From contig NZ_PEJS01000001.1 of assembly GCF_002750975.1 (NCBI RefSeq), forward strand, positions 1,178,001 through 1,242,000: a DNA stretch of 64,000 nucleotides, given 5' to 3'. Shown here one piece after another: positions 1 to 64,000 of the stretch. Position numbers and translations under genes: made by a program. The notes under the pieces were generated by a model. The model was given only the letters and a program-made list of their open reading frames with translations. It was not told where the DNA came from and made no database searches. Numbering within the stretch: position 1 is the stretch's first letter; each line of letters begins with the position of its first letter. The stretch comes from Stenotrophomonas indicatrix. GTDB taxonomy: Bacteria > Pseudomonadota > Gammaproteobacteria > Xanthomonadales > Xanthomonadaceae.

Positions 1-278
1 CCTGCTATGAAGGGCAGCCGGTGGCGTTCGCGCTGCGCCCGGAGAAGGTGATGATCGGCAAGGACGAGCCGGAAGGGCACACCAACAAGGCGCAGGGCGT
101 GATCGAGGACATTGCCTACTTCGGCAGCCATTCGGTCTACCACGTGCGCCTGCCCAGCGGCGCCAAGGTGCTGGCCAACTTCGCCAACTCGCAGCGCTGG
201 GCCAGCGATGGCCTGACCTGGGGCGACCAGGTGTGGGTGCACTGGCGCGACAACGACGGCGTGGTGCTGACCTCATGA
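1..278 (+). CDS. potG: Polyamine ABC transporter ATP-binding subunit, C-terminal end (partial)
   Basis: The reading frame is open from base 3 to a TGA at 276-278, so the gene enters from the left and only about 91 C-terminal residues are seen. The fragment has ALRPEKV and then a small beta-rich segment, typical of the TOBE domain that closes the ATPase subunits of spermidine/putrescine importers. The Walker motifs lie outside the window. The stop overlaps the start of the permease gene (ATGA), which indicates an operon. The choice of PotG over PotA rests on the two permeases that follow and is an inference. Confidence 0.85.
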   Translation, partial: CYEGQPVAFALRPEKVMIGKDEPEGHTNKAQGVIEDIAYFGSHSVYHVRLPSGAKVLANFANSQRWASDGLTWGDQVWVHWRDNDGVVLTS

Positions 279-1207
279 GCGCCGCCGGCCTCAAGCGCTG
301 GCTGCCGGGGCTGCGTGCCACGGTGATCGGCATTCCGTACCTGTGGCTGCTGCTGTTCTTCGCCGTGCCGTTCCTGATCGTGCTGATGATCAGTTTCTCG
401 CACAGCCGGGTCGGCTCGCCGCCGTACACCTGGCTGCTGCAGTACGTCGATGGCGGGCTCTCGCTCAAGCTCAACCTCGAGAACTACCTGGCGCTGTTCC
501 GTGATTCGATCTATGCGCAGGCGTTCCTGAGCTCGATCAAGATCGCCGCGATCTCGACCTTCCTCACCCTGCTGATCGGCTATCCGATGGCCTATGCCAT
601 CGCCCGCCTGTCGCCGGCCGCGCGCAACGTGGCGATGATGCTGGTGGTGCTGCCGTCCTGGACCTCGTTCCTGATCCGCGTCTATGCATGGAAAGCGATC
701 CTGGACCGCAACGGCCTGCTCGACCAGTTCCTGCAGTACACCGGCCTGCAGTCGCTGATGACCTCGATGGGCCTGCCGAAACTGCAGCTGATCGACACCC
801 CGACCGCGGCCTACATCGGCATCGTGTACTGCTATCTGCCGTTCATGGTGCTGCCGCTGTACGCCAACCTGGTCAAGCATGACCACCGTCTGCTGGAAGC
901 AGCCTACGACCTCGGCGCCAAGCCGTGGCAGGCATTCCTGCGCATCACCCTGCCGCTGTCGAAGGCGGGCATCATCGCCGGCTGCATGCTGGTGATGATT
1001 CCGGCGATCGGCGAATTCGTGATCCCGGAAATGCTGGGTGGCTCGGAAACCCTGATGGTCGGTCGCCAGCTGTGGAACGAGTTCTTCAACAACCGCAACT
1101 GGCCGGGCGCCTCGGCGATGGCGGCGGCGATGATCCTGTTGCTGCTGGTACCGATCCTACTGTTCAACCGATCCCAGCAGCGCCTGCTGGAAGGGAAGCA
1201 GGCATGA
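275..1207 (+). CDS. potH: Putrescine/spermidine ABC transporter permease PotH
   Basis: A 310-residue inner membrane permease that should form the transmembrane pore of a polyamine importer with PotI and the ATPase PotG. Several hydrophobic segments are visible, the first around residues 20-45. The EAA loop that contacts the ATPase is present near residues 208-228 (EAAYDLGAKPWQAF). The ATG at 275 is chosen because it overlaps the potG stop by four bases. Its own stop overlaps the potI start. The periplasmic binding protein gene is not in the window and probably lies to the left. Confidence 0.92.
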   Translation: MSAAGLKRWLPGLRATVIGIPYLWLLLFFAVPFLIVLMISFSHSRVGSPPYTWLLQYVDGGLSLKLNLENYLALFRDSIYAQAFLSSIKIAAISTFLTLLIGYPMAYAIARLSPAARNVAMMLVVLPSWTSFLIRVYAWKAILDRNGLLDQFLQYTGLQSLMTSMGLPKLQLIDTPTAAYIGIVYCYLPFMVLPLYANLVKHDHRLLEAAYDLGAKPWQAFLRITLPLSKAGIIAGCMLVMIPAIGEFVIPEMLGGSETLMVGRQLWNEFFNNRNWPGASAMAAAMILLLLVPILLFNRSQQRLLEGKQA

Positions 1208-2046
1208 GCCCGCGTAGCGCAAAGGGCCTCGGGCTGGGCGTGCTGCTGCTCGGCTTCGCCTTCCTGTACCTGCCGATCCTGTTGTTGATGTTCTATTCGT
1301 TCAACAGCTCGCGGTTGGCCATGGTCTGGGCCGGGTTCTCCACCCGTGCCTACAGCGACCTGTTTGCCGACCGCGCGCTGATGGATGCGATGTGGACCAG
1401 CCTGGTGGTCGCGTTCTGGACCGCCTGTACCGCCACCGTGCTCGGCACGCTGGCGGCGATGGTGATGACCCGCTTCAAGCGTTTCCGCGGCAAGCCGTTC
1501 TTCGGTGCGCTGGTGACCGCGCCGCTGGTGATGCCGGACGTGATCCTCGGCTTCTCGCTGATGGCGCTGCTGGCCTCGATGGGCGCGATACCGGGCTTCC
1601 CGGCGCGTGGCCTGGCCACCATCTGGATCGCCCATGTCACCTTCACCCTGTGCTTCGTCACCGTGGTGGTGTCCTCGCGCCTGCAGGAGATGGACCTGTC
1701 GCTGGAAGAAGCGGCGATGGATCTCGGCGCGAGCCGGCTGACCGTGTTCACCCGCATCACCCTGCCGATCATCGCCCCGGCGCTGGTGGCCGGTTGGCTG
1801 CTGGCGTTCACCCTGTCGCTGGATGACGTGGTGGTGGCCAGCTTCGTTGCCACGCCGGGCTCGACCACGCTGCCGATGAAGGTGTTCGCCTCGGTTCGCA
1901 TGGGCATCAGCCCGAAGATCAATGCGCTGGCCACGCTGCTGGTGTCTGCAGTGTCCATTGCTGCGGTGATCGGCTGGTACATCAATGCGCGTGCGGAGAA
2001 GCGACGCCAGCGCGACCTGCAGCTGGCCCGCCAGGACAACGGCTGA
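1204..2046 (+). CDS. potI: Putrescine/spermidine ABC transporter permease PotI
   Basis: A 280-residue second permease subunit of the polyamine importer, pairing with PotH. Hydrophobic segments alternate with polar loops. An EAA-type motif occurs near residue 168 (EEAAMDLGASRLTVF), followed by RITLPI as in PotH. Translation probably couples to potH through the ATGA overlap at 1204-1207. A 63-base gap separates it from the aldehyde dehydrogenase gene, which could be transcribed with it. Confidence 0.92.
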   Translation: MSPRSAKGLGLGVLLLGFAFLYLPILLLMFYSFNSSRLAMVWAGFSTRAYSDLFADRALMDAMWTSLVVAFWTACTATVLGTLAAMVMTRFKRFRGKPFFGALVTAPLVMPDVILGFSLMALLASMGAIPGFPARGLATIWIAHVTFTLCFVTVVVSSRLQEMDLSLEEAAMDLGASRLTVFTRITLPIIAPALVAGWLLAFTLSLDDVVVASFVATPGSTTLPMKVFASVRMGISPKINALATLLVSAVSIAAVIGWYINARAEKRRQRDLQLARQDNG

Positions 2047-2109
2047 GCCGGCAACATCCGGCTCACGGCGGCCGGCGCACAATGGGGGTCTACCTGATGG
2101 AGACCCCCC

Positions 2110-3474
2110 ATGACCGTCGAGATCATCAACCCGGCCACCGGCCAGGTGACCTACCGCCATGAGCTGATGGATGCCGCTGCCATCGAGCAGCGCCTGCAGG
2201 CCGCAGCCGAGGCGTTCCCACGCTGGGCCGAGCGCTCGCTGCAGGATCGCGGGGCGATCCTCAAGCAGATTGCCGGCCAGCTGCGTGCGCGCGGCGATGA
2301 CCTGCAGCAGGCCATGACCAGCGAGATGGGCAAGCTGAAGGCCGAGGCCCTGGCCGAAGTGGAAAAGTGCGCGACCACCTGTGAGTTCTATGCCGACCAT
2401 GCCGCCGACTATCTGAAGCCGCAGCTGATCGACACCGAGGCCCAGCGCAGCTACGTGCGCTATGAACCGATCGGCTGCGTGTTCGCGGTGATGCCGTGGA
2501 ATTTCCCGATCTGGCAGGTGTTCCGCTTCCTGGCCCCGGCGTTCATGGCCGGCAACGTGGCGCTGCTCAAGCATGCCAGCAACGTGCCGCAGTGTGCCGA
2601 CCTGATCCTGGCGGTGTGCCGCGATGGTGGCCTGCCGGACGGTGTGTTCGACGTGCTGCACATCGACAACGACCAGGCTGCCGACGTACTGCGCGATGCA
2701 CGGGTGAAGGCAGTCACCCTGACCGGCAGCGAGCGGGCAGGGCGCTCCATCGCGTCCAACGCTGGCAGCCAGTTGAAGAAGTCGGTGATGGAGCTGGGCG
2801 GCAGCGACGCCTTCGTGGTGCTCGATGATGCTGACCTGGACAAGGCGGTTGCCGCCGCGGTGAAGTCGCGCTTCGACAACAGTGGCCAGACCTGCATTGC
2901 CGCCAAGCGCTTCATCGTGGTTGAAGCGGTGGCCGATGAATTCACCCGGCGCTTCGTCGAAGCCGCAGGCGAGCGTCAGTACGGCGACCCGAACGAGCGC
3001 GGCACCACGCTGGCGCCGATGGCCCGTGCCGATCTGCGCGACGAACTGCACAAGCAGGTGCAGGCCAGCGTCGCCAAAGGCGCGCGGGTGCTGATCGGCG
3101 GCGAACCGATCGCCGGTTCGCACGCGGGTTACCCGGCCAGCGTGCTCGACCAGGTAGGGCCGGGCATGCCGGCCTATGACGAAGAACTGTTCGGGCCGGT
3201 CGCTGCGGTCATCCGGGTCAAGGATGAAGCCGAAGCGCTGCGCGTGGCCAACGACACCCGCTTCGGCCTCGGCGGCAGCGTGTGGACGCGTGACCCGGTG
3301 CGTGGCGAGTCCTTCGCCCAGCGCATGGAATGCGGCGCGGCCTTCGTCAACGCCATCGTCAAGAGCGATGCGCGGTTGCCGTTCGGCGGCAGCAAGGAAT
3401 CAGGTTTCGGCCGTGAACTGGCCGACCACGGCATCCATGAGTTCATGAACATCAAGACCATCTACGTGGCTTGA
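2110..3474 (+). CDS. NAD(P)-dependent aldehyde dehydrogenase, succinate-semialdehyde dehydrogenase-like
   Basis: A 454-residue aldehyde dehydrogenase, complete in length. The general base is Glu228 in MELGGSD and the nucleophile is Cys262 in SGQTCIAAKR, 34 residues apart as is usual for the family. PWNFPIWQ and LTGSERAG line the cofactor site. Length and wording are closest to the Sad/YneI type of succinate-semialdehyde dehydrogenase. Its place behind the polyamine permeases fits oxidation of an aldehyde from putrescine breakdown, but the substrate is inferred from context. There is a near-ideal AGGAG-like purine stretch just before the ATG. Confidence 0.85.
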   Translation: MTVEIINPATGQVTYRHELMDAAAIEQRLQAAAEAFPRWAERSLQDRGAILKQIAGQLRARGDDLQQAMTSEMGKLKAEALAEVEKCATTCEFYADHAADYLKPQLIDTEAQRSYVRYEPIGCVFAVMPWNFPIWQVFRFLAPAFMAGNVALLKHASNVPQCADLILAVCRDGGLPDGVFDVLHIDNDQAADVLRDARVKAVTLTGSERAGRSIASNAGSQLKKSVMELGGSDAFVVLDDADLDKAVAAAVKSRFDNSGQTCIAAKRFIVVEAVADEFTRRFVEAAGERQYGDPNERGTTLAPMARADLRDELHKQVQASVAKGARVLIGGEPIAGSHAGYPASVLDQVGPGMPAYDEELFGPVAAVIRVKDEAEALRVANDTRFGLGGSVWTRDPVRGESFAQRMECGAAFVNAIVKSDARLPFGGSKESGFGRELADHGIHEFMNIKTIYVA

Positions 3475-3502
3475 TGTTCACCCAATGCGCCACGACAGGT
3501 AC

Positions 3503-3567
3503 GCTAGGTGTCGACCGTCGTGGCCTACCGGTCCGGTGGGTATCGACCGTTGGTCGATACGCCCTAC
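3503..3567 (-). repeat. Pair of SMAG-type palindromic repeats
   Basis: Two short palindromes, each followed by CTAC, which is GTAG on the minus strand. The right one has a perfect 9-bp stem (GTATCGACC / GGTCGATAC, 3540-3560) and the left one is degenerate. This is the arrangement of the SMAG elements of Stenotrophomonas maltophilia. The GTAG of the right element supplies the TAG stop codon of the corA gene. Confidence 0.7.
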
Positions 3568-4598
3568 AGCCACTTCACCCGCTTGAACAGCCGGTACAGT
3601 CCAACGCAGATGCCACCGACAGCGACGATCATCAGCGGGTAGGCCCACGGCTGGTTCAATTCCGGCATGTGGCTGAAATTCATGCCATACCAGCTGGTGA
3701 TCAGCGTCGGTGCGGCCAGCAGCGCGGCCCATGCACCCAGCCGCTTCACCGTCTCACCCTGGGCCAGCGTCACCAGTGACAGGTTCACGCTCAGGGCCGT
3801 GCCCAGCATCTCGCGCAGCGTGTCGATGACATCGCTGATGCGCACCGCATGGTCGTGCACGTCGCGGATATACAGCTTCACTTCGTCCGGGAACAGCTCG
3901 CCCTGGTAGCGGCGCAGCTGTGCCAGTACATCCTGCAGTGGCGCCACCGCCATCCGCATCTTGTTCAACTCGCGCTTGAGCTCATACAGGCGCACCACCG
4001 TGCTGCGCTTGTAGCTGTCGGCGAAGATGTCCTTCTCCAGCAGTTCCAGGGTGTCGCGGAAGCGGTTGGTGATGGGCAGGTAATTGTCGACCACGAAGTC
4101 GGCCACGGCGTACAGGCAGTACGAGGGGCCCATTTTCAGCAGCTGTGGTTCGCGCTCCACGCGCGCGCGCACCGGTGCGTACGAGAGCGAGGCGCCATGG
4201 CGAACGGTCACCAGGAACCGTGGGCCGAGGAAGGCGTGGGTCTCGCCGTACTGGATGCGCTCGTCAACCATCTGCGCGGTGGTCACCACCACGAACAACG
4301 AGTTGCCGTAGGCCTCCACCTTGGGGCGCTGGTGCGCGTTGCGCGCATCTTCGACGGCCAGGTCGTGCAGGCAGAATTCTTCCTGCAGCTTCAGCAGTAC
4401 ATCTTCGTTCGGATCGTACAGGCCGACCCAGACGAAACCATTGTTGCTGGCGATGACATCGCTGATGGCATCCAGGCTGATGTCGTGACGTTTGCCGTCG
4501 TCATCGTAGTGGACGCAGTTGATGACGCAGGTGGGATTGGCTGCGGCGGAGGCGGCAGCAGGGGCGGGCAGTGGGGCGGGCAATGACATGCCCGCCAT
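3564..4598 (-). CDS. corA: CorA-family magnesium/cobalt transporter
   Basis: A 344-residue CorA channel for Mg2+ (and Co2+ or Ni2+), normally a homopentamer in the inner membrane. It has a long polar N-terminal domain, a helical stretch, then two closely spaced hydrophobic segments at the C-terminus. The hallmark YGMNF follows the first of these at about residues 304-308. The chain ends in a basic tail, FKRVKWL. Two in-frame ATG codons three codons apart (4598, 4589) could serve as start. It lies six bases behind the DUF4105 gene and two genes behind corC, so it is probably the last gene of that minus-strand unit. Confidence 0.93.
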   Translation of the reverse strand: MAGMSLPAPLPAPAAASAAANPTCVINCVHYDDDGKRHDISLDAISDVIASNNGFVWVGLYDPNEDVLLKLQEEFCLHDLAVEDARNAHQRPKVEAYGNSLFVVVTTAQMVDERIQYGETHAFLGPRFLVTVRHGASLSYAPVRARVEREPQLLKMGPSYCLYAVADFVVDNYLPITNRFRDTLELLEKDIFADSYKRSTVVRLYELKRELNKMRMAVAPLQDVLAQLRRYQGELFPDEVKLYIRDVHDHAVRISDVIDTLREMLGTALSVNLSLVTLAQGETVKRLGAWAALLAAPTLITSWYGMNFSHMPELNQPWAYPLMIVAVGGICVGLYRLFKRVKWL

Positions 4599-4604
4599 CG
4601 TGCG

Positions 4605-5846
4605 TCAGTGCTGCGTTTCCGACAAGTGAGGACGGCGCCCCAGCACCCAGGCCAGCGCCGCGTGGACCGGCAGCAGCAGCACGATCCACTGCACGTTGTA
4701 CTGCGCCTGCAGGCTCAGCCAGTGCAGCACCAGGGCAGCCACGGCCTGCACCGCCACCAGCCACAGCACGATCCTGAACATGCGGCCGGGCACGCGCCGC
4801 CGCAGCAGGCTGATCGCCCCCGGCAACAGCAGCACGCACAGCGGCGACAGCAGCAGCAGGTTGCGGTTGGCCCAGGCAGCGTAGTGCGTGCTGAAGCCCC
4901 ACAGGAACACCAGCAGGCCACCGGCGATGGTGCACAGCAGCCAAAGCGGCAAGGCCAGGCCGGCCAGCAGGCGCGTACGCCTGCGCAGCGCCAGCACGCC
5001 GACCGCAATCACCAGGCCACACAGCAGCCACGACCACCAGTGGCGCGCGAATTCCTTCGGTTCGGGATCGATGCGGTGCGGCAGCAGTTCCTGCTCGGAC
5101 TGCACCAGCGGGCGGCCGTCGCTGTTGCGGGCCTGCCGCAGGGCATCGGCCAGGCGCATCGGCACGAAGGCTTCCTGCCAGCGCGACAGCGGCTGGTCGG
5201 CAAACGGACCCAGGCCGATATCGAAGCCCAGCCACATCCACGGGGCCGGGGACGCCAGCCGTACCGACTCGCTGCGATAGGTGTTGCCACGCGAACGGCC
5301 CGACAGCTGTGAATGCAGCCCGCCGCCCAGTGCCTTGTCCAGCGTGTCGCGCACCATCGTCGCGCAGTTGGCGGTGTAGTAATCGTAGTGGTAGCGCGCG
5401 TTTTCCGGCTTGGCCCGTTCGGCCAGGTCGGCGGCCAGCGAGCGTGCCTGGTCAGGGGTGATATCCAGCCACTGCACGCTGGCTCCGCGGCCGGTCTCAT
5501 CGTAGTACGACAGGTCCTGCTGCAGTGGCAGCGCCACCAGGTAATACATCATGTCGCCACGCACGAAGCGGCCGATGAAATCCTGTTCGGACGGATCGAA
5601 GTAGCCGAAGTTGTACGAGATCGCCTCGCCGCTCACCGGGTCCAGCACGACGATGGCATCGTGGCCGAAGCGCTCGAAGAACACGGTGCCGGGCTGCATG
5701 GTGACCACACCAACGCGCGGGGCAGGGGCATCACTGGCCGTCGAAACGGCCGGTGGCGCCGCCTGCGCGAACGCGGTCAGTGGCAGGGTCGTGGCCAGCA
5801 CGCACAGTGCCAGCCACACCGTCAGGATCAGGCCACGGTGCTTCAA
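4605..5846 (-). CDS. DUF4105 (Lnb-type N-terminal domain) multi-pass membrane protein
   Basis: A 413-residue protein with a signal peptide or first membrane segment (1-27), a periplasmic domain to about residue 265, then several hydrophobic helices. The periplasmic part shows FERFGHDAIVV with His62 and YTANCATMVRD with Cys161. These are the conserved His and Cys of the DUF4105 family, which has a cysteine-hydrolase-like fold. Relatives include the Lnb lipoprotein acyl-transferases, but the activity here is unknown. Its ATG overlaps the corC stop by four bases, so the two are probably co-translated. Confidence 0.75.
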   Translation of the reverse strand: MKHRGLILTVWLALCVLATTLPLTAFAQAAPPAVSTASDAPAPRVGVVTMQPGTVFFERFGHDAIVVLDPVSGEAISYNFGYFDPSEQDFIGRFVRGDMMYYLVALPLQQDLSYYDETGRGASVQWLDITPDQARSLAADLAERAKPENARYHYDYYTANCATMVRDTLDKALGGGLHSQLSGRSRGNTYRSESVRLASPAPWMWLGFDIGLGPFADQPLSRWQEAFVPMRLADALRQARNSDGRPLVQSEQELLPHRIDPEPKEFARHWWSWLLCGLVIAVGVLALRRRTRLLAGLALPLWLLCTIAGGLLVFLWGFSTHYAAWANRNLLLLSPLCVLLLPGAISLLRRRVPGRMFRIVLWLVAVQAVAALVLHWLSLQAQYNVQWIVLLLPVHAALAWVLGRRPHLSETQH

Positions 5847-6724
5847 GCGTCGTCCTGCGCGTCCGGTGCCAGCACCGTTACATGGAAGGCCTGGACCCGG
5901 CGCGCATCGGCGCGGGCTACACGGAACATGAAGCGGTCCAGCGCCAGTTCGTCACCGACTTCCGGCAGATGACCCACCGCTTCGGTCACCAGGCCACCGA
6001 TGGTGTCGTAGTCCTCATCGGAGAAGGTGGCACCGAAGCGTTCGTTGAAATCGCCGATCGGCGTGAGCGCATCCACCACGTACTGGCCATCGGCCTGGAT
6101 GGCGATCTGCGCCGAGAAATCCTCGGCTTCGTCGTGCTCGTCGTCGATCTCGCCGACGATCTGCTCCAGCACGTCCTCGATGGTGACCAGGCCGGCGACA
6201 CCGCCGTACTCGTCCACCACGATCGCCATGTGGTTGCGCGACAGGCGGAATTCCTTCAGCAGCACGTTGAGCTTCTTCGCTTCCGGAATCAGCACCGCCG
6301 GGCGCAGCAGCTCACGCACGTTGCCCGGACCGTTGTCGGCAACCACGCCGCGCAGCAGGTCCTTGGCCAGCAACACGCCGAGGATGTCGTCCTTGTTCTC
6401 GCCATGCACCGGGAAGCGCGAATGGCCGGACTCGACCACCTGCTTCATCAGCTCCAGGAAGGGCGCCTCCACCGGCAGCGAGACCATCTGCGAACGCGAG
6501 ATCATCACGTCGCCCACGGTCAGCTCGGCCACCGAAATGGCACCTTCCATCATCTTCAGGGTATCTGCGGCGATCAACCCTTCTTCCTGCGCGGTGTGCA
6601 GGACAGCGACCAGCTCGTCGCGGGTGTGGGGTTCGCCGGAAAAAGCAGACGTCAGGCGTTCAAGCCAGCCGCGCTTCTTTTCACTGTGCTCCACGAAGGA
6701 GCTACTACTGTCGTCTTCTGACAT
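5843..6724 (-). CDS. corC: CorC/YbeX-type CBS-domain protein
   Basis: A 293-residue cytoplasmic protein with two CBS domains (roughly residues 70-190; GDVMISRSQM and NHMAIVVDEYGG are typical) and a C-terminal transporter-associated domain. It lacks the membrane DUF21 domain, as in E. coli YbeX/CorC. The family is linked to Mg2+/Co2+ efflux and, in E. coli, to ribosome and rRNA functions alongside YbeY and YbeZ. Here it sits in the same strand unit as ybeY and phoH, but three uncharacterised genes come between. Confidence 0.9.
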   Translation of the reverse strand: MSEDDSSSSFVEHSEKKRGWLERLTSAFSGEPHTRDELVAVLHTAQEEGLIAADTLKMMEGAISVAELTVGDVMISRSQMVSLPVEAPFLELMKQVVESGHSRFPVHGENKDDILGVLLAKDLLRGVVADNGPGNVRELLRPAVLIPEAKKLNVLLKEFRLSRNHMAIVVDEYGGVAGLVTIEDVLEQIVGEIDDEHDEAEDFSAQIAIQADGQYVVDALTPIGDFNERFGATFSDEDYDTIGGLVTEAVGHLPEVGDELALDRFMFRVARADARRVQAFHVTVLAPDAQDDA

Positions 6725-6788
6725 CTCTGGAAAAAAGGCACCCGGCAGGCCGGGCGATGACTCCAGTCTAGCAGGATGTGGGGGCCTG

Positions 6789-7343
6789 TCAGTGACCGTC
6801 GGCCGCTGGGGCGGTGGCGGCCGGGCCCTCGTCCTCGGCCGGCAGGTCCAGGCTGTAGGTGCAGCCGGCCAGGGTCCTGCCCGGGTGACTGGCGACGGTG
6901 GATACGCTGAGGATGATCGACTCGATCTGCGCCTCCCCGGTCTTCGGGTCGGTCACATCGCGGCTGACCAGCTCGCGCCCGGCCATGAACTTGCCGTCCT
7001 GGTCGTAGCCGATCTCCAGGGCCAGCTGCTTGGCCAGCGGCCGCGGATCGGCCTGGTCGAGCACGGCCATGATGCTGGCGCCGGCCACGGCCACACGCTC
7101 GGTCTGCTGGCCGAACACGGTGATCGGGCTGGCCAGGCGGTACTCGCTCATGAACTGGTTGCCCTGCGGCAGCGGCTGCAGGCCATGCGCCACGGCCTTC
7201 AGCGGATCGGCCAGCAGCGGTGCCAGCGCGGCGTGCTCGGCGACGCCCTGGCGGCATTCGATCAGGGCAGGCAGGTCCAGTGGCGCGGCGGAAGCGGTTG
7301 GGGCGACGACCAGCAACATGGGCAGGAGACGCAGCGGTGACAT
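6789..7343 (-). CDS. Hypothetical exported protein
   Basis: A 184-residue protein that I do not recognise. The first 19 residues form a signal peptide ending in ASA before APLD. The rest is soluble, with three cysteines. The ATG at 7343 is chosen because the signal peptide starts there; the frame stays open upstream but that part reads like noncoding DNA. It lies between corC and another unknown gene on the same strand, with gaps of 64 and 79 bases, so it may be in the same transcript. Confidence 0.7.
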   Translation of the reverse strand: MSPLRLLPMLLVVAPTASAAPLDLPALIECRQGVAEHAALAPLLADPLKAVAHGLQPLPQGNQFMSEYRLASPITVFGQQTERVAVAGASIMAVLDQADPRPLAKQLALEIGYDQDGKFMAGRELVSRDVTDPKTGEAQIESIILSVSTVASHPGRTLAGCTYSLDLPAEDEGPAATAPAADGH

Positions 7344-7422
7344 GGCGGGAGCACCCCGTCGGCAGGATGGAAGCGGTGCATGGTAACGACGATGCAGGCG
7401 GGCGGCGAGCAGGGAGCGTGGG

Positions 7423-8034
7423 TCAGGGTGGGTACCGTTGACTGGAGGCGGGCTGCCAGCGGACCCTGACCGGGAAGCCCAATTGCGCTTCCAGGTGATC
7501 ACGAACGGTGGTCACCGTTGCCCGGGCCTCGTGGCCCTCTTCCACATCCAGCACCAGCTCGCCGGTTCTGACGTCCAACGCCAGAGCGTCCAGGTGCGGG
7601 ATCTGACTGCGGATCCAGGGGTGTTGCGCCCGCATGCGGCGCTGCATCTCCGCCTCCGTCAGCGCGGCGCCGGTGCGGAAGTGCACGTACTGCGGGCCAT
7701 CTGCGCCGCCATGTACCTCATCTGCTACCGGTTCATCACCGGTCAGTCGCACCACGACGTGCCAGCCCGGATCGTTGTCCACCCAGATACCCGCCAGCCG
7801 CGCCGCGTGCCTGGCTTCCAGGCGCTCGATCAGCGCCCGTTGCTGGGCGGTGGCGACGGCACTGCGGGCGTCCTGCTCGCTGCTGCCGAAAAAAGCGCGC
7901 AGCTCGGCGACCTTGGCACTGATGTCGGTCTCACTGTCGCTGGCGGGAAACGGTGAGGGCCGGTCAGGATCGGGCATCAGGCCTGCCCCGGACTGCAGCA
8001 GGGTGGAGAGCAATAGTGCGGACATCAAGGTCAT
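7423..8034 (-). CDS. Hypothetical protein, probably exported
   Basis: A 203-residue protein of unknown function. The N-terminus MTLMSALLLSTLLQSGAG looks like a short signal peptide. The body is charged, with a helical EQDARSAVATAQQRALIERLEARHAARLAG stretch split by many Arg and Ala, then mixed beta segments (WHVVVRLTG, LALDVRTGELVLDVE). An ATG three codons downstream (8025) is an alternative start. It follows the 202-residue membrane protein gene by 41 bases on the same strand, so the two may work together. Confidence 0.62.
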   Translation of the reverse strand: MTLMSALLLSTLLQSGAGLMPDPDRPSPFPASDSETDISAKVAELRAFFGSSEQDARSAVATAQQRALIERLEARHAARLAGIWVDNDPGWHVVVRLTGDEPVADEVHGGADGPQYVHFRTGAALTEAEMQRRMRAQHPWIRSQIPHLDALALDVRTGELVLDVEEGHEARATVTTVRDHLEAQLGFPVRVRWQPASSQRYPP

Positions 8035-8075
8035 TGGTGCTCCCGAGGCAGCATCACCCGTTGCAAAGGGCGGTG

Positions 8076-8684
8076 TCAGCCCTGCGGTGTCCGGTGCAGC
8101 AGCGCCCGCACACGTCGTACCGAACGATTGGCCACAGTGCGCAACGCCATCGCCGGCAGGGTCAGCATCGCCGAGAGCAGTGCCACGTGGACCAGTTGCA
8201 TCACTGCGCGGACCGCAACCGGCAGTGCACCCGGTTCCAGCAGCCAGTCCGGCAGGTTCGTGCTCGCCAGGTGGATGGTGCTCATGTACACCACTGCGAG
8301 CAGGAACAGCGCCCACAGCTGCGCACGCGTTGCGTAAAAGAACGGCTGGCTGCCGCTTGCGCGCCCGAGGCGCTGCTGCAGGACCACGCGCCAGCTCACC
8401 GGTGCGGAGAGCGCGCCGATCAGGATCAGCACCATCGCGGTCATCCAGATCGCCGACGTACTGCTCACCGGCCCATTGCCGCTGAGCAGGTGCGGCCCGA
8501 CCACACCCACGGCTACGCCTGCCAGCAGGCTGGTGGGCGACAACAGGGCCAGTGTGCCCAGCAGCCAGTGCCGGCCGTCGGGGTGGTTGGCACTGACGCG
8601 GCGCACCACGTTGGCGGTCACGACCAGCAGCAGGGAGAAGATTGCACTTCCGGCCAGCAGCGGCCCCATGTCGCCCATCATCAT
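8076..8684 (-). CDS. Hypothetical multi-pass membrane protein
   Basis: A 202-residue protein with about five hydrophobic segments, for example GPLLAGSAIFSLLLVVTANVV at the start, a stretch around SAIWMTAMVLILIGAL, and QLWALFLLAVVYM. The C-terminus is basic. No family is recognised. It lies 47 bases behind ybeY and ahead of another unknown exported protein. The position of this pair between ybeY and corC is not the E. coli order. Confidence 0.65.
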   Translation of the reverse strand: MMMGDMGPLLAGSAIFSLLLVVTANVVRRVSANHPDGRHWLLGTLALLSPTSLLAGVAVGVVGPHLLSGNGPVSSTSAIWMTAMVLILIGALSAPVSWRVVLQQRLGRASGSQPFFYATRAQLWALFLLAVVYMSTIHLASTNLPDWLLEPGALPVAVRAVMQLVHVALLSAMLTLPAMALRTVANRSVRRVRALLHRTPQG

Positions 8685-8731
8685 CCATGTCTCCGGGGAG
8701 GTTGCAGGCGCAGGATAGCGCTGTCCCCGGC

Positions 8732-9217
8732 TCAGCGCTCGCCCGCGTACGGGTCGTCGATGCCGAGCTCGGCCAGGATTTCGCGCTCCAGCTGTTCCAT
8801 CGCCTCGGCTTCCTTGTCGTCCTCGTGGTCCCAGCCAAGCAGGTGCAGCACGCCGTGCACGGTCAGGTGCGCGTAGTGGGCGTTGAGCACTTTGCCCTGC
8901 TCCTCGGCTTCACGCGCCACCACCGGTGCGCAGATCACCAGGTCGCCCAGCAGCGGGAACTTGACGCCCTTGGGCAGGCCCTCCGGCACGTCGGCCGGGA
9001 AGCTCAGCACGTTGGTGGCGTAGTCCTTGCCCCGGTAGTGCCGGTTCAACGACTGGCCTTCCTTGCTGTCGACCACGCGGATGGCCAGGTCGGCCTCGCG
9101 GATGCGGCCCTTCAGCGCAGCCGCCACCCACTTGCGGAAGCTGACGGCAGAGGGCAGCCCGGCACGGGGCAGGGCGTAGTTGACGGCGACATCCAGTCGT
9201 ACGGGACCACGGGTCAT
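8732..9217 (-). CDS. ybeY: Endoribonuclease YbeY (16S rRNA maturation)
   Basis: A 161-residue zinc-dependent RNase needed for 16S rRNA 3' end maturation and ribosome quality control. The metal motif [12 protein letters not shown] (consensus HGxLHLxGyDH) supplies three histidines near residues 120-130. NVLSFPAD and LLGDLVIC are also typical of the family. The start overlaps the phoH stop by four bases, so the two are translationally coupled, as in the ybeZ-ybeY arrangement of other gammaproteobacteria. Confidence 0.95.
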
Positions 9218-10200
9218 GGAGTCGCTCCAGGTTGGATCTCATGCAGGTCGCGGCGGTCGTAGGCACTGACGATGCGCGCCACCAGCGGGTGGCGGACCAC
9301 GTCGCGGGCTTCGAAGAAGGTGAAGCTGACGCCCTCCACGTCGCGCAGCACGTCGATCGCATCGCGCAGGCCGGACTTCACATGCTTGGGCAGGTCGGTC
9401 TGGGTCAGGTCGCCGGTGACCACGGCGGTGGAACCGAAGCCCAGACGGGTCAGGAACATCTTCATCTGTTCGATGGTGGTGTTCTGCGCTTCGTCCAGGA
9501 TCACGAACGCATCGTTGAGCGTGCGGCCGCGCATGTAGGCCAGCGGCGCGATCTCGATGACGTTCTTTTCCAGCAGCTTGAGCACCTTTTCCACGCCCAG
9601 CATTTCATACAGGGCGTCGTACAGTGGGCGCAGGTACGGGTCGACCTTCTGGCTCAGGTCGCCGGGCAGGAAGCCCAGCTTCTCGCCGGCCTCGACCGCC
9701 GGACGCACCAGGATCAGGCGCTGTACGCGCGATTCGTTCAGTGCTTCCACCGCGCTGGCAACGGCCAGGAAGGTCTTGCCGGTACCGGCCGGGCCGATGC
9801 CGAAGTTGATGTCGTGGCTGACGATCTGGTGCAGGTAGCGGCTCTGGTTGGAACCCCGCCCGCGCACGGTTCCGCGCTTGACCTTGATCGCCACGTCCTG
9901 CGCTTCATAGGAGCGGTCGGCGATCTGTTCGATGTTGGCCGCGTTCAGCCGCAGGTGAATGGCGTGGTTGTCGAAGGTGGTCTCTGCGGCTTCTTCGTAC
10001 AGCGCCTCGATCAGTTTCTGCGCCTCGGCGCTGGCCTCGGCCGGGCCGCTGATGCGGAACACGAAGCCGCGGTTGGCGATTTCCACGCCAAGCTTCAGTT
10101 CGATCTGGCGAAGGTGGCCGTCGAACGGGCCGCACAGGTTGGCCAGCTGCGCGTTGTCTTCCGGCGACAGGGTGAAGTCTCGATGCTCGATGCTTTTCAT
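9214..10200 (-). CDS. ybeZ: PhoH-family ATPase (YbeZ)
   Basis: A 328-residue P-loop ATPase of the PhoH/YbeZ family, a partner of YbeY in RNA metabolism. Walker A is GPAGTGKT at 136-143, and the Walker B region reads VILDEAQNT. An RNA-binding KH-like N-terminal part ([18 protein letters not shown]) is present. The ATG at 10200 (MKSIEHRDF) is chosen over an upstream extension to 10350, whose translation does not resemble the family. The 364 bases upstream carry paired DnaA-box-like modules. Confidence 0.93.
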
Positions 10201-10281
10201 TGCTTGGGGTGGGGCGGGGTCGCCGTCCACCGCGATGGAGTCAGGGACGACAAGGGTAACGCGCAAGCCGGCATGACGACA

Positions 10282-10441
10282 GTTCTCCACACCGGGTGTG
10301 GACCGGCGCCGAAGAAACCTGTGGATAGACCTTCGCAGGGCTTGTGCCACAAGGAAGATGATGTCGTGGTGAAAATTGTGCCAGTGCCTGCAGGGTTTTC
10401 CACATGCGGTGTGGACGGTGTTGCCACGAACCTGTGGATAG
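10282..10441. repeat. Two 47-bp direct modules of DnaA-box-like motifs in a 364-bp gene-free stretch
   Basis: The interval 10201-10564 has no gene. It holds two modules of exactly 47 bp (10282-10328 and 10395-10441), 113 bp apart and identical at 33 of 47 positions. The conserved blocks are TTYTCCACA, GGTGTGGAC and AACCTGTGGATAG. The linkers between them diverge in sequence but keep their length. TTTTCCACA fits the DnaA-box consensus TTWTNCACA, and CTATCCACA and TTCTCCACA differ from it at one position. A palindrome CTTGTGCCACAAG lies between the modules. The site is between the divergent phoH and HlyD-type genes, so a regulatory role is likely; DnaA as the binder is inferred. Confidence 0.6.
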
Positions 10442-10564
10442 GTGGCAGCGAGCCTTGCGGCAGTGGCCTTGGCAGCGACTGATCAATTATTGGCCAGCGC
10501 TGATCTGGATCATTGCGGGTGCACAGGGGGCATGGCACCGTGGCGCCATCGCAGGAGGTGGCGC

Positions 10565-11521
10565 ATGGCCGTGGGCACGTGGGTGCGCAGGATGGGGTTG
10601 CTGGGCAGCTGCCTGCTGGCGGGGTGCGGCGAAGCACCACCAGCAGCACTGGGTACGCTTGAATGGGACCGGATCAGCGTGCCCGCACCGGCGGCTGAAG
10701 TGATCAGTACCGTTGACGTGCGCGAGGGGCAGGCGGTCAAGGCGGGCGCGCTGCTGATGCGCCTGGACCCTGTCCGTGGCGCAGCCCAGCTCGACGCCGC
10801 ACAGGCCGAAACGGCCCGCGCGCAGGCACAGCTCGAGGAACTGCAGGTGGGCCCGCGTGCGGAGCAGATCGCCCAGGCGCAGGCACAGCTCACCGCGCTG
10901 CGCGCGCAGGCGGCGGAAGCCACCGCTTACTACCGCCGGGTGCAACCGCTGGCCCGTCAGCGGTTGGTGGCTGCCGCTGATCTGGACCGGGCCCGCGCGG
11001 CCGCCGACAACGCCGTGGCCAGCGTGCGTGCTGCCGAACAGGCGTGGCTGCAGCTGCAGCGCGGCAACCGTCGTGAGGACATCGCCCAGGGCCAGGCCGC
11101 CTCCAGGGCGACACAGGCACAGGAGGTCGTGCAGGCCGTCAACCTGCAGAAGCTGCAGCTGCGCGCGCCGCGCGATGGCGTGGTCGATGCGTTGCCCTAC
11201 AGGCAAGGCGACCAGGCACCGATCGGTGCACCGTTGGTGGTGATGCTGGTGGGCGAACGGCCGTATGCGCGCGTATACCTGCCGCAGCCGTTGCGCCTGC
11301 AGGTGAAGGTCGGGCAGGCCGCGCTGGTGCAGCTGGACGGCGCCAACACCGTACTGAAAGCGCATGTGCGGTCGATCCGCAGCGAACCTTCCTTTACCCC
11401 CTATTACGCGTTGACTGGTGATGACGTCTCGCGGTTGAGCTACCTGGCCGAGATCGAGATCGACGACAGTGCCGACATGCAGGCGCTGCCCGCCGGGTTG
11501 CCGGTGCAGGTGCGCTTCTGA
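10565..11521 (+). CDS. HlyD-family periplasmic adaptor, lipoprotein type
   Basis: A 318-residue membrane fusion protein of an ABC exporter, similar in layout to YbhG. The N-terminus ends in a lipobox, LLAGC, so the mature protein is probably lipid-anchored. A biotinyl-lipoyl-like half (VISTVDVREGQAVKAGALLMRLD) is followed by a long Ala/Gln-rich coiled coil (about 85-200). The second lipoyl half is LQLRAPRDGVVDALPYRQGD in part, followed by a beta-barrel. AGGAGG lies six bases before the ATG at 10565 and fixes the start. The ABC ATPase and permease genes follow directly. Confidence 0.85.
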   Translation: MAVGTWVRRMGLLGSCLLAGCGEAPPAALGTLEWDRISVPAPAAEVISTVDVREGQAVKAGALLMRLDPVRGAAQLDAAQAETARAQAQLEELQVGPRAEQIAQAQAQLTALRAQAAEATAYYRRVQPLARQRLVAAADLDRARAAADNAVASVRAAEQAWLQLQRGNRREDIAQGQAASRATQAQEVVQAVNLQKLQLRAPRDGVVDALPYRQGDQAPIGAPLVVMLVGERPYARVYLPQPLRLQVKVGQAALVQLDGANTVLKAHVRSIRSEPSFTPYYALTGDDVSRLSYLAEIEIDDSADMQALPAGLPVQVRF

Positions 11522-11541
11522 ACCCGGTCGATGACATCGCC

Positions 11542-12465
11542 GTGCGTGCGCGGGGCCTGAGCCGCCGTTTCGGCGACCTGCTGGCGGTGGACAACGTCGA
11601 TCTGCAGGTGCCGCGTGGGCAGGTATACGGCTTCCTAGGCCCGAACGGCTCGGGCAAATCGACCACCATCCGCATGCTGTGCGGGCTGCTTGAGCCGAGC
11701 TCGGGCGAGATCGACGTGCTGGGCCTGGCGATCCCGGCGCAGGCCGAGGCGTTGCGCCGCCGCATCGGCTACATGACCCAGCGTTTTTCGTTGTACGAAG
11801 ACCTGTCGGTGCGGGAGAACCTGGAATTTCTTGCCGCCATCCAGGATCTGCCACGCGCGCAGGCGCGGCAACGGGTCGATGCGCTGCTGCTGCAGTATCG
11901 CCTGCAGGACCGCCAGGTGCAGTTGGCCGGCACCCTCAGTGGTGGGCAGAAGCAGCGGCTGGCGCTGGCCGGTGCGGTGATCCATGCGCCGGAACTGCTG
12001 TTCCTGGATGAGCCGACCAGTGCGGTCGATCCCGAGTCGCGTCGCGATTTCTGGGAGGCGCTGTTCGAACTCGCCGATGCCGGCACCACGGTGCTGGTGT
12101 CCACCCATTACATGGACGAGGCCGAACGCTGCCACCGGCTGGCGATCCTTGATCGCGGTGCCCTGGTAGCCGATGGCACGCCGGCCGAACTGTGCGCGCA
12201 GCTGCAGGGTCGCACCCTGGCCGTCACCACCGCGCAACCCCGGCAGGCCAGCCGCGCGCTGGCGGCGCTGCCGGGCGTGCTCAGCGTGGCGCAGATCGGC
12301 ACCGAACTGCGCGTGCTGTGCAGCGAGGGCGCGGCCGATACCCGCGTGTTGGCGCAGGCCCTTGCCGACGCCGATCCGCAGGCCAGCATCGAACCGGTGG
12401 CGCCCAACCTGGAAGACGTCTTCGTTGCCGCCACCCGTGGCCGTGGTCGGGAGCCGGCGGCATGA
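11542..12465 (+). CDS. ABC transporter ATP-binding protein (YbhF/CcmA type)
   Basis: A 307-residue ATPase of an export system. Walker A is GPNGSGKST near residue 34, the signature is LSGGQKQRL, Walker B is LLFLDEPT and the switch histidine is in VSTHYMDEAE. The C-terminal extension resembles the drug-exporter DrrA/YbhF group. The start is uncertain: GTG at 11542 is the first plausible codon, 20 bases after the adaptor stop. The stop overlaps the permease ATG by four bases. Confidence 0.88.
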   Translation: MRARGLSRRFGDLLAVDNVDLQVPRGQVYGFLGPNGSGKSTTIRMLCGLLEPSSGEIDVLGLAIPAQAEALRRRIGYMTQRFSLYEDLSVRENLEFLAAIQDLPRAQARQRVDALLLQYRLQDRQVQLAGTLSGGQKQRLALAGAVIHAPELLFLDEPTSAVDPESRRDFWEALFELADAGTTVLVSTHYMDEAERCHRLAILDRGALVADGTPAELCAQLQGRTLAVTTAQPRQASRALAALPGVLSVAQIGTELRVLCSEGAADTRVLAQALADADPQASIEPVAPNLEDVFVAATRGRGREPAA

Positions 12466-13574
12466 GCCTGCGACGGCTGTGGGCGATCATGCTCAAGGAG
12501 CTGCGCCAGCTGCGCCGCGACCGGATCACCCTGGCGATGATCATCGGCATCCCGGTGATGCAGCTGCTGCTGTTCGGCTATGCGATCAACCTCAACCTGC
12601 GGCACCTGGATGCCGGCATCGCCGACCAGGCCAACAGTGCGGCTTCTCGCGCCCTGGTGCAGGACATGGTTGCCACCGGTGTGATCGCCCCGCGCGCACA
12701 GGCCTATACGCCCGACCAGCTGATGGAGGCGTTGCGACGGGGCCGGATCAGCGTGGGCATCGTGATTCCCGCCGATTTCGAACGACGCCGCTACGAAGGC
12801 CGCGAAGCGGTGCAGGTGCTGGTCGACGGCAGCGATACGGTGGTGCAAAGCGCGGCGATCCAGTTGGCGCAGGTACCGCTGGACACGCGGCCGACCAGCA
12901 ACACGCGGCCGCTGCGCGAAGGCAGCATCGCCAGCGGGCCGGTGAGTGTCATCAGCTTCTATAACCCGCAACGACGGTCAGCGGTGAACATCGTGCCTGG
13001 CCTGATCGGGGTGATCCTGACCATGACCTTGGTGATGTTCACTGCAGTGGCGGTGGTACGCGAGCGCGAACGCGGCAACATGGAGCTGCTGATCGCCACG
13101 CCGGTATCGCGCAGCGAACTGATGGTGGGCAAGGTATTGCCCTACGCGGCGATCGGTCTGCTGCAGACCACCCTGGTGCTGCTGCTGGGCACGTGGTTGT
13201 TCGAGGTCCCGATCCGCGGCAGCCTGCTGGATGTCTATCTGGCCGCCGTGCTGCTGGTGCTGGCCAACCTGGCGCTGGGCCTGTTGATTTCAACCCGGGC
13301 GCGTTCGCAGTTCCAGGCCATGCAGATGACCCTGTTCCTGTTCCTGCCCTCCATCCTGCTGTCGGGCTTCATGTTCCCGTTCGCCGGCATGCCCCGGCCG
13401 GTGCAGTGGCTGGCTGAAGTATTGCCGCTGACCCATTTCCTGCGCCTGGTACGCGGCATCATGCTGCGCGGTGCTTCGCTGTGGGAGCTGTGGCCGGACG
13501 CGCTGGCGCTGCTGGTGTTCATCGTGGCGATGATGACCCTGGCCATCCTGCGCTTCCGCAAACGCCTGGATTGA
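12462..13574 (+). CDS. ABC-2 type transporter permease (YbhS/YhhJ type)
   Basis: A 370-residue permease with one N-terminal membrane segment (about 20-42), a large periplasmic domain, and five or so C-terminal segments, the ABC-2 layout. KELRQLRRDRITLAMIIGIP and RERERGNMELLIATPVSR are family hallmarks. It probably works with the ATPase and the lipoprotein adaptor before it as a tripartite exporter of an unknown substrate. Only one permease gene is present, whereas ybh operons carry two, so a homodimer is expected. Confidence 0.88.
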   Translation: MSLRRLWAIMLKELRQLRRDRITLAMIIGIPVMQLLLFGYAINLNLRHLDAGIADQANSAASRALVQDMVATGVIAPRAQAYTPDQLMEALRRGRISVGIVIPADFERRRYEGREAVQVLVDGSDTVVQSAAIQLAQVPLDTRPTSNTRPLREGSIASGPVSVISFYNPQRRSAVNIVPGLIGVILTMTLVMFTAVAVVRERERGNMELLIATPVSRSELMVGKVLPYAAIGLLQTTLVLLLGTWLFEVPIRGSLLDVYLAAVLLVLANLALGLLISTRARSQFQAMQMTLFLFLPSILLSGFMFPFAGMPRPVQWLAEVLPLTHFLRLVRGIMLRGASLWELWPDALALLVFIVAMMTLAILRFRKRLD

Positions 13575-13577
13575 AGC

Positions 13578-13815
13578 ATGCCGACCAACGGTCGGCATCC
13601 ACCCCGGTAGGTGCCGACCGCTTGCCGGCATCAATTGCGGTGGGTGCCGACCGTTGGTCGGCACGCCTCAATTCCTCGGTGGGTGCCGACCGTTGGTCGG
13701 CACACCTCAATCCCTCGGTGGGTGCCGACCGTTGGTCGGCACGCCTCAATCCCTCGGTGGGTGCCGACCGTTGGTCGGCATCAATTGCGGTGGGTGCCGA
13801 CCGTTGGTCGGCACA
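13578..13815. repeat. Tandem array of SMAG-type palindromes
   Basis: The array starts with an inverted palindrome at 13578-13598. A degenerate copy with GTAG at 13607-13610 follows, then five near-identical hairpins (GTGCCGACC GTT GGTCGGCAC) starting at 13644, 13683, 13722, 13761 and 13794. The spacing is 39, 39, 39 and 33 bp. The linkers repeat too (CCTCAATCCCTCGGTGG type), and an ATCAATTGCGG linker follows both the first and the fifth copy. It fills the space between the convergent permease and miaB genes and ends three bases before the miaB stop. Confidence 0.85.
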
Positions 13816-13817
13816 CC

Positions 13818-15236
13818 TTATTCCGTCACCACGCGCCCGCGCAGCGAGTTGGTCATCGCTTCGGTGATCACCACGTCCACGAACTGGCCGATCAGGCGCG
13901 GGTGCGCCGGGAAGTTCACCGAACGCATGTTCTCGGTCTTGCCGGTCAGTTCGTTCGGGTTCTTGCGCGAAGGGCCTTCCACCAGCACGGTCTGTACGCT
14001 GCCGACCATCTTTTCGGAGATCTGCGCGGCATGCGCGTTGATCCGTTCCTGCAGCCGCGACAGGCGCGCATGCTTTTCCGCGTCGCTGATCGTGTCTTCC
14101 AGGTCTGCAGCCGGCGTGCCCGGGCGACGCGAATAGATGAAGGAGAAGCTGTGGTCGAAGCCGATATCCTCGATCAGCTTCATGGTCTTCTCGAAATCAG
14201 CATCCGTCTCGCCGGGAAAACCGACGATGAAGTCCGAACTGATCGAGATATCGGGGCGCACCGCACGCAGCTTGCGGATCTTCGACTTGAATTCCAGTGC
14301 GGTATAACCGCGCTTCATCGCTGACAGCACGCGGTCGCTGCCTGCCTGCACCGGCAGGTGCAGGAAGTTGGCCAGCTGCGGCACGTCGCGGAACGCGTCG
14401 ATCAACGAATCGCTGAACTCCAGCGGATGCGAGGTGGTGAAGCGGATGCGACCGATGCCGTCGATCTCGGCGATGGTGCGGATCAGCAGGCCGAGGTCGG
14501 CGAGCTCGCCATCACCATAGGGGCCACGGTAGGCGTTGACGTTCTGGCCGAGCAGATTGATCTCGCGCACGCCCTGTGCCGCAAGCTGTGCCACTTCCAC
14601 CACAACGTCTTCGAACGGGCGGCTGACTTCGGTACCACGCGTGTAGGGCACCACGCAGAACGAACAGTACTTGGAGCAGCCTTCCATGATCGACACGAAC
14701 GCCGACGCGCCATCGGCACGCGGTTCGGGCATGCGATCGAACTTCTCGATTTCCGGGAAGCTGATGTCCACCTGCGGGCGCTGCTGATCGCGACGGGCGC
14801 GGATCAGTTCCGGCAGGCGATGCAGTGTCTGCGGGCCGAACACCAGGTCGACGAACGGCGCACGCTTGATGATCGCCTCGCCTTCCTGCGACGCCACGCA
14901 ACCGCCTACGCCGATGATGACCTCGCGGCCCTGGTTCTTCAGGCTCTTCCAGATGCCCAGCTGGCTGAACACCTTCTCCTGCGCCTTTTCGCGGATCGAG
15001 CAGGTATTGACCAGGATGACGTCGGCGTCTTCCGGGCGATCGGTCAGTTCCAGGCCATCGCTGGCGGCGAGCACGTCGGCCATCTTGGCCGAGTCGTACT
15101 CGTTCATCTGGCAACCGTGGGTCTTGATGTACAGCTTGCCCTTCACGTGGTCGGGCTTGCGCGGACCAGAGGGCAGGGCAACGAGCGGAGTGCCGCCCTG
15201 GGCGGCGGGCGGAAAGACGTCTGGCGTCCCGGTCAT
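13818..15236 (-). CDS. miaB: tRNA-2-methylthio-N6-dimethylallyladenosine synthase MiaB
   Basis: A 472-residue radical SAM methylthiotransferase that modifies A37 of tRNAs reading UNN codons. The first Fe-S cluster cysteines are Cys42, Cys79 and Cys113. The radical SAM cluster is Cys187-x3-Cys191-x2-Cys194 in [13 protein letters not shown] domain ends the chain. In E. coli miaB precedes ybeZ-ybeY-ybeX. Here a divergent ABC exporter and a repeat array separate it from them. About 30 N-terminal residues before [11 protein letters not shown] are not typical of the family core, so the true start could be further in. Confidence 0.95.
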
Positions 15237-15333
15237 GGCGCTTAATCCATTCGGGTGGCGGGAAAGGGGGCGATTCTACCCGCATCCCAGGGCGTGCGTC
15301 CGGCGCAACGCCGGCGGCGCCGCGCTGGGCGCT

Positions 15334-15400
15334 CGCGGGGCATGGCCCCGCGCTACCTGCATCCCGTCCCGTTCTGTAGCGCCGGGCCCGTGCCCGGCGA
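15334..15400. repeat. Pair of SMAG-type palindromes in opposite orientation
   Basis: One hairpin has the stem CGCGGGGC/GCCCCGCG (15334-15352), followed by CTAC. The other begins with GTAG at 15377 and has the stem CGCCGGGC/GCCCGGCG (15381-15400). They sit in the 170-bp interval between the miaB start and the glutathione S-transferase stop. No gene is seen in that interval. Confidence 0.65.
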
Positions 15401-15406
15401 GTGCTC

Positions 15407-16027
15407 TTACGCCGCGATCAGCTCCGCATCGATCTGCCGCGAACGATCAAACGCGGTCATCGCGCTCATCCGATCGATATAGGCGGCCGTCGCCGGTGCT
15501 GGCTGCACCAGGCCGAACGCACTGGTCCATGCCAGCGCATTGCCCCACAGCACGTCGGCCGCACTCATCACCTCGCCCAGCAGGTACGGTCCCTGCGCCA
15601 GCTGCGCTTCGATCACCTGCAGCACCGTATCAGCATCGTTGTAGGGCGACATCAGGCGCGGCGGCGGCTCGCGATGCATGGCCTTGTCGATCATCGCCGG
15701 CTCGAAACAGGCGCCATAGAAGGCCATCCAGCGCAGGTAAGGGCCGCGCAGGGCGTCGCCGATCGGCGGTGCCAGCCCGGCTTCCGGATACAGGTCGGCC
15801 AGGTACAGATAGATCGCCACCTGCTCGGTCACCAGGGCGCCGTTGTGGACGATGGCCGGCACCTTGCCCATCGGGTTGATAGCCAGATAGGCCGGGGCCA
15901 GGTTGGCACCGGCCTTCAGGTCCAGCACCTGCATGCGGTAGTCGGCGCCCAGCGCTTCGAGCAGGGCGACAGCGCCGCTCGAGCGTGAACGGGCGGCGTG
16001 GTAGAGGGTGATCTGGCGTGACGTCAT
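15407..16027 (-). CDS. Glutathione S-transferase family protein
   Basis: A 206-residue GST-fold protein. The N-terminal thioredoxin-like half runs from ITLYHAARSRSSGAV to MGKVPAIVHNGALVTEQVAIYLYLADLYP split by polar loops; NPMGKVPA and the TEQ/VAIY glutathione-site pattern are typical. The C-terminal helical half carries the GEVMSAADVLWGNAL segment. The substrate is unknown. The start at 16027 is chosen because ITLYHAARS follows directly. A divergent WYL-type regulator begins 80 bases upstream and probably controls it. Confidence 0.85.
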   Translation of the reverse strand: MTSRQITLYHAARSRSSGAVALLEALGADYRMQVLDLKAGANLAPAYLAINPMGKVPAIVHNGALVTEQVAIYLYLADLYPEAGLAPPIGDALRGPYLRWMAFYGACFEPAMIDKAMHREPPPRLMSPYNDADTVLQVIEAQLAQGPYLLGEVMSAADVLWGNALAWTSAFGLVQPAPATAAYIDRMSAMTAFDRSRQIDAELIAA

Positions 16028-16107
16028 GGCATTGCTCCCTGCAGGTGGTGGTGAAGTGGGGCCCATGCTGGGGCACAATTGCGGACGACTTCTGTCCGCG
16101 ATCCGTC

Positions 16108-17076
16108 ATGCGCCATACCGCCCATCGCCTGCTTCGCCTGATTTCCCTGCTGCAGGCCCGCCGTCACTGGTCCGGCGCCGAGCTGGCCGAGCGCATGGGC
16201 GTGGATCGGCGCAGCATCCGTCGCGATGTCGAGCGCCTGCGTGAGCTGGGGTATCCGGTACAGGCCTCGGCCGGTGTAGGTGGCGGCTACCGGCTGGGCG
16301 CCGGTGCGCCGGTGCTGCCGATGCTGCTGGATGAGGAGGAGGCCACCACACTGGCGATTGCCCTGCGCGCGGCGTCGGCCACGGTGTCCGGCATCGACGA
16401 CACCGCCCGCGGCCTGCTGTCCAAGCTCGACCCGCTGGTGCCGGCGCGTCGCCGCCAGCAGGCCGGCGAAGTACATGCCGCCACCGCAACCCTGTCCGAC
16501 CTGCCGTCCACCGACGCGCGCCTGCTCGGGCGACTGGCCCAGCATTGCCGGCAGGCCGCGCGGCTGGCCTTCGAATACCGCAGCGCGCAGGACGCGGTGA
16601 CGCAACGCGAAGTCGAGGCCCAGCACCTGGTCAACTACGGACGGCGCTGGTATCTGCTGGCCTGGGACCTGGGGCGGCAGGACTGGCGCACGCTGCGCGT
16701 GGACCGGATGGGCGCAGTGCGTTCGCTGCCAGAGCCTGGCCTGCATCGGCGCACTCCGGCGCCGCCGGATGTGATGGTGCGGCAGGCGGTCAGCCAGGCG
16801 CCGTTCGCGCTGCAGGCCGTCCTGCGCCTGGCCGGCAGCGAAGCGGAGCTGACCGGGCGCATTCCGCCCTGGTGCGGCGTGCTGGAGGCCGACGGGCCAG
16901 CGCATTGCCTGTTGCGGATGGGCGCGGAGAGCCGCGGCATGATGCTGGCGCAGATCCTCAGCCTGGATCGCCTGCCGGTGGCGATGTGGACCATGCCGGC
17001 CGAGCTGCGCGAGGAGCTGGCCCAGCGCCTGGCCGGGCTTGGCCAGGTCCTGGCCGTGCCCGCCGTCACGGTCTGA
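16108..17076 (+). CDS. YafY-family transcriptional regulator (HTH + WYL domain)
   Basis: A 322-residue DNA-binding regulator. The N-terminus has a DeoR-like winged helix (RHWSGAELAERMGVDRRSIRRDVERLRELGYPV in part). The WYL domain is recognisable by GRRWYLLAWDLGRQDWRTLRVDRM, with the WYL triplet. The C-terminal WCX extension ends the chain. Such regulators often control the adjacent divergent gene, here the GST. The ATG at 16108 gives a start directly before the HTH (MRHTAHRLLRL). The effector is unknown. Confidence 0.88.
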   Translation: MRHTAHRLLRLISLLQARRHWSGAELAERMGVDRRSIRRDVERLRELGYPVQASAGVGGGYRLGAGAPVLPMLLDEEEATTLAIALRAASATVSGIDDTARGLLSKLDPLVPARRRQQAGEVHAATATLSDLPSTDARLLGRLAQHCRQAARLAFEYRSAQDAVTQREVEAQHLVNYGRRWYLLAWDLGRQDWRTLRVDRMGAVRSLPEPGLHRRTPAPPDVMVRQAVSQAPFALQAVLRLAGSEAELTGRIPPWCGVLEADGPAHCLLRMGAESRGMMLAQILSLDRLPVAMWTMPAELREELAQRLAGLGQVLAVPAVTV

Positions 17077-17122
17077 GCCGGCGCCCTTGGCAAGCCGCAG
17101 CGAAGCTGGGACACTCGCGGCC

Positions 17123-18061
17123 ATGAAGGGGAGACTGGGGATAACGGCGATCATCATCGCTGCGCTGACCGCTGCGCCGGCCAGCGCCGGTACCCTGTAC
17201 AAGTGCCTCGGCGCCGACGGTGTCACCAGCTATGTCAGCAAGCGGGTGGCCGGTGCCCAATGCAGCACCATCAGCTACACCCGCAGCGCGGGCAGGGCAG
17301 CGCGCGCTCCCGTTGCCACGCCGGTGCCGGCGCCGCTACCAGCACCTGCGGCACCTGCTGCAGTGGTGGCCAGCGCCGAGCGTAATCCGGTCGCGGTCGC
17401 CGCCGCTGCGGCCAGTCCCGCTGTCGCAGCGACCCCGGCACCCGCAACGACCTCTACGCCGGCCAGTCCACGCGGCGGCAGGATGGTCAGCGGACAGGTC
17501 TATTCGTACATGCAGGACGGGGTGCGCCACTACACCAGCGCACGCCCGACCCAGGTCGCCAACCTCGGCCCGGTGCGGACCATCCGCTACAGCTTCATGG
17601 AGCGCTGTTACGCCTGTGGGGTCAATCCGCGCGTCGATTTCGGCAGCGTGCGCCTGAACACCACGGCCTTCCAGAGCGAGATCACCTCGGCGGCACGCGA
17701 ATTCGGGGTGGAAGAGGCCGTGGTACGCGCGATCATCCATGCCGAGTCGGCCTACAACCCGACCGCACTCAGCCGTGCCGGCGCCCAGGGCCTGATGCAG
17801 CTGATGCCGCCCACCGCCGCGCGTTTCGGCGTCAGCGATTCCTACGACGCGGGGCAGAACATCCGTGGCGGTGTGCAGTATCTGGCGTGGCTGTTGAAGC
17901 GTTTCAATGGAGACCTGACCCTGGCCGCTGCCGGCTACAACGCGGGCGAGGGCGCGGTCGATCGCCATCGCGGCGTGCCGCCCTACAGCGAGACCCAGTA
18001 TTACGTGCGCCGGGTCGGCCAGCTGGCCGAGCGCTATCGCACGGTGCTGAGCAAGCAGTAG
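17123..18061 (+). CDS. Lytic transglycosylase with N-terminal DUF4124-like region
   Basis: A 312-residue exported peptidoglycan-cleaving enzyme. A signal peptide ends in ASA (1-22). GTLYKCLGADGVTSYVSK is a DUF4124-type motif. A Pro/Ala-rich linker covers about 60-118, and a second YSYMQDGVRHYTSARPT element comes before the catalytic SLT domain. Glu208 in AIIHAESAYNP is the expected catalytic acid, and GLMQLMPPTAARFGV and AAGYNAGEGAV complete the fold. The TAG stop lies inside the GTAG of a SMAG repeat. Confidence 0.9.
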   Translation: MKGRLGITAIIIAALTAAPASAGTLYKCLGADGVTSYVSKRVAGAQCSTISYTRSAGRAARAPVATPVPAPLPAPAAPAAVVASAERNPVAVAAAAASPAVAATPAPATTSTPASPRGGRMVSGQVYSYMQDGVRHYTSARPTQVANLGPVRTIRYSFMERCYACGVNPRVDFGSVRLNTTAFQSEITSAAREFGVEEAVVRAIIHAESAYNPTALSRAGAQGLMQLMPPTAARFGVSDSYDAGQNIRGGVQYLAWLLKRFNGDLTLAAAGYNAGEGAVDRHRGVPPYSETQYYVRRVGQLAERYRTVLSKQ

Positions 18062-18117
18062 GTGCCGATCGTTGGTCGGCACACCTTTGAACAGGTAGTG
18101 CCGGCCGCTGGCCGGCA
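18058..18117 (+). repeat. Direct pair of SMAG-type palindromes
   Basis: Two elements, each led by GTAG, at 18058 (stem GTGCCGATC/GGTCGGCAC with one mismatch) and 18095 (stem TGCCGGCC/GGCCGGCA). The first GTAG overlaps the stop codon of the transglycosylase gene. They begin the 195-bp interval before petA. Confidence 0.8.
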
Positions 18118-18145
18118 ACCCCGCAAACTATGTTGTTGCAATGCG

Positions 18146-18175
18146 TTGTGTGGCGCGCAACGGTTCCGCTACACT
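18146..18175 (+). promoter_or_regulatory. Candidate sigma-70 promoter of petABC
   Basis: TTGTGT (18146-18151) and TACACT (18170-18175) are 18 bases apart and lie about 80 bases before the petA start, downstream of the SMAG pair. This is the best match in the interval. It is read by eye only. Confidence 0.4.
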
Positions 18176-18256
18176 CGACCGAGATTCAATGCGGCTCTGG
18201 CCCCCACCGGAACCGCTGGCAGCCTTAAAGCTACCTAATCAATATCGGAGTGCCGG

Positions 18257-18877
18257 ATGGCCAACGATGGGGTACACGATCCAGTCAACACCGGACGTCG
18301 GCGTTTTCTTACTGCCACCACAGCCGTGGTGGGCGCCGTCGGCGTCGGATTCACCGCAGTTCCTTTCATCAAATCCTGGAACCCCAGTGCCCGCGCCAAG
18401 CTTGCCGGCGCACCGGTGGTGGCCGACATCAGCGCCCTGCAGGAAGGCCAACGCCTGATCGTGGAATGGCGTGGCCAGCCGATCTGGATCGTCAAACGGT
18501 CCAAGGCGATCCTTGACGCGCTGCATGGGCTGGATGGCCGCTTGAAGGACCCCGAGTCCGGCGAGAAGGACCAGCAGCCGGAGTACGTGCTCAAGCAGAA
18601 CCCGGAGCTGCGCTCGATCAAGCCCGAGATCTCGGTGCTGGTCGGTCTCTGCACGCACCTGGGCTGTTCGCCGGAAATGGTGGGTGAAATCCGCCCCGAG
18701 CCCTACGACCCCCAATGGAAGGGCGGCTATTTCTGCCCCTGCCACAAGTCGCGCTTCGACATGTCCGGCCGCGTCTTCAAGGACGTGCCCGCACCCATCA
18801 ACCTGAAGGTGCCCGCGCACCACTACCAGGACGACAACACCATCATCATCGGTGTCGATCCGCAGGGGGCTGCCTGA
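18257..18877 (+). CDS. petA: Ubiquinol-cytochrome c reductase Rieske iron-sulfur subunit
   Basis: A 206-residue Rieske subunit of the cytochrome bc1 complex, which passes electrons from ubiquinol to cytochrome c1. A twin-arginine signal-anchor, TGRRRFLTATTA, precedes the membrane helix. The [2Fe-2S] ligands are in CTHLGC and CPCHKSRFD. Cofactor loading before export by Tat is expected from the family. The TGA overlaps the petB ATG by one base. Confidence 0.97.
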   Translation: MANDGVHDPVNTGRRRFLTATTAVVGAVGVGFTAVPFIKSWNPSARAKLAGAPVVADISALQEGQRLIVEWRGQPIWIVKRSKAILDALHGLDGRLKDPESGEKDQQPEYVLKQNPELRSIKPEISVLVGLCTHLGCSPEMVGEIRPEPYDPQWKGGYFCPCHKSRFDMSGRVFKDVPAPINLKVPAHHYQDDNTIIIGVDPQGAA

Positions 18878-20136
18878 TGTCCAACATCCTCAGCCGTACC
18901 GCCACCGGCGTGGCCGACTGGGTCAATGCCCGCGCGCCGGGGTTGATGCCGATCTACCGCAAGCACGTCAGCGAGTACTACGCGCCGAAGAACTTCAACA
19001 TCTGGTACTACTTCGGCTCGCTGGCGCTGCTGGTGCTGGTCAACCAGATCGTCACCGGCATCTTCCTGACCATGCACTACAAGACGAATGCCGCCGAAGC
19101 ATTCGCCTCCATCGAATACATCATGCGTGACGTGGAGTGGGGCTGGCTGATCCGCTACATGCACTCCACCGGTGCCTCGCTGTTCTTCATCGTGGTCTAC
19201 CTGCACATGTTCCGCGGGCTGCTGTATGGCAGCTACCAGAAGCCACGCGAACTGGTGTGGATCCTGGGCATGCTGATCTACCTGGTGTTGATGGCCGAAG
19301 CCTTCATGGGCTACGTGCTGCCGTGGGGCCAGATGTCGTTTTGGGGCGCCAAGGTGATCATCTCGCTGTTCGGCGCCATTCCGGTGATCGGCAACGGCCT
19401 GACCGAATGGATCATGGGCGATTACCTGCCCAGCGACGCCACGCTCAACCGGTTCTTCGCACTGCACGTGATCGCGCTGCCGCTGGTCCTGCTGCTGCTG
19501 GTGGTGCTGCACCTGGGCGCGCTGCATGAAGTGGGATCGAACAATCCCGATGGCGTGGAGATCAAGAAGGGCCCGAAGGGCAACCGCTGGTCGCCGAACG
19601 CGCCGACCGACGGCATCCCGTTCCATCCCTACTACACACTCAAGGACGGCGTCGGTGCGGGCTTCCTGCTGATCATCGCGGCCTTCATCATCTTCTTCGC
19701 ACCAGCCTTCGGTGGCCTGTTCCTGGAACACGACAACTTCACCGAAGCCAATCGCCTGGTCACCCCCGAGCACATCAAGCCGGTCTGGTACTACACGCCG
19801 TACTACGCGATGTTGCGGGTGGTGCCCAACAAGCTGGGTGGCGTGATCGTGATGTTCTCGGCCATCGCCATCCTGTTCCTCGTGCCCTGGCTGGACCGGG
19901 CCAAGGTCAAGTCCTACCGCTACCGCGGCTGGCTGTCGCGCGGCCTGCTGGGCATGTTCGTGGTGTGCTTTGCGTGGCTGATGGTGATCGGTTCCGGTCC
20001 TGGTACCGATGCACACGAGACCTATGTCGGGCGGGTGCTGACCTTCCTGTACTTCGCCTTCTTCATCACCATGCCGATATGGACAAGGCTGGACAAGACC
20101 AAGCCGGTACCGGAAAGGGTGACCACGCATGACTGA
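18877..20136 (+). CDS. petB: Cytochrome b subunit of the bc1 complex
   Basis: A 419-residue, eight-helix cytochrome b that carries both hemes b and the quinol/quinone sites. Heme-ligand histidines are in helices such as YMHSTGASLFFIVVYLHMFR (family pattern) and ALHVIALPLVLLLLVVLHLG. The Qo-site region includes GYVLPWGQMSFWGA. Starting at 18877 keeps the one-base overlap with petA. The last eight bases overlap petC, so the three subunits are tightly coupled. Confidence 0.97.
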   Translation: MSNILSRTATGVADWVNARAPGLMPIYRKHVSEYYAPKNFNIWYYFGSLALLVLVNQIVTGIFLTMHYKTNAAEAFASIEYIMRDVEWGWLIRYMHSTGASLFFIVVYLHMFRGLLYGSYQKPRELVWILGMLIYLVLMAEAFMGYVLPWGQMSFWGAKVIISLFGAIPVIGNGLTEWIMGDYLPSDATLNRFFALHVIALPLVLLLLVVLHLGALHEVGSNNPDGVEIKKGPKGNRWSPNAPTDGIPFHPYYTLKDGVGAGFLLIIAAFIIFFAPAFGGLFLEHDNFTEANRLVTPEHIKPVWYYTPYYAMLRVVPNKLGGVIVMFSAIAILFLVPWLDRAKVKSYRYRGWLSRGLLGMFVVCFAWLMVIGSGPGTDAHETYVGRVLTFLYFAFFITMPIWTRLDKTKPVPERVTTHD

Positions 20137-20878
20137 GCGCTGGATGGTCCGGCTGGCCCTGGCGGCCGCCCTGATGCTGGGCAGTACCCTGGCCATGGCC
20201 GCCGAGGGCGGCACCAAGCTCCTGCAGGCCGGTAACGACCTGGGTGACCGGGCGTCGCTGCAGCGCGGCGCCCAGTTGTACATGAACTACTGCAGTGGCT
20301 GTCATGCACTGAAGTACCTGCGCTATTCGCGGATGGGCGAGGACCTGGGGCTGAGCGAGGAAGAGGTGATGAACAACCTCAACTTCACCGGCTCGGCGAT
20401 CGGCGATCCGGTGCCGGTGGCGATGCCCAAGGAGCAGGCCGAAAAGTGGTTCGGCAAGATGCCGCCGGACCTGAGCCTGATTTCCCGGGTGCGCGGCAGC
20501 GACTGGATCTACACCTACCTGAAGTCGTTCTACCTGGACAGCAGCCGCCCGCTGGGCTGGAACAATGCGCTGTTTGCCAACGCATCCATGCCCAATCCGT
20601 TGTGGGAGATGCAGGGCCTGCAGCATGCGGTACATGGCAAGGCCGAAGCAGCGGGCATGGACCCGCCGGTGACGGGCCTGCGCATTGAAAGCCCGGGTTC
20701 GGTCGATGCGGCGCAGTACGACCAGGCCGTGCGCGACATCACCAACTTCCTTGAATACGCCGGCGAGCCGGCTGCGCTGAAGCGGCAGCAGCTCGGTGTC
20801 TGGGTGATCCTGTTCCTGGCCCTGCTGACCTTCCTGGTGTACCTGTTGAAGAAGGAATACTGGAAGGACGTGCACTGA
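20129..20878 (+). CDS. petC: Cytochrome c1
   Basis: A 249-residue periplasmic c-type cytochrome anchored by a C-terminal helix. A signal peptide ends in AMA (about 1-24). The heme motif CSGCH is near residue 54. A Met ligand is expected in the MPPDLSLISR to WNNALFANASMPNP region. The membrane anchor is WVILFLALLTFLVYLL and the tail is KKEYWKDVH. It completes the minimal three-subunit bc1 complex, and sspA follows after 134 bases. Confidence 0.96.
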   Translation: MTERWMVRLALAAALMLGSTLAMAAEGGTKLLQAGNDLGDRASLQRGAQLYMNYCSGCHALKYLRYSRMGEDLGLSEEEVMNNLNFTGSAIGDPVPVAMPKEQAEKWFGKMPPDLSLISRVRGSDWIYTYLKSFYLDSSRPLGWNNALFANASMPNPLWEMQGLQHAVHGKAEAAGMDPPVTGLRIESPGSVDAAQYDQAVRDITNFLEYAGEPAALKRQQLGVWVILFLALLTFLVYLLKKEYWKDVH

Positions 20879-21012
20879 TCCAGGGCCGGCCATCGCAACG
20901 GGCCTATTGGCTTTTGTGATGGTCGGTTGCACACTCGGGGAGGAGTCGACCGTCAGCACGGTGCTGGCGGCGCCGATACGGCAGGCGGTCTCCTGTCGTA
21001 GGAGAGCCTTTG

Positions 21013-21648
21013 ATGGCGGCGAGCGTACGCATGCGCAATACACTGACGCTGTTTTCCTCGAACGACGATGTACTGTGCCACCGTGTGCGCCTGGTGCTGG
21101 CGGCCAAGGGCGTGAGTTTCGACTTCGTACCGGTGGATCCACAGAACCCGCCGGAAGATCTGATCGATCTCAATCCGTACCACTCGGTGCCGACCCTGGT
21201 CGAGCGCGAGCTGGTGCTGTATGCCGCGTCGGTGGTCAGCGAGTATCTGGACGAGCGCTATCCGCATCCGCCGCTGATGCCGGTCGACCCGCTGTCGCGC
21301 GCGCGCATCCGCCTGGCCATGCTGCGTATCGAACACGACTGGGTGCCGCAGGTGCAGGCGATCCAGCTGGGCAACAAGACCCAGGCCGAGGCAGGGCGCA
21401 AGCGGCTGAAGGAACTGTTGACGGCCTCGCTGCCGTTGTTCAAGGCCAGCAAGTTCTTCCTCAACCCGGAAATGAGCCTGGCCGACTGCGCGATGGCCCC
21501 GATCATCTGGCGCCTGCAGTCGCTGGATGTGCCGTTGCCGAAGGACGGCAAGGCGATCGAGGACTATGGCAACCGGATCTTCCGCCACCCCGGTTTCGTC
21601 CGCAGCCTGACCGATCAGGAAAAGAAACTGCGCGATCTGCCGGGCTGA
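21013..21648 (+). CDS. sspA: Stringent starvation protein A (SspA)
   Basis: A 211-residue GST-fold protein that binds RNA polymerase and influences starvation and acid responses in enterobacteria. The thioredoxin-like half reads LTLFSSNDDVLCHRVRLVLA and then NPYHSVPTLVERELVLYAASVVSEYLDERYPHPPLMP, typical of SspA. The ATG at 21013 has AGGAG eight bases before it. An ATG at 21031 (MRNTLTLFS) is an alternative start. The order petABC-sspAB is known from other gammaproteobacteria. Confidence 0.93.
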   Translation: MAASVRMRNTLTLFSSNDDVLCHRVRLVLAAKGVSFDFVPVDPQNPPEDLIDLNPYHSVPTLVERELVLYAASVVSEYLDERYPHPPLMPVDPLSRARIRLAMLRIEHDWVPQVQAIQLGNKTQAEAGRKRLKELLTASLPLFKASKFFLNPEMSLADCAMAPIIWRLQSLDVPLPKDGKAIEDYGNRIFRHPGFVRSLTDQEKKLRDLPG

Positions 21649-21732
21649 TCCGCCATCCGCTTTCCCGTCTGCACGCCGACCGGCGTGCAGGCGATCCGCC
21701 CCGGCCGGGGCGTCGGGCGCTACACTTCACGC

Positions 21733-22188
21733 ATGACCGAAGACTTCTTCCACATGACCAGCCACCGACCGTACCTGTTGCGGGCCCTGGTGGAATGGAT
21801 CAATGACAACCAGCTGACGCCGCACATCCTGGTCGACGCCGGCGTTCCCGGCGTGCAGGTTCCGCCTTCAGCCATCAAGGATGGCCGGGTGGTGCTCAAC
21901 ATCGCCGAACGCGCGGTGGTACGGCTGGTGATCGACAACGAGTCGGTGAGCTTCTCGGCGCGCTTCTCCGGCACCAGCTATCCGGTGCAGGTGCCGATCA
22001 GCGCCGTACTGGCGGTATATGCCCGCGAAACCGGGCAGGGCATGGCCCTGCCGGATGACATTCCCGGTGGCGAGCCGGCGCCGGCCAGTGATGAGCTGCT
22101 GCACGACGATGAGCAGACGCCGCCGGACGACACGCCGCCCGCTGGTCCGCCGCCGAAAGGCCGTCCGACCCTGCGCGTGGTCAAGTAA
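21733..22188 (+). CDS. sspB: ClpXP protease specificity-enhancing factor SspB
   Basis: A 151-residue adaptor that delivers SsrA-tagged proteins to ClpXP. The N-terminal folded domain (RPYLLRALVEWINDNQLTPH and RFSGTSYPVQVPISAVLAVYARE) dimerises and binds the tag. An acidic, Pro-rich flexible linker follows. The chain ends in KGRPTLRVVK, the ClpX-binding XB motif. A second ATG at 21754 (MTSHRPYLL) is another possible start. Confidence 0.94.
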   Translation: MTEDFFHMTSHRPYLLRALVEWINDNQLTPHILVDAGVPGVQVPPSAIKDGRVVLNIAERAVVRLVIDNESVSFSARFSGTSYPVQVPISAVLAVYARETGQGMALPDDIPGGEPAPASDELLHDDEQTPPDDTPPAGPPPKGRPTLRVVK

Positions 22189-22189
22189 T

Positions 22190-22216
22190 GGTGGGGCCGA
22201 CCGTTGGTCGGCACAC
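22190..22216 (+). repeat. Single SMAG-like palindrome
   Basis: GTGGGGCCGACC GTT GGTCGGCACACC lies between the convergent sspB and DUF3301 genes. The leading GTAG is replaced by GTGG. Its position suggests it may also act on the 3' ends of both transcripts. Confidence 0.6.
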
Positions 22217-22225
22217 CTCTAGCCC

Positions 22226-22576
22226 CTACACATCCTCGGCCTCTTCGTTGTCCGCACGGATCTGGCTGATCCGCGCCGCGCCCGGGCCGGTGAAGGAAAC
22301 CAGCTGGTCGCCGCGCAGCACCATGCGGCCGACATGGCGATCGATGCCGTCGTAGGAATACTCGAACTTGAAGGTGCGTTCGAAGCCGAGGCGTCCGTCT
22401 TCCCCGCGCGACAGGCGCAGGCCCGTGGCGTGCACCGCCTGGTCCAGCCACTGCACATCGGCGGCACGGCAGGCGTTGCGGCCCAGCTCGATCGCACGTT
22501 CGGCGGCCGAACGCGCTGCGTTCCAGAAGAAGTAGACGATACCGCCGGCAATGAGCAGGAACAGCAGGGTGGGCAT
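22226..22576 (-). CDS. DUF3301 domain membrane-anchored protein
   Basis: A 116-residue protein with one N-terminal membrane helix (TLLFLLIAGGIVYFFWNAARSA) and a soluble part containing RNACRAADVQWLDQAVHATGLRL split by charged residues and FEYSYDGIDRHVGRMVLRG. This is the DUF3301 pattern. The function is unknown. The ATG at 22576 is chosen because the helix starts there; an in-frame ATG ten codons upstream is also possible. It is convergent with sspB. Confidence 0.75.
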   Translation of the reverse strand: MPTLLFLLIAGGIVYFFWNAARSAAERAIELGRNACRAADVQWLDQAVHATGLRLSRGEDGRLGFERTFKFEYSYDGIDRHVGRMVLRGDQLVSFTGPGAARISQIRADNEEAEDV

Positions 22577-22645
22577 GGCATCAGCCGTCAGGTGTCGATC
22601 CGCCAAAGATGGCGACGAATGGCGACCGGATCAAGCGGCATCTGC

Positions 22646-23626
22646 TCAGCGATTGCTGCCAGGCTCCGTTGCCGGCTGCAGCGGCACCGGTGCCGGCGCA
22701 GCGGGTATCGCCGGCGGAAGCGGTGCGACCCGCGGCGCAGTGGCATTCAACTGCAGCAGCGCGGCCCAATCCTGCCGGTTGAAGCTGCATTCGTCCTCAC
22801 GGCCCGGTGTGCAGGTCGGGTCGATGCCGGTGGTGTCGCGCTCGCGCGGCGGTGGCAGCTTGATCGTGCCGGTGCGATCCAGTTGCAGCAGGCGCATCGC
22901 CACGGTGTTCATGACATTGCCGCCCACCAGGTAGAGCGTCTGGTCGCCACCGAGGTTGGCCGCCACCACCACTTCGCAATGCGATTTCCAATGGCCGACC
23001 GAGCCGTTGCCCAGGGCCTGCACCAATCCGCTGTAACTGAGCGTGCTGCTGCGGTCGCGCAGGAAGCACAGCAGATCGCCCGGCGCAGGCTTGGCGGTGG
23101 CCGGGTCCACCAGGCGGTAGGGCACGCCGGAAGGGCCTGCCTGGTAGGCGGCGCGGATGTAGTCGATATGGCGTGGGGAAGCATGGAAGCCGGGTACGCC
23201 GGCACGCACCATCACCCAGGAAATGAAGGCCGCCGACCATGGATTGTCGATCAGGAAGGCGCGGCAATCGCTGTCGGTGTAACGCGTGCCCAGCGGCGCC
23301 AGGCAGCTGCTGGCGCCGGGCTGGCTGCCCAGTGCGTTGAGCGTGCCGCTTTCGCGCCAGTAGCCGGTGACCCGTTGCCAGGCGATCAGGCCGTTGTCGG
23401 CCAGATGATCGCCTTCGGCCTCGGTGACACTGAGGCTGGCGGCGCGGCCGTCGCGGTCGATGAAGGGGCGATACCAGAGCCGATGCTCGTTGCAGGCGGT
23501 GTTGCGGATGGCGACCGCCAATGGGCTCAGGCCGAAACGCGGTGGGACATCGCAGGCTTCGACAGCGGCGGCCGAGAAAGGCGTCGCGGCCAGCAGCAGG
23601 CAGGCAGGCAAGAGCGTCCGGCGCAT
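22646..23626 (-). CDS. DUF2272 domain exported protein
   Basis: A 326-residue exported protein. A signal peptide ends in AAAV (about 1-22). The central region WSAAFISWVMVRAGVPGFH and the later VGHWKSHCEVVVAANLGGDQTLYLVGGNV in part fit DUF2272, which has an NlpC/P60-like or amidase-like look. Cys and His residues that could be catalytic occur (GDLLCFLRD, KSHCEVV), but none can be assigned with certainty. The tail is Pro-rich. The 69-bp gap to the next gene holds nothing I recognise. Confidence 0.7.
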   Translation of the reverse strand: MRRTLLPACLLLAATPFSAAAVEACDVPPRFGLSPLAVAIRNTACNEHRLWYRPFIDRDGRAASLSVTEAEGDHLADNGLIAWQRVTGYWRESGTLNALGSQPGASSCLAPLGTRYTDSDCRAFLIDNPWSAAFISWVMVRAGVPGFHASPRHIDYIRAAYQAGPSGVPYRLVDPATAKPAPGDLLCFLRDRSSTLSYSGLVQALGNGSVGHWKSHCEVVVAANLGGDQTLYLVGGNVMNTVAMRLLQLDRTGTIKLPPPRERDTTGIDPTCTPGREDECSFNRQDWAALLQLNATAPRVAPLPPAIPAAPAPVPLQPATEPGSNR

Positions 23627-23690
23627 GCGCGGTTCCTGTGGGGGATGGCCGCAGCGTCGCAGCGCCGTTGTGAACGCCGGGTGTGAGAAC

Positions 23691-23714
23691 GGTGGTGCCG
23701 GCCGCTGGCCGGCA
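23691..23714 (+). repeat. Single SMAG-like palindrome
   Basis: GGTGGTGCCGGCC GCT GGCCGGCAAC lies in the 112-bp interval between the DUF2272 start and the nadC stop. Nothing else is seen in the interval. Confidence 0.65.
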
Positions 23715-23738
23715 ACATCACGATCCGCGAATCCACCC

Positions 23739-24590
23739 TCAACCCGGTGGCGGACCCAGTTTCAACGACAGGTCGATTGCCTGCACGTGTTTGGTCAGGC
23801 CGCCGATGGAAATGCAGTCCACGCCATCTTCAGCGATCGAGCGCAGGCCGCCGAGGCCGACGCTGCCGGACACCTCCAGTGGAATGCGGCCTTCGGTGAT
23901 GCGCACCGCTTCGCGCCGCAGTTCCGGACTGAAGTCGTCCAGGAGGATGCGTTCACAGCCGGCTTCCAGCGCCTGCCGCAGCTGTTCCAGGTCCTCGACC
24001 TCGACCACCAGCGGCAGCTGTGGCCATTGCTGGCGGGCGGCCGACACAGCGGCAGCCAGTGAACCGGCCGCGCGGATGTGGTTCTCCTTCAGCATCACCG
24101 TGTCGTACAGGCCGAAGCGGTGGTTGTCGCCACCCCCGCACCGCACCGCGTATTTCTGCGCCAGGCGCAGGCCGGGCAGGGTCTTGCGGGTATCAAGGAT
24201 GCGCGTGCCTGTACCTTCCACCGCAGCCACGTAGCGGGCCGTGGTGGTGGCAGTGCCGGACAGGGTCTGCAGGAAATTCAGCGAGGTGCGTTCGGCGCTG
24301 ACCAGGCTGCGGCTGCGCCCATGCAGCAGGGCCAGCACGGTGCCGGCGCTGACGCTGTCGCCTTCGGCCACCCGCCACTCGATCTGCACGTCCGCATCGA
24401 GTGCGCGATGGGTGGCATCGAACCACGCACGGCCCGCGATCACCGCATCCTGCTTGCACAGCAGGTAGGCGCTGTCGGGCTGGTCGGGCAGCAGGGCGGC
24501 GGTGACGTCACCGCTGCCCAGGTCCTCGGCCAACGCGCGGGCGACATCGGCCGCGACGACGGCTGGATCCGGCGTCGGCAGCGCGCTCAT
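23739..24590 (-). CDS. nadC: Nicotinate-nucleotide pyrophosphorylase (quinolinate phosphoribosyltransferase)
   Basis: A 283-residue enzyme that makes nicotinate mononucleotide from quinolinate and PRPP in NAD biosynthesis. Family signatures include EDLGSGDVTAALL, DTRKTLPGLR, AVRCGGGDNHR and LKENHI, followed by VEVEDLEQL, LLDDFSPE and EVSGSVGL. The start at 24590 overlaps the Trm112-like stop (ATGA). The frame stays open far upstream, but that part is antisense to purE and is noncoding on this strand. Confidence 0.96.
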   Translation of the reverse strand: MSALPTPDPAVVAADVARALAEDLGSGDVTAALLPDQPDSAYLLCKQDAVIAGRAWFDATHRALDADVQIEWRVAEGDSVSAGTVLALLHGRSRSLVSAERTSLNFLQTLSGTATTTARYVAAVEGTGTRILDTRKTLPGLRLAQKYAVRCGGGDNHRFGLYDTVMLKENHIRAAGSLAAAVSAARQQWPQLPLVVEVEDLEQLRQALEAGCERILLDDFSPELRREAVRITEGRIPLEVSGSVGLGGLRSIAEDGVDCISIGGLTKHVQAIDLSLKLGPPPG

Positions 24591-24856
24591 GCGGCCGGGA
24601 AGTCGGCGATCTGTGCGGTCGGGATGGCTTCTTCGGCCAGCAGCACCGGGATGCCGTCGTCGACGCGGAACACCTGCTTGCGGTCGCGGGTGACCAGGGC
24701 TTCGCGCAGCGGCTGCGCCAGCGGGTTGCCATCGGCGCGGTTGACGGAACCGGCGGCGATCGCCCGGTTGAGGGCTTCCAGGCCCTTGCCATCCAGCAGG
24801 GACAGGGGCTGGCGGGTGTCGGGCGATACCAGCAGGTCGAGCAGCTTGCGATCCAT
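24587..24856 (-). CDS. Trm112-family protein
   Basis: An 89-residue protein beginning MDRKLLDLLVSPDTRQPL, the N-terminal pattern of Trm112/YcaR proteins, and ending with FRVDDGIPVLLAEEAI, their C-terminal pattern. In related proteins the start reads VCPxC and carries zinc ligands. Here there is no cysteine at all, so zinc is unlikely to bind that way. A long central insertion between the two parts is also unusual. It is coupled to nadC by a four-base overlap and is divergent from purE. Confidence 0.8.
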   Translation of the reverse strand: MDRKLLDLLVSPDTRQPLSLLDGKGLEALNRAIAAGSVNRADGNPLAQPLREALVTRDRKQVFRVDDGIPVLLAEEAIPTAQIADFPAA

Positions 24857-24914
24857 GGTTCTTCGTCTTGCGTGGAAGATGGCTAGAATACGTCTTTAAG
24901 GCAGGTGACGGCCA

Positions 24915-25418
24915 ATGACCCCCAACCCGATCGCGCCGCTTGTCGGCATCGTCATGGGTTCCCGCTCCGACTGGGAAACCATGCAGCACGCCGCCCAGAA
25001 GCTTGAAGCTCTGGGTGTTCCGTTCGAAGTGAAGGTGGTGTCCGCGCATCGGACGCCGGATGTGTTGTTCAGTTATGCCGAGCAGGCCGGTTCGCGCGGG
25101 CTGCGCGCGATCATCGCCGGCGCCGGCGGTGCCGCGCATCTGCCGGGCATGATCGCGGCCAAGACCGCGGTGCCGGTGCTGGGCGTGCCGGTGCAGTCCA
25201 AGGCCCTCAACGGCATGGATTCGCTGCTGTCGATCGTGCAGATGCCGGCCGGCATCCCGGTCGCCACCTTCGCCATCGGCAATGCCGGTGCGTCCAATGC
25301 CGCACTGTTCGCCGCCGCGATGCTGGCCAGCGACCAGCCGGCCATCGGCCAGGCGCTGGACAGCTTCCGGGCGCGCCAGACCGAAGACGTGATGGCCCAC
25401 GACGATCCGCGCCAATGA
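24915..25418 (+). CDS. purE: N5-carboxyaminoimidazole ribonucleotide mutase PurE
   Basis: A 167-residue class I PurE that converts N5-CAIR to CAIR in purine synthesis. [35 protein letters not shown] and [13 protein letters not shown] form the active site. A possible -10 TAGAAT lies at 24884-24889, but no good -35 is seen. The gene overlaps purK by four bases, which fits coupled production of the two enzymes. Confidence 0.97.
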
Positions 25419-26563
25419 GCCTGACCGTCGGCATCCTCGGCGGCGGCCAGCTCGCCCGCATGATGGTCCTGGCCGGTGCGCCGCTGGGACTGCGCTTCGA
25501 ACTGTATGATCCGGCGGCCGACGCCTGCAGTGGCCCGCTGGCACCGCTCACCGTGGGTGCCTTCGATGATCGCCAGGCACTGGCGGACTTCGCCGCCAAA
25601 GTCGATGTGATCACCTTCGATTTCGAGAACGTGCCGGCGGACAGCGCGCAATGGCTGGCCGACCGCGTGTCGGTCTACCCGCCGCCGTCGGCGCTGGCGG
25701 TGGCCCAGGACCGGTTGAGCGAGAAGACCCTGTTCCAGCAGCTCGGCATTCCGCTGCCGGCCTTCGCCGATATCCGCAGCCGCGACGAGCTGGCTGCCAG
25801 GGCCGCCGAATTCGGCCTGCCGTGCATCCTCAAGACCCGCCGCCTGGGCTACGACGGCAAGGGCCAGTTCCGCCTGCGCAGCGAAGCGGACATCGATGCG
25901 GCATGGCAGGCCCTGGGGGCGCAGGTCGAGCGCACCGGCCTGATCCTCGAGGGCTTTGTCGCCTTCCAGCGCGAAGTCAGCGTGGTTGCCGTGCGTGGCC
26001 GCGATGGCGGCTTCCAGGCCTGGCCGGTCACCGGCAACTGGCATGTCGACGGCGTGCTGTCGGCCAGCGTGGCACCGGCGGTGCTGTCCGCTGCCGAGCA
26101 CGAAGCAGCGATCGGCTATGCCCGTCGTGTTGCCGAACACCTGCAGTACGTGGGTGTGTTCGCGCTGGAACTGTTCTGCCGCGACGGTGAACTGCTGGCC
26201 AACGAGATGGCGCCGCGCGTGCACAACTCCGGTCACTGGACCATCGAAGGCAGCGAAACCTCCCAGTTCGAGAACCACCTGCGTGCGGTGCTCGGCCTGC
26301 CGCTGGGCAGTACCCGCATGCTCGGGCATGCCTGCATGCTGAACTGGCTGGGGGCAATGCCCGACCCGACGCCGGTGCTGCAGCAGGCCAGTGGCCATTG
26401 GCACGATTACGGCAAGGAATCGCGTGACGGCCGCAAGGTGGGGCATGCCACCCTGCGTGATGATGATGCCGATGCACTGGCCGATGCGCTGGAGCAGGTA
26501 GGCCTGGAGCTCGACCGCCAGGCCCAGGTGGCCCCTGCGGTACACGCGCTGCGTAACGGCTGA
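25415..26563 (+). CDS. purK: N5-carboxyaminoimidazole ribonucleotide synthase PurK
   Basis: A 382-residue ATP-grasp enzyme that makes N5-CAIR from AIR, bicarbonate and ATP. It starts with a dinucleotide-like [12 protein letters not shown]. The ATP-grasp core includes [26 protein letters not shown] and [17 protein letters not shown], and the C-terminal part covers [15 protein letters not shown]. It is translated by coupling to purE. A cluster of palindromic repeats follows the stop. Confidence 0.97.
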
Positions 26564-26569
26564 CCGAAG

Positions 26570-26728
26570 GCCTGCCGGCCGTCGGCCGGCAGGCGCCGCT
26601 GAACCCGGTAGTGCCGGCCGCTGGTCGGCAACGCCCACCAAGGTGGGCATCTACCAGAGCGGGGCCGACCAGGATGGGCATCCACCACGGCCAGGCGTGA
26701 TGCCGGTAGCGCCGGGCCATGCCCGGCG
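26570..26728. repeat. Cluster of SMAG and related palindromes
   Basis: A perfect 11-bp-stem palindrome (GCCTGCCGGCC GTC GGCCGGCAGGC, 26570-26594) follows purK by six bases and may act as its terminator. Then come a GTAG element at 26608 (stem TGCCGGCC/GGTCGGCA), an inverted element with stem GCCCACC/GGTGGGC ending in CTAC at 26654, and a GTAG element at 26706 (stem GCCGGGC/GCCCGGC). The cluster fills the 185 bp between the convergent purK and sodB genes. Confidence 0.75.
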
Positions 26729-26748
26729 GATGCGGATGCCCGTCGGTC

Positions 26749-27327
26749 TCAGCGCAGCTGGCTCTCGGCGAATTCCCAGTTCACCAGTTGCCAGAATGCT
26801 TCCAGATAGCGTGCACGATCATTCTGGTAGTCGGTGTAGTACGCGTGCTCCCAGACATCGCAGCAGAGCAGCGGCGTGCTGTCGCCGGTCAGCGGCGTAC
26901 CCGCATTGCGGGTGGCCTGCAGGCCGAGCTGCCCGCCGGGGTGCTGCACCAGCCACACCCAGCCGGAGCCGAACAGGCCAAGCGCGGTTCGATTGAACTC
27001 TTCGCGCAGACGCTGGCCGTCGCCGAACTGGCGCTTGACCAGTTCGCCCAGGCGGCCCTGCGGCTCGCCACCGCCGCGCGGGCGCAGGCATTGCCAGTAG
27101 AAGCCGTGGTTCCACGCCTGGGCGGCGGCATCGAACAGCGCGCCCTGGGCGTGGCGGACAATGTCCTCCAGTGTGGATTCTTCCCATTCGGTGCCGACAA
27201 TGGCGGCATTGACCGCGTCGACGTAGGTGCGATGGTGGCGGCCATGATGCAGTTCCACGGTCTGTGCCGACAGGTGCGGCTGCAGGGACGAGGGCAGGTA
27301 GGGCAGGGCGGGCAGTTCGACGGGCAT
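26749..27327 (-). CDS. sodB: Superoxide dismutase, iron type
   Basis: A 192-residue Fe/Mn superoxide dismutase, a cytoplasmic enzyme that removes superoxide. Metal ligands are in LHHGRHHRTYV, AQAWNHGFYW and DVWEHAYYTDYQN. Iron is favoured because the run GSGWVWLVQHPGGQLGL and the NAGTPLTGDSTPLL segment follow the FeSOD pattern. There is no signal peptide. It is divergent from the glutaredoxin gene, 119 bases away. Confidence 0.93.
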   Translation of the reverse strand: MPVELPALPYLPSSLQPHLSAQTVELHHGRHHRTYVDAVNAAIVGTEWEESTLEDIVRHAQGALFDAAAQAWNHGFYWQCLRPRGGGEPQGRLGELVKRQFGDGQRLREEFNRTALGLFGSGWVWLVQHPGGQLGLQATRNAGTPLTGDSTPLLCCDVWEHAYYTDYQNDRARYLEAFWQLVNWEFAESQLR

Positions 27328-27446
27328 GGACAGGTTCGTGGCCAGGGGGCGGCGGCAGCCGGTACCATCGGCTTACAATGGCAGCTACCGTGGGCAGTCT
27401 AGCCGACCATCACGGTTGGTTTGTCCGGCGAAGCAAGGAGTGAGGT

Positions 27447-27767
27447 GTGGCGGTAATGCAGCAAATCCAGGCCGAGGTGGATCGTTACCCGCTCGTGCTG
27501 TTCATGAAGGGCACCCCGCAATACCCCATGTGCGGCTACTCCAGTCGCGCCGTGCAGGCCTTGATGGCCGCAGGCGCCGTTGCGCTGCGCACGGTCAACG
27601 TGCTGGAAGAGCCCGAGATCCGCGCCAACCTGCCGCGCTTCTCCAATCTGCCTACTTTCCCGCAGCTGTTCATCAACGGCGAGTTGATCGGCGGCTGCGA
27701 CATCGTCATGGAACTGTTCGAAGCCGGCGAGCTCAAGCGCATCGTCGAAGAGGCTGCGCAGGGATGA
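27447..27767 (+). CDS. grxD: Grx4-family monothiol glutaredoxin
   Basis: A 106-residue monothiol glutaredoxin that carries or transfers [2Fe-2S] clusters. The active site is Cys29-Gly-Tyr-Ser, where most homologues have CGFS. LFMKGTPQYP, TFPQLFINGELIGGCDIV and the C-terminal helix are canonical. AAGGAG lies six bases before the GTG at 27447, which fixes that start over the ATG at 27456. Its stop overlaps the start of the SDR gene. Confidence 0.94.
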   Translation: MAVMQQIQAEVDRYPLVLFMKGTPQYPMCGYSSRAVQALMAAGAVALRTVNVLEEPEIRANLPRFSNLPTFPQLFINGELIGGCDIVMELFEAGELKRIVEEAAQG

Positions 27768-28561
27768 GCGCCTGGCCATCGACGTCACCGGCAGACGGGG
27801 CGCTCGATGGCCGCCCGTTGCAGGACCGTGTGATGCTCATTGCCGGTGCGGGCGGCGGGCTCGGCAGCGCTGCCGCTGTTGCAGCCGCCGAGGCGGGGGC
27901 GACCGTGGTCCTGCTGGGGCGCAAGCCACGAAGGCTGGACCGGGTCTACGCCCAGGTGCAGGCGGTTGGGCCGGAGCCCCTGCTGTACCCGTTGGACCTG
28001 GAAGGTGCCGGTCCCGATGACTATGCCGAACTGGCCCAGGCGGTGGCGCAGGAGCTGGGGCGCCTTGATGGCCTGCTGGTCTGCGCGGCCCACTTTCCCG
28101 GCCTGACCCCGTTCGAGCTGGCCGACCCGGCCAGCTTTGCCCGCGCCGTTCACGTCACCCTGACCGCCCCGGCCTGGCTGGCCCAGGCCTGCCTGCCGTT
28201 GCTGCGCCAGCGTGAAGACGCGGCGCTGGTGTTCACCGTGGATGCCCCTGAGCGGGTGGGGCAGGCGTACTGGGGCGGCTACGGTGCCGCCCAGCACGGC
28301 CTGCGCGGGCTGATCGGCAGCCTGCATGACGAGCTGGCCCGCAGCCCGGTGCGGGTGAGTGGCCTGTATCCCGGGCCCTTGCGTACCGCCCTGCGAGCGC
28401 GGGCCTATTCGATCGATCAGGACCCGGCCGCATGCGGCCCCGAGGCCGCCGCTGCAGCGGCCGTGACCCTGTTGTCCGCTGCTGGACTGGCGTGGCGCGG
28501 GCAGGTGCTCGATGCGGGCAATCCGCCATCGACGAGTGAAGGCGTTCGTAAAGCGGAATGA
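27764..28561 (+). CDS. SDR-fold protein with a degenerate catalytic site
   Basis: A 265-residue Rossmann-fold protein of the short-chain dehydrogenase family, similar in layout to YciK. The cofactor loop AGAGGGLG (27-34) is kept in modified form. In the catalytic YxxxK the tyrosine is Tyr173 but the lysine is replaced by Gln177 (YGAAQ). The usual catalytic serine region reads VFTVDAP, and NNAG is replaced by VCAAH. It may be a weak enzyme or a binding protein. The four-base overlap with grxD implies co-translation. Confidence 0.8.
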   Translation: MSAWPSTSPADGALDGRPLQDRVMLIAGAGGGLGSAAAVAAAEAGATVVLLGRKPRRLDRVYAQVQAVGPEPLLYPLDLEGAGPDDYAELAQAVAQELGRLDGLLVCAAHFPGLTPFELADPASFARAVHVTLTAPAWLAQACLPLLRQREDAALVFTVDAPERVGQAYWGGYGAAQHGLRGLIGSLHDELARSPVRVSGLYPGPLRTALRARAYSIDQDPAACGPEAAAAAAVTLLSAAGLAWRGQVLDAGNPPSTSEGVRKAE

Positions 28562-28769
28562 AGATTCCGTCACGATAGCGTTGCGATCCGGTGCCGTTTG
28601 TCGCACAACCGTCACATTGAAAGCGTAGCGTGTTAATCTAGTGTTAACCGTTGCGGCAGCTGCCGTTCACGGTAGGGAACCCCAGATAAATGTCCGAACA
28701 GCCGCCCGCAAGGCTGCTTGGATGCGCTTTTTTTCCGCCATCGCCAACTCGCATCGAGGCTACCGAACA

Positions 28770-31700
28770 ATGACTCACCCATTCCGGATGTCCAAGCTCA
28801 CCCTTGGTCTCGTGGCTGCGCTCGCCGCCGCTCCCGCCTTCGCCCAGAGCACCTCTGCCGGTGTCGGCGGCCAGGTCGTGTCCAATGCGGGCGCGCCTGT
28901 TGCTGGTGCTGAAGTCACCATCACCCACACCGAATCGGGCACGGTTTCGCGTGCGACCACCGATGCGTCGGGTCGTTACAACGCGCGCGGCCTGCGCGTG
29001 GGTGGTCCGTACACCATCACCATCACCAAGCCGGGTGAGGGCACCAAGACCGAAGAGGGCGTGTACCTCAACCTGAACCAGGTCAACACGGTCAACGCCA
29101 ACCTGGCCGGCGATGTTGCGGCCACCAATTTGGATGCCGTGAACGTCGTCGCGACCGCGGGTGGCCTGGACATCTTCAGCGCCAACAAGATGGGCACCGG
29201 CACCAACGTGACCCGCGAAACGATGGATGCGTTGCCGTCGGCCAACCGCAACATCCAGGACTACGTCCGCCTCGACCCGCGCATCTCGCAGGTCAGCAAG
29301 GCTGACGGTGCGATTTCGGCCGGTGGCCAGAACACCCGTTACAACGCCATCCGCATCGACGGCATCAGTGCCTCCGATCCGTTCGGCCTGGGTTCCAACA
29401 ACCTGCCGACCGAGCGCCAGCCGGTGTCGATGGACGCGATCCAGGAAATCAACATCGACCTGGCCAACTACGACACCACCATCGCTGGTGGTACCGGTGC
29501 GGTGATCAACGCCGTGACCAAGTCGGGCACCAATGAATTCCACGGCACCGTGTACGGTTCGTACCGCGACAAGGACATGGTCCGTTCGCGCCTGGAAGGT
29601 GACCGCCAGGACTTCAACGGCTTCGAAGACGAGAAGACCTATGGCATGACCTTCGGCGGCCCGATCGTCAAGGACAAGCTGTTCTTCTTCAGCAACTACG
29701 AGAAGTACGAGCGTTCGGCCGCCGGCATCAGCCTGAGCGACACCCCGATCGGCAAGGGCACCATCACCCAGCAGCAGATCACCGATGTCCAGAACTACCT
29801 GGGCAACCTGGGTTATGACCCGGGCAGCCTGGCCGCGCCGAACAGCAAGACCGAGATCGAAGAGTACGCGGTCAAGCTGGACTGGAACATCAACGAGAAC
29901 CATCGTGCCGCCCTGCGCTACAACAAGATGGAGCAGAACGTCGTTCGCTTCCCGCAGGTCAGCAGCAGCGCGATCTCGCTGAGCAACTTCTGGTACCAGC
30001 AGCCGACCGAATACGAAACCTGGATGGGCGAACTGTTCAGTGACTGGTCCGAGAACTTCTCGACCGAGTTCAAGGTCTCGCACAAGGATTACTCGGCCAA
30101 CCGCGTGCCGCTGGTCGACATGCCGCAGATCCGCATCCGTTCGGGCAACGATTCGCTGTACGTCGGTACCGAGCAGAACACCCACGTCAACATCGTCGAG
30201 TCGAAGGAACTGAGCGCCTTCGGTGCCGGCACCTGGTACGTCGGTGACCACACCGTCAAGTTCGGCTTCGATTATTCGAAGAACGAGCTGATGAACTTCT
30301 ATGGCCGCAACCTCAACGGCGTGTACGAGTTCAACAGCGTCAACGACTTCCTGGCGGGCAAGGCGGCGCGTTACCAGCTGCGTGCGCCGCGCGCCGATGG
30401 CAGCCGCAGTGATATCCCGGCCGACTTCACCCTGAAGAACACCGGCGTGTTCGTGCAGGACACCTGGGCGATCAACTACAACCTGAACCTGATGTTCGGC
30501 GTGCGCATCGACATGCCTGACTTCAGCAGCCAGCGCCTGTACAACGCGCGCATCGAGCAGCTGTATGGCTTCAACAACACCAAGCTGGTCGACAAGAACC
30601 TGGTGCAGCCGCGTGTCGGCTTCAACTACACCTTCGACAGCGAGCGTCCGACCCAGCTGCGCGGTGGCGTGGGCCTGTTCGGTGGCGCCGCCCCGAACGT
30701 CTGGCTGGCCGGTGCGTACCAGAACACCGGTCTGAATTACATCGAGTATGACCAGCGCAACCCGCCGGTGGGTTCCTTCACCCCGGATGGCAACAACCCG
30801 TACGTTCCGGCCGGTGGCCCGGCGACGGCGCGCCAGAACGTGGACATCATCGCGCCGGGCACCCGCCTGCCGTCGGTGTGGAAGGCCAACCTGGCGTTCG
30901 ACCATGAACTGCCGTGGTACGGCATCGTGGCGTCGGCCGAACTGCTGGTGACCAAGGTCAAGGACGGCATCTACTTTGATCGCCTGGACGTGTCCGCGCC
31001 AACCATCTACGGTCCGGACGGCCGTGCGATCTACTGGAACGCCCAGGGTCGCAATCCGGCCAACAGCCGCATCGCCGATGGCACCAACTTCGGCATGACC
31101 ACCGGCACCAATGGCGCGGGTGACCGTGCCAACCGTCCGAGCGACATGGGCGACGTGCTGGTCATGCGCAATACCGACAAGGGCCGTGGCAGCCAGGCGA
31201 CCTTCTCGCTGGCCAAGCCGCTGACCGAGAATTGGGGCTGGTCGCTGGGTTACACCTACACCCAGTCGAAGGAAGTCAGCCCGCTGTCCAGCTCGCAGAA
31301 CACCTCGAACTGGAACAACACGCTGATCTTCAATGCCAATGAAGACGTGGCCTACAATTCGCGTTACGCGATCAAGGACCGCATCACCGGCACCCTGGAA
31401 TGGAAGCACAACTTCTTCGGTGACAACGCCACCCGCATCGGCCTGTTCTACGAAGGTCGCTCGGGCCGTCCGTACAGCTACATCTTCTACAACGATGCCA
31501 ACGGCGATGGTGCAACCACCAACGACCTGTTCTACGTGCCGAATGCACCGGGCGACGTGCTGTTCACCGGCGGCGTGGCGATGGAGAAGAGCTTCTTCGA
31601 CTGGCTCGCGAAGAATCCGGAGCTCGAGGCCTACCGTGGCAGCGTCGTCCCGGCCAACCAGCACCGTGCCAAGTGGATCAATTCCTTCGACGTCCGCATC

Positions 31701-31985
31701 AGCCAGGAGTTCCCGGGCTTCGTGAAGAGCCACAAGGGTGAGATCGCGCTGGACATCATGAATGTCGGCAACCTGATCAACAAGAAGTGGGGTCTGATCG
31801 ACGATTACGGCTTCTACTCGACCCGCCGTGTTGCCAACTACGCCGGTATCGATCCGGCCACCGGCAAGTATGTGTACTCGTTCACCGGTGCTGACGATTC
31901 GTCGATCCAGGAAAACAACAACGACAAGGGCAACACCGGTGTGTCGCGCTGGTCGATGCAGCTGACCCTGAAGTACAAGTTCTGA
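28770..31985 (+). CDS. TonB-dependent receptor, Oar-like
   Basis: A 1071-residue outer membrane receptor. A signal peptide ends in AFA-QS. A carboxypeptidase-regulatory-like domain (GGQVVSNAGAPVAGAEVTIT) is followed by a plug (MDALPSANRNIQDYVRLDPR, RIDGISASDPFGLG, GTGAVINAVTKSGTNEFHG) and a long beta-barrel ending in the C-terminal aromatic LTLKYKF. This is the Oar/OmpA-related architecture common in xanthomonads. The substrate is unknown. The ATG at 28770 has GAGG ten bases before it; an in-frame ATG at 28722 is possible. The 208 bp upstream hold no other gene. Confidence 0.92.
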   Translation: MTHPFRMSKLTLGLVAALAAAPAFAQSTSAGVGGQVVSNAGAPVAGAEVTITHTESGTVSRATTDASGRYNARGLRVGGPYTITITKPGEGTKTEEGVYLNLNQVNTVNANLAGDVAATNLDAVNVVATAGGLDIFSANKMGTGTNVTRETMDALPSANRNIQDYVRLDPRISQVSKADGAISAGGQNTRYNAIRIDGISASDPFGLGSNNLPTERQPVSMDAIQEINIDLANYDTTIAGGTGAVINAVTKSGTNEFHGTVYGSYRDKDMVRSRLEGDRQDFNGFEDEKTYGMTFGGPIVKDKLFFFSNYEKYERSAAGISLSDTPIGKGTITQQQITDVQNYLGNLGYDPGSLAAPNSKTEIEEYAVKLDWNINENHRAALRYNKMEQNVVRFPQVSSSAISLSNFWYQQPTEYETWMGELFSDWSENFSTEFKVSHKDYSANRVPLVDMPQIRIRSGNDSLYVGTEQNTHVNIVESKELSAFGAGTWYVGDHTVKFGFDYSKNELMNFYGRNLNGVYEFNSVNDFLAGKAARYQLRAPRADGSRSDIPADFTLKNTGVFVQDTWAINYNLNLMFGVRIDMPDFSSQRLYNARIEQLYGFNNTKLVDKNLVQPRVGFNYTFDSERPTQLRGGVGLFGGAAPNVWLAGAYQNTGLNYIEYDQRNPPVGSFTPDGNNPYVPAGGPATARQNVDIIAPGTRLPSVWKANLAFDHELPWYGIVASAELLVTKVKDGIYFDRLDVSAPTIYGPDGRAIYWNAQGRNPANSRIADGTNFGMTTGTNGAGDRANRPSDMGDVLVMRNTDKGRGSQATFSLAKPLTENWGWSLGYTYTQSKEVSPLSSSQNTSNWNNTLIFNANEDVAYNSRYAIKDRITGTLEWKHNFFGDNATRIGLFYEGRSGRPYSYIFYNDANGDGATTNDLFYVPNAPGDVLFTGGVAMEKSFFDWLAKNPELEAYRGSVVPANQHRAKWINSFDVRISQEFPGFVKSHKGEIALDIMNVGNLINKKWGLIDDYGFYSTRRVANYAGIDPATGKYVYSFTGADDSSIQENNNDKGNTGVSRWSMQLTLKYKF

Positions 31986-32015
31986 TCCGTCAGAGCCTGA
32001 TGCAGTAAAAGGAAG

Positions 32016-32039
32016 CGGCCGGGGAAACCCGGCCGTTTT
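32016..32039 (+). terminator. Rho-independent terminator of the TonB receptor gene
   Basis: A perfect 8-bp stem CGGCCGGG/CCCGGCCG with a GAAA loop is followed by TTTT, starting 31 bases after the stop codon. Confidence 0.85.
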
Positions 32040-32092
32040 CCGTTCAGGCGAAAGTCCTTGCGGGAGGTGGTGCATCGGCGTAGCATCCAAGC

Positions 32093-32187
32093 ACGTGCGC
32101 GGCGCAGATGCCGCCGAAGCGGTCCCGGAGCGGCGAACGCGGGACGCACCTATCCAACGGTCGGGCTTCCCGGCCGTTTTGCTTTTT
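32093..32187 (+). ncRNA. Candidate small structured RNA upstream of ppnN
   Basis: After the receptor terminator there is a possible promoter, TTGCGG (32058-32063), 17 bases, TAGCAT (32081-32086). The DNA that follows can fold: GTGCG (32095-32099) with CGCAC (32145-32149), enclosing hairpins GGCG/CGCC and GTCCCG/CGGGAC. It ends in a second terminator, stem CGGTCGGG/CCCGGCCG (32158-32176) with TTTTGCTTTTT. The transcript would be about 95 nt. It could be a free sRNA or a leader that attenuates ppnN, whose start is 45 bases further on. No family is recognised. Confidence 0.4.
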
Positions 32188-32231
32188 AAGGGGGCGGCAG
32201 TACAGTCGGACACCTTAAAGGAAGCAGAAAA

Positions 32232-33626
32232 GTGGATATGACAACGAATGAAAAGGCAGCGCGGACGCTGCCGGTGCAGGACGCGCGGATCTACCCGCGT
32301 GGTGGCCTGGATGTGCTGTCGCGGGCCGAGGTTGCGCGCCTGCGCGACGCCTCCAGTGGTGGCATGCACGAGCTGCTGCGCCGCTGCGCGCTGGCCGTGC
32401 TGACCAGTGGCAGTGCCTCCGATGATCCGCGCGCCGCGCGCGATCTTTACCCCGATTTTGATATCCAGGTCGCACAGCAGGATCGCGGCGTGCGCATCGA
32501 CCTGGCCAATGCGCCGGCGATGGCATTCGTCGATGGCGAGATCATCCGCGGCGTGGCCGAGCTGCTGTTCGCGGTGGTCCGTGACCTGGCGTACATGGCG
32601 ATCGAGATGGGCCCGGCCTACGCGGCCGAGCTGGAGTCGTCCGAGGGCATCACCAATGCGGTGTTCGGGCTGCTGCGCAACGCACGCATCCTCAACCCGG
32701 GTGACCCGAACCTGGTGGTCTGCTGGGGCGGTCACTCGATTTCGCGCGACGAGTACCTGTATACCAAGCAGGTCGGTTACGAGCTGGGCCTGCGCGGCCT
32801 GGACATCTGTACCGGCTGCGGCCCGGGCGCGATGAAGGGCCCGATGAAGGGCGCCACCATCGCCCACGCCAAGCAGCGCCGGACCGTGACGCGCTACATC
32901 GGCCTGACCGAGCCGGGCATCATCGCCGCCGAGTCGCCGAACCCGATCGTCAACCACCTGGTGATCATGCCGGACATCGAGAAGCGCCTTGAGGCCTTCG
33001 TCCGCATCGGCCACGGCATCATCGTGTTCGCCGGTGGCGTGGGTACCGCCGAAGAGATCCTGTACCTGCTCGGCATCCTGCTGCGCGAGGAGAACAAGGA
33101 CCTGCCGTTCCCGCTGATCCTGACCGGCCCGACCGTCGCTGCGCCGTACTTCGAGCAGATCGACCGTTTCATCCGCCTGACCCTGGGCGACGCCGCGGCC
33201 GAGCGCTACGAAATCGTCATCGGCGACCCGGTGGCGGTGGCCAAGAAGATGTCGGCCGGCATCAAGCGCGTGCGTGAGCATCGCCTGGCGCAGAAGGATT
33301 CGTTCTTCTTCAACTGGTCCATCGAGATTCCGTGGGAATACCAGCAGCCGTTCGTGCCGACCCACGAGGCGATGGCGGCGCTGGACCTGCACCACGGGCG
33401 TGCGCCGCACGCGCTGGCAGCCGATCTGCGCCGGGCCTTCTCGGGCATCGTCGCCGGCAACGTGAAGGAAGACGGCATGCGCCGCATCGAGGAGTTCGGG
33501 CCGTTCCAGATCCATGGCGACCCCGACATGATGCAGGCCCTGGACGCGCTGCTGCGTGCCTTCGTCGAGCAGCGCCGGATGAAGATCTCCGGCGAATACC
33601 AGCCCTGCTACCAGGTGCTGGCGTAA
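32232..33626 (+). CDS. ppnN: Nucleotide 5'-monophosphate nucleosidase PpnN (LOG family)
   Basis: A 464-residue enzyme that splits purine and pyrimidine nucleoside monophosphates to base and ribose 5-phosphate. In E. coli it is regulated by (p)ppGpp. The LOG-fold core shows CWGGHSISRDEY, CTGCGPGAMKGPMKGATIAHA in part, and the substrate motif FAGGVGTAEEILYL. N- and C-terminal extensions are as expected for PpnN (E. coli YgdH, 454 residues). The start is GTG 32232 or ATG 32238, with AAAGGA 9 or 15 bases before. Confidence 0.93.
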   Translation: MDMTTNEKAARTLPVQDARIYPRGGLDVLSRAEVARLRDASSGGMHELLRRCALAVLTSGSASDDPRAARDLYPDFDIQVAQQDRGVRIDLANAPAMAFVDGEIIRGVAELLFAVVRDLAYMAIEMGPAYAAELESSEGITNAVFGLLRNARILNPGDPNLVVCWGGHSISRDEYLYTKQVGYELGLRGLDICTGCGPGAMKGPMKGATIAHAKQRRTVTRYIGLTEPGIIAAESPNPIVNHLVIMPDIEKRLEAFVRIGHGIIVFAGGVGTAEEILYLLGILLREENKDLPFPLILTGPTVAAPYFEQIDRFIRLTLGDAAAERYEIVIGDPVAVAKKMSAGIKRVREHRLAQKDSFFFNWSIEIPWEYQQPFVPTHEAMAALDLHHGRAPHALAADLRRAFSGIVAGNVKEDGMRRIEEFGPFQIHGDPDMMQALDALLRAFVEQRRMKISGEYQPCYQVLA

Positions 33627-33731
33627 GCGAGGCGAGGGTGGCTGGACGGCGCGGCGGGGACCGCGCCGGACCGGTGGGGGAGGGCGGGATGTCAAGGGTT
33701 TGACGCCCGTCGCCCGGATCTGACCGTTCAT

Positions 33732-33756
33732 CCTGCCGCCGCTTGCCGGCGGCAGG
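33732..33756. repeat. GC-rich palindrome before the minor pilin operon
   Basis: The stem CCTGCCGCC/GGCGGCAGG with a seven-base loop lies in the 172-bp gap between ppnN and fimU. There is no T run. It could be a repeat of the SMAG type without GTAG, or a factor-assisted terminator of ppnN. Confidence 0.4.
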
Positions 33757-33798
33757 CCGGTGCGCCATCGTGGTCACCAACACGCTGGGGAGCGTCCA

Positions 33799-34314
33799 AT
33801 GTCTTTGCGCCGGCAAAACGGCTTCACGCTGATTGAGTTGATGGTCACCCTGACCGTCTTCGTGATCCTGGCGTCGATCGCCTATCCGAGCTTCCGCAGC
33901 ATGATTCGTTCGAACCGGCTGGCAACTGCCAACAACGAAGTGATCGCGTTGACCAACCTTGCGCGCAGCGAGGCCATCCGCAACAACCGTGGTGGTGGCC
34001 TCTGTGGCAGTACCGATGGCCAGGCGTGTGACGGTGAATGGTCCAAGGGGCTGCTGGCCTGGTCCGATCTCGACGCTGATGGCGTGCTGGGCAGCAATGA
34101 CAGCGTGCTGCGTTTCTCCCTGGGCAACCCGCAATTGAGCGTGGTTGGTCCCCCGGGAGCGACCATCGCCTTTGACGGCCGTGGCCGTCGCAAGGCCGCG
34201 GACGATCAGACGGTTGTGCTGTCCCCGGCGTCCTGCAAGGCCGGCGAACAGCGCAGCACATTGACGATCAACAAGTCCGGCCAGGTCCGGGTGACCAAGG
34301 GAACCTGCTCATGA
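33799..34314 (+). CDS. fimU: Type IV minor pilin FimU (GspH/FimT family)
   Basis: A 171-residue pseudopilin. A short basic leader ends in the prepilin site G-FTLIELMVTL, followed by the hydrophobic helix that packs in the pilus core. The C-terminal domain has four cysteines, including GGGLCGSTDGQACDGEW. The tail reads INKSGQVRVTKGTCS and lacks the GRxR DNA-binding motif, which supports FimU rather than FimT. The ATG at 33799 gives a nine-residue leader. It opens the six-gene minor pilin operon and overlaps pilV by four bases. Confidence 0.88.
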   Translation: MSLRRQNGFTLIELMVTLTVFVILASIAYPSFRSMIRSNRLATANNEVIALTNLARSEAIRNNRGGGLCGSTDGQACDGEWSKGLLAWSDLDADGVLGSNDSVLRFSLGNPQLSVVGPPGATIAFDGRGRRKAADDQTVVLSPASCKAGEQRSTLTINKSGQVRVTKGTCS

Positions 34315-34808
34315 ATCGCCGCAACCTTGCCTCTCCGCGTTCGTCCCAGGGTGGCTTCAGCCTGATCGAAGTGATGGTGGCGTTGTTGATCCTTGCGTTC
34401 GGGCTGCTCGGCTTTGCCTTGCTGCAGACCACGAGCGTGCGCTTCGTACAGAGTGCCAATTACCGGACCCAGGCGACCAACCTGGCCAACGACCTGATCG
34501 AACTGATGCGCGCCCAGCGCACCGATACGCTTGCCGGCGGGGCCTACTCTTCGGCCTCGTTCGCTGCCGGAGCGGTGACGGCCAATGGTGCTTGTACCTG
34601 GCCGACCGGCGCGGCGGTGACGCCGAAGACCAACGTGGCACGCTGGCAATGTGAGGTTGTGAAGACACTCGGTGAAAAGGCCAGTGCAGAGGTCCAGTTT
34701 ACCCAGAGCACCGGCCGGGTCAGCGTGGCCATTACCTGGGGTGATCAGCGTTGGGATCCGAAGGAGCCCGACAGCCTCACCACCTTCGGCCTGACCACTT
34801 TCCTGTGA
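34311..34808 (+). CDS. pilV: Type IV pilus modification/minor pilin PilV
   Basis: A 165-residue minor pilin. The prepilin peptidase site is G-FSLIEVMVAL after a basic leader of 15 residues. The next stretch, LLILAFGLLGFALLQT, is the helix typical of PilV. Minor pilins prime assembly and carry PilY1 at the pilus tip in Pseudomonas. Two cysteines occur in the head (ANGACTW, RWQCEVV) and probably pair. Confidence 0.9.
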   Translation: MNRRNLASPRSSQGGFSLIEVMVALLILAFGLLGFALLQTTSVRFVQSANYRTQATNLANDLIELMRAQRTDTLAGGAYSSASFAAGAVTANGACTWPTGAAVTPKTNVARWQCEVVKTLGEKASAEVQFTQSTGRVSVAITWGDQRWDPKEPDSLTTFGLTTFL

Positions 34809-34816
34809 GCGCGTCC

Positions 34817-35974
34817 ATGAGTCCGTCTTCACGAGCCCGCGGCCTGTCGCTGATCGAACTGATGATTGCCATGGTCATCGGTCTGGTCCTTCTGCTGGGC
34901 ATCACGCAGATCTTCATCGCGTCCCGCGCGGCTTCACGCCTGTCCGAGGGGGCTGCCCGGACCCAGGAGAATGCACGTTTCGCATTGGACTTCCTGCAGC
35001 GTGACCTGCGCATGGCGGGTCACTTTGGCTGCGTGAACGACCAGGCGCATGTGATCAAGAACACCGGCGATGTCCGCTACAACCTCGGTATCGCCGCCGG
35101 CAGTGGAGATCCGCTGGATTTCTCGGTGCCGGTGCAGGGGTATGAGGCCGCAGGCACCGGCCCGACCAATACACTGACCCTGGGGCGCACGTGGAGCGCG
35201 GCGATATCCGTGCCCAAGAGCATCATCAACCTGAAGCCGGCGCCACTGCCCGGCAGTGATGTGCTTGTGCTCCGCCTGTTGAGCCCGGAAGGGGCGGTTG
35301 TGACAGGCGTCGGTGTGGATGGCACTACAACCACGGTGACGGTGTCCAGTGACGGCATGGCGCGCCTGAAGGCGGGTGCCGCCGGCACTCCGACCGTGTT
35401 CGCGCTGGCCGATTGCACCCGCGCCGATGTGTTCCCGGCCACCATCAGTGGATCCACCGTCAAGATCGAGAAGCTGGATCTGACCGGCTATTCGGTCAGC
35501 AACGCGATGACGATGCTGTATCGCGCCGATGGCCTCGTGTATTACATCGCCAGCAACGGCAATAATGAGCCTGCCCTGTACCGCGCCCGCGCCAACGGAG
35601 CCGGTGGCTACGGTGACGGTGAGGAGCTGGTGGAGGGCATCGAGAGCATGCAGCTCCTGTACGGCCTTGACGCAACGCCGGATATTTCGCTTTCCACTCC
35701 GCCCAGTGGCCGCATCGTCGACCAGCGTGTTGCCAGTGCCGTCAGCACCGCGACGGATGCGACCGCTGTTGGCGCATGGCGCCGCGTCGGCATGGTACAG
35801 GTGGGGCTGCTTGCGCGCAGCCCGCAGCGGGCGTCGGCGCAGGCTCCGGGTTCGGCAGCTACCTACCTGGGGGTGCTTGGTGTGACCATCGCGCCGGGCG
35901 ATCCCTATGACCAGCGCCACCGTGGCGCCTATGAAGTTTCCGTTGCGTTGCGCAACCGCCTGTTCGGGAATTGA
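34817..35974 (+). CDS. pilW: Type IV minor pilin PilW
   Basis: A 385-residue large minor pilin. The cleavage site is G-LSLIELMIAM after a leader of nine residues, followed by VIGLVLLLGITQIFIASRAA. The segment TQENARFALDFLQRDLRMAGHFGC is highly typical of PilW. The start is ATG 34817; a GTG at 34805, whose GTGA overlaps the pilV stop, would add four residues and would give the usual coupling. Confidence 0.9.
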   Translation: MSPSSRARGLSLIELMIAMVIGLVLLLGITQIFIASRAASRLSEGAARTQENARFALDFLQRDLRMAGHFGCVNDQAHVIKNTGDVRYNLGIAAGSGDPLDFSVPVQGYEAAGTGPTNTLTLGRTWSAAISVPKSIINLKPAPLPGSDVLVLRLLSPEGAVVTGVGVDGTTTTVTVSSDGMARLKAGAAGTPTVFALADCTRADVFPATISGSTVKIEKLDLTGYSVSNAMTMLYRADGLVYYIASNGNNEPALYRARANGAGGYGDGEELVEGIESMQLLYGLDATPDISLSTPPSGRIVDQRVASAVSTATDATAVGAWRRVGMVQVGLLARSPQRASAQAPGSAATYLGVLGVTIAPGDPYDQRHRGAYEVSVALRNRLFGN

Positions 35975-35979
35975 CGACC

Positions 35980-36501
35980 ATGCGCTCCATCAAGCTGTCT
36001 TCGCGCCACACCTTCTCTGCCCCTGTCCGGCAGCGTGGTGCCGTGCTCTACGTCGCGCTGATTCTGCTGATCATGCTGGCGCTGCTGGGCGTGATAGGCA
36101 TGCAGGTGGCCGGCATGCAGGAGCGCATGGCATCGGGCTACCGTGCAGGCAACGTGGCCTTCCAGAGTGCCGAGGGCGCCGCCCGCAGTGCCGAGAATGC
36201 CGTGGAGAAGATTGCCAATCGCCAGTCGCCGGGTGACAGCCCGACGGTTACCTCGGCCGACATCGATCAACGCTGCGACGATGGCTTCGATCCATCGGAC
36301 TGGGTCGCCAAGACCAAGCTGGGCAGCAAGCCGGCAGTGAAGGTCCGGCAGATCCAGGGCTGCATCCAGGGAGAGGGGGCGCTGGACATGGGCAAGCCGT
36401 TGGAGGCCGCAACACCGGTCTACCAGATCACGACATACGCCGGCGACACGGCCACCGACGCGACATCGCGCTCGGCGGTCGACACCGTATTCAAGCTGTG
36501 A
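35980..36501 (+). CDS. pilX: Type IV minor pilin PilX
   Basis: A 173-residue minor pilin. The N-terminus is QRGAVLYVALILLIMLALLG, with a leader of about 23 residues; PilX proteins usually have G-x-x-L in place of the full FTLIE motif. MQVAGMQERMASGYRAGNVAFQSAE matches the early PilX helix. Two cysteines (QRCDDGF, IQGCIQG) lie in the head. It is five bases behind pilW and 13 bases before pilY1. Confidence 0.88.
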   Translation: MRSIKLSSRHTFSAPVRQRGAVLYVALILLIMLALLGVIGMQVAGMQERMASGYRAGNVAFQSAEGAARSAENAVEKIANRQSPGDSPTVTSADIDQRCDDGFDPSDWVAKTKLGSKPAVKVRQIQGCIQGEGALDMGKPLEAATPVYQITTYAGDTATDATSRSAVDTVFKL

Positions 36502-36514
36502 GGGTGGGGAACCC

Positions 36515-39500
36515 ATGAACACGCGAAATCGCAGGATCCTGGCGGGCGTAGGCCTTGCCGTTGTCGCCGCTGGCGGCTATCTGGTGCATACCCTGATGGC
36601 CGCACAGGCGCAGGGTGTGTTGGCGCAGGAGCCCTTGAACGTGCAGGTGCAGACCCCGCCTGCGTTCATCATGGCCGTGGATGACTCGAATTCGATGACC
36701 TTCGAGCGCATGTTCCCGGGCGGTGACGGGCGGTTGATCTTCAACACGTCGACTGGCAGCTTCTTCAACAACAATGGCAGCTTCTACAGCGTTGGGCAGG
36801 ACTGCAACTCCGGTTCAGTCGATTGCTATCTTTACCTTTACGCGCACAACAACTACAACGAGCGCTATTCGTATGGTCGTGCGATCCCGCCGCTGGATAT
36901 CTTCGGCTTCGCCCGCTCGCACGTCTACAACGCCAGCTACTACAACCCGTCAGTCAGCTACAAGCCGTGGCTGAGGGCCGATGGAACCCGCTGGAACCCT
37001 GCCAGTACCACGGCGGCGCGTGTCGACCCGCGCTCCGGATTTGCGGGGTATGACATCACGTACAACATGACCAGTGTCCGTTCAAGCAGCGGTGAGGGAT
37101 TCCAGTTCGTCGACGGGATGAAGATTCCCGATCTCACGGGAACCGACAATGCGTATTACCGCAACAACGCCTGGCGCACCGCTTCGCGTGACATCGGCTC
37201 TGCCGTGCAATATGGCGTGCAGTACTTCCCGGCGACCTTCTACCTGCCGGAGAATTCCCCGGCGCCGTACGGATACAAGTCGGGCGATGCGAATCGACCG
37301 GTGATCCAGGGGGCCTGTGGGCCCAAGTGCAATCTGCGCCGCTATCAGATCAAGAAGGACAACTACAGCATCGATGGTGCCTACGATACTGCGGTGCAGA
37401 ACTTCGCCAATTGGTTCCAGTATCACCGGAGCCGCACGTTGGCCATTGTCGGTGCGTCCACCGAGGCGTTGTACGGCGTCGACAACATGCGGGTGGGTTA
37501 CTTCACGATCAATGACCTGAAGAACGTGAAGATGCATGATCTGGTGACCAACCGCGCCGATCTCTATCAGCAGATCTACGGATTGAAGCCGATCAGCGGT
37601 ACGCCCAACCGTCGTGCTGTGGAGTATCTGGCCGAACAGTTCCGCCGTACCGATGACGGCGCGCCCGTCATCCGCGCCTGCCAGCGCAATGGCGGCATGT
37701 TGTTCACGGATGGCTACACGAATTCCAAGAACTATCCGAATGGCTCGTTCGCCAACGCGGACGCGGTCAATACCGTGAATCTGCCGACACTGCCCTTCGC
37801 CGACAATTACAGCAATACGATGGCCGACATCACTGCGGCCTATTACTCGGGCAGCAAGACGCCGCTTCGTTCCGATACCGGCTTCCCCAAGGGGCAGGTG
37901 CCGGTGGACGAGCGCTGCGGCACGTTGTCCCAAGGCAGCGCGGAGTGGAAGCGACTGGACTGCCAGGCCGATCTGCACATGAATTTCTACGGTGTCACGC
38001 TTGGTGCTCAGGGGCGGATTTACGGCGTGAATGCTGCCGCCACGGCGGATCCGTACAAGAATCCGCCGAACTGGAACGGCAGCCCTGATCCGTCGACGGT
38101 GGACGATGGAACGGTCATCGATGAGATCTGGCACGCCGCGCTCAACAGCCGTGGTGAATTCATCAATGCGCAGACGCCTGCCGATGTAACCGAGGCGATG
38201 CGACGTGTGTTGGCCTCGATTTCCGGCGGCAAGTCGTCGTCGGGAACCATTGGCATGACCGGCGCCCGCATTGGCGCAGGTTCGCTGTCGGTGACGCCAA
38301 GCTATGACATCCGCAATGGTGCGACCGATTGGTCGAGCAAGCTGAAGGCGTCGACCGTGAAGATCAACAGTGACCAGGTCGCTGTGTTCAGCGAGGCCTG
38401 GGAGGCGTCAACGAAACTCGCTTCAACGGGTCGCCGCATCGTGGCCAACAAAGCGGGTACGCTGGTTGACTTCGGTTCGGCCGACATCAGCCTGGCCGAT
38501 CTGTGCAGCAAGCCGGATGGCAAGTACGCAGAGATGCTGGTGTGCTCGACTGACAAGCTGAAGTCCATTGATGCTGATATCGACACGGCCATCCGCTATC
38601 TGAAAGCGGATACGACGATGGAAAAGCGCAGCGGCGGCAAGTACCGCGACCGCACCACGCCGCTGGGCGATATCGTCAATTCGGCGCCGGTGGTCAGTTC
38701 GCCTACCGATGACTACGGCTATCGCCAGCTCGGCGACGATTATGCCGTCAGCTATGCCAAGTACCTGGACACCAAGGCGAAGAGTGGTCGTTACACGGTG
38801 TACGTCGGTGCCAATGACGGCATGCTGCATGCCTTCGATGGTGGCATGGGGGCGTCGGGTGAGATGGACAGTACGGGAGGGACCGAGCGCTTTGCGTACA
38901 TTCCCTCAACCTCGCTGGGCCACATGGCCAACCTGCTGTTCCCGTACAAACCGGATACCGCTGATCAGACCTTCCGCCATCGCTATTTCGTCGACGGTGC
39001 AATCACCATCTCGGACATGCTCGTCGGCAGCACCTGGCAGACGGGACTGGTCGGTACGGCTGGCGCTGGTGGTCGCTCGGTATTTGCGCTGGACGTGAGT
39101 GACCCGGCAGCGTTTACCACGCGTCAAGCGCTCTGGGAGATCAGCGACTTGAACATGTCGTTGGCCGAGGGCGTGCGCAACAACATCGGCTTCGTGCTGG
39201 GCAAGCCGGTGATCGTACCGGTGAAGGAAGGCAAGACGGTTGCATGGAAGGCGATCTTCGGCAACGGCTATAACAGTGCCAGCCGCAAGGCCGTTCTGTT
39301 CGTCGTGGATATGGCGTCCGGCGCCACGCGGATGATCGAGGCGGTAGAAAGCAATGCCTCGGGAGCCAATATCTCCGGAGACAATGGGTTGGGCAACGTG
39401 GTGGTGGTGGATCGCTGGCGTGGCGACAGCCAGGACCTGCGCGGTCGCGATGGTCTTGCCGATACCGTCTACGCCGCCGATCAGCGTGGCGCCATCTGGA

Positions 39501-40276
39501 AATTCGACCTCACCGATAGTTCCGACGCGGCGCTGACCGTTCCCGTGTTCACCACCCAGGTCAGCCAAGACACCAGCGCGCGGAACTTCCGCCAGCCGAT
39601 CACGGGCGGCATGACCGCTGCGACCGGTCCATCGGGTGGCGTGATGCTGTATTTCGGTACGGGCAGCTTCTCGTTCTACAGTGACAAGGACGACACCTCG
39701 CGACAGGCGTTGTATGCGGTCAATGACATTGGCGGGAAGAGGGTCACATCGACCTTGACCTCGGCCAATCTGGCGCCCTATACCGCGGATGCTCCGGCGA
39801 CGGGCGCCGAGGCGCGCAGGATTGTGGCAGGGACTGCGCCGGCCAATGCGCGAGGGTGGATGATCAACCTGCCTGCGAGCAACGGTGAACGGTTCGTTGG
39901 TAATCCACTGCTGGTCAGCGGCATCATGTTCATGCCGACCTATGTCCCCAATCTGGAAACCGTTGGCTGTTCGACGAGTGGTTCGAACTGGCTGTTTGGT
40001 CTTTCCTCGCTGACCGGTGCGCCTGCCCTGGAGAATGTCCGGACCGGTTCACCCACGGGTGTCAAGCCGGCGTCGGGTACAGCGGGCCTGTCGTTGAAGA
40101 CCGAGGGAACCGCGCCGGTCAAGGACGTATCCCTGTCGGTCATACCGCGTCTGGGTAGTGGCAAGGAAGGTCCGCCCGGGGGCAGCTCTTGCTGGATGGT
40201 GGTAGGCGCCGCCGGCAGCCAGTCGCTGTATCTGCCTTATCCCTGCGGTCGCCAGTCCTGGCGGCAGCTCCAGTGA
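36515..40276 (+). CDS. pilY1: Type IV pilus tip-associated protein PilY1
   Basis: A 1253-residue exported protein with an N-terminal hydrophobic segment (8-31). The N-terminal half is von Willebrand A-like, with the metal motif AVDDSNSM (Asp56-x-Ser58-x-Ser60). The C-terminal half is a PilY1 beta-propeller: GDIVNSAPVVSSP, YVGANDGMLHAFDGG, GRSVFALDVSDP and IWKFDL. The region equivalent to the calcium loop reads DLRGRDGLAD (974-983) and departs from the usual D-x-N-x-D spacing. It should cap the minor pilin complex and act in adhesion and pilus dynamics. Confidence 0.92.
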   Translation: MNTRNRRILAGVGLAVVAAGGYLVHTLMAAQAQGVLAQEPLNVQVQTPPAFIMAVDDSNSMTFERMFPGGDGRLIFNTSTGSFFNNNGSFYSVGQDCNSGSVDCYLYLYAHNNYNERYSYGRAIPPLDIFGFARSHVYNASYYNPSVSYKPWLRADGTRWNPASTTAARVDPRSGFAGYDITYNMTSVRSSSGEGFQFVDGMKIPDLTGTDNAYYRNNAWRTASRDIGSAVQYGVQYFPATFYLPENSPAPYGYKSGDANRPVIQGACGPKCNLRRYQIKKDNYSIDGAYDTAVQNFANWFQYHRSRTLAIVGASTEALYGVDNMRVGYFTINDLKNVKMHDLVTNRADLYQQIYGLKPISGTPNRRAVEYLAEQFRRTDDGAPVIRACQRNGGMLFTDGYTNSKNYPNGSFANADAVNTVNLPTLPFADNYSNTMADITAAYYSGSKTPLRSDTGFPKGQVPVDERCGTLSQGSAEWKRLDCQADLHMNFYGVTLGAQGRIYGVNAAATADPYKNPPNWNGSPDPSTVDDGTVIDEIWHAALNSRGEFINAQTPADVTEAMRRVLASISGGKSSSGTIGMTGARIGAGSLSVTPSYDIRNGATDWSSKLKASTVKINSDQVAVFSEAWEASTKLASTGRRIVANKAGTLVDFGSADISLADLCSKPDGKYAEMLVCSTDKLKSIDADIDTAIRYLKADTTMEKRSGGKYRDRTTPLGDIVNSAPVVSSPTDDYGYRQLGDDYAVSYAKYLDTKAKSGRYTVYVGANDGMLHAFDGGMGASGEMDSTGGTERFAYIPSTSLGHMANLLFPYKPDTADQTFRHRYFVDGAITISDMLVGSTWQTGLVGTAGAGGRSVFALDVSDPAAFTTRQALWEISDLNMSLAEGVRNNIGFVLGKPVIVPVKEGKTVAWKAIFGNGYNSASRKAVLFVVDMASGATRMIEAVESNASGANISGDNGLGNVVVVDRWRGDSQDLRGRDGLADTVYAADQRGAIWKFDLTDSSDAALTVPVFTTQVSQDTSARNFRQPITGGMTAATGPSGGVMLYFGTGSFSFYSDKDDTSRQALYAVNDIGGKRVTSTLTSANLAPYTADAPATGAEARRIVAGTAPANARGWMINLPASNGERFVGNPLLVSGIMFMPTYVPNLETVGCSTSGSNWLFGLSSLTGAPALENVRTGSPTGVKPASGTAGLSLKTEGTAPVKDVSLSVIPRLGSGKEGPPGGSSCWMVVGAAGSQSLYLPYPCGRQSWRQLQ

Positions 40277-40299
40277 CCCCTGTGCGAGGATCCACATCC

Positions 40300-40707
40300 A
40301 TGCAGTCTTTCCGTGCGCCTCATCGCTCAGCGGGCTTTACGTTGATCGAATTGATGATCGTGGTGATCGTCATCGGCATCCTGGCGGCCATCGCCATTCC
40401 TTCGTACCAGCAGTACGTACTTCGATCACACCGTGCAGTAGCCAAAGCGGACTTGGCCGAGTACGCGCAACGTGCGGAGCGCTATCACTCCAGCAACAAT
40501 TCCTACTCGGGCTACGCCCTGCCCAGCAAGGTCTCGCCACGCGAGGGCGGGGCCACGCGATACGACCTGAGTTACAAGGGCGATGGTTCCACGTTCACGA
40601 TCACGGCGTCTCCCTCGGGTACGCAGGTCAAGGACAGCTGCGGCAAGCTGACCCTCGACCAGGCCAACCGGAAGACCTCGGAAGGAGCGGTTTCCGATTG
40701 TTGGTAG
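40300..40707 (+). CDS. pilE: Type IV minor pilin PilE
   Basis: A 135-residue pilin with the site G-FTLIELMIVVIVIGILAAI after a leader of 11 residues and the PSYQQYVLRSHRAVAKADLAEYAQRAERY helix in part, typical of PilE-type minor pilins. Two C-terminal cysteines (KDSCGKL, SDCW at the end) form the expected D-loop disulfide. It closes the operon; tRNA-Asn and its own promoter follow at once. Confidence 0.9.
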   Translation: MQSFRAPHRSAGFTLIELMIVVIVIGILAAIAIPSYQQYVLRSHRAVAKADLAEYAQRAERYHSSNNSYSGYALPSKVSPREGGATRYDLSYKGDGSTFTITASPSGTQVKDSCGKLTLDQANRKTSEGAVSDCW

Positions 40708-40713
40708 TGGGTG

Positions 40714-40742
40714 TTGATCTTCCAGGATTCGACCAGTACAAT
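40714..40742 (+). promoter_or_regulatory. Sigma-70 promoter of tRNA-Asn
   Basis: TTGATC (40714-40719), a 17-base spacer and TACAAT (40737-40742) end ten bases before the mature tRNA 5' end. Confidence 0.75.
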
Positions 40743-40752
40743 GCGCCTCCCC

Positions 40753-40828
40753 GCCCGAATAGCTCAGCCGGTTAGAGCACTTGACTGTTAATCAGGGGGT
40801 CGTTGGTTCGAGTCCAACTTCGGGCGCA
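40753..40828 (+). tRNA. tRNA-Asn (GTT)
   Basis: The acceptor stem is GCCCGAA/TTCGGGC, with D stem GCTC/GAGC, anticodon stem CTTGA/TCAGG, anticodon GTT at 40787-40789 and T loop TTCGAGT. The discriminator is G, as usual for tRNA-Asn. The bases after it are CAAG, so CCA is not encoded, unlike the tRNA-Val and tRNA-Gly genes in this window. Confidence 0.95.
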
Positions 40829-40840
40829 AGATACTGCAGA

Positions 40841-40870
40841 AGCCGCGAGAAATCGCGGCTTTTTGCTTTT
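40841..40870 (+). terminator. Terminator of tRNA-Asn
   Basis: The stem AGCCGCGA/TCGCGGCT with a GAAA loop is followed by TTTTGCTTTT. It lies 12 bases after the tRNA. Confidence 0.88.
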
Positions 40871-40881
40871 CTTTGCTCTGT

Positions 40882-41424
40882 TCAGCACGGCAGATCGCGG
40901 TTGCTGCGTTCACTGCGGGTACGCCCGCCATTGTTGACCACCAGCTTGCCGTGCAGGTGTCTGCCAGCGCAGATGCGCAGGGTCAGATTGGCGCCGGGGC
41001 TTCGCCCATCCGCCTGGAAAAACAGGAGCGGCCGTCCGCTGCTGGCGTGTGCCAGGATCGAGACATCGTCGCGGCCACGGTGATGGGCCAGGATGGCTTC
41101 CGGCGTTGCTGGTGAGCCCCGCCGCAGGCCACTGCGATAGATGATCCAGCCGGCACTCCAGTCGTCCGTGCACTGATGCCCGTCTTCGCTGGCGCACACG
41201 CCGATCAGTTCACGCCGGATCAGCGCTTGGCTGCGCGCGCTGGAGAGACTGGCATGCAGCGTCAGCTGCAGTGCGTCGGCCCGGTGGCGCAGCAGTGTTG
41301 ACTGCAGCGTCGGCCATCCTGCCGCCAGCAATACCGAAAGGACGGCAATAATCGTCACCAGTTCAATCAGTTGCATGCCAAGGGCGGGGCCGGGGACAGG
41401 GGGGCGTTTCAAGGGCGCGGTCAT
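40882..41424 (-). CDS. fimT: FimT-type pseudopilin with GRxR tail (DNA uptake)
   Basis: A 180-residue GspH/FimT pseudopilin. The cleavage site is [14 protein letters not shown] after a 16-residue basic leader, when starting at ATG 41424 (41460 is an alternative). Two cysteines ([11 protein letters not shown]) precede the WSAGWIIY core. The C-terminal tail [14 protein letters not shown] contains GRxR, the motif reported to bind DNA in FimT of naturally transformable bacteria. FimU, encoded in the pilin operon, lacks it. The gene is divergent from uvrB and convergent with tRNA-Asn. Confidence 0.85.
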
Positions 41425-41552
41425 GGAGCGAGCGTCGCCCCTTTCAATGGGGGTCGCCATCGGGCATCCCCCTGCCGGTCTCCCCGGCTTCCCCTCAGCC
41501 GACCGTCACCGGACGCCCCCTATACTTACCTTCCCCGAGACCTGGCAACACC

Positions 41553-43577
<2,025 letters not shown>

Positions 43578-43609
43578 ACGCGGTAATGCGGCTTTTCTTC
43601 ACAAAAGTA

Positions 43610-43638
43610 TTGCGCTTGCCGGTCGTCGTCCGTAATAT
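43610..43638 (+). promoter_or_regulatory. Sigma-70 promoter of the tRNA-Val genes
   Basis: TTGCGC (43610-43615), a 17-base spacer and TAATAT (43633-43638) lie about 46 bases before the first tRNA-Val. Confidence 0.75.
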
Positions 43639-43684
43639 ACGCGGCCTGCACCGACGCAATCGCGGCGCTGCAGAAGCAACAAAC

Positions 43685-43759
43685 GGGCGGTTAGCTCAGC
43701 GGTAGAGCACTACCTTGACATGGTAGGGGTCACAGGTTCGAACCCTGTACCGCCCACCA
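43685..43759 (+). tRNA. tRNA-Val (GAC), copy 1
   Basis: The acceptor stem is GGGCGGT/ACCGCCC, the anticodon stem CTACC/GGTAG with anticodon GAC, T loop TTCGAAC, discriminator A and encoded CCA. The 75 nt are identical to the copy at 43857. Confidence 0.96.
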
Positions 43760-43794
43760 CGAAGTCCCCCAGGGGGCTGTCGTGAGCATGAAAA

Positions 43795-43818
43795 GCCCGG
43801 CCCTGGCGCCGGGTTTTT
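43795..43818 (+). terminator. Terminator between the tRNA-Val copies
   Basis: The stem CCCGGC/GCCGGG is followed by TTTTT, 36 bases after copy 1. The second copy may depend on read-through or on a weak promoter not seen here. Confidence 0.7.
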
Positions 43819-43856
43819 ACGTAGAAGCACCAGCCTGCGGGCTGCACGGAATATTT

Positions 43857-43931
43857 GGGCGGTTAGCTCAGCGGTAGAGCACTACCTTGACATGGTAGGG
43901 GTCACAGGTTCGAACCCTGTACCGCCCACCA
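43857..43931 (+). tRNA. tRNA-Val (GAC), copy 2
   Basis: A 75-nt sequence identical to copy 1, including CCA. The 97-base spacer contains a terminator, and no good promoter is seen directly upstream. Confidence 0.96.
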
Positions 43932-43973
43932 CCGGTTCCCGGCATGGCCGGAGCAGCGGTGGAAACGATGAAA

Positions 43974-43996
43974 GCCGGCCCTGGGCCGGTTTTTTT
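43974..43996 (+). terminator. Terminator of the tRNA-Val unit
   Basis: The stem CCGGCC/GGCCGG with loop CTG is followed by seven T. Confidence 0.85.
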
Positions 43997-44044
43997 GTGC
44001 CTGCGATCCGCGCTCGTTTCAGCCTGGCCGGCTTGCTGCCAGCG

Positions 44045-44377
44045 TCAACCGCGTTGCTCGACACTGGCGCTGCGCTGCAGCTGCCAATGACCATCCACGC
44101 GCTGCCACAGTTGCAGCATTCCCCGGGCGTGCGATTGCCCGCGCTGTTTACCGTCGGCATCACCGTGCACGCGAGCGTGGGCCACCTGCAGTACGCGATC
44201 CGCACTCAGGCGCAGGATCTGCACGCTCTGGCTGTCCGTCTGGCCGTAGCTGGCAGGCGCGCGGGCGGCACGTTGGGCGTCGGCCTGCAGGATCTGCATC
44301 CGCAGCGAATCGCTTCCGGTACCGCCGTCGCGGTTGCACAGACCGGCCATCAACAGCAGCAGGGCAAGCATCGGCAT
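44045..44377 (-). CDS. Small hypothetical exported protein
   Basis: A 110-residue protein with an N-terminal hydrophobic segment, MPMLALLLLMAGLCN, that looks like a signal peptide. A Cys follows, but MAGLC does not fit a lipobox well. The rest is Gln- and Arg-rich and polar, with LQLWQRVDGHWQLQRS near the end. No family is recognised. The start at 44377 has GGAG eight bases upstream; the second Met at 44371 is also possible. The 262-bp stretch between this start and the next gene holds only a terminator for the peptide operon. Confidence 0.55.
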   Translation of the reverse strand: MPMLALLLLMAGLCNRDGGTGSDSLRMQILQADAQRAARAPASYGQTDSQSVQILRLSADRVLQVAHARVHGDADGKQRGQSHARGMLQLWQRVDGHWQLQRSASVEQRG

Positions 44378-44527
44378 GGCACGGTGCTCCGGAGAAGGGA
44401 GCCCAGCGTTGCACTGCGGCCTGCGCTGTGAAACCGGTATCCGACGAAGACCGGAAAAGTGCGCGCCAACCAGAGCCAGCAAGGATGAATCCGTGCCCGG
44501 CCGGGGCGGCGGCAGAACACGATAATG

Positions 44528-44564
44528 AAAAAGGGCCGGGCCACCCGTGAAGGCAGTCCGGCCC
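44528..44564 (-). terminator. Terminator of the four-cysteine peptide operon
   Basis: Read on the minus strand, the stem GGGCCGG/CCGGCCC is followed by five T. It lies about 75 bases after the stop of the last peptide gene. Confidence 0.65.
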
Positions 44565-44639
44565 GTTTGCCCGTAAGTGACCCCGTTGGCCGGGAAGCCT
44601 GGGCTCAGGTCACGACGTGGCTGGAACCATCAGGCGGGC

Positions 44640-44834
44640 TCAGAGCGGATCGCAGCACAGGCGAGGGCCGGACCAATGCCCTGAGCCGCCATACGGACAG
44701 CCCGGGGTGAATTCACAGCCCGGTGCGAACCCGGCCTTGGCCGGAGTGGCGAAGGCCTGCGCGGCACCGAATGACATGGCGGCCACCACGACGAGGCCGG
44801 CAATGGACGAGAACAGCTTCTTCTTTCCGATCAT
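44640..44834 (-). CDS. Small secreted four-cysteine peptide A
   Basis: A 64-residue peptide precursor. Residues 1-29 are a signal peptide (MIGKKKLFSSIAGLVVV.., ending AQAFA before TP). The mature part of about 35 residues has Cys40-x5-Cys46-x13-Cys60-Cys61 and is rich in Gly and Pro (FAPGC, GCPYGGSG, LCCDPL). The first 85 or so bases are nearly identical to those of peptide B, while the mature codons differ. AAGGAGATACAG before the ATG is also shared. It is the last of three tandem paralogues behind a thioredoxin-like gene. The function is unknown. Confidence 0.75.
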   Translation of the reverse strand: MIGKKKLFSSIAGLVVVAAMSFGAAQAFATPAKAGFAPGCEFTPGCPYGGSGHWSGPRLCCDPL

Positions 44835-44865
44835 CTGTATCTCCTTTGCAGCGCTTCGAGGCGGG

Positions 44866-45057
44866 TTACATGGGGTCGCAGCAGACCAGCAGGCCGTGGG
44901 AGCCTGCGTTGCCATAGGGGCAGCTCGGATGTTCCTTGCAGCCCGGCGCGAAGCCGGTCTTCACCGGAGTGGCGAAGGCCTGCGCGGCGCCGAATGACAT
45001 GGCGGCCACCACGACGAGGCCGGCAATGGACGAGAACAGCTTCTTCTTTCCGATCAT
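44866..45057 (-). CDS. Small secreted four-cysteine peptide B
   Basis: A 63-residue precursor with the same signal peptide as peptide A, residue for residue. The mature part reads TPVKTGFAPGC, then KEHPSC, PYGNAGSHGLLV and CCDPM: Cys40-x5-Cys46-x12-Cys59-Cys60. The ribosome binding site AAGGAGATACAC matches that of peptide C. It is 65 bases after peptide C and 31 bases before peptide A. Two disulfides are possible after export. Confidence 0.75.
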   Translation of the reverse strand: MIGKKKLFSSIAGLVVVAAMSFGAAQAFATPVKTGFAPGCKEHPSCPYGNAGSHGLLVCCDPM

Positions 45058-45122
45058 GTGTATCTCCTTGGAATGGCGATGGAACATGAAGTCACCGCGT
45101 GCGGGGCGGTGTCGAAGCGGGA

Positions 45123-45317
45123 TCAGTTGGCGACGCAGCAGATGCGCGTGCCGCCGGCGCGGCCATTGCCGCCGAACATGCATCCGGGGGTATCCACGCA
45201 ACCCGGTGCAAAGCCGGTCTTCACCGGTGTGGCGAAGGCCTGTGCGGCCCCGAATGACATTGCAGCAACGATGACGATACCGGCGACGGACGAGAACAGC
45301 GTTTTCTTCCCGATCAT
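45123..45317 (-). CDS. Small secreted four-cysteine peptide C
   Basis: A 64-residue precursor, the most divergent of the three. The signal peptide has Thr6, Val11, Ile14 and Ile16 where A and B have Lys, Ile, Leu and Val. The mature part TPVKTGFAPGC is followed by VDTPGCMFGG, NGRAGGTRI and CCVAN; the cysteine spacing is that of A. It starts 11 bases after the thioredoxin-like gene, with its ribosome binding site partly inside that gene's end, so it is probably co-translated with it. Confidence 0.75.
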   Translation of the reverse strand: MIGKKTLFSSVAGIVIVAAMSFGAAQAFATPVKTGFAPGCVDTPGCMFGGNGRAGGTRICCVAN

Positions 45318-45328
45318 GTGTATCTCCT

Positions 45329-45898
45329 TCAGTTGGTGTGGCTTCCCGGATTCATTGCGTTGGCGACGGCCTGCACCGTCCCGGTGTCGAGCTGGCCGAC
45401 ATGCTTGTAGGCGATGCTGCCATCTGCGGCCAGCACCATCAGCATCGGTGTCAGCGTGGCGCGGTAGCGCTTGGAGACTTCGCCCTGATCGTCGACGGCG
45501 ATCGGAAACGCCAGCGCGTGCTTGCCTGCGTAGTCGGCAAGCTGGTCGTACGGTGGCAGGCCCACGCCCACCAGCTCGGCACTGCCTCGCGCAGCCGCGA
45601 TCTGCTGCAGTTGTGGCACCGAGGCCAGGCAGTAACGGCAGGCGGTAGAGAAGAAGTAGAGGATCTGCGGCACGCCGCGCGCGCCACCGATATCGACATG
45701 GGTCTGCTGCGTCGTCCGCAGGGTCAACAGTTCAGGCCGGGTGCCGGTGGCAAGACCATGCGCGTCCAGCTGCGTCTGCTGCAGCTGCGCCGCCATCTGT
45801 TCGTTGACCTGCCGCAACTGGCGGTTCTGCCAGGAGAGCATGATGACCAGTGCGGCCAGCAGCAGGGCGACTACGGGAAACAGTGCACGCTTGAGCAT
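45329..45898 (-). CDS. Membrane-anchored thioredoxin-like (TlpA/redoxin) protein
   Basis: A 189-residue protein with one N-terminal membrane helix (7-24), a short coiled region, and a periplasmic thioredoxin fold. The redox motif is Cys87-Arg-Tyr-Cys90 in FFSTACRYCLASVPQ. The cis-Pro region is ATLTPMLMVLAADGSI. It could oxidise, reduce or reshuffle disulfides. Three small four-cysteine peptides follow it directly, so acting on them is the simplest guess. A TTGACA is present 48 to 60 bases upstream on the minus strand, with TATGGT 19 bases further. Confidence 0.85.
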   Translation of the reverse strand: MLKRALFPVVALLLAALVIMLSWQNRQLRQVNEQMAAQLQQTQLDAHGLATGTRPELLTLRTTQQTHVDIGGARGVPQILYFFSTACRYCLASVPQLQQIAAARGSAELVGVGLPPYDQLADYAGKHALAFPIAVDDQGEVSKRYRATLTPMLMVLAADGSIAYKHVGQLDTGTVQAVANAMNPGSHTN

Positions 45899-46005
45899 CG
45901 ATCATCCTTGAACGCCGCGTTGCATCGACCATACCGGAAACAGCAACAGGAATGTCAAGCTTTTGTATCATCGGTGACGCAGTTCCCAAACCTCAGGACG
46001 CCACC

Positions 46006-46146
46006 ATGAGTGACCATGCTCCCGTTTCCCGGCCTAACCCGATCATCGAACTGCTGTTCGGCGGCAACATGCTGGAAGGCACCTTCAAGGCCGTGATCTG
46101 GGTCGCACTGCTGTCTGCGGTGCTGGCCTGGACGACCTTCCGCTGA
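46006..46146 (+). CDS. Small single-helix membrane protein
   Basis: A 46-residue protein with a polar N-terminus (MSDHAPVSRPNPIIELLFGG) and a hydrophobic helix (FKAVIWVALLSAVLAWTTF). AGGA lies seven bases before the ATG. It is divergent from the thioredoxin-like gene. No function is known, and its short length makes the call less certain. Confidence 0.55.
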   Translation: MSDHAPVSRPNPIIELLFGGNMLEGTFKAVIWVALLSAVLAWTTFR

Positions 46147-46154
46147 CGGAACGC

Positions 46155-46442
46155 TCAGGCCGCAGTGAAGGCCTGGCGAAGGCTGCGCAGCGTCGCCTGG
46201 CGATGTTCGGCCGCACACGGCTCGCCCATTTCCAGCTCCTGCAGGCGCAGGCCGACCAGCGTCATCGACAGTGCGTATCCGCGCGCAGCATCGGCAGCGC
46301 GTGACAGGCCAAGTGCACGTCGGGTCAACGCGTCCACATGATCCATGTCCGGCAGCAGACCCAGGTAGGCGCGCTCGGCGCTGTCCAGATCCGGCGCGCG
46401 CAGGATCGCGTTGGCATCGGCGGTGGGGGTGACAGCGGCCAT
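46155..46442 (-). CDS. Hypothetical protein
   Basis: A 95-residue, mostly helical, soluble protein without signal peptide or clear motif. It is rich in Ala, Arg and Leu (DALTRRALGLSRAADAARGYALSM in part). AAGGA lies seven bases before the start. It is convergent with the small membrane protein gene (eight-base gap) and follows mipA on the same strand after 39 bases, so it may belong to that transcript. No family is recognised. Confidence 0.5.
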   Translation of the reverse strand: MAAVTPTADANAILRAPDLDSAERAYLGLLPDMDHVDALTRRALGLSRAADAARGYALSMTLVGLRLQELEMGEPCAAEHRQATLRSLRQAFTAA

Positions 46443-46481
46443 GCGGGATCCTTGTGGTCCGTGGGGCGGATGCAGGTTCGG

Positions 46482-47249
46482 TCAGAACGCGCGCATCAGC
46501 GAGATGAAAGCGGAGGTCTGGCTGCTGCGCCGTGCCATCGGGCTGTCTTCGACGGCATCACCGAACCACTGGTTGGCGACGACGCCGGTCGCGCGCCATT
46601 TCGTACCCAGGGGCGTGCTGACCGCGATCTGCAGGCTCGGCGAGGTGGCACTGCCGGGCTTGTAGGCCGCCAGCCCGGAGCGCAGTGCTTCCTCGTCGCT
46701 GATGCCGTAGTAGTAGTCGAGCAGGCGGGCGCTGGAATGCACCACGCCCACGCGCGGCACCCAGGTGAAGCGGCCGGCCTGGATCGGATAGCTGTAATGC
46801 AGGCTGGATTCAACGCCGCCGCCGTGTCCGCTCACTTCGCGCTTCACGCTGGCCGCCACCGCGCCCCAGTCGGCGCTGTAGTCGGCGTTGATGCCGACCA
46901 TCGCCGACATCTGCCGGCTGTGCAGGCGGCGCAGCTGCGGATCGTTCACGTCGTCGGTCTTGAAGCGCAACGTGTAGGGCGTCGCCACCGCCGACAGGCG
47001 CAGGCCGTCGGCCTTGTAGAGGTTCATGCCAAGCGAACCGGGGCTGGCGAAGAAGCGCTTGCCCTGCCAGGACAGCGCCGGCAGCACCAGCGGCTTGTCG
47101 TCATAGTGCGCGTAGGCGCCAGTGGTCGCGCCGAAGGTGATGCCGGCCTGTACCCCCGGAGCCTGTTCCTGCGCGGAGGCCAGCAGCGGCGTGGAGAGAG
47201 CGACGGTGCACAGCAGGGGGCGCAGCAGGGCGGGGGACAGTGAGGTCAT
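46482..47249 (-). CDS. MipA/OmpV family outer membrane protein
   Basis: A 255-residue beta-barrel protein. The signal peptide ends in ASA (about 1-25). The body has alternating beta segments such as FGATTGAYAHYDDKPLVLPALSWQGKRFFAS in part, and ends in the aromatic FISLMRAF. MipA scaffolds peptidoglycan synthesis in E. coli, but many family members act in metal or osmotic responses. It is divergent from a two-component system (144-bp gap), which often regulates such genes. Confidence 0.85.
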   Translation of the reverse strand: MTSLSPALLRPLLCTVALSTPLLASAQEQAPGVQAGITFGATTGAYAHYDDKPLVLPALSWQGKRFFASPGSLGMNLYKADGLRLSAVATPYTLRFKTDDVNDPQLRRLHSRQMSAMVGINADYSADWGAVAASVKREVSGHGGGVESSLHYSYPIQAGRFTWVPRVGVVHSSARLLDYYYGISDEEALRSGLAAYKPGSATSPSLQIAVSTPLGTKWRATGVVANQWFGDAVEDSPMARRSSQTSAFISLMRAF

Positions 47250-47393
47250 CGATGTAGTGCGTTGCAGGGATGGCGATGCATGCTGCGCGCGCAACATTGT
47301 CGGAACATTGCGCAGGCGCAATCTGCTGGCATCGCCGCCACCTGCACGCCGAAGGCACTATGATCGGCACCGTTTCCGGTTGCCGAGCCCCCG

Positions 47394-48065
47394 ATGCGCA
47401 TTCTCCTGGTCGAAGATGACCCCGATCTCTCGCGAGCCCTGCAGTCCGGGCTTGAGCGCCAGGGTGTGGTCGCCGACGTGGTCGGCAGCCTGGCGGAGGC
47501 TGCGCTCGCCCTGCGTGAGCCGGTGCATCAGCTGATGCTGCTTGATCGGCAGCTGCCCGATGGTGATGGCGTGGGCTTCGTGGCGACTGCCCGTGCGCTG
47601 CGGCCGAACCTGGCGGTGATCATGCTCACTGCCAAGGGTGGGCTGTCGGACAAGGTGGAGGGGCTGGATGTCGGTGCCGATGACTACCTGGTCAAGCCGG
47701 TGGCGATCGAAGAGCTGATGGCGCGCATCCGTGCCGTCTCGCGTCGACCGTCGGCGATGGTGACCCCCCGGTTGCGGCTGGGCCGGCTGGAGTTCGATTT
47801 CGAATCGCTGCAGGCGCAGGTGGACGGCCAGCCGGTTGCACTGCCGCGGCGGCAGGTGCTGGTGCTGCAGGCGCTGGCGATGCGGCAGGGGCGCACGGTC
47901 ACCCGCAGCGCGCTGGAATCGGCGGTGTACGGATTCGATGATGAGATCCAGTCCAATGCGCTCGATGCGCATATTTCAAAGCTGCGCAAGGCGCTGCAGC
48001 AGGCCGGGGCAGGCGTGGAGATCCACGTGATCCGCGGCGTCGGCTATCTGCTGGCGGAGGCCTGA
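47394..48065 (+). CDS. OmpR-family response regulator
   Basis: A 223-residue regulator with a receiver domain (acidic Glu7-Asp8-Asp9, phospho-acceptor Asp51 in LLDRQLPDGDG, Lys in VKPVAIEEL) and a C-terminal winged helix (RRQVLVLQALAMRQGRTVTR, LDAHISKLRKAL, HVIRGVGYLL). It most resembles the QseB/PmrA group. The stop is one base before the kinase gene start. The divergent mipA gene is a likely target. Confidence 0.93.
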   Translation: MRILLVEDDPDLSRALQSGLERQGVVADVVGSLAEAALALREPVHQLMLLDRQLPDGDGVGFVATARALRPNLAVIMLTAKGGLSDKVEGLDVGADDYLVKPVAIEELMARIRAVSRRPSAMVTPRLRLGRLEFDFESLQAQVDGQPVALPRRQVLVLQALAMRQGRTVTRSALESAVYGFDDEIQSNALDAHISKLRKALQQAGAGVEIHVIRGVGYLLAEA

Positions 48066-48066
48066 G

Positions 48067-49410
48067 ATGGCACGACCGATTCGTTCGATCACCCTTGGAC
48101 TGGCGTGGCGGCTGTTCCTGGCGCAGGCCTTCACGGTGTTGTTCGCCGTCGTCGCGCTGATCCTGACCTGGGGCGACAAGGACACCTGGGGCATGGACAT
48201 GTTCATGGCCGAGAGCGCAGCCAATGCGGTGCACAGCGAAGGCGGCCGTCTGGTGCTGGACGAAGCACGCTGGCAGAAGCTCGATGCGCGTGCCGGTGGC
48301 AACCTGTGGTTCGCGGCGGTGGACGATCGCGGTGCATGGCTGCAGCGCGGCACGCTGCCTGCCATCCACGCGCCGCTGCTGGCCCGCCTGCCGACACTGG
48401 GTGCCACCGAGCTGGGTTCGCTGGTACCGCCGTACCTGGATGTGGCGCGCGTGATGATCCGCAACGAAGACGGCCGCCGCATCACGGTGATGGTGGGCGG
48501 GGCGCCGAAGGGCGGCCTGCTGGATGGCGCATTGATGGTGCTGCGGCTGATCGGCCTGTGGTTCTTCCTGCCGTTGATCGTGGTCACGCTGCTGGTGATG
48601 CCGACGGTGATCCATCGCGCCATGCGTGGCGTGCGCCGGTCCGCGCAGCAGGCCAAGGAGTTGGATATCGGCCAGCCCGGTGCGCGCCTGGACGCGCAGC
48701 TGGTATCGACCGAGGTCGCGCCTCTGGTCGAAGCGTTCAACGATGCGATCGACAAGGTGCAGCAGGGCTACGCAGCACGCGATAAATTCCTGGCCGACGC
48801 CGCACATGAGCTGCGGGTACCGATTGCGGTGGTACAGGCGCGCTTGTCGCAGTTGCCGCAGGGGGAGCTCAAATCGCAGCTGCTGACCGATGTCGCCCGT
48901 CTCGGCAACGTCGCCGAGCACCTGCTCGACCTGCAGCGCCTGGACCGGAACGTCGCAGCCTTGCAGCGCCTGGACCTGGCGCATGTCGTGCGCGAAGCGG
49001 CCGCCGACCTTGCGCCTCTGGTCGTTGGTGCCGGCTACGGCTTTGAAGTGGATGCGCCGGAGACGCCGGTATGGATCCACGGCGATGGCCTCGCCCTGGG
49101 GCGGGTGATCGCCAACCTGGTGCACAACGCCATCGTCCATGGCGGCGGGCGCGGCACCATCTGCGTGCGTCTGGACCGGCAGGGCCTGCTGGAAGTCAGC
49201 GACCAGGGCGCCGGCGTGCCGGTCGGTGACCGCGAGGCGATCTTCGAGCCGTTCCACCGCCTGCGTGCTGCTGGCAGTGGCAGCGGCCTCGGCCTGCATC
49301 TGGTCAAGGAGATCGTGCAGCACCACGGCGGCACGGTGAGCGTGGGCGAGGCCGTTGGGGGGGGGGCGAGCTTCCGGGTCAACTTCCACCGCGGCAGCGT
49401 GCGTCGCTAG
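48067..49410 (+). CDS. Sensor histidine kinase
   Basis: A 447-residue inner membrane kinase. Two membrane helices (about 12-35 and 155-181) flank a periplasmic sensor of 120 residues. A HAMP-like linker follows, then the H box FLADAAHELRVPIAV with His247, an N box (NLVHNAIVHGG) and G boxes (DQGAGVP, GSGSGLGLHLV). In the H box the usual ELRTPL reads ELRVPI. A run of ten G at 49357-49366, coding for residues about 431-434, lies close to the C-terminus and could change length. The signal is unknown. Confidence 0.92.
   Translation: MARPIRSITLGLAWRLFLAQAFTVLFAVVALILTWGDKDTWGMDMFMAESAANAVHSEGGRLVLDEARWQKLDARAGGNLWFAAVDDRGAWLQRGTLPAIHAPLLARLPTLGATELGSLVPPYLDVARVMIRNEDGRRITVMVGGAPKGGLLDGALMVLRLIGLWFFLPLIVVTLLVMPTVIHRAMRGVRRSAQQAKELDIGQPGARLDAQLVSTEVAPLVEAFNDAIDKVQQGYAARDKFLADAAHELRVPIAVVQARLSQLPQGELKSQLLTDVARLGNVAEHLLDLQRLDRNVAALQRLDLAHVVREAAADLAPLVVGAGYGFEVDAPETPVWIHGDGLALGRVIANLVHNAIVHGGGRGTICVRLDRQGLLEVSDQGAGVPVGDREAIFEPFHRLRAAGSGSGLGLHLVKEIVQHHGGTVSVGEAVGGGASFRVNFHRGSVRR
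49357..49366. repeat. Ten-G homopolymer inside the kinase gene
   Basis: A run of ten consecutive G in codons for Gly residues close to the kinase C-terminus. Slippage by one base would change the last 14 or so residues and the stop. Confidence 0.9.
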
Positions 49411-49480
49411 CCGGGCGCTGACAACGCCACACGGTGTTGCCTGATGGCTGGGTGAGGCCGCGCCTCGGCACGCTGTGTCG

Positions 49481-51892
49481 ATGGCAGCCGATCGGACCTT
49501 GTCGCCCTTGTTTGGCCCCGCGTGCGCTGCCGCTCTGGTTGCCGGTGCGTTGGTCTGCGTGCTGCTGCCGGTGTTGCCACCGCTGTGGGCTTCTGTTGCG
49601 GCGACCGTCGTGGCCGCGTTGGGCTGGGTGGTGCGCTGGCGCGGACGCGCGGCGGCTGCGTTGTTGTTCGGCTTGGCCTGGACTTGCTGCCACGGGTATT
49701 GGGCAATGCAGACGCAGCTGCCGGCCGGTTCTGCTGCGCAGGATGTGCTCGTCCGGGGGCAGGTCATCGATCTGCCGAAGGAAACGCCTGCACACACCCG
49801 CTTCGAGTTCCGGGTGGATGCGTCCGATGCGATGCCGACGCTGCGTGGAAAGCGGCTGCAGGTGCTCTGGCACGCGCCACGGGGTGGGCCGACCGAGGCC
49901 GAGGTTGATCAGAGACATCACCTGCACGCCGGAGCTGACTGGCGGCTGTCGCTGCGCGTGCGACCGCCACGTTCACGCATCAACCCGGGGGGCTTCGATG
50001 GCGAGCGGCATGCGCTGCTGCGTGGGCTGGCAGGAAACGCCAGCGTGCGCGACTCGAATTCCACGCGACGGCTGCGCCCTGCGCATGGTCTACCTGCGTG
50101 GCGCGAGCGCACCAGTGCCGCCATTGCCAGGCAGATCGCACACCCGTCGGCGCGGTTCATCCAGGCCTTGGCACTGGGCGATACGCGTGGCCTGTCCGAC
50201 GTCGATTGGGCGCAGCTGCGCGCGCTGGGCCTGACCCACCTGATCGCCATCTCCGGCTTCCATGTCGGTCTCGTCGCGGGCTTCGCCGCATTGCTGTGTT
50301 CTGCGCTCTGGCGATCCTGGCCGGGGCTTGCCCGGTTCTGGCCACGACCGCAGGCGGCGGCCTGTGCGGCGGCGGTGGCAGCAGCCGGCTATGCCGTTGT
50401 TGCAGGCAGCGAGCTGCCGACCGTGCGTACTGCGCTGATGATCGCGGTGCTGGCCCTGGCGCGCGTTGCCCGCCGTCCGGTGACGGTAGCGCAGGGGCTG
50501 GCGCTGGCCGCGCTGGCGATGCTGCTGCCGGCACCGCTGTCGGTGCTGTCTGCGGGCTTCTGGCTCAGTTTCGGTGGGGTGCTGTGGTTGCTGTGGTGCC
50601 TGCCGCAGGGGCGGCCGAAGGGGTTCGCCGCGATGCTGCGCGGCGCTCTGGCAGGGCAGGGGGTGGCCAGCGTCGCTCTGCTGCCGCTGGCGGTGGCACT
50701 GTTCGGTGGCAGCGCACGGCTGGGGCCGCTGGTGAACCTGCCTATCATTCCACTGTGGAGCCTGCTGGTGGTGCCTCTGGCTCTGCTGGGAACCGCTCTG
50801 GAGGTCCTGCGCACCGGGGCAGGGCAGTGGCCTTGGCGCACGGCTGCCTGGGTGTTCGAGGCCAGTTGGCAGCTGCTGCAACCCTTGGCCGAGCACCCGC
50901 AGGCGATGTGGTGGCTGGCGCAGGGGCCGGCCTGGGCGTTGCCGGCGGCCTCGCTGGGGGTGTTCTGGTGGCTGTTGCCACGCGGCGCCGGGGCCGGGCT
51001 TGCCGGTTCTCTGCTGTGCCTGCCGTTGCTGTGGCCGGCACGGTCGGGGCCGCGGCAGGGTGAGCTGGAACTGGTGGTGCACGATGTCGGCCAGGGCGCG
51101 GCGGTGCTGCTGCGGACCGCCCGGCACGCACTCTGGTATGACGTCGGCCCGCCAGCCGGCAGCGAGGGCGAGGAGCGGATGCTGCTGCCGACGTTGCGGG
51201 CGTTGGGACAGGAGCCGCCGGCACAGCTGATGATCAGTCACGACCACCTGGACCACAGCGGCAACCTCGCCGCGCTGCGCCAGCAACTGCCGGGACTGCA
51301 CGTCCTGGCTCCACCGGGCAGTGCGATTGCCACGACCGGCAGCTGCCAACAGGGCCTGCGCTGGCAATGGGACGGGGTCGATTTCCAGGTGCTGCATCCG
51401 CCCGCCGCGTTCCCTGCCGTTGGCGGGAAGGGCGCCGACAACGAAGCCAGTTGCGTGCTGCGGGTTGCTGGCGCGCACGGGGTAGTGCTGCTGCCCGGTG
51501 ACATCGGCCGGCAAGGCGAACAGGCGCTGCTGGCGGGCGCTGCCGATATGCTGCGTGCGGACATGGTGCTGGTGCCCCATCACGGCAGCGGAGGCAGTTC
51601 CACGCCGGACTGGGTGAAGGCGGTGGCGCCGCGGCTGGCGCTGGTCTCGGCCGGGCACCGGAACCACTTTGGCCACCCGAAACGTGACGTGGTGCGGCGC
51701 TGGCAGGCGGCGGGCGCCGAAGTGCTGTCCACCGCCGAGTCGGGCGCGATCCGCGTATGGCTTGGCGCACAAGGCCTGCAGCTGCGTGAACAGCGTATCC
51801 ACGCCGCCCGGTGGTGGGATGCCGCTGGGCGAGCTCGGTCGGCTGCTATCCTATCGCCGATCGAACAAGCGGCCGCTGGGCCGGAGGGTTGA
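49481..51892 (+). CDS. comEC: DNA internalization-related competence protein ComEC/Rec2
   Basis: A protein of about 803 residues that forms the inner membrane channel for single-stranded DNA in natural transformation. The N-terminal region has two helices and an OB-like DUF4131 domain (VLVRGQVIDLPKETPAHTRF). The Competence domain shows LTHLIAISGFHVGLVAG and GSELPTVRTALMIAVL. The C-terminal metallo-beta-lactamase domain has SHDHLDHSGN, VLLPGDIG and VPHHGSGGS. An in-frame GTG at 49475 is an alternative start. It is followed four bases later by exbB. Confidence 0.94.
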   Translation: MAADRTLSPLFGPACAAALVAGALVCVLLPVLPPLWASVAATVVAALGWVVRWRGRAAAALLFGLAWTCCHGYWAMQTQLPAGSAAQDVLVRGQVIDLPKETPAHTRFEFRVDASDAMPTLRGKRLQVLWHAPRGGPTEAEVDQRHHLHAGADWRLSLRVRPPRSRINPGGFDGERHALLRGLAGNASVRDSNSTRRLRPAHGLPAWRERTSAAIARQIAHPSARFIQALALGDTRGLSDVDWAQLRALGLTHLIAISGFHVGLVAGFAALLCSALWRSWPGLARFWPRPQAAACAAAVAAAGYAVVAGSELPTVRTALMIAVLALARVARRPVTVAQGLALAALAMLLPAPLSVLSAGFWLSFGGVLWLLWCLPQGRPKGFAAMLRGALAGQGVASVALLPLAVALFGGSARLGPLVNLPIIPLWSLLVVPLALLGTALEVLRTGAGQWPWRTAAWVFEASWQLLQPLAEHPQAMWWLAQGPAWALPAASLGVFWWLLPRGAGAGLAGSLLCLPLLWPARSGPRQGELELVVHDVGQGAAVLLRTARHALWYDVGPPAGSEGEERMLLPTLRALGQEPPAQLMISHDHLDHSGNLAALRQQLPGLHVLAPPGSAIATTGSCQQGLRWQWDGVDFQVLHPPAAFPAVGGKGADNEASCVLRVAGAHGVVLLPGDIGRQGEQALLAGAADMLRADMVLVPHHGSGGSSTPDWVKAVAPRLALVSAGHRNHFGHPKRDVVRRWQAAGAEVLSTAESGAIRVWLGAQGLQLREQRIHAARWWDAAGRARSAAILSPIEQAAAGPEG

Positions 51893-51895
51893 AAC

Positions 51896-52558
51896 GTGTG
51901 GGAACTGGTCAAGGCCGGTGGCTGGCCGATGGTGCCGCTGCTGCTGTTGGGCGTACTGGCTTTGGCGATCGTCCTGGAGCGTTTCTGGTCCTTGCGGCGT
52001 AACGAGGTGCTGCCGCCTGGCCTGGGCCAGGAGGTCCGCAACTGGGCCGCGCGCGGCAAGCTGGACCCGGCGCACCTGCAGACCCTGCGTGCCAATTCAC
52101 CGTTGGGTGCCCTGCTGGCCGCCGCGCTGGAAGCGCGCAACCGCCCGCGCGACCAGATCCGTGAGCGCATCGAGGACACCGGTCGCCATCTGGTGCACCG
52201 CATGGAGCGTTTCCTCAACGCGCTGGGTACCATCGCCTCGGCTGGCCCATTGCTGGGCCTGCTGGGCACCGTCGTTGGCATGATCCAGATGTTCCTGGGC
52301 ATCCTCGACCACGGCGTGGGTGATGTGAACCAGCTTGCCGGCGGTATCGGCAAGGCACTGGTGTGCACCGCCACCGGCATGATCGTGGCGATCCCGGCGC
52401 TGATGTTCCACCGCTTCTTCAAGGGCCGCATCCACGGCTACGTGGTGGAGATGGAGCAGGAAGCCAGCGCGCTGCTGGATACGCTGGACGGTCGCCCCGG
52501 GGTGATGACCCCGGCCCCTGCTGCGCGCGCGTCTTCCGCCGCTACGGCAAAGGCCTGA
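51896..52558 (+). CDS. exbB: MotA/TolQ/ExbB proton channel family protein
   Basis: A 220-residue proton channel subunit with three membrane helices (about 10-28, 104-126 and 150-175). The core GTIASAGPLLGLLGTVVGMIQMF and GIGKALVCTATGMIVAIPALM are diagnostic. It needs ExbD-type protein, encoded next. GGAGGG before the GTG at 51896 supports that start. Location with msbA-lpxK suggests a role in outer envelope work rather than siderophore uptake; that is inference. Confidence 0.92.
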   Translation: MWELVKAGGWPMVPLLLLGVLALAIVLERFWSLRRNEVLPPGLGQEVRNWAARGKLDPAHLQTLRANSPLGALLAAALEARNRPRDQIRERIEDTGRHLVHRMERFLNALGTIASAGPLLGLLGTVVGMIQMFLGILDHGVGDVNQLAGGIGKALVCTATGMIVAIPALMFHRFFKGRIHGYVVEMEQEASALLDTLDGRPGVMTPAPAARASSAATAKA

Positions 52559-52561
52559 TCG

Positions 52562-52984
52562 ATGCGTATCGGCAACGACCGGTCCCAGGATGAGCCGCAT
52601 ATCGACCTGGTGCCGCTGATCGACGTCATCCTGGTGCTGATCATCTTCTTCGTGGTCACCACCACCTTCGATGCGCGATCGACGCTGCAGGTGCAACTGC
52701 CGACCGCCAGCCCGCAGCAGACCAACGAGCCGCCGCGCTCGCTGAGCGTGCTGATCAACGCTGACGGCCGCTACTTCGTCAACGATCAGGAAGTGCTGCG
52801 CAGCGACGTCGAGTCGGTCAAGCAGACCATTGCGGCCGTCGCCGGCAGCGACCGCGAACAGACCGTGCTGCTGCGTGCCGACGCGCGCACTCCCTATCAG
52901 GCCGTGGTCACCGCGCAGGACGCGCTGGGCCAGCTCGGCTTCCGTCGTATCGCCATTGCAACAGCGCCAGAGGTGCGTCCATGA
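52562..52984 (+). CDS. exbD: ExbD/TolR biopolymer transport protein
   Basis: A 140-residue partner of ExbB with one membrane helix. The proton-relay Asp is in HIDLVPLIDVILVLIIFFVVTTTF. The periplasmic part (SVLINADGRYFVNDQEV, VLLRADARTPYQAVVTAQDALGQLG in part) is the usual ExbD/TolR fold. It begins three bases after exbB and overlaps msbA by four bases. Confidence 0.93.
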   Translation: MRIGNDRSQDEPHIDLVPLIDVILVLIIFFVVTTTFDARSTLQVQLPTASPQQTNEPPRSLSVLINADGRYFVNDQEVLRSDVESVKQTIAAVAGSDREQTVLLRADARTPYQAVVTAQDALGQLGFRRIAIATAPEVRP

Positions 52985-54729
52985 GTTCCCATCACGCGCC
53001 AGTGTGGCCGATCTACAAACGACTGCTGGGCTATACCCGCACCTACTGGGTGTTCATGATCGGCGCGGTCATCGCGATGGTGGTCGAAGCCCTGGCCGGC
53101 TATCACTTCACCAAGCTGATGGAGCCGCTGGTCAACCGCGGGTTCGTCAACCCCGAGCCGCGCATGGCGGTGATCCTGCCGCTGACCATTCTCGGCCTGT
53201 TCCTGATGCGCAGCGTGGCCACCTGGGTCAGCGACTACACGCTGGCCAAGACCGGCCGCAGCGTGGTCCGCGACCTGCGTGAACAGGTGCTGCAGAAGTA
53301 CCTGCACCTGCCGTCCTCGCATTTCGATGCCGAGGCGACGCCGGTGATGGTCAGCCGCCTGAACTTCGACACCGAACAGGTCACCCAGGCCAGTGCCGAC
53401 GCGCTGAAGACCGTGGTGGCCGATACCCTGACCATCATCGCCATGCTGGCGGTGATGCTGCAGATGAGCGTCAAGGTGACCCTGGCGATGCTGGTGGTGG
53501 TGCCGCTGATCGGCGTGATCGTGTCCTACGTCGGCAAGCGCTACCGGCGCATCAGCCGCGGCATCCAGGACGGCATGGGCACCATGGCGCAGACCGCCGA
53601 GCAGTCGCTGGCCGCGCAGCAGGAAGTGAAGGTGCACGGCACCCAGCAGCACGAGATCTCGCGCTACTCGCGCCTGGCCAACCGCATGCTGGCGCTGAAC
53701 ATGAAGGTGGAAGTGACCCGCGCGGCGGCCTCCAGCGTGGTCCAGTTCCTGGCGGCGCTGGCGCTGGCAGTCATCGTCTGGGTATCCACCCGCGAGGCAC
53801 TGGCCGGCAAGCTCAATGCGGGCCAGTTCATGGGCCTGATGACGTCGATGATGGCCATCATTCCGTCGCTGCGGCGGCTGACCAGCGTGCAGACTTCGAT
53901 CTCGCGCGGTGTGGCTGCGGCCGAGCGCCTGTTCGGCATCATCGACATGCCGGTCGAGCGCGACGAGGGCAAGCACGCGGTGCAGCGCGTACGCGGCGAA
54001 CTGGCCTTCGAGCACGTCATGCTGCGTTACCGTGAAGACAGTGGCATCGCCCTGGACGACATCAGCTTCGTTGCCAGGCCGGGCACGGTCACCGCCATCG
54101 TCGGTCGTTCCGGCAGCGGCAAGACCAGCCTGATCCGGCTGGTGCCGCGCTTCTACGAACCCAACGGTGGCCGCATCCTGCTCGACGGCGTTGCCCTGGA
54201 TGAGTACCCGTTGGCCGATCTGCGCCGGCAGGTGGCCATCGTCGGCCAGAAGGTCATGCTGTTCGACGACACCATCGCGGCCAACATCGCCTACGGCATG
54301 GATGCCACCGACGAGCAGATCCGTGCAGCTGCCGAGGCGGCCAATGCCTGGGAGTTCATCGCACGCATGCCGCAGCAGCTGCAGACGCCGGTAGGCGAGA
54401 ATGGCGCGCTGCTGTCCGGCGGCCAGCGCCAGCGCCTGGCGATCGCCCGCGCGATCCTGCGCGATGCACCGATCCTGATCCTGGACGAGGCTACCGCGGC
54501 GCTGGACAACGAATCCGAGCGCCTGGTGCAGGATGCGCTGCAGCGCTTGATGCCCGAGCGCACCACGCTGGTGATCGCGCATCGCCTGTCGACCATCGAG
54601 CATGCCGACCAGGTGCTGGTGATGGACCATGGCCGCATCGTTGAACGCGGCACCCACCAGGAGCTGCTGTCGATGGGCGGCCTGTACCAGCACCTGCACA
54701 ACATGCAGTTCCGCGAAAGGCAGGACTGA
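52981..54729 (+). CDS. msbA: Lipid A export ATP-binding/permease protein MsbA
   Basis: A 582-residue half-transporter that flips lipid A-core across the inner membrane. Six helices occupy the first 320 residues. Walker A is GRSGSGKTS at 375-383, the signature is [15 protein letters not shown] and Walker B is [12 protein letters not shown]; the switch histidine is in IAHRLSTI. LpxK follows with a one-base overlap, which supports MsbA over other ABC exporters. Confidence 0.95.
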
Positions 54730-55748
54730 TGGCGGGCAAAGGTACCCAGACCCCGCCGTACTGGTACGACGGCAGCCCGGCTCCGTGGCCGATGCGACTG
54801 CTGGCGCCGCTGTATGCCGGCGTCACCGCGCTGCGCCGGCGCCTGTACCGGCGTGGCTGGCGCAAGCGCCATGCGCTGGCGGTGCCGGTCATCGTGGTTG
54901 GCAACATCACCGCCGGCGGCACCGGCAAGACGCCGCTGACCATCGCCCTGGTCGAGCGCCTGCGGGCCGCGGGCTGGAAGCCCGGTGTCGCCAGCCGCGG
55001 CTACGGCCGTGAGCAAGCGGACAAGGCACGTTGGGTGGAAGCCGATACGCCGACTGCCCTGGGGGGCGACGAGCCGGTGCTGATCGCCTGGAAGACCGGC
55101 GTGCCCGTACGCGTGGACAGTGACCGCGTGGCAGCGGGCAAGGCATTGATCGCCGCCGGCTGCGACGTGATCGTCTGCGATGACGGCCTGCAGCACTACC
55201 GGCTGGCGCGCGACATCGAGATCGAGGTGGTTGATGCCCAGCGCCGCTATGGCAATGGCCGGATGATTCCCGCCGGCCCGCTGCGCGAGCCGGTCAGCCG
55301 CGCAGCGGAATGCGATTTCCGGGTGGTCAACCTGGGCCAGGCGGATGGAGCGGCGGCTGCCCAGGCCTGTGGCTTCGGCCAATGGCCGATGGCCCTGCAC
55401 ATCGACAGTGCACAGCCGCTGGCCGGCGGGCGCGCACGTCCCCTTTCGTACTTCGCGGGCCAGCGCGTGCATGCCGTGGCCGGCATCGCCCATCCGCAAC
55501 GCTTCTTCGACATGCTGCGCGCGCGTGCGATCGGCGTGGTGCCGCACGCCTTCGCCGACCATCATGCTTACCAGCCGCAGGATCTGTCCTTTGGCAGCCA
55601 GTTGCCGGTGCTGATGACCGAAAAGGATGCCGTGAAGTGCCGCGCGTTCGCCAATGACTGGCAGTACGCGGTGCCGCTGCGTGCCGAGATGCCTGCTGCT
55701 TTCTGGATCGCGTTGACCGATCGCCTGGACAAGCTGCGACCGAACTGA
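54729..55748 (+). CDS. lpxK: Tetraacyldisaccharide 4'-kinase LpxK
   Basis: A 339-residue membrane-associated kinase that adds the 4' phosphate in lipid A synthesis. The P-loop is TAGGTGKT at 61-68, preceded by [34 protein letters not shown] and [20 protein letters not shown] in part are typical. An N-terminal amphipathic region probably contacts the membrane. It is coupled to msbA, and kdsB follows after 75 bases. Confidence 0.96.
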
Positions 55749-55823
55749 GGGGCCGTGCGGCGCTTGCAAATGCACGCCGCCGGCCGCATTCCTGCTGTAT
55801 CGCGCCTGCCGAGTACCGCCCGC

Positions 55824-56597
55824 ATGACCGACTTCGTTGTTGCCATCCCGGCCCGCTATGCCGCTTCGCGGCTGCCGGGCAAGCCGCTGCGCCTGCTGGG
55901 CGGAGAACCCATGGTGCTGCATGTGGCGCGCCGCGCGCTGCAGGCCGGCGCAGGTGAGGTATGGGTCGCGACCGACGACCAGCGCATTGCCGACGCATTG
56001 TCCGGCCTGGCGGAAGTGAAGGTGGCGATGACCGCTGCCTCGCACGCCTCGGGTACCGATCGCCTAGCCGAGTGCGCGCGCATCGCGGGCTGGTCCGATG
56101 ACACCGTGGTGGTCAACCTGCAGGGCGATGAACCGTTCGCGCCGGCTGCCGGCATCCGCGCCGTGGCCGAGGCACTGGTGGCGGGCAGCGCACCGATGTC
56201 GACCCTGGCCACGCCGGTCGAGGATGCCCACACGTTGTTCGACCCCAACGTGGTCAAGCTGGTGCGCAACGTGCGCAACGAGGCCCTGTACTTCAGCCGT
56301 GCGCCCATCGCCTGGCATCGCGATGGCTTCGCCCGCAGCCGCGACACCCTGCCCGAAGGCCATCAGTGGCTGCGCCACATCGGCATCTATGGCTACCGTG
56401 CCGGTTTCCTGCAGCAGTTCGCCTCGATGCGGCCGGGCACGCTGGAACAGGTGGAATCGCTGGAGCAGTTGCGCGTGCTGGAAGCAGGCTACCCGATTGC
56501 CGTGGCGATCTCGCCCGAACCCTTCCCGCCGGGCATCGACACCCCTGAAGACCTGCAGCGCGCCGAAACGCTGCTGCAGGCGATGGCCGCGCGATGA
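55824..56597 (+). CDS. kdsB: 3-deoxy-manno-octulosonate cytidylyltransferase KdsB
   Basis: A 257-residue enzyme that makes CMP-Kdo for the LPS inner core. The nucleotide site is [15 protein letters not shown], and VNLQGDEPF and [11 protein letters not shown] are family signatures. The chosen ATG ([12 protein letters not shown]) lies at 55824; an upstream in-frame extension reads as noncoding. The stop overlaps the phosphatase gene by four bases. Confidence 0.96.
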
Positions 56598-57082
56598 GGC
56601 TGCTGGTCGTCTGCCTCGGCAACATCTGCCGCTCGCCGATGGCCGAAGGCGCGCTGCGTGCCCGCCTGGATGCCTCGGCGCTGGCTGGGCGGGTGCAGGT
56701 CGATTCGGCCGGTACCGGCGACTGGCACGTGGGCCAGCCACCCGATCGGCGTGCCATTGCATGCGCGGCCGGGCATGGCGTGGACCTTGGCAGCCTGCGC
56801 GCGCGGCAGTTGCAGCGGCAGGACTTCGATGCTTTCGATTGGATCCTGTGCGCCGACGAGGCCAATCTGCGTGATGCCGCTCGCCTTGCTACCGCCACCC
56901 AGCGCGAGCGCCTGGCGTTGTACCTGCCGTGGTCGGGCGGGCAGGGCGAACGTGCGATTCCCGATCCCTATACCGGTGGCAGCGATCATTTCGAACAGGT
57001 CTGGTCGCTGGTCGACGCTGCTGCCGAACGCACCGTGGCACGCCTGTTGCATCACGCCGACTCCGGCATAATCGGGTCATGA
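56594..57082 (+). CDS. Low molecular weight protein-tyrosine phosphatase
   Basis: A 162-residue phosphatase. The P-loop is CLGNICRSP (7-15), with Cys7 as nucleophile and Arg13, and the general acid Asp is in IPDPYTGG. In many bacteria such enzymes dephosphorylate exopolysaccharide kinases, but no kinase gene is seen here. The gene overlaps kdsB upstream and the NHL-repeat gene downstream by four bases each. Confidence 0.92.
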
Positions 57083-58491
57083 ACATCCAGCCCGTCCCGG
57101 ACCTGCCCGAGTTCGCCGCCTGGCTCAATGCCGCGCCCTGCACCCTGACCGAACTGCGTGGCCGGCCGGTCGCGCTGTTGTTCGTCAACGCGGCTTCCGC
57201 ATGGAGCGCGCAACGGCTGGCCGAGTTCAGCCAGTGGCTGTCACGCCACCCCGGCAAGCTGCAACCTCTGGTGCTGCAGGTGCCGCGCTTCGACTTCGAG
57301 CGTGATGCCACGGCTGCGCTGAAATTGCTGCGCCGCCAGGGCCTGACCATGCCGGTGCTGCTTGACGCCGATTGGGATGGCTGGCGCCGCTTCGGCGTCA
57401 GCGCCTGGCCGACCATGGTGCTGCTGGACGCGCAGGGTCGCGAACAGCAGCGCTTGATCGGCCAGGGCGTGCCCGGCGAGCTGGAGCGGGCCCTGAATGC
57501 CCTCTGCGAGGGTGCGCCGTCAGCCCCTTCGCGTGGCGGCAGCGAGCTGCACCCCGAACCCCGCCAGGCGCTGCGATTCCCGATGGGTCTGGCAGTGAAC
57601 CAGGAACGGTTGTACATCGCCGACAGCGGCCACCACCGCATCCTGGAATGCAGTCATGGCGGCCGCGTGCTGCGTCAGTTCGGCTTGGGTACCGCCGACT
57701 TCATGGACGGCAACCTCGCCGAAGCCGCTTTCCACCGGCCGCAGGCGCTGGCGCTGGAGCGTGAGTCGCTGTACGTGGCCGACACCGGCAACCATGCCGT
57801 GCGCCGCATCAACCTGCTGACCGGCCTGGTCGACACCCTGTGCGGCAACGGCCGTCCGGGCGCCCCCGTGGAAGGGCCGGTGACGCAGCCACGGCAGGTG
57901 TCGCTGGATCATCCGGTGGGCCTGGCCATCGCCGAAAACCAGCTGCACGTCGCCATGGCCGGCGACAACCGCATCTGGAGCTACCACCTCGGCCAGCGCA
58001 GCCTGCAGTGGCGCGCCGGCAGCGGCGCCATCGACGAGCGCGACGGCAGTGGCCATCTGGCCGCGTTCGCCCAGCCCACCGCCGTGGCCGTGGTCCAGCA
58101 GGTGCTGTACGTGGCCGATGCGCTGGGCTCTTCGATCCGTTCATTGCAGCTGCGCGGTGACCTGGTGCAGACCCTGGTCGGGCAGGGCACTTGGCGTTTC
58201 GGCGAGGACGATGGCCCGCGTGCGCAGGCCAGCCTGCAGTTCCCGCAGGCGATCGCATTGAGCCCGGATGCCCCGTTGTTGTGGATCGCCGATACCGGCA
58301 ATGGCCGCCTGCGCACGTTGCGCCTGGGCGGCGGCGAACTGACCACCCAGCCCTTGCCGCGGCGCCTGCATGGCCCGGCCGGCCTGGCCGTCGGTGCCGG
58401 CGCGGTGTGGATCGCCGAAACCGATTCCCACACCGTACTGCGCCTGGACCCTGACAGCGGCGTGCTCAGCGAAGTGCCGATCAGCGAATGA
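57079..58491 (+). CDS. Thioredoxin-fold and NHL-repeat protein (NHLRC2-like), redox cysteines missing
   Basis: A 470-residue protein. The N-terminal 150 residues look like a thioredoxin fold (RPVALLFVNAASAWSAQRLAEF, GVSAWPTMVLLDAQGRE), but the place of the CxxC reads SAWS, so no dithiol chemistry is expected. The rest is a beta-propeller of NHL repeats: MGLAVNQERLYIADSGHHRI, ALALERESLYVADTGNHAV, LGSSIRS and LWIADTGNGRLRTL. No signal peptide is seen. Neither activity nor partner is known. It is co-translated with the phosphatase and uvrC genes. Confidence 0.82.
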   Translation: MNIQPVPDLPEFAAWLNAAPCTLTELRGRPVALLFVNAASAWSAQRLAEFSQWLSRHPGKLQPLVLQVPRFDFERDATAALKLLRRQGLTMPVLLDADWDGWRRFGVSAWPTMVLLDAQGREQQRLIGQGVPGELERALNALCEGAPSAPSRGGSELHPEPRQALRFPMGLAVNQERLYIADSGHHRILECSHGGRVLRQFGLGTADFMDGNLAEAAFHRPQALALERESLYVADTGNHAVRRINLLTGLVDTLCGNGRPGAPVEGPVTQPRQVSLDHPVGLAIAENQLHVAMAGDNRIWSYHLGQRSLQWRAGSGAIDERDGSGHLAAFAQPTAVAVVQQVLYVADALGSSIRSLQLRGDLVQTLVGQGTWRFGEDDGPRAQASLQFPQAIALSPDAPLLWIADTGNGRLRTLRLGGGELTTQPLPRRLHGPAGLAVGAGAVWIAETDSHTVLRLDPDSGVLSEVPISE

Positions 58492-60332
58492 CCGTTGTTC
58501 CTGTCCCGACCTTCGATGGCAAGGCATTCGCGGCCCAGCTGAGTACCGCCCCGGGCGTGTACCGCATGTACGCGGCCGACGACACGCTGTTGTACGTCGG
58601 CAAGGCCCGCGCGCTGCGCAACCGCGTGGGCAGCTATTTCAACGGCAGTCCGAAGAACGCGCGCATCATGTCGATGCTCTCGCAGATCGTGCGCATGGAC
58701 GTGACCGTAACGCGCTCGGAAGCCGAAGCGCTGCTGCTGGAAAACCAGCTGATCAAGTCGCTGTCGCCGCGCTACAACGTGTCCCTGCGCGACGACAAGA
58801 CCTATCCGCATGTGCTGCTGACCCGCGAAGACTGGCCGCGCATCGCCCTGCATCGTGGTCCACGTGCCATTCCTGGGCGCTATTTCGGGCCGTATCCCGG
58901 CGTCACCGCGGTGCGCGAGACGCTGAACCTGATGCACAAGCTGTTCAAGCTGCGCAGCTGCGAAGACAGCGTGTTCCGCAACCGCTCGCGGCCCTGCCTG
59001 CAGTATCAGATCGGACGCTGCAGCGCGCCGTGCGTGGAACTGGTGCCAGCAGCGGACTACGCCGAGTCGGTGCGCCGCGCGGCGATGTTCCTGGAAGGCA
59101 AGAGCGATGAGCTGACCCGGGAGCTCGGCGAGCAGATGCAGGTGGCCAGCGAAGCGCTGGAATTCGAGCAGGCCGCGCGACTGCGCGATCTGATTACTTC
59201 ATTGCGCAGCATGCAGACCCGCCAGTACGTGGACGGCCGCGCGGCCGACCTCGACGTACTGGCGGTGGCCATGCAGGGCTCGCAGGCCTGCGTGATGCTG
59301 CTGGCCTTCCGTGATGGCCGCAACCTGGGCACCCGCCCGTTCTTTCCCCGCACCAACGGCGAGGAAAGCCCGGATGAAGTGCTGGCGGCCTTTGTCTCGC
59401 AGTACTACATCGAATTCGATCCACCGCGCGAGATCCTGCTTGACCGCGAAATTCCCGATGCCGATCTGATCGGTTCCGCACTGTCGGCCTCGGCCGAGCG
59501 CAAGGTGCAGCTGAAATGGAACGTCCGCGGCGAGCGCGCCGGCTACCTGGAATTGGCCAGCCGCAACGCGCAGTTGACCCTGGCCACCGAGATCAACAGC
59601 CGCACCGCGCAGCACGCGCGCAGCGAAGCGCTGCGGGTGATGCTGGGGCTGGCCGAACCGGTAAAGCGGGTGGAGTGCTTCGACATCAGCCACACCATGG
59701 GCGAAGCCACCGTGGCCTCCTGTGTGGTGTTCGATGCGGCCGGCCCGGTGCGTGCGCAGTACCGCCGCTTCAACATCAGTGGCATCGAGCCGGGCGATGA
59801 CTACGCCGCGATGCGCCAGGCGATCGATCGCCGCTTCCGCCGCGCGGTGGAGGAGCAGGGCGTGCTGCCGGATGTGCTGCTGATCGACGGTGGCGCCGGC
59901 CAGCTGGCACAGGCCCAGGCGGCGCTGGCCGATCTGGGCGTGGAAGACGTGCTGCTGGTGGGCGTGGCCAAAGGCGTGGAACGCCGTGCCGGCCACGAAG
60001 CGCTGGTGATGCCCGATGGCCGCGAACTGCGCCCGGGTGCGGCCGATCCCGCCCTGCAGTTCATCCAACAGGTGCGCGATGAAGCGCACCGCTTCGCCAT
60101 CACCGGCCATCGCGGGCGCCGGCAGAAGGCCCGGATGACCAGCAAACTGGAAGACATCCCCGGCATCGGGCCGCGACGGCGCGCCAGCCTGCTGAAGCAT
60201 TTTGGCGGTCTGGTCGGCCTGAAAGCGGCCGGAGAAGCGGAAATTGCCAAGGTGGAAGGCATCAATGACGCCCTCGCAGCGCGCATCTACGCTAACCTGC
60301 ACGGGTTGGCCGCGCCGGATCCGGCCGAGTAG
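58488..60332 (+). CDS. uvrC: UvrABC system protein C
   Basis: A 614-residue dual-incision nuclease of nucleotide excision repair. The N-terminal GIY-YIG domain reads GVYRMYAADDTLLYVGKA and makes the 3' cut. A UVR domain (EFEQAARLRDLI) binds UvrB. The RNase H-like domain (ECFDISHTMGEATVASCVVF, DVLLIDGGAGQLAQA) makes the 5' cut. Two helix-hairpin-helix motifs (IPGIGPRRRASLLKHFG) end the chain. It overlaps the NHL gene by four bases. Confidence 0.97.
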   Translation: MTVVPVPTFDGKAFAAQLSTAPGVYRMYAADDTLLYVGKARALRNRVGSYFNGSPKNARIMSMLSQIVRMDVTVTRSEAEALLLENQLIKSLSPRYNVSLRDDKTYPHVLLTREDWPRIALHRGPRAIPGRYFGPYPGVTAVRETLNLMHKLFKLRSCEDSVFRNRSRPCLQYQIGRCSAPCVELVPAADYAESVRRAAMFLEGKSDELTRELGEQMQVASEALEFEQAARLRDLITSLRSMQTRQYVDGRAADLDVLAVAMQGSQACVMLLAFRDGRNLGTRPFFPRTNGEESPDEVLAAFVSQYYIEFDPPREILLDREIPDADLIGSALSASAERKVQLKWNVRGERAGYLELASRNAQLTLATEINSRTAQHARSEALRVMLGLAEPVKRVECFDISHTMGEATVASCVVFDAAGPVRAQYRRFNISGIEPGDDYAAMRQAIDRRFRRAVEEQGVLPDVLLIDGGAGQLAQAQAALADLGVEDVLLVGVAKGVERRAGHEALVMPDGRELRPGAADPALQFIQQVRDEAHRFAITGHRGRRQKARMTSKLEDIPGIGPRRRASLLKHFGGLVGLKAAGEAEIAKVEGINDALAARIYANLHGLAAPDPAE

Positions 60333-60349
60333 AGAGAGAATAAAGCCGC

Positions 60350-60976
60350 ATGACGTTGACCCTGCCCACCTGGCTGACCCTGTTGCGGATCGTGATGATC
60401 CCGGTGCTGGTGCTGGTGTTCTACCTGCCCTACACCTGGACCAACTTCGCATCGGCGGCGATCTTCGGCCTGGCCGCGATCACCGACTGGCTCGATGGCT
60501 GGATCGCGCGTCGCTACGGCCTGGAGTCGGCGTTCGGCGCCTTCCTCGACCCGGTCGCGGACAAGCTGATGGTGGCGGTGGCGCTGTTCCTTATCGTGCA
60601 GGGGCATCCGACCCCGTGGATGGCGTTCTGGGCGGCGGTGATCGTCGGCCGCGAGATCGCGGTGTCGGCGCTGCGCGAGTGGATGGCCGAACTCGGCCAG
60701 CGTGCCAAGGTGCGGGTGGCGATGATCGGCAAGGTCAAGACCACCGCGCAGATGGTCGCGCTGCTGTGCCTGCTGTATTCGGTGGCGCCGAACGTTCCGG
60801 TCGACGACATCTGGATGGGCCCGCCGGTATTCCATATCGGTGACTGGACCCTGGCCATTGCCGCGGTGCTGACCCTGTGGTCGGGCCTGCAGTACCTGCA
60901 CGCCGCCTGGCCCAGCCTGCGTGACGACGAGCGCGCCGCGCGCGAGCGTTCGCGGCAGAAGAAGCTGGGCAACTGA
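60350..60976 (+). CDS. pgsA: CDP-diacylglycerol--glycerol-3-phosphate 3-phosphatidyltransferase PgsA
   Basis: A 208-residue membrane enzyme that makes phosphatidylglycerolphosphate. The CDP-alcohol phosphotransferase motif is complete: DWLDGWIAR, then eight residues, then GAFLDPVAD. Four or five membrane helices are visible. The uvrC-pgsA order is conserved in gammaproteobacteria. A strong palindrome follows the stop by five bases. Confidence 0.96.
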   Translation: MTLTLPTWLTLLRIVMIPVLVLVFYLPYTWTNFASAAIFGLAAITDWLDGWIARRYGLESAFGAFLDPVADKLMVAVALFLIVQGHPTPWMAFWAAVIVGREIAVSALREWMAELGQRAKVRVAMIGKVKTTAQMVALLCLLYSVAPNVPVDDIWMGPPVFHIGDWTLAIAAVLTLWSGLQYLHAAWPSLRDDERAARERSRQKKLGN

Positions 60977-60981
60977 GCACC

Positions 60982-61020
60982 GGGGTCGGATCCCTTTCCG
61001 AAGGAAAGGGCTCTGACCCC
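60982..61020. repeat. Long imperfect palindrome
   Basis: GGGGTC..GGATCCCTTTCC pairs with GGAAAGGG..CTCTGACCCC over about 17 positions with a few mismatches. It lies just after pgsA. It has no GTAG and is a different class from the SMAG elements next to it; it may also serve as a transcript end. Confidence 0.65.
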
Positions 61021-61032
61021 ATCGCTGCCATC

Positions 61033-61158
61033 ATCCACGCATGGCGTGGATCTACTGGGCATGCTTGCACTGTGTGGGGCTTCGCGTGATCCCTCATCCA
61101 CGCATGGCGTGGATCGCCTGGAATGTGTCCTGCGGTAGATCCACGCCATGCGTGGATG
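61033..61158. repeat. Three SMAG-type palindromes (ATCCACGC class)
   Basis: The stem ATCCACGC/GCGTGGAT occurs at 61033-61051 (followed by CTAC), 61096-61114, and 61135-61158 (led by GTAG, opposite orientation). They fill the 262-bp gene-free gap between pgsA and tRNA-Gly together with the palindrome before them and the tRNA promoter. Confidence 0.75.
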
Positions 61159-61198
61159 ACGCATTCCATGACCTCTCGATCTGCCTGAAAAAAAGGCC

Positions 61199-61226
61199 TT
61201 GACGCGTTGCGCAGAACAGGTAGAAT
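61199..61226 (+). promoter_or_regulatory. Sigma-70 promoter of tRNA-Gly copy 1
   Basis: TTGACG (61199-61204), a 16-base spacer and TAGAAT (61221-61226) end 12 bases before the tRNA. Confidence 0.75.
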
Positions 61227-61238
61227 TTCGCCTCCCAA

Positions 61239-61314
<76 letters not shown>

Positions 61315-61325
61315 GATTCAAGAAA

Positions 61326-61350
61326 AGCGCTCCCGAAAGGGGGCGTTTTT
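61326..61350 (+). terminator. Terminator of tRNA-Gly copy 1
   Basis: The stem CGCTCCC/GGGGGCG with loop GAAA is followed by TTTTT. Confidence 0.85.
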
Positions 61351-61452
61351 CGTTTGGCCGGAGCGGCTTCATCCCCACTTCACCGCCACTCCATCGCCTC
61401 ACCATGCGCCGATCCCACGCTGTACTCCCGGATCCAGCAAGGTGATGCCGCG

Positions 61453-62559
61453 ATGCCTCACACTCCCCCTGCCAACGACTACGACGTGGTCATCGTCGGC
61501 GCCAGCTTTGGTGGTGCCGCCTGCGCACTTGCCGCCGCTCAGTACGGCCTGCGCGTCTGCGTGCTCGAGCGCAAGGCCGACCTTGGCGAACGCCTGCACA
61601 CCACCGGTATCGTGGTGAAGGAGGCGATGGAACAGACCTGGCTGGGGCGCATGCCCGATCATCTCGTGCAACGCGTCGCACGCGTGCGCCTGTATGCGCC
61701 GAACCTGCACAACGTGCTGCTGACCGCACCGGGTTACTACTTCCTCACCACCGATACGCCGAACCTGATGCGCTGGCTGGCCAGCGAACTGCGTGCCAGT
61801 GGCGTGGACCTGCGGCTGCAGCAGTCGTTCACCGACGCCTGCCGCGACGGCGACGCGTGGCAGGTTGAAGGGGTGGGGCGCACGGCCTATCTGGTCGGCG
61901 CTGATGGCGCACGATCACGTGTTGCCCAGCGTACCGGCCTGGGCCAGGTGCGCGACAATCTGTATGGCGTCGAGCGCGAGTTTGCCGGCGTGCAGCTGCC
62001 GCAAGGCGATGCCTTGCACTGCTTTGTCAGCCGCCGGTTCGCACCCGGCTACATCGGCTGGGCCGCGCAGAATCCCACCGGCGTGCAGGTGGGATTGGCG
62101 CTGCGGCATGATCCCGCACATGCACGCGCGCCGGATATCGAGGGATTCCTTGAACACGTGCGCGACGTTGTGGGACTTCCGCACTCGGCCCAGGTTGCCG
62201 GCACCCGCGCGGGCCTGGTGCCCTGCGGGTTGCCGGATGGCCCGATCACTGCGCCGGGCGTGATCCTGACCGGTGATGCGTCAGGTGTCGTCTCGCCGCT
62301 GTCGGCCGGCGGCATCCACTCGTCATGGCGGCATGGCTGGGCGGTCGGTGATGCGATCGGGTTGCACCGGCGCGGCAAGGGGCCGGCCGCAGAGCAGGTG
62401 GCGCGTCAGGCCGCCCCCACCTTTCACCGCAAGCGCATGCTGCGCTGGGCAATGGACCACCTGCAGCGGGACTGGCCGGTCAATGCGCTGCTGCGTACCG
62501 GCCCGATGCGCCGGCTGGCCGAGCAGATCTACTTCCATCGGCGGGGCGTGCGGATGTGA
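61453..62559 (+). CDS. FAD-dependent oxidoreductase, geranylgeranyl-reductase-like
   Basis: A 368-residue flavoprotein. The N-terminus has a Rossmann dinucleotide loop (YDVVIVGASFGGAACALAA) followed by ERKADLGERLHTTGI. The second FAD motif is GVILTGDASGVVSPLSAGGIH, as in the geranylgeranyl reductase/lycopene cyclase-like monooxygenase fold. The substrate is unknown. AAGGTGA lies seven bases before the ATG at 61453. It stands alone between two identical tRNA-Gly genes. Confidence 0.85.
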   Translation: MPHTPPANDYDVVIVGASFGGAACALAAAQYGLRVCVLERKADLGERLHTTGIVVKEAMEQTWLGRMPDHLVQRVARVRLYAPNLHNVLLTAPGYYFLTTDTPNLMRWLASELRASGVDLRLQQSFTDACRDGDAWQVEGVGRTAYLVGADGARSRVAQRTGLGQVRDNLYGVEREFAGVQLPQGDALHCFVSRRFAPGYIGWAAQNPTGVQVGLALRHDPAHARAPDIEGFLEHVRDVVGLPHSAQVAGTRAGLVPCGLPDGPITAPGVILTGDASGVVSPLSAGGIHSSWRHGWAVGDAIGLHRRGKGPAAEQVARQAAPTFHRKRMLRWAMDHLQRDWPVNALLRTGPMRRLAEQIYFHRRGVRM

Positions 62560-62603
62560 TCCTGAAGCTGAACGCTGCTTCATGAGGGGGCAGCAGAATC
62601 CTG

Positions 62604-62632
62604 TTGACGCCGTGCAGCAATCCCGACACAAT
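62604..62632 (+). promoter_or_regulatory. Sigma-70 promoter of tRNA-Gly copy 2
   Basis: TTGACG (62604-62609), a 17-base spacer and CACAAT (62627-62632) lie 32 bases before the tRNA. Confidence 0.6.
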
Positions 62633-62664
62633 AGCGCTCCTTCGACGCAGGTCGAACGGAATCT

Positions 62665-62740
<76 letters not shown>

Positions 62741-62750
62741 GATTCAGAAA

Positions 62751-62775
62751 AACGCTCCCGCAAGGGGGCGTTTTT
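62751..62775 (+). terminator. Terminator of tRNA-Gly copy 2
   Basis: The stem CGCTCCC/GGGGGCG with loop GCAA is followed by TTTTT. It differs from the copy 1 terminator at only a few positions. Confidence 0.85.
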
Positions 62776-62807
62776 CGTTTGCGCACCGGAAAGGGATTGC
62801 GATCGCG

Positions 62808-63155
62808 CTAGCGCGGGCTGCCTCGGCCCGCACCGCACCAGGTTCGCACGTCCGCACGATCGAAGCCGGCGCAGGCGTTCTTCCGCGTGATGTACAGATA
62901 CGGGGCGTCGGCCTGATAGGTGAAGTGGTAGTAGTAGTTCCGGTCCTGGCCGTACAACCAGTAGTTCGACGAGCCCTCGTTGATCACGTAGGGCTCGAAG
63001 GAAAAGATCGACGACTGCGCGGGAATGAAGTTGCTGCGGTCCATCAGCAGCATGGCCGCGTTCGACGCCAACGGAGTGGTCAGGCAGATCGCCGTCGTGC
63101 CCACGATGAGCACGGTCGCGAAGATGCCGAGCGTGCGGCGAAGGGCGGATTTCAA
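62808..63155 (-). CDS. Small hypothetical membrane-anchored or exported protein
   Basis: The likely product has about 115 residues: a basic start (LKSALRRTLG), a hydrophobic segment (IFATVLIVGTTAICLTTPLA), then a Tyr-rich soluble part (NYWLYGQDRNYYYHFTYQAD) with two cysteines near the end. No family is recognised. The start is uncertain: TTG at 63155 places the helix near the N-terminus, while upstream ATG codons at 63275 and 63329 give long extensions of doubtful coding quality. It is divergent from the efflux gene. Confidence 0.5.
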   Translation of the reverse strand: MKSALRRTLGIFATVLIVGTTAICLTTPLASNAAMLLMDRSNFIPAQSSIFSFEPYVINEGSSNYWLYGQDRNYYYHFTYQADAPYLYITRKNACAGFDRADVRTWCGAGRGSPR

Positions 63156-63376
63156 GCGTATTGCCTGCCAGTGGAAGCGTTCAGGACAATGTGCCGCAGC
63201 GCCCGCGGACAGTCCAGCGTTCAGCTTGGCGGCGCCGATGAAAGGCTGTGGAAAGGCCGAGGGTTCGCAATGCATGCACCGCACACGCGCTGTAACGCAC
63301 CTCCGACCGATTCTCCATGTCCACTCCACAATCGCGGCGTAGCCTCCTCGGCTTCTCTCTCCACGAAGGCGGGCGG

Positions 63377-64000
63377 GTGGCCAGTCGCATCACTTTCCCG
63401 GCAGCGTTCGCGCGCCGGTATGGCGTCGTCCCGCGCATCGTCCTGGGTACCGGGGCGCTGCTGACCAGCATGATGCTGGTGGGCTGCATGTCGGTGCCGG
63501 TTCCCGATCTGCCTGATCGCGTGCCAGCAGTCTGGAGTCAGACCGCCGCAGGGCAGGGCGTAGCGGTCGACGCGCGGCAGTGGTGGAAGGTGCTGGCCGA
63601 TGCGCGCTTGAACGCGCTGGTGGACGAGGCCGTCGCCGGCAATCTGGACCTGCGCCAGGCCACCCTGCGGTTGCAGGCGGTACGCCTGGTGTCGGGCACC
63701 TCCGATGCGCGCTTCCGTCCGGAAATCTCCGCCAGTGCCAAGCAGGTGCAGGACGCCGCCGCAGTCGACACGTACTTCCACGCCGGCGTTGAAGCGATCT
63801 GGGATCTTGGCCTGTTTGGCGCAGCGGAGAGTGCCCGTCTAAGCGCGCAAGCGGCCAACGGAAATGCCGAAGCACTGCGCGATGCGGCGCAGGTGGCGGT
63901 CATCGCTGATGTGGTGCGCAGCTACCTGGATCTTTCCGTCGCGCAGGCGCAGGTGGATCTGCTGGGCAGGCAGCAGGCCGTTGACGCACGTGGCGAGCAA
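63377..64000 (+). CDS. Efflux system outer membrane lipoprotein, NodT/OprM family (partial, 3' end missing)
   Basis: The frame is open to the window end. A leader ends in the lipobox MMLVGC, followed by MSVPVPDLPD and WWKVLADARLNALVDEAVAGNLDLRQATLRLQAVR in part, the classic start of TolC-like outer membrane factors of RND or EmrAB-type pumps. Helical YLDLSVAQAQVDLLGRQQAVDARGEQ in part continues to the edge. The start is GTG 63377 (GAAGG eight bases before) or ATG 63317, which would give a very long leader. The pump partner genes should lie to the right. Confidence 0.82.
   Translation, partial: MASRITFPAAFARRYGVVPRIVLGTGALLTSMMLVGCMSVPVPDLPDRVPAVWSQTAAGQGVAVDARQWWKVLADARLNALVDEAVAGNLDLRQATLRLQAVRLVSGTSDARFRPEISASAKQVQDAAAVDTYFHAGVEAIWDLGLFGAAESARLSAQAANGNAEALRDAAQVAVIADVVRSYLDLSVAQAQVDLLGRQQAVDARGEQ

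Follow-up and report, generated by a model that had tools for sequence, protein, structure and literature searches.

MauD is a membrane-anchored thioredoxin-fold protein that is encoded together with a small exported cysteine-rich client. To our knowledge, co-encoded peptides are not part of the ResA, StoA, DsbE (CcmG) and TlpA families, and dedicated redox partners for exported small peptides have rarely been recognised in Gram-negative bacteria. Small exported cysteine peptides encoded in tandem, with a conserved box near the leader cut, are known from Bacteroidetes as the NVEALA type. For bacterial cis-defensins, one study (PMC11561630) reports a GXC gamma-core cysteine in all its bacterial sequences, and refers to a separate survey of bacterial peptides with a cysteine-stabilised helix, which could include the six-cysteine class described below.

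The locus analysed here lies in a stretch of 64,000 nucleotides from Stenotrophomonas indicatrix (the window) and encodes a redoxin and three small four-cysteine (4-Cys) peptides. It resembles MauD (TIGR02661) in combining a membrane-anchored redoxin with a small exported cysteine-rich client, but the redoxin scores far under the MauD cut-off, the window cassette has no other mau gene and the clients are peptides of 23-47 residues. The ResA, StoA, DsbE (CcmG) and TlpA proteins share its fold family, N-terminal anchor, CxxC motif and cis-proline, although the window redoxin falls far under every curated cut-off of the families scored. As in the NVEALA type, small exported cysteine peptides occur in tandem with a box beside the leader cut; however, the box and the phylum are different, and the peptides tested gave no Pfam match. 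Unlike class II bacteriocin or microcin loci, the cassette holds only the redoxin and the peptides, with no export or immunity genes.

The preliminary description of this DNA had recognised no described system, and we likewise found no described family or system in the libraries and open-licence literature searched. Pfam and NCBIfam gave nothing above cut-off for 20 members of A2 (the window's three peptides included) or for 17 further peptides, the lowest sub-threshold match being TIGR04429 (E 0.0026, in 4 of the 20 members of A2). The peptides had no relative among PDB sequences (best E 0.92), and no paper in the open-licence literature was recognised as describing the redoxin/peptide system.

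The redoxin and peptide genes of the window

The locus had been read as an operon of a membrane redoxin with a CRYC motif and three tandem 4-Cys peptides, and this is confirmed. The features are:

45329-45898, minus strand: membrane-anchored TlpA/ResA-type redoxin, 189 aa, with an N-terminal hydrophobic anchor, a CRYC active site and the cis-proline in TPM
45123-45317, minus strand: exported 4-Cys peptide C, 64 aa; leader 45231-45317, mature part 45126-45230, cleavage predicted from A-x-A
44866-45057, minus strand: exported 4-Cys peptide B, 63 aa; leader 44971-45057, mature part 44869-44970, cleavage predicted
44640-44834, minus strand: exported 4-Cys peptide A, 64 aa; leader 44748-44834, mature part 44643-44747, cleavage predicted
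44526-44565, minus strand: presumed intrinsic terminator at the operon end after A, a GC-rich hairpin followed by TTTTT
45093-45111, minus strand: weak terminator-like stem between peptides C and B, no better than chance expectation
45899-45990, minus strand: redoxin upstream region, with the kept GTTCAAGGATGATC-ATG start region and a TT[GA]ACA ... GGTATG stretch
44500-46005, no strand assigned: approximate extent of the cassette, which is either there or missing as a whole between conserved flanks, as placed by the flank joins in genomes that lack it

On the minus strand the order is redoxin, C, B, A and the terminator-like hairpin, with intergenic gaps of 11, 65 and 31 bases from the redoxin to A; the redoxin and the three peptide genes presumably form one transcription unit. 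The start stretch AAGGAGATACA[C/G]ATG is common to the three peptide genes, and their mature parts carry the cysteine frame previously described, C-x5-C-x12/13-CC. The hairpin after A was predicted at -28 kcal/mol for a 71-nt stretch (z -2.57), and 3 of 200 shuffled sequences were as good. That the peptides follow the redoxin without a terminator is true in a loose sense: a weak stem does exist between C and B, but one such stem is to be set against a mean of 1.4 in shuffled sequence.

Upstream of the redoxin, we aligned the regions extracted from 15 of 19 group-I loci. The TT[GA]ACA ... GGTATG stretch, absent from L058, may be the redoxin promoter; a sigma-70 scan of the window region gave no match there.

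The window redoxin matched Pfam Redoxin with an E of 2.1e-10 and 41 bits, against a gathering cut-off of 26.6, and its CxxC and cis-proline were invariant in 20 of 20 aligned subfamily members; by score and by the presence of both features it belongs to the Redoxin / AhpC-TSA Pfam superfamily. Among solved structures, those nearest to it in sequence are 3kcm, from the thioredoxin family, and ResA. Redoxin P0004 scored under the NCBIfam cut-offs of StoA (41.9 bits against 210), ResA (37.4 against 170) and DsbE (31.8 against 123.15). The MauD cut-off of 188.6 bits was missed by P0004 (20.7), L125 (27.5) and L117 (35.3), the last being a Xanthomonas-type redoxin for which TIGR02661 was nonetheless the top NCBIfam match (E 7.7e-9). 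On these scores, the redoxin is to be placed within the broad Redoxin superfamily and outside every named equivalog that it resembles.

Occurrence of the pair in Stenotrophomonas and other genera

Peptide matches were obtained in 26 of 91 Stenotrophomonas genomes with a single-peptide query and in 27 with the 20-row alignment. Places at E 0.0007-0.008 were left out (G053, G003 contig 23, G049 and G037); that in G053 (L032) is antisense to an apparent RND pump gene. There remained 25 genomes with 45 peptide genes. The redoxin query matched 25 genomes at E≤2e-40, the same 25 as the peptides, with the next match at E 6.7e-15. Redoxin and peptides were adjacent in all 25, so that the arrangement, kept in each of these peptide-holding genomes, is beyond chance. 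The window's own genome gave no further copies in a whole-genome search, the next four places having E 0.53 to 3.1. The 190-codon redoxin frame of the window is present in 19 of these genomes; the other six have a frame of 228 or 229 codons with shorter peptides, and share another neighbouring frame. A wide view of one of these six (G008) placed this redoxin/peptide subgroup at another chromosomal site.

A conserved flanking gene was found in 32 of the 61 genomes searched for it, and 30 loci were fetched, 13 with the cassette and 17 without. Flanks that lie ∼1.5 kb apart in the window join within ∼170 bp at 16 of the 17 lacking sites, the exception being G022, where they are ∼515 bp apart. On a tree of the flank (∼830 bp), parsimony placed six changes between presence and absence, five of them forced by well-supported branches; this tree covers a single locus, its bootstrap is unsettled, G022 and G084 have long branches, and recombination could have shaped it. 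The ∼1.5 kb cassette is thus present or cleanly absent, and a matched set of a redoxin with one to three peptides comes and goes as a unit in Stenotrophomonas. Carriage by a mobile element was considered and set aside: tblastn with P0003 found nothing among 72,556 plasmid records and 50,697 phage records, and the GC content of the cassette is 0.639 against 0.66 for the window.

Two further features adjoin the site. A pair of tandem tRNA-Val (gac) genes (43685-43759 and 43857-43931, plus strand; 100% alike over 76 bases) sits between uvrB and the peptide operon, in a stretch that is kept at empty sites too. A hydrophobic 46-aa ORF (46008-46146, plus strand) is divergent from the redoxin; its DNA is kept beside the site in many genomes with or without the cassette, with the exception of G064, G065 and G013.

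An alignment search of 395 genomes of the family revealed distant 4-Cys peptides in other genera. This search listed 49 genomes, which is not a count of members, its matches above ∼E 1e-3 being mostly candidates; L084, L086 and L090, all listed, show no such peptide. Some of the distant peptides adjoin a redoxin (L092-L096), with a start/stop overlap of the two genes in L092 and L096; the peptide at L101 is a variant. Two redoxins, each with its own peptide, occur in both G356 and G269, and the second redoxin of G356 adjoins a six-cysteine (6-Cys) peptide. The same genome (L095, 6999-7190, minus strand) also encodes a peptide of the 4-Cys type that carries two additional cysteines (KCVNPDTGCPCKPGC). 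Searched against the protein database, the 4-Cys profile matched 36 proteins at E≤0.1, those with a named source being from Stenotrophomonas; incomplete or frame-shifted rows (P0031, P0035-P0040) were left uncounted.

The 6-Cys class, with the frame C-x2..5-C-x3-C-x11..17-C-x-CC, was found in Xanthomonas, Luteimonas and others by searching with the redoxin N-terminus and reading downstream. The query was the first 50 residues of a redoxin, so its yield, 35 of 297, is a minimum; 20 of 36 places were chosen for inspection, and a 6-Cys peptide lay beside 18 of these 20 redoxins. The two with no adjoining peptide (L131 and L132, Luteimonas) have peptides elsewhere in the genome. A scan of named genomes gave 34 6-Cys loci (27 Xanthomonas records, four from Luteimonas and three Lysobacterales assemblies), with a redoxin directly upstream in 32. 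Across 87 distinct redoxins, a script found a 4-nt overlap with the peptide start in 7 and a 3-nt gap in 29. The script assigned a peptide to 83 of the 87, a figure biased upward by the collection of loci both via peptides and via redoxins; among the four left without one, L101 and L186 in fact encode a peptide whose frame or start is unusual. The whole-genus count (25/91) and the 20 redoxin-anchored places are less biased, and the redoxin-peptide pairing is well supported. Linkage in related genomes, which the preliminary description had named as a point on which its reading would stand or fall, is thus found in the shared set of 25 out of 91 genomes, in joint gain and loss, and in other genera.

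In 41 of the 87 redoxins the CxxC is followed by an added C-x-C (GVCxC; e.g. L117-L122). Forty of these adjoin 6-Cys peptides according to the script, and beside the 41st, L186, is a 6-Cys frame without an ATG start. GVCxC occurred in none of the 30 redoxins beside 4-Cys peptides, and was missing from 13 beside 6-Cys peptides. Since many GVCxC redoxins come from Xanthomonas, shared descent can explain this split.

The pairing has exceptions. In nine g16 genomes and two Luteimonas, no redoxin accompanied the peptides in the fetched stretch, which mostly extended ∼7 kb to each side but was shorter for G330 (∼1.5 kb) and, on one side, for G203 (1.7 kb). Ten of these 11 genomes carry a subfamily redoxin elsewhere (E≤2e-67). 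The remaining one, G358 (L104; g16, completeness 100), has two 4-Cys peptides and no subfamily redoxin at E≤1e-16, which suggests that the redoxin is not always required for the peptides.

Spread beyond the family was also considered and is unsupported. The redoxin profile, with at most 13 candidates scored per genome, matched 15 of 250 genomes of the order at E≤2e-61, all in the window's family, and then 20 outside it at E≥1.5e-20. Of eight of these loci inspected, three inside the family had a peptide and the five outside had none by pattern.

Proposed role and alternatives

We propose, with a probability of about 0.6, that the locus is a self-contained two-component module: a dedicated thiol-disulfide oxidoreductase together with its own exported client peptides. 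The inner-membrane thioredoxin-fold protein would face the periplasm. The peptides would be exported by the Sec route, as indicated by a leader ending in an F-[GA]-x-x-Q-[AV] box and A-x-A; having lost the leader, they would offer their cysteines, four or in the sister class six, to the CxxC of the redoxin, which would make, correct or reset the disulfides. The folded peptides would then act in the envelope or outside the cell. That the peptides are the redoxin's substrates, and that the reaction is disulfide formation or isomerisation rather than reduction, are both inferred. The redox direction may be the opposite one, because redoxins of the TlpA/ResA type are often reductants.

In such a case, the redoxin would keep the peptides reduced and these would carry a soft metal, e.g. 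Cu(I), in the periplasm. TlpA, which keeps copper-site proteins reduced, offers a precedent. The TlpA/ResA type of the redoxin, the paired cysteines, the vicinal CC of the collected peptides and the CxCC and CxxxC of the 6-Cys class would all suit metal carriage. However, the conserved aromatic and FGG/YGG turn residues of the 6-Cys class and its predicted helix and two strands fit the fold of a disulfide miniprotein better than a chain of the metallothionein type. The mature peptides also hold few of the other likely ligands (0.1 methionines per peptide in the 6-Cys and 0.2 in the 4-Cys class; 0.15 and 0.8 histidines), and there is no metal gene inside the cassette. We therefore regard metal carriage as unlikely, roughly a one-in-five prospect.

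The modelled 6-Cys fold bears on a further alternative, in which the redoxin would mature peptides that serve as secreted toxins, as bacteriocins or against a host. The best structural neighbours of the 6-Cys model are CS-alpha-beta proteins, namely scorpion toxins and plant defensins, and the class models weakly as a defensin-like miniprotein; the 4-Cys models had no regular elements (best pLDDT 73.5, the other four 46.7-56.8). Both CxxxC and CxC are present in 40 of 40 6-Cys peptides, the collecting pattern itself demanding both, and are missing from the window's 4-Cys peptides. The 6-Cys class resembles the bacterial cis-defensins of PMC11561630 in that its CxxxC falls in a predicted helix and its CxC in a predicted strand, but differs in an extra C-terminal vicinal cysteine instead of the GXC cysteine (no cysteine lies between the third cysteine and C-x-CC in 40 of 40), and the 4-Cys class differs in having neither CxxxC nor CxC. 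That paper's main text contains no mention of Xanthomon-, Stenotrophomonas or Lysobacter. Tandem paralogs with exchangeable leaders and the patchy occurrence of the cassette in Stenotrophomonas would also fit secreted toxins. A housekeeping role in the envelope or outside the cell is instead favoured over killing by the conservation, by the 6-Cys mature parts, most of which are acidic, and by the absence of an immunity gene from the cassette, and we consider the toxin reading improbable, more so than metal carriage.

The main evidence against strict dependence of the peptides on the redoxin is the peptides found away from it, above all those of G358. Together with the other g16 genomes and the two Luteimonas, G358 would be expected if redoxin and peptides were merely neighbours with no shared biochemical step. 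The identical set of 25 out of 91 genomes, the joint gain and loss, and the recurrence with two classes of mature part make mere neighbourhood very improbable, and a dedicated oxidoreductase with its own client peptides remains our preferred reading.

The pair is compact, recurs in 32 of 34 named 6-Cys loci and is unmatched in the family libraries searched. Experiments on it should be easy: there are two genes, presence and absence already vary naturally within one genus, and the chemical outcome to be expected is clear. Such work would test whether a defensin-like scaffold has a housekeeping envelope role in bacteria, and the pair is a candidate foldase-substrate pair for making disulfide peptides.

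Leaders and mature parts

The preliminary description had noted that the A and B leaders are near-identical even at synonymous sites. Over the 29 leader codons, A and B are identical at 28 and the remaining one differs synonymously, and both differ from C by eight synonymous and four non-synonymous codons. Between A and B, dS is 0.05 in the leader and 1.26 in the mature part. Therefore, the leader was probably homogenised by copying from one gene into the other, in agreement with the gene conversion that had been suggested.

The suggestion of fast change in the mature parts under diversifying selection did not hold. For the window paralogs, the mature dN/dS was ∼0.26 (A-B), 0.19 (A-C) and 0.85 (B-C), none above 1. 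Among orthologs compared within each mature type, dN was 0.00-0.18 and dS up to 1.84, and the highest ratio was ∼0.3, with single values being rough as the stretches are 34-35 codons long. Peptide A of G000 and G080 is identical over the last 28 residues, and the two leaders differ at 9 of 29 residues. Diversifying selection is thus not supported by the ortholog and paralog ratios; the mature types are instead common to several species and under purifying selection, and A, B and C diverged as paralogs long ago, a divergence that looks sudden because the leaders were homogenised. The peptides look like a stable paralog set with a homogenised leader, and not like an arms race.

The leader also links the 4-Cys and 6-Cys classes. 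Whole preproteins of the two gave an hhalign probability of 97.6% and the mature parts alone 0.5%; homology between the mature parts was accordingly undetectable. The F-[GA]-x-x-Q-[AV] box precedes the presumed cut in 38 of 40 6-Cys preproteins, and in 40 of 40 in a loose form; the 4-Cys count (50/52) is circular, as the collecting pattern demanded part of the box. As background, a crude rule picked 92 signal-like N-termini from 464 called genes; nine had the loose box, four of them from this family, and by eye none of the other five had the strict form. Among the 92 collected peptides, 51 have four cysteines and 41 have six, even numbers that the collecting patterns favour; odd counts occurred in P0006 (five mature cysteines) and P0030 (three), one member sequence each. 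The mature peptides are 23-47 residues long.

More tentatively, and with somewhat less than even confidence, the two classes might form an unnamed Xanthomonadaceae superfamily of disulfide miniproteins, with one leader on at least two unrelated scaffolds (4-Cys and the defensin-like 6-Cys). Each would be matured by its own inner-membrane redoxin, and the superfamily would evolve through leader conversion and through recombination of leaders with mature parts, in the manner of venom peptide families.

Tandem sets of two or three different 6-Cys peptides are found at L100, L102, L129 and L130, suggesting local expansion. A mosaic peptide occurs at L010 (G019; 1501-1689, minus strand), where a C-type leader is joined to a mature part of the B type; recombination between leaders in tandem would be expected to give such a product.
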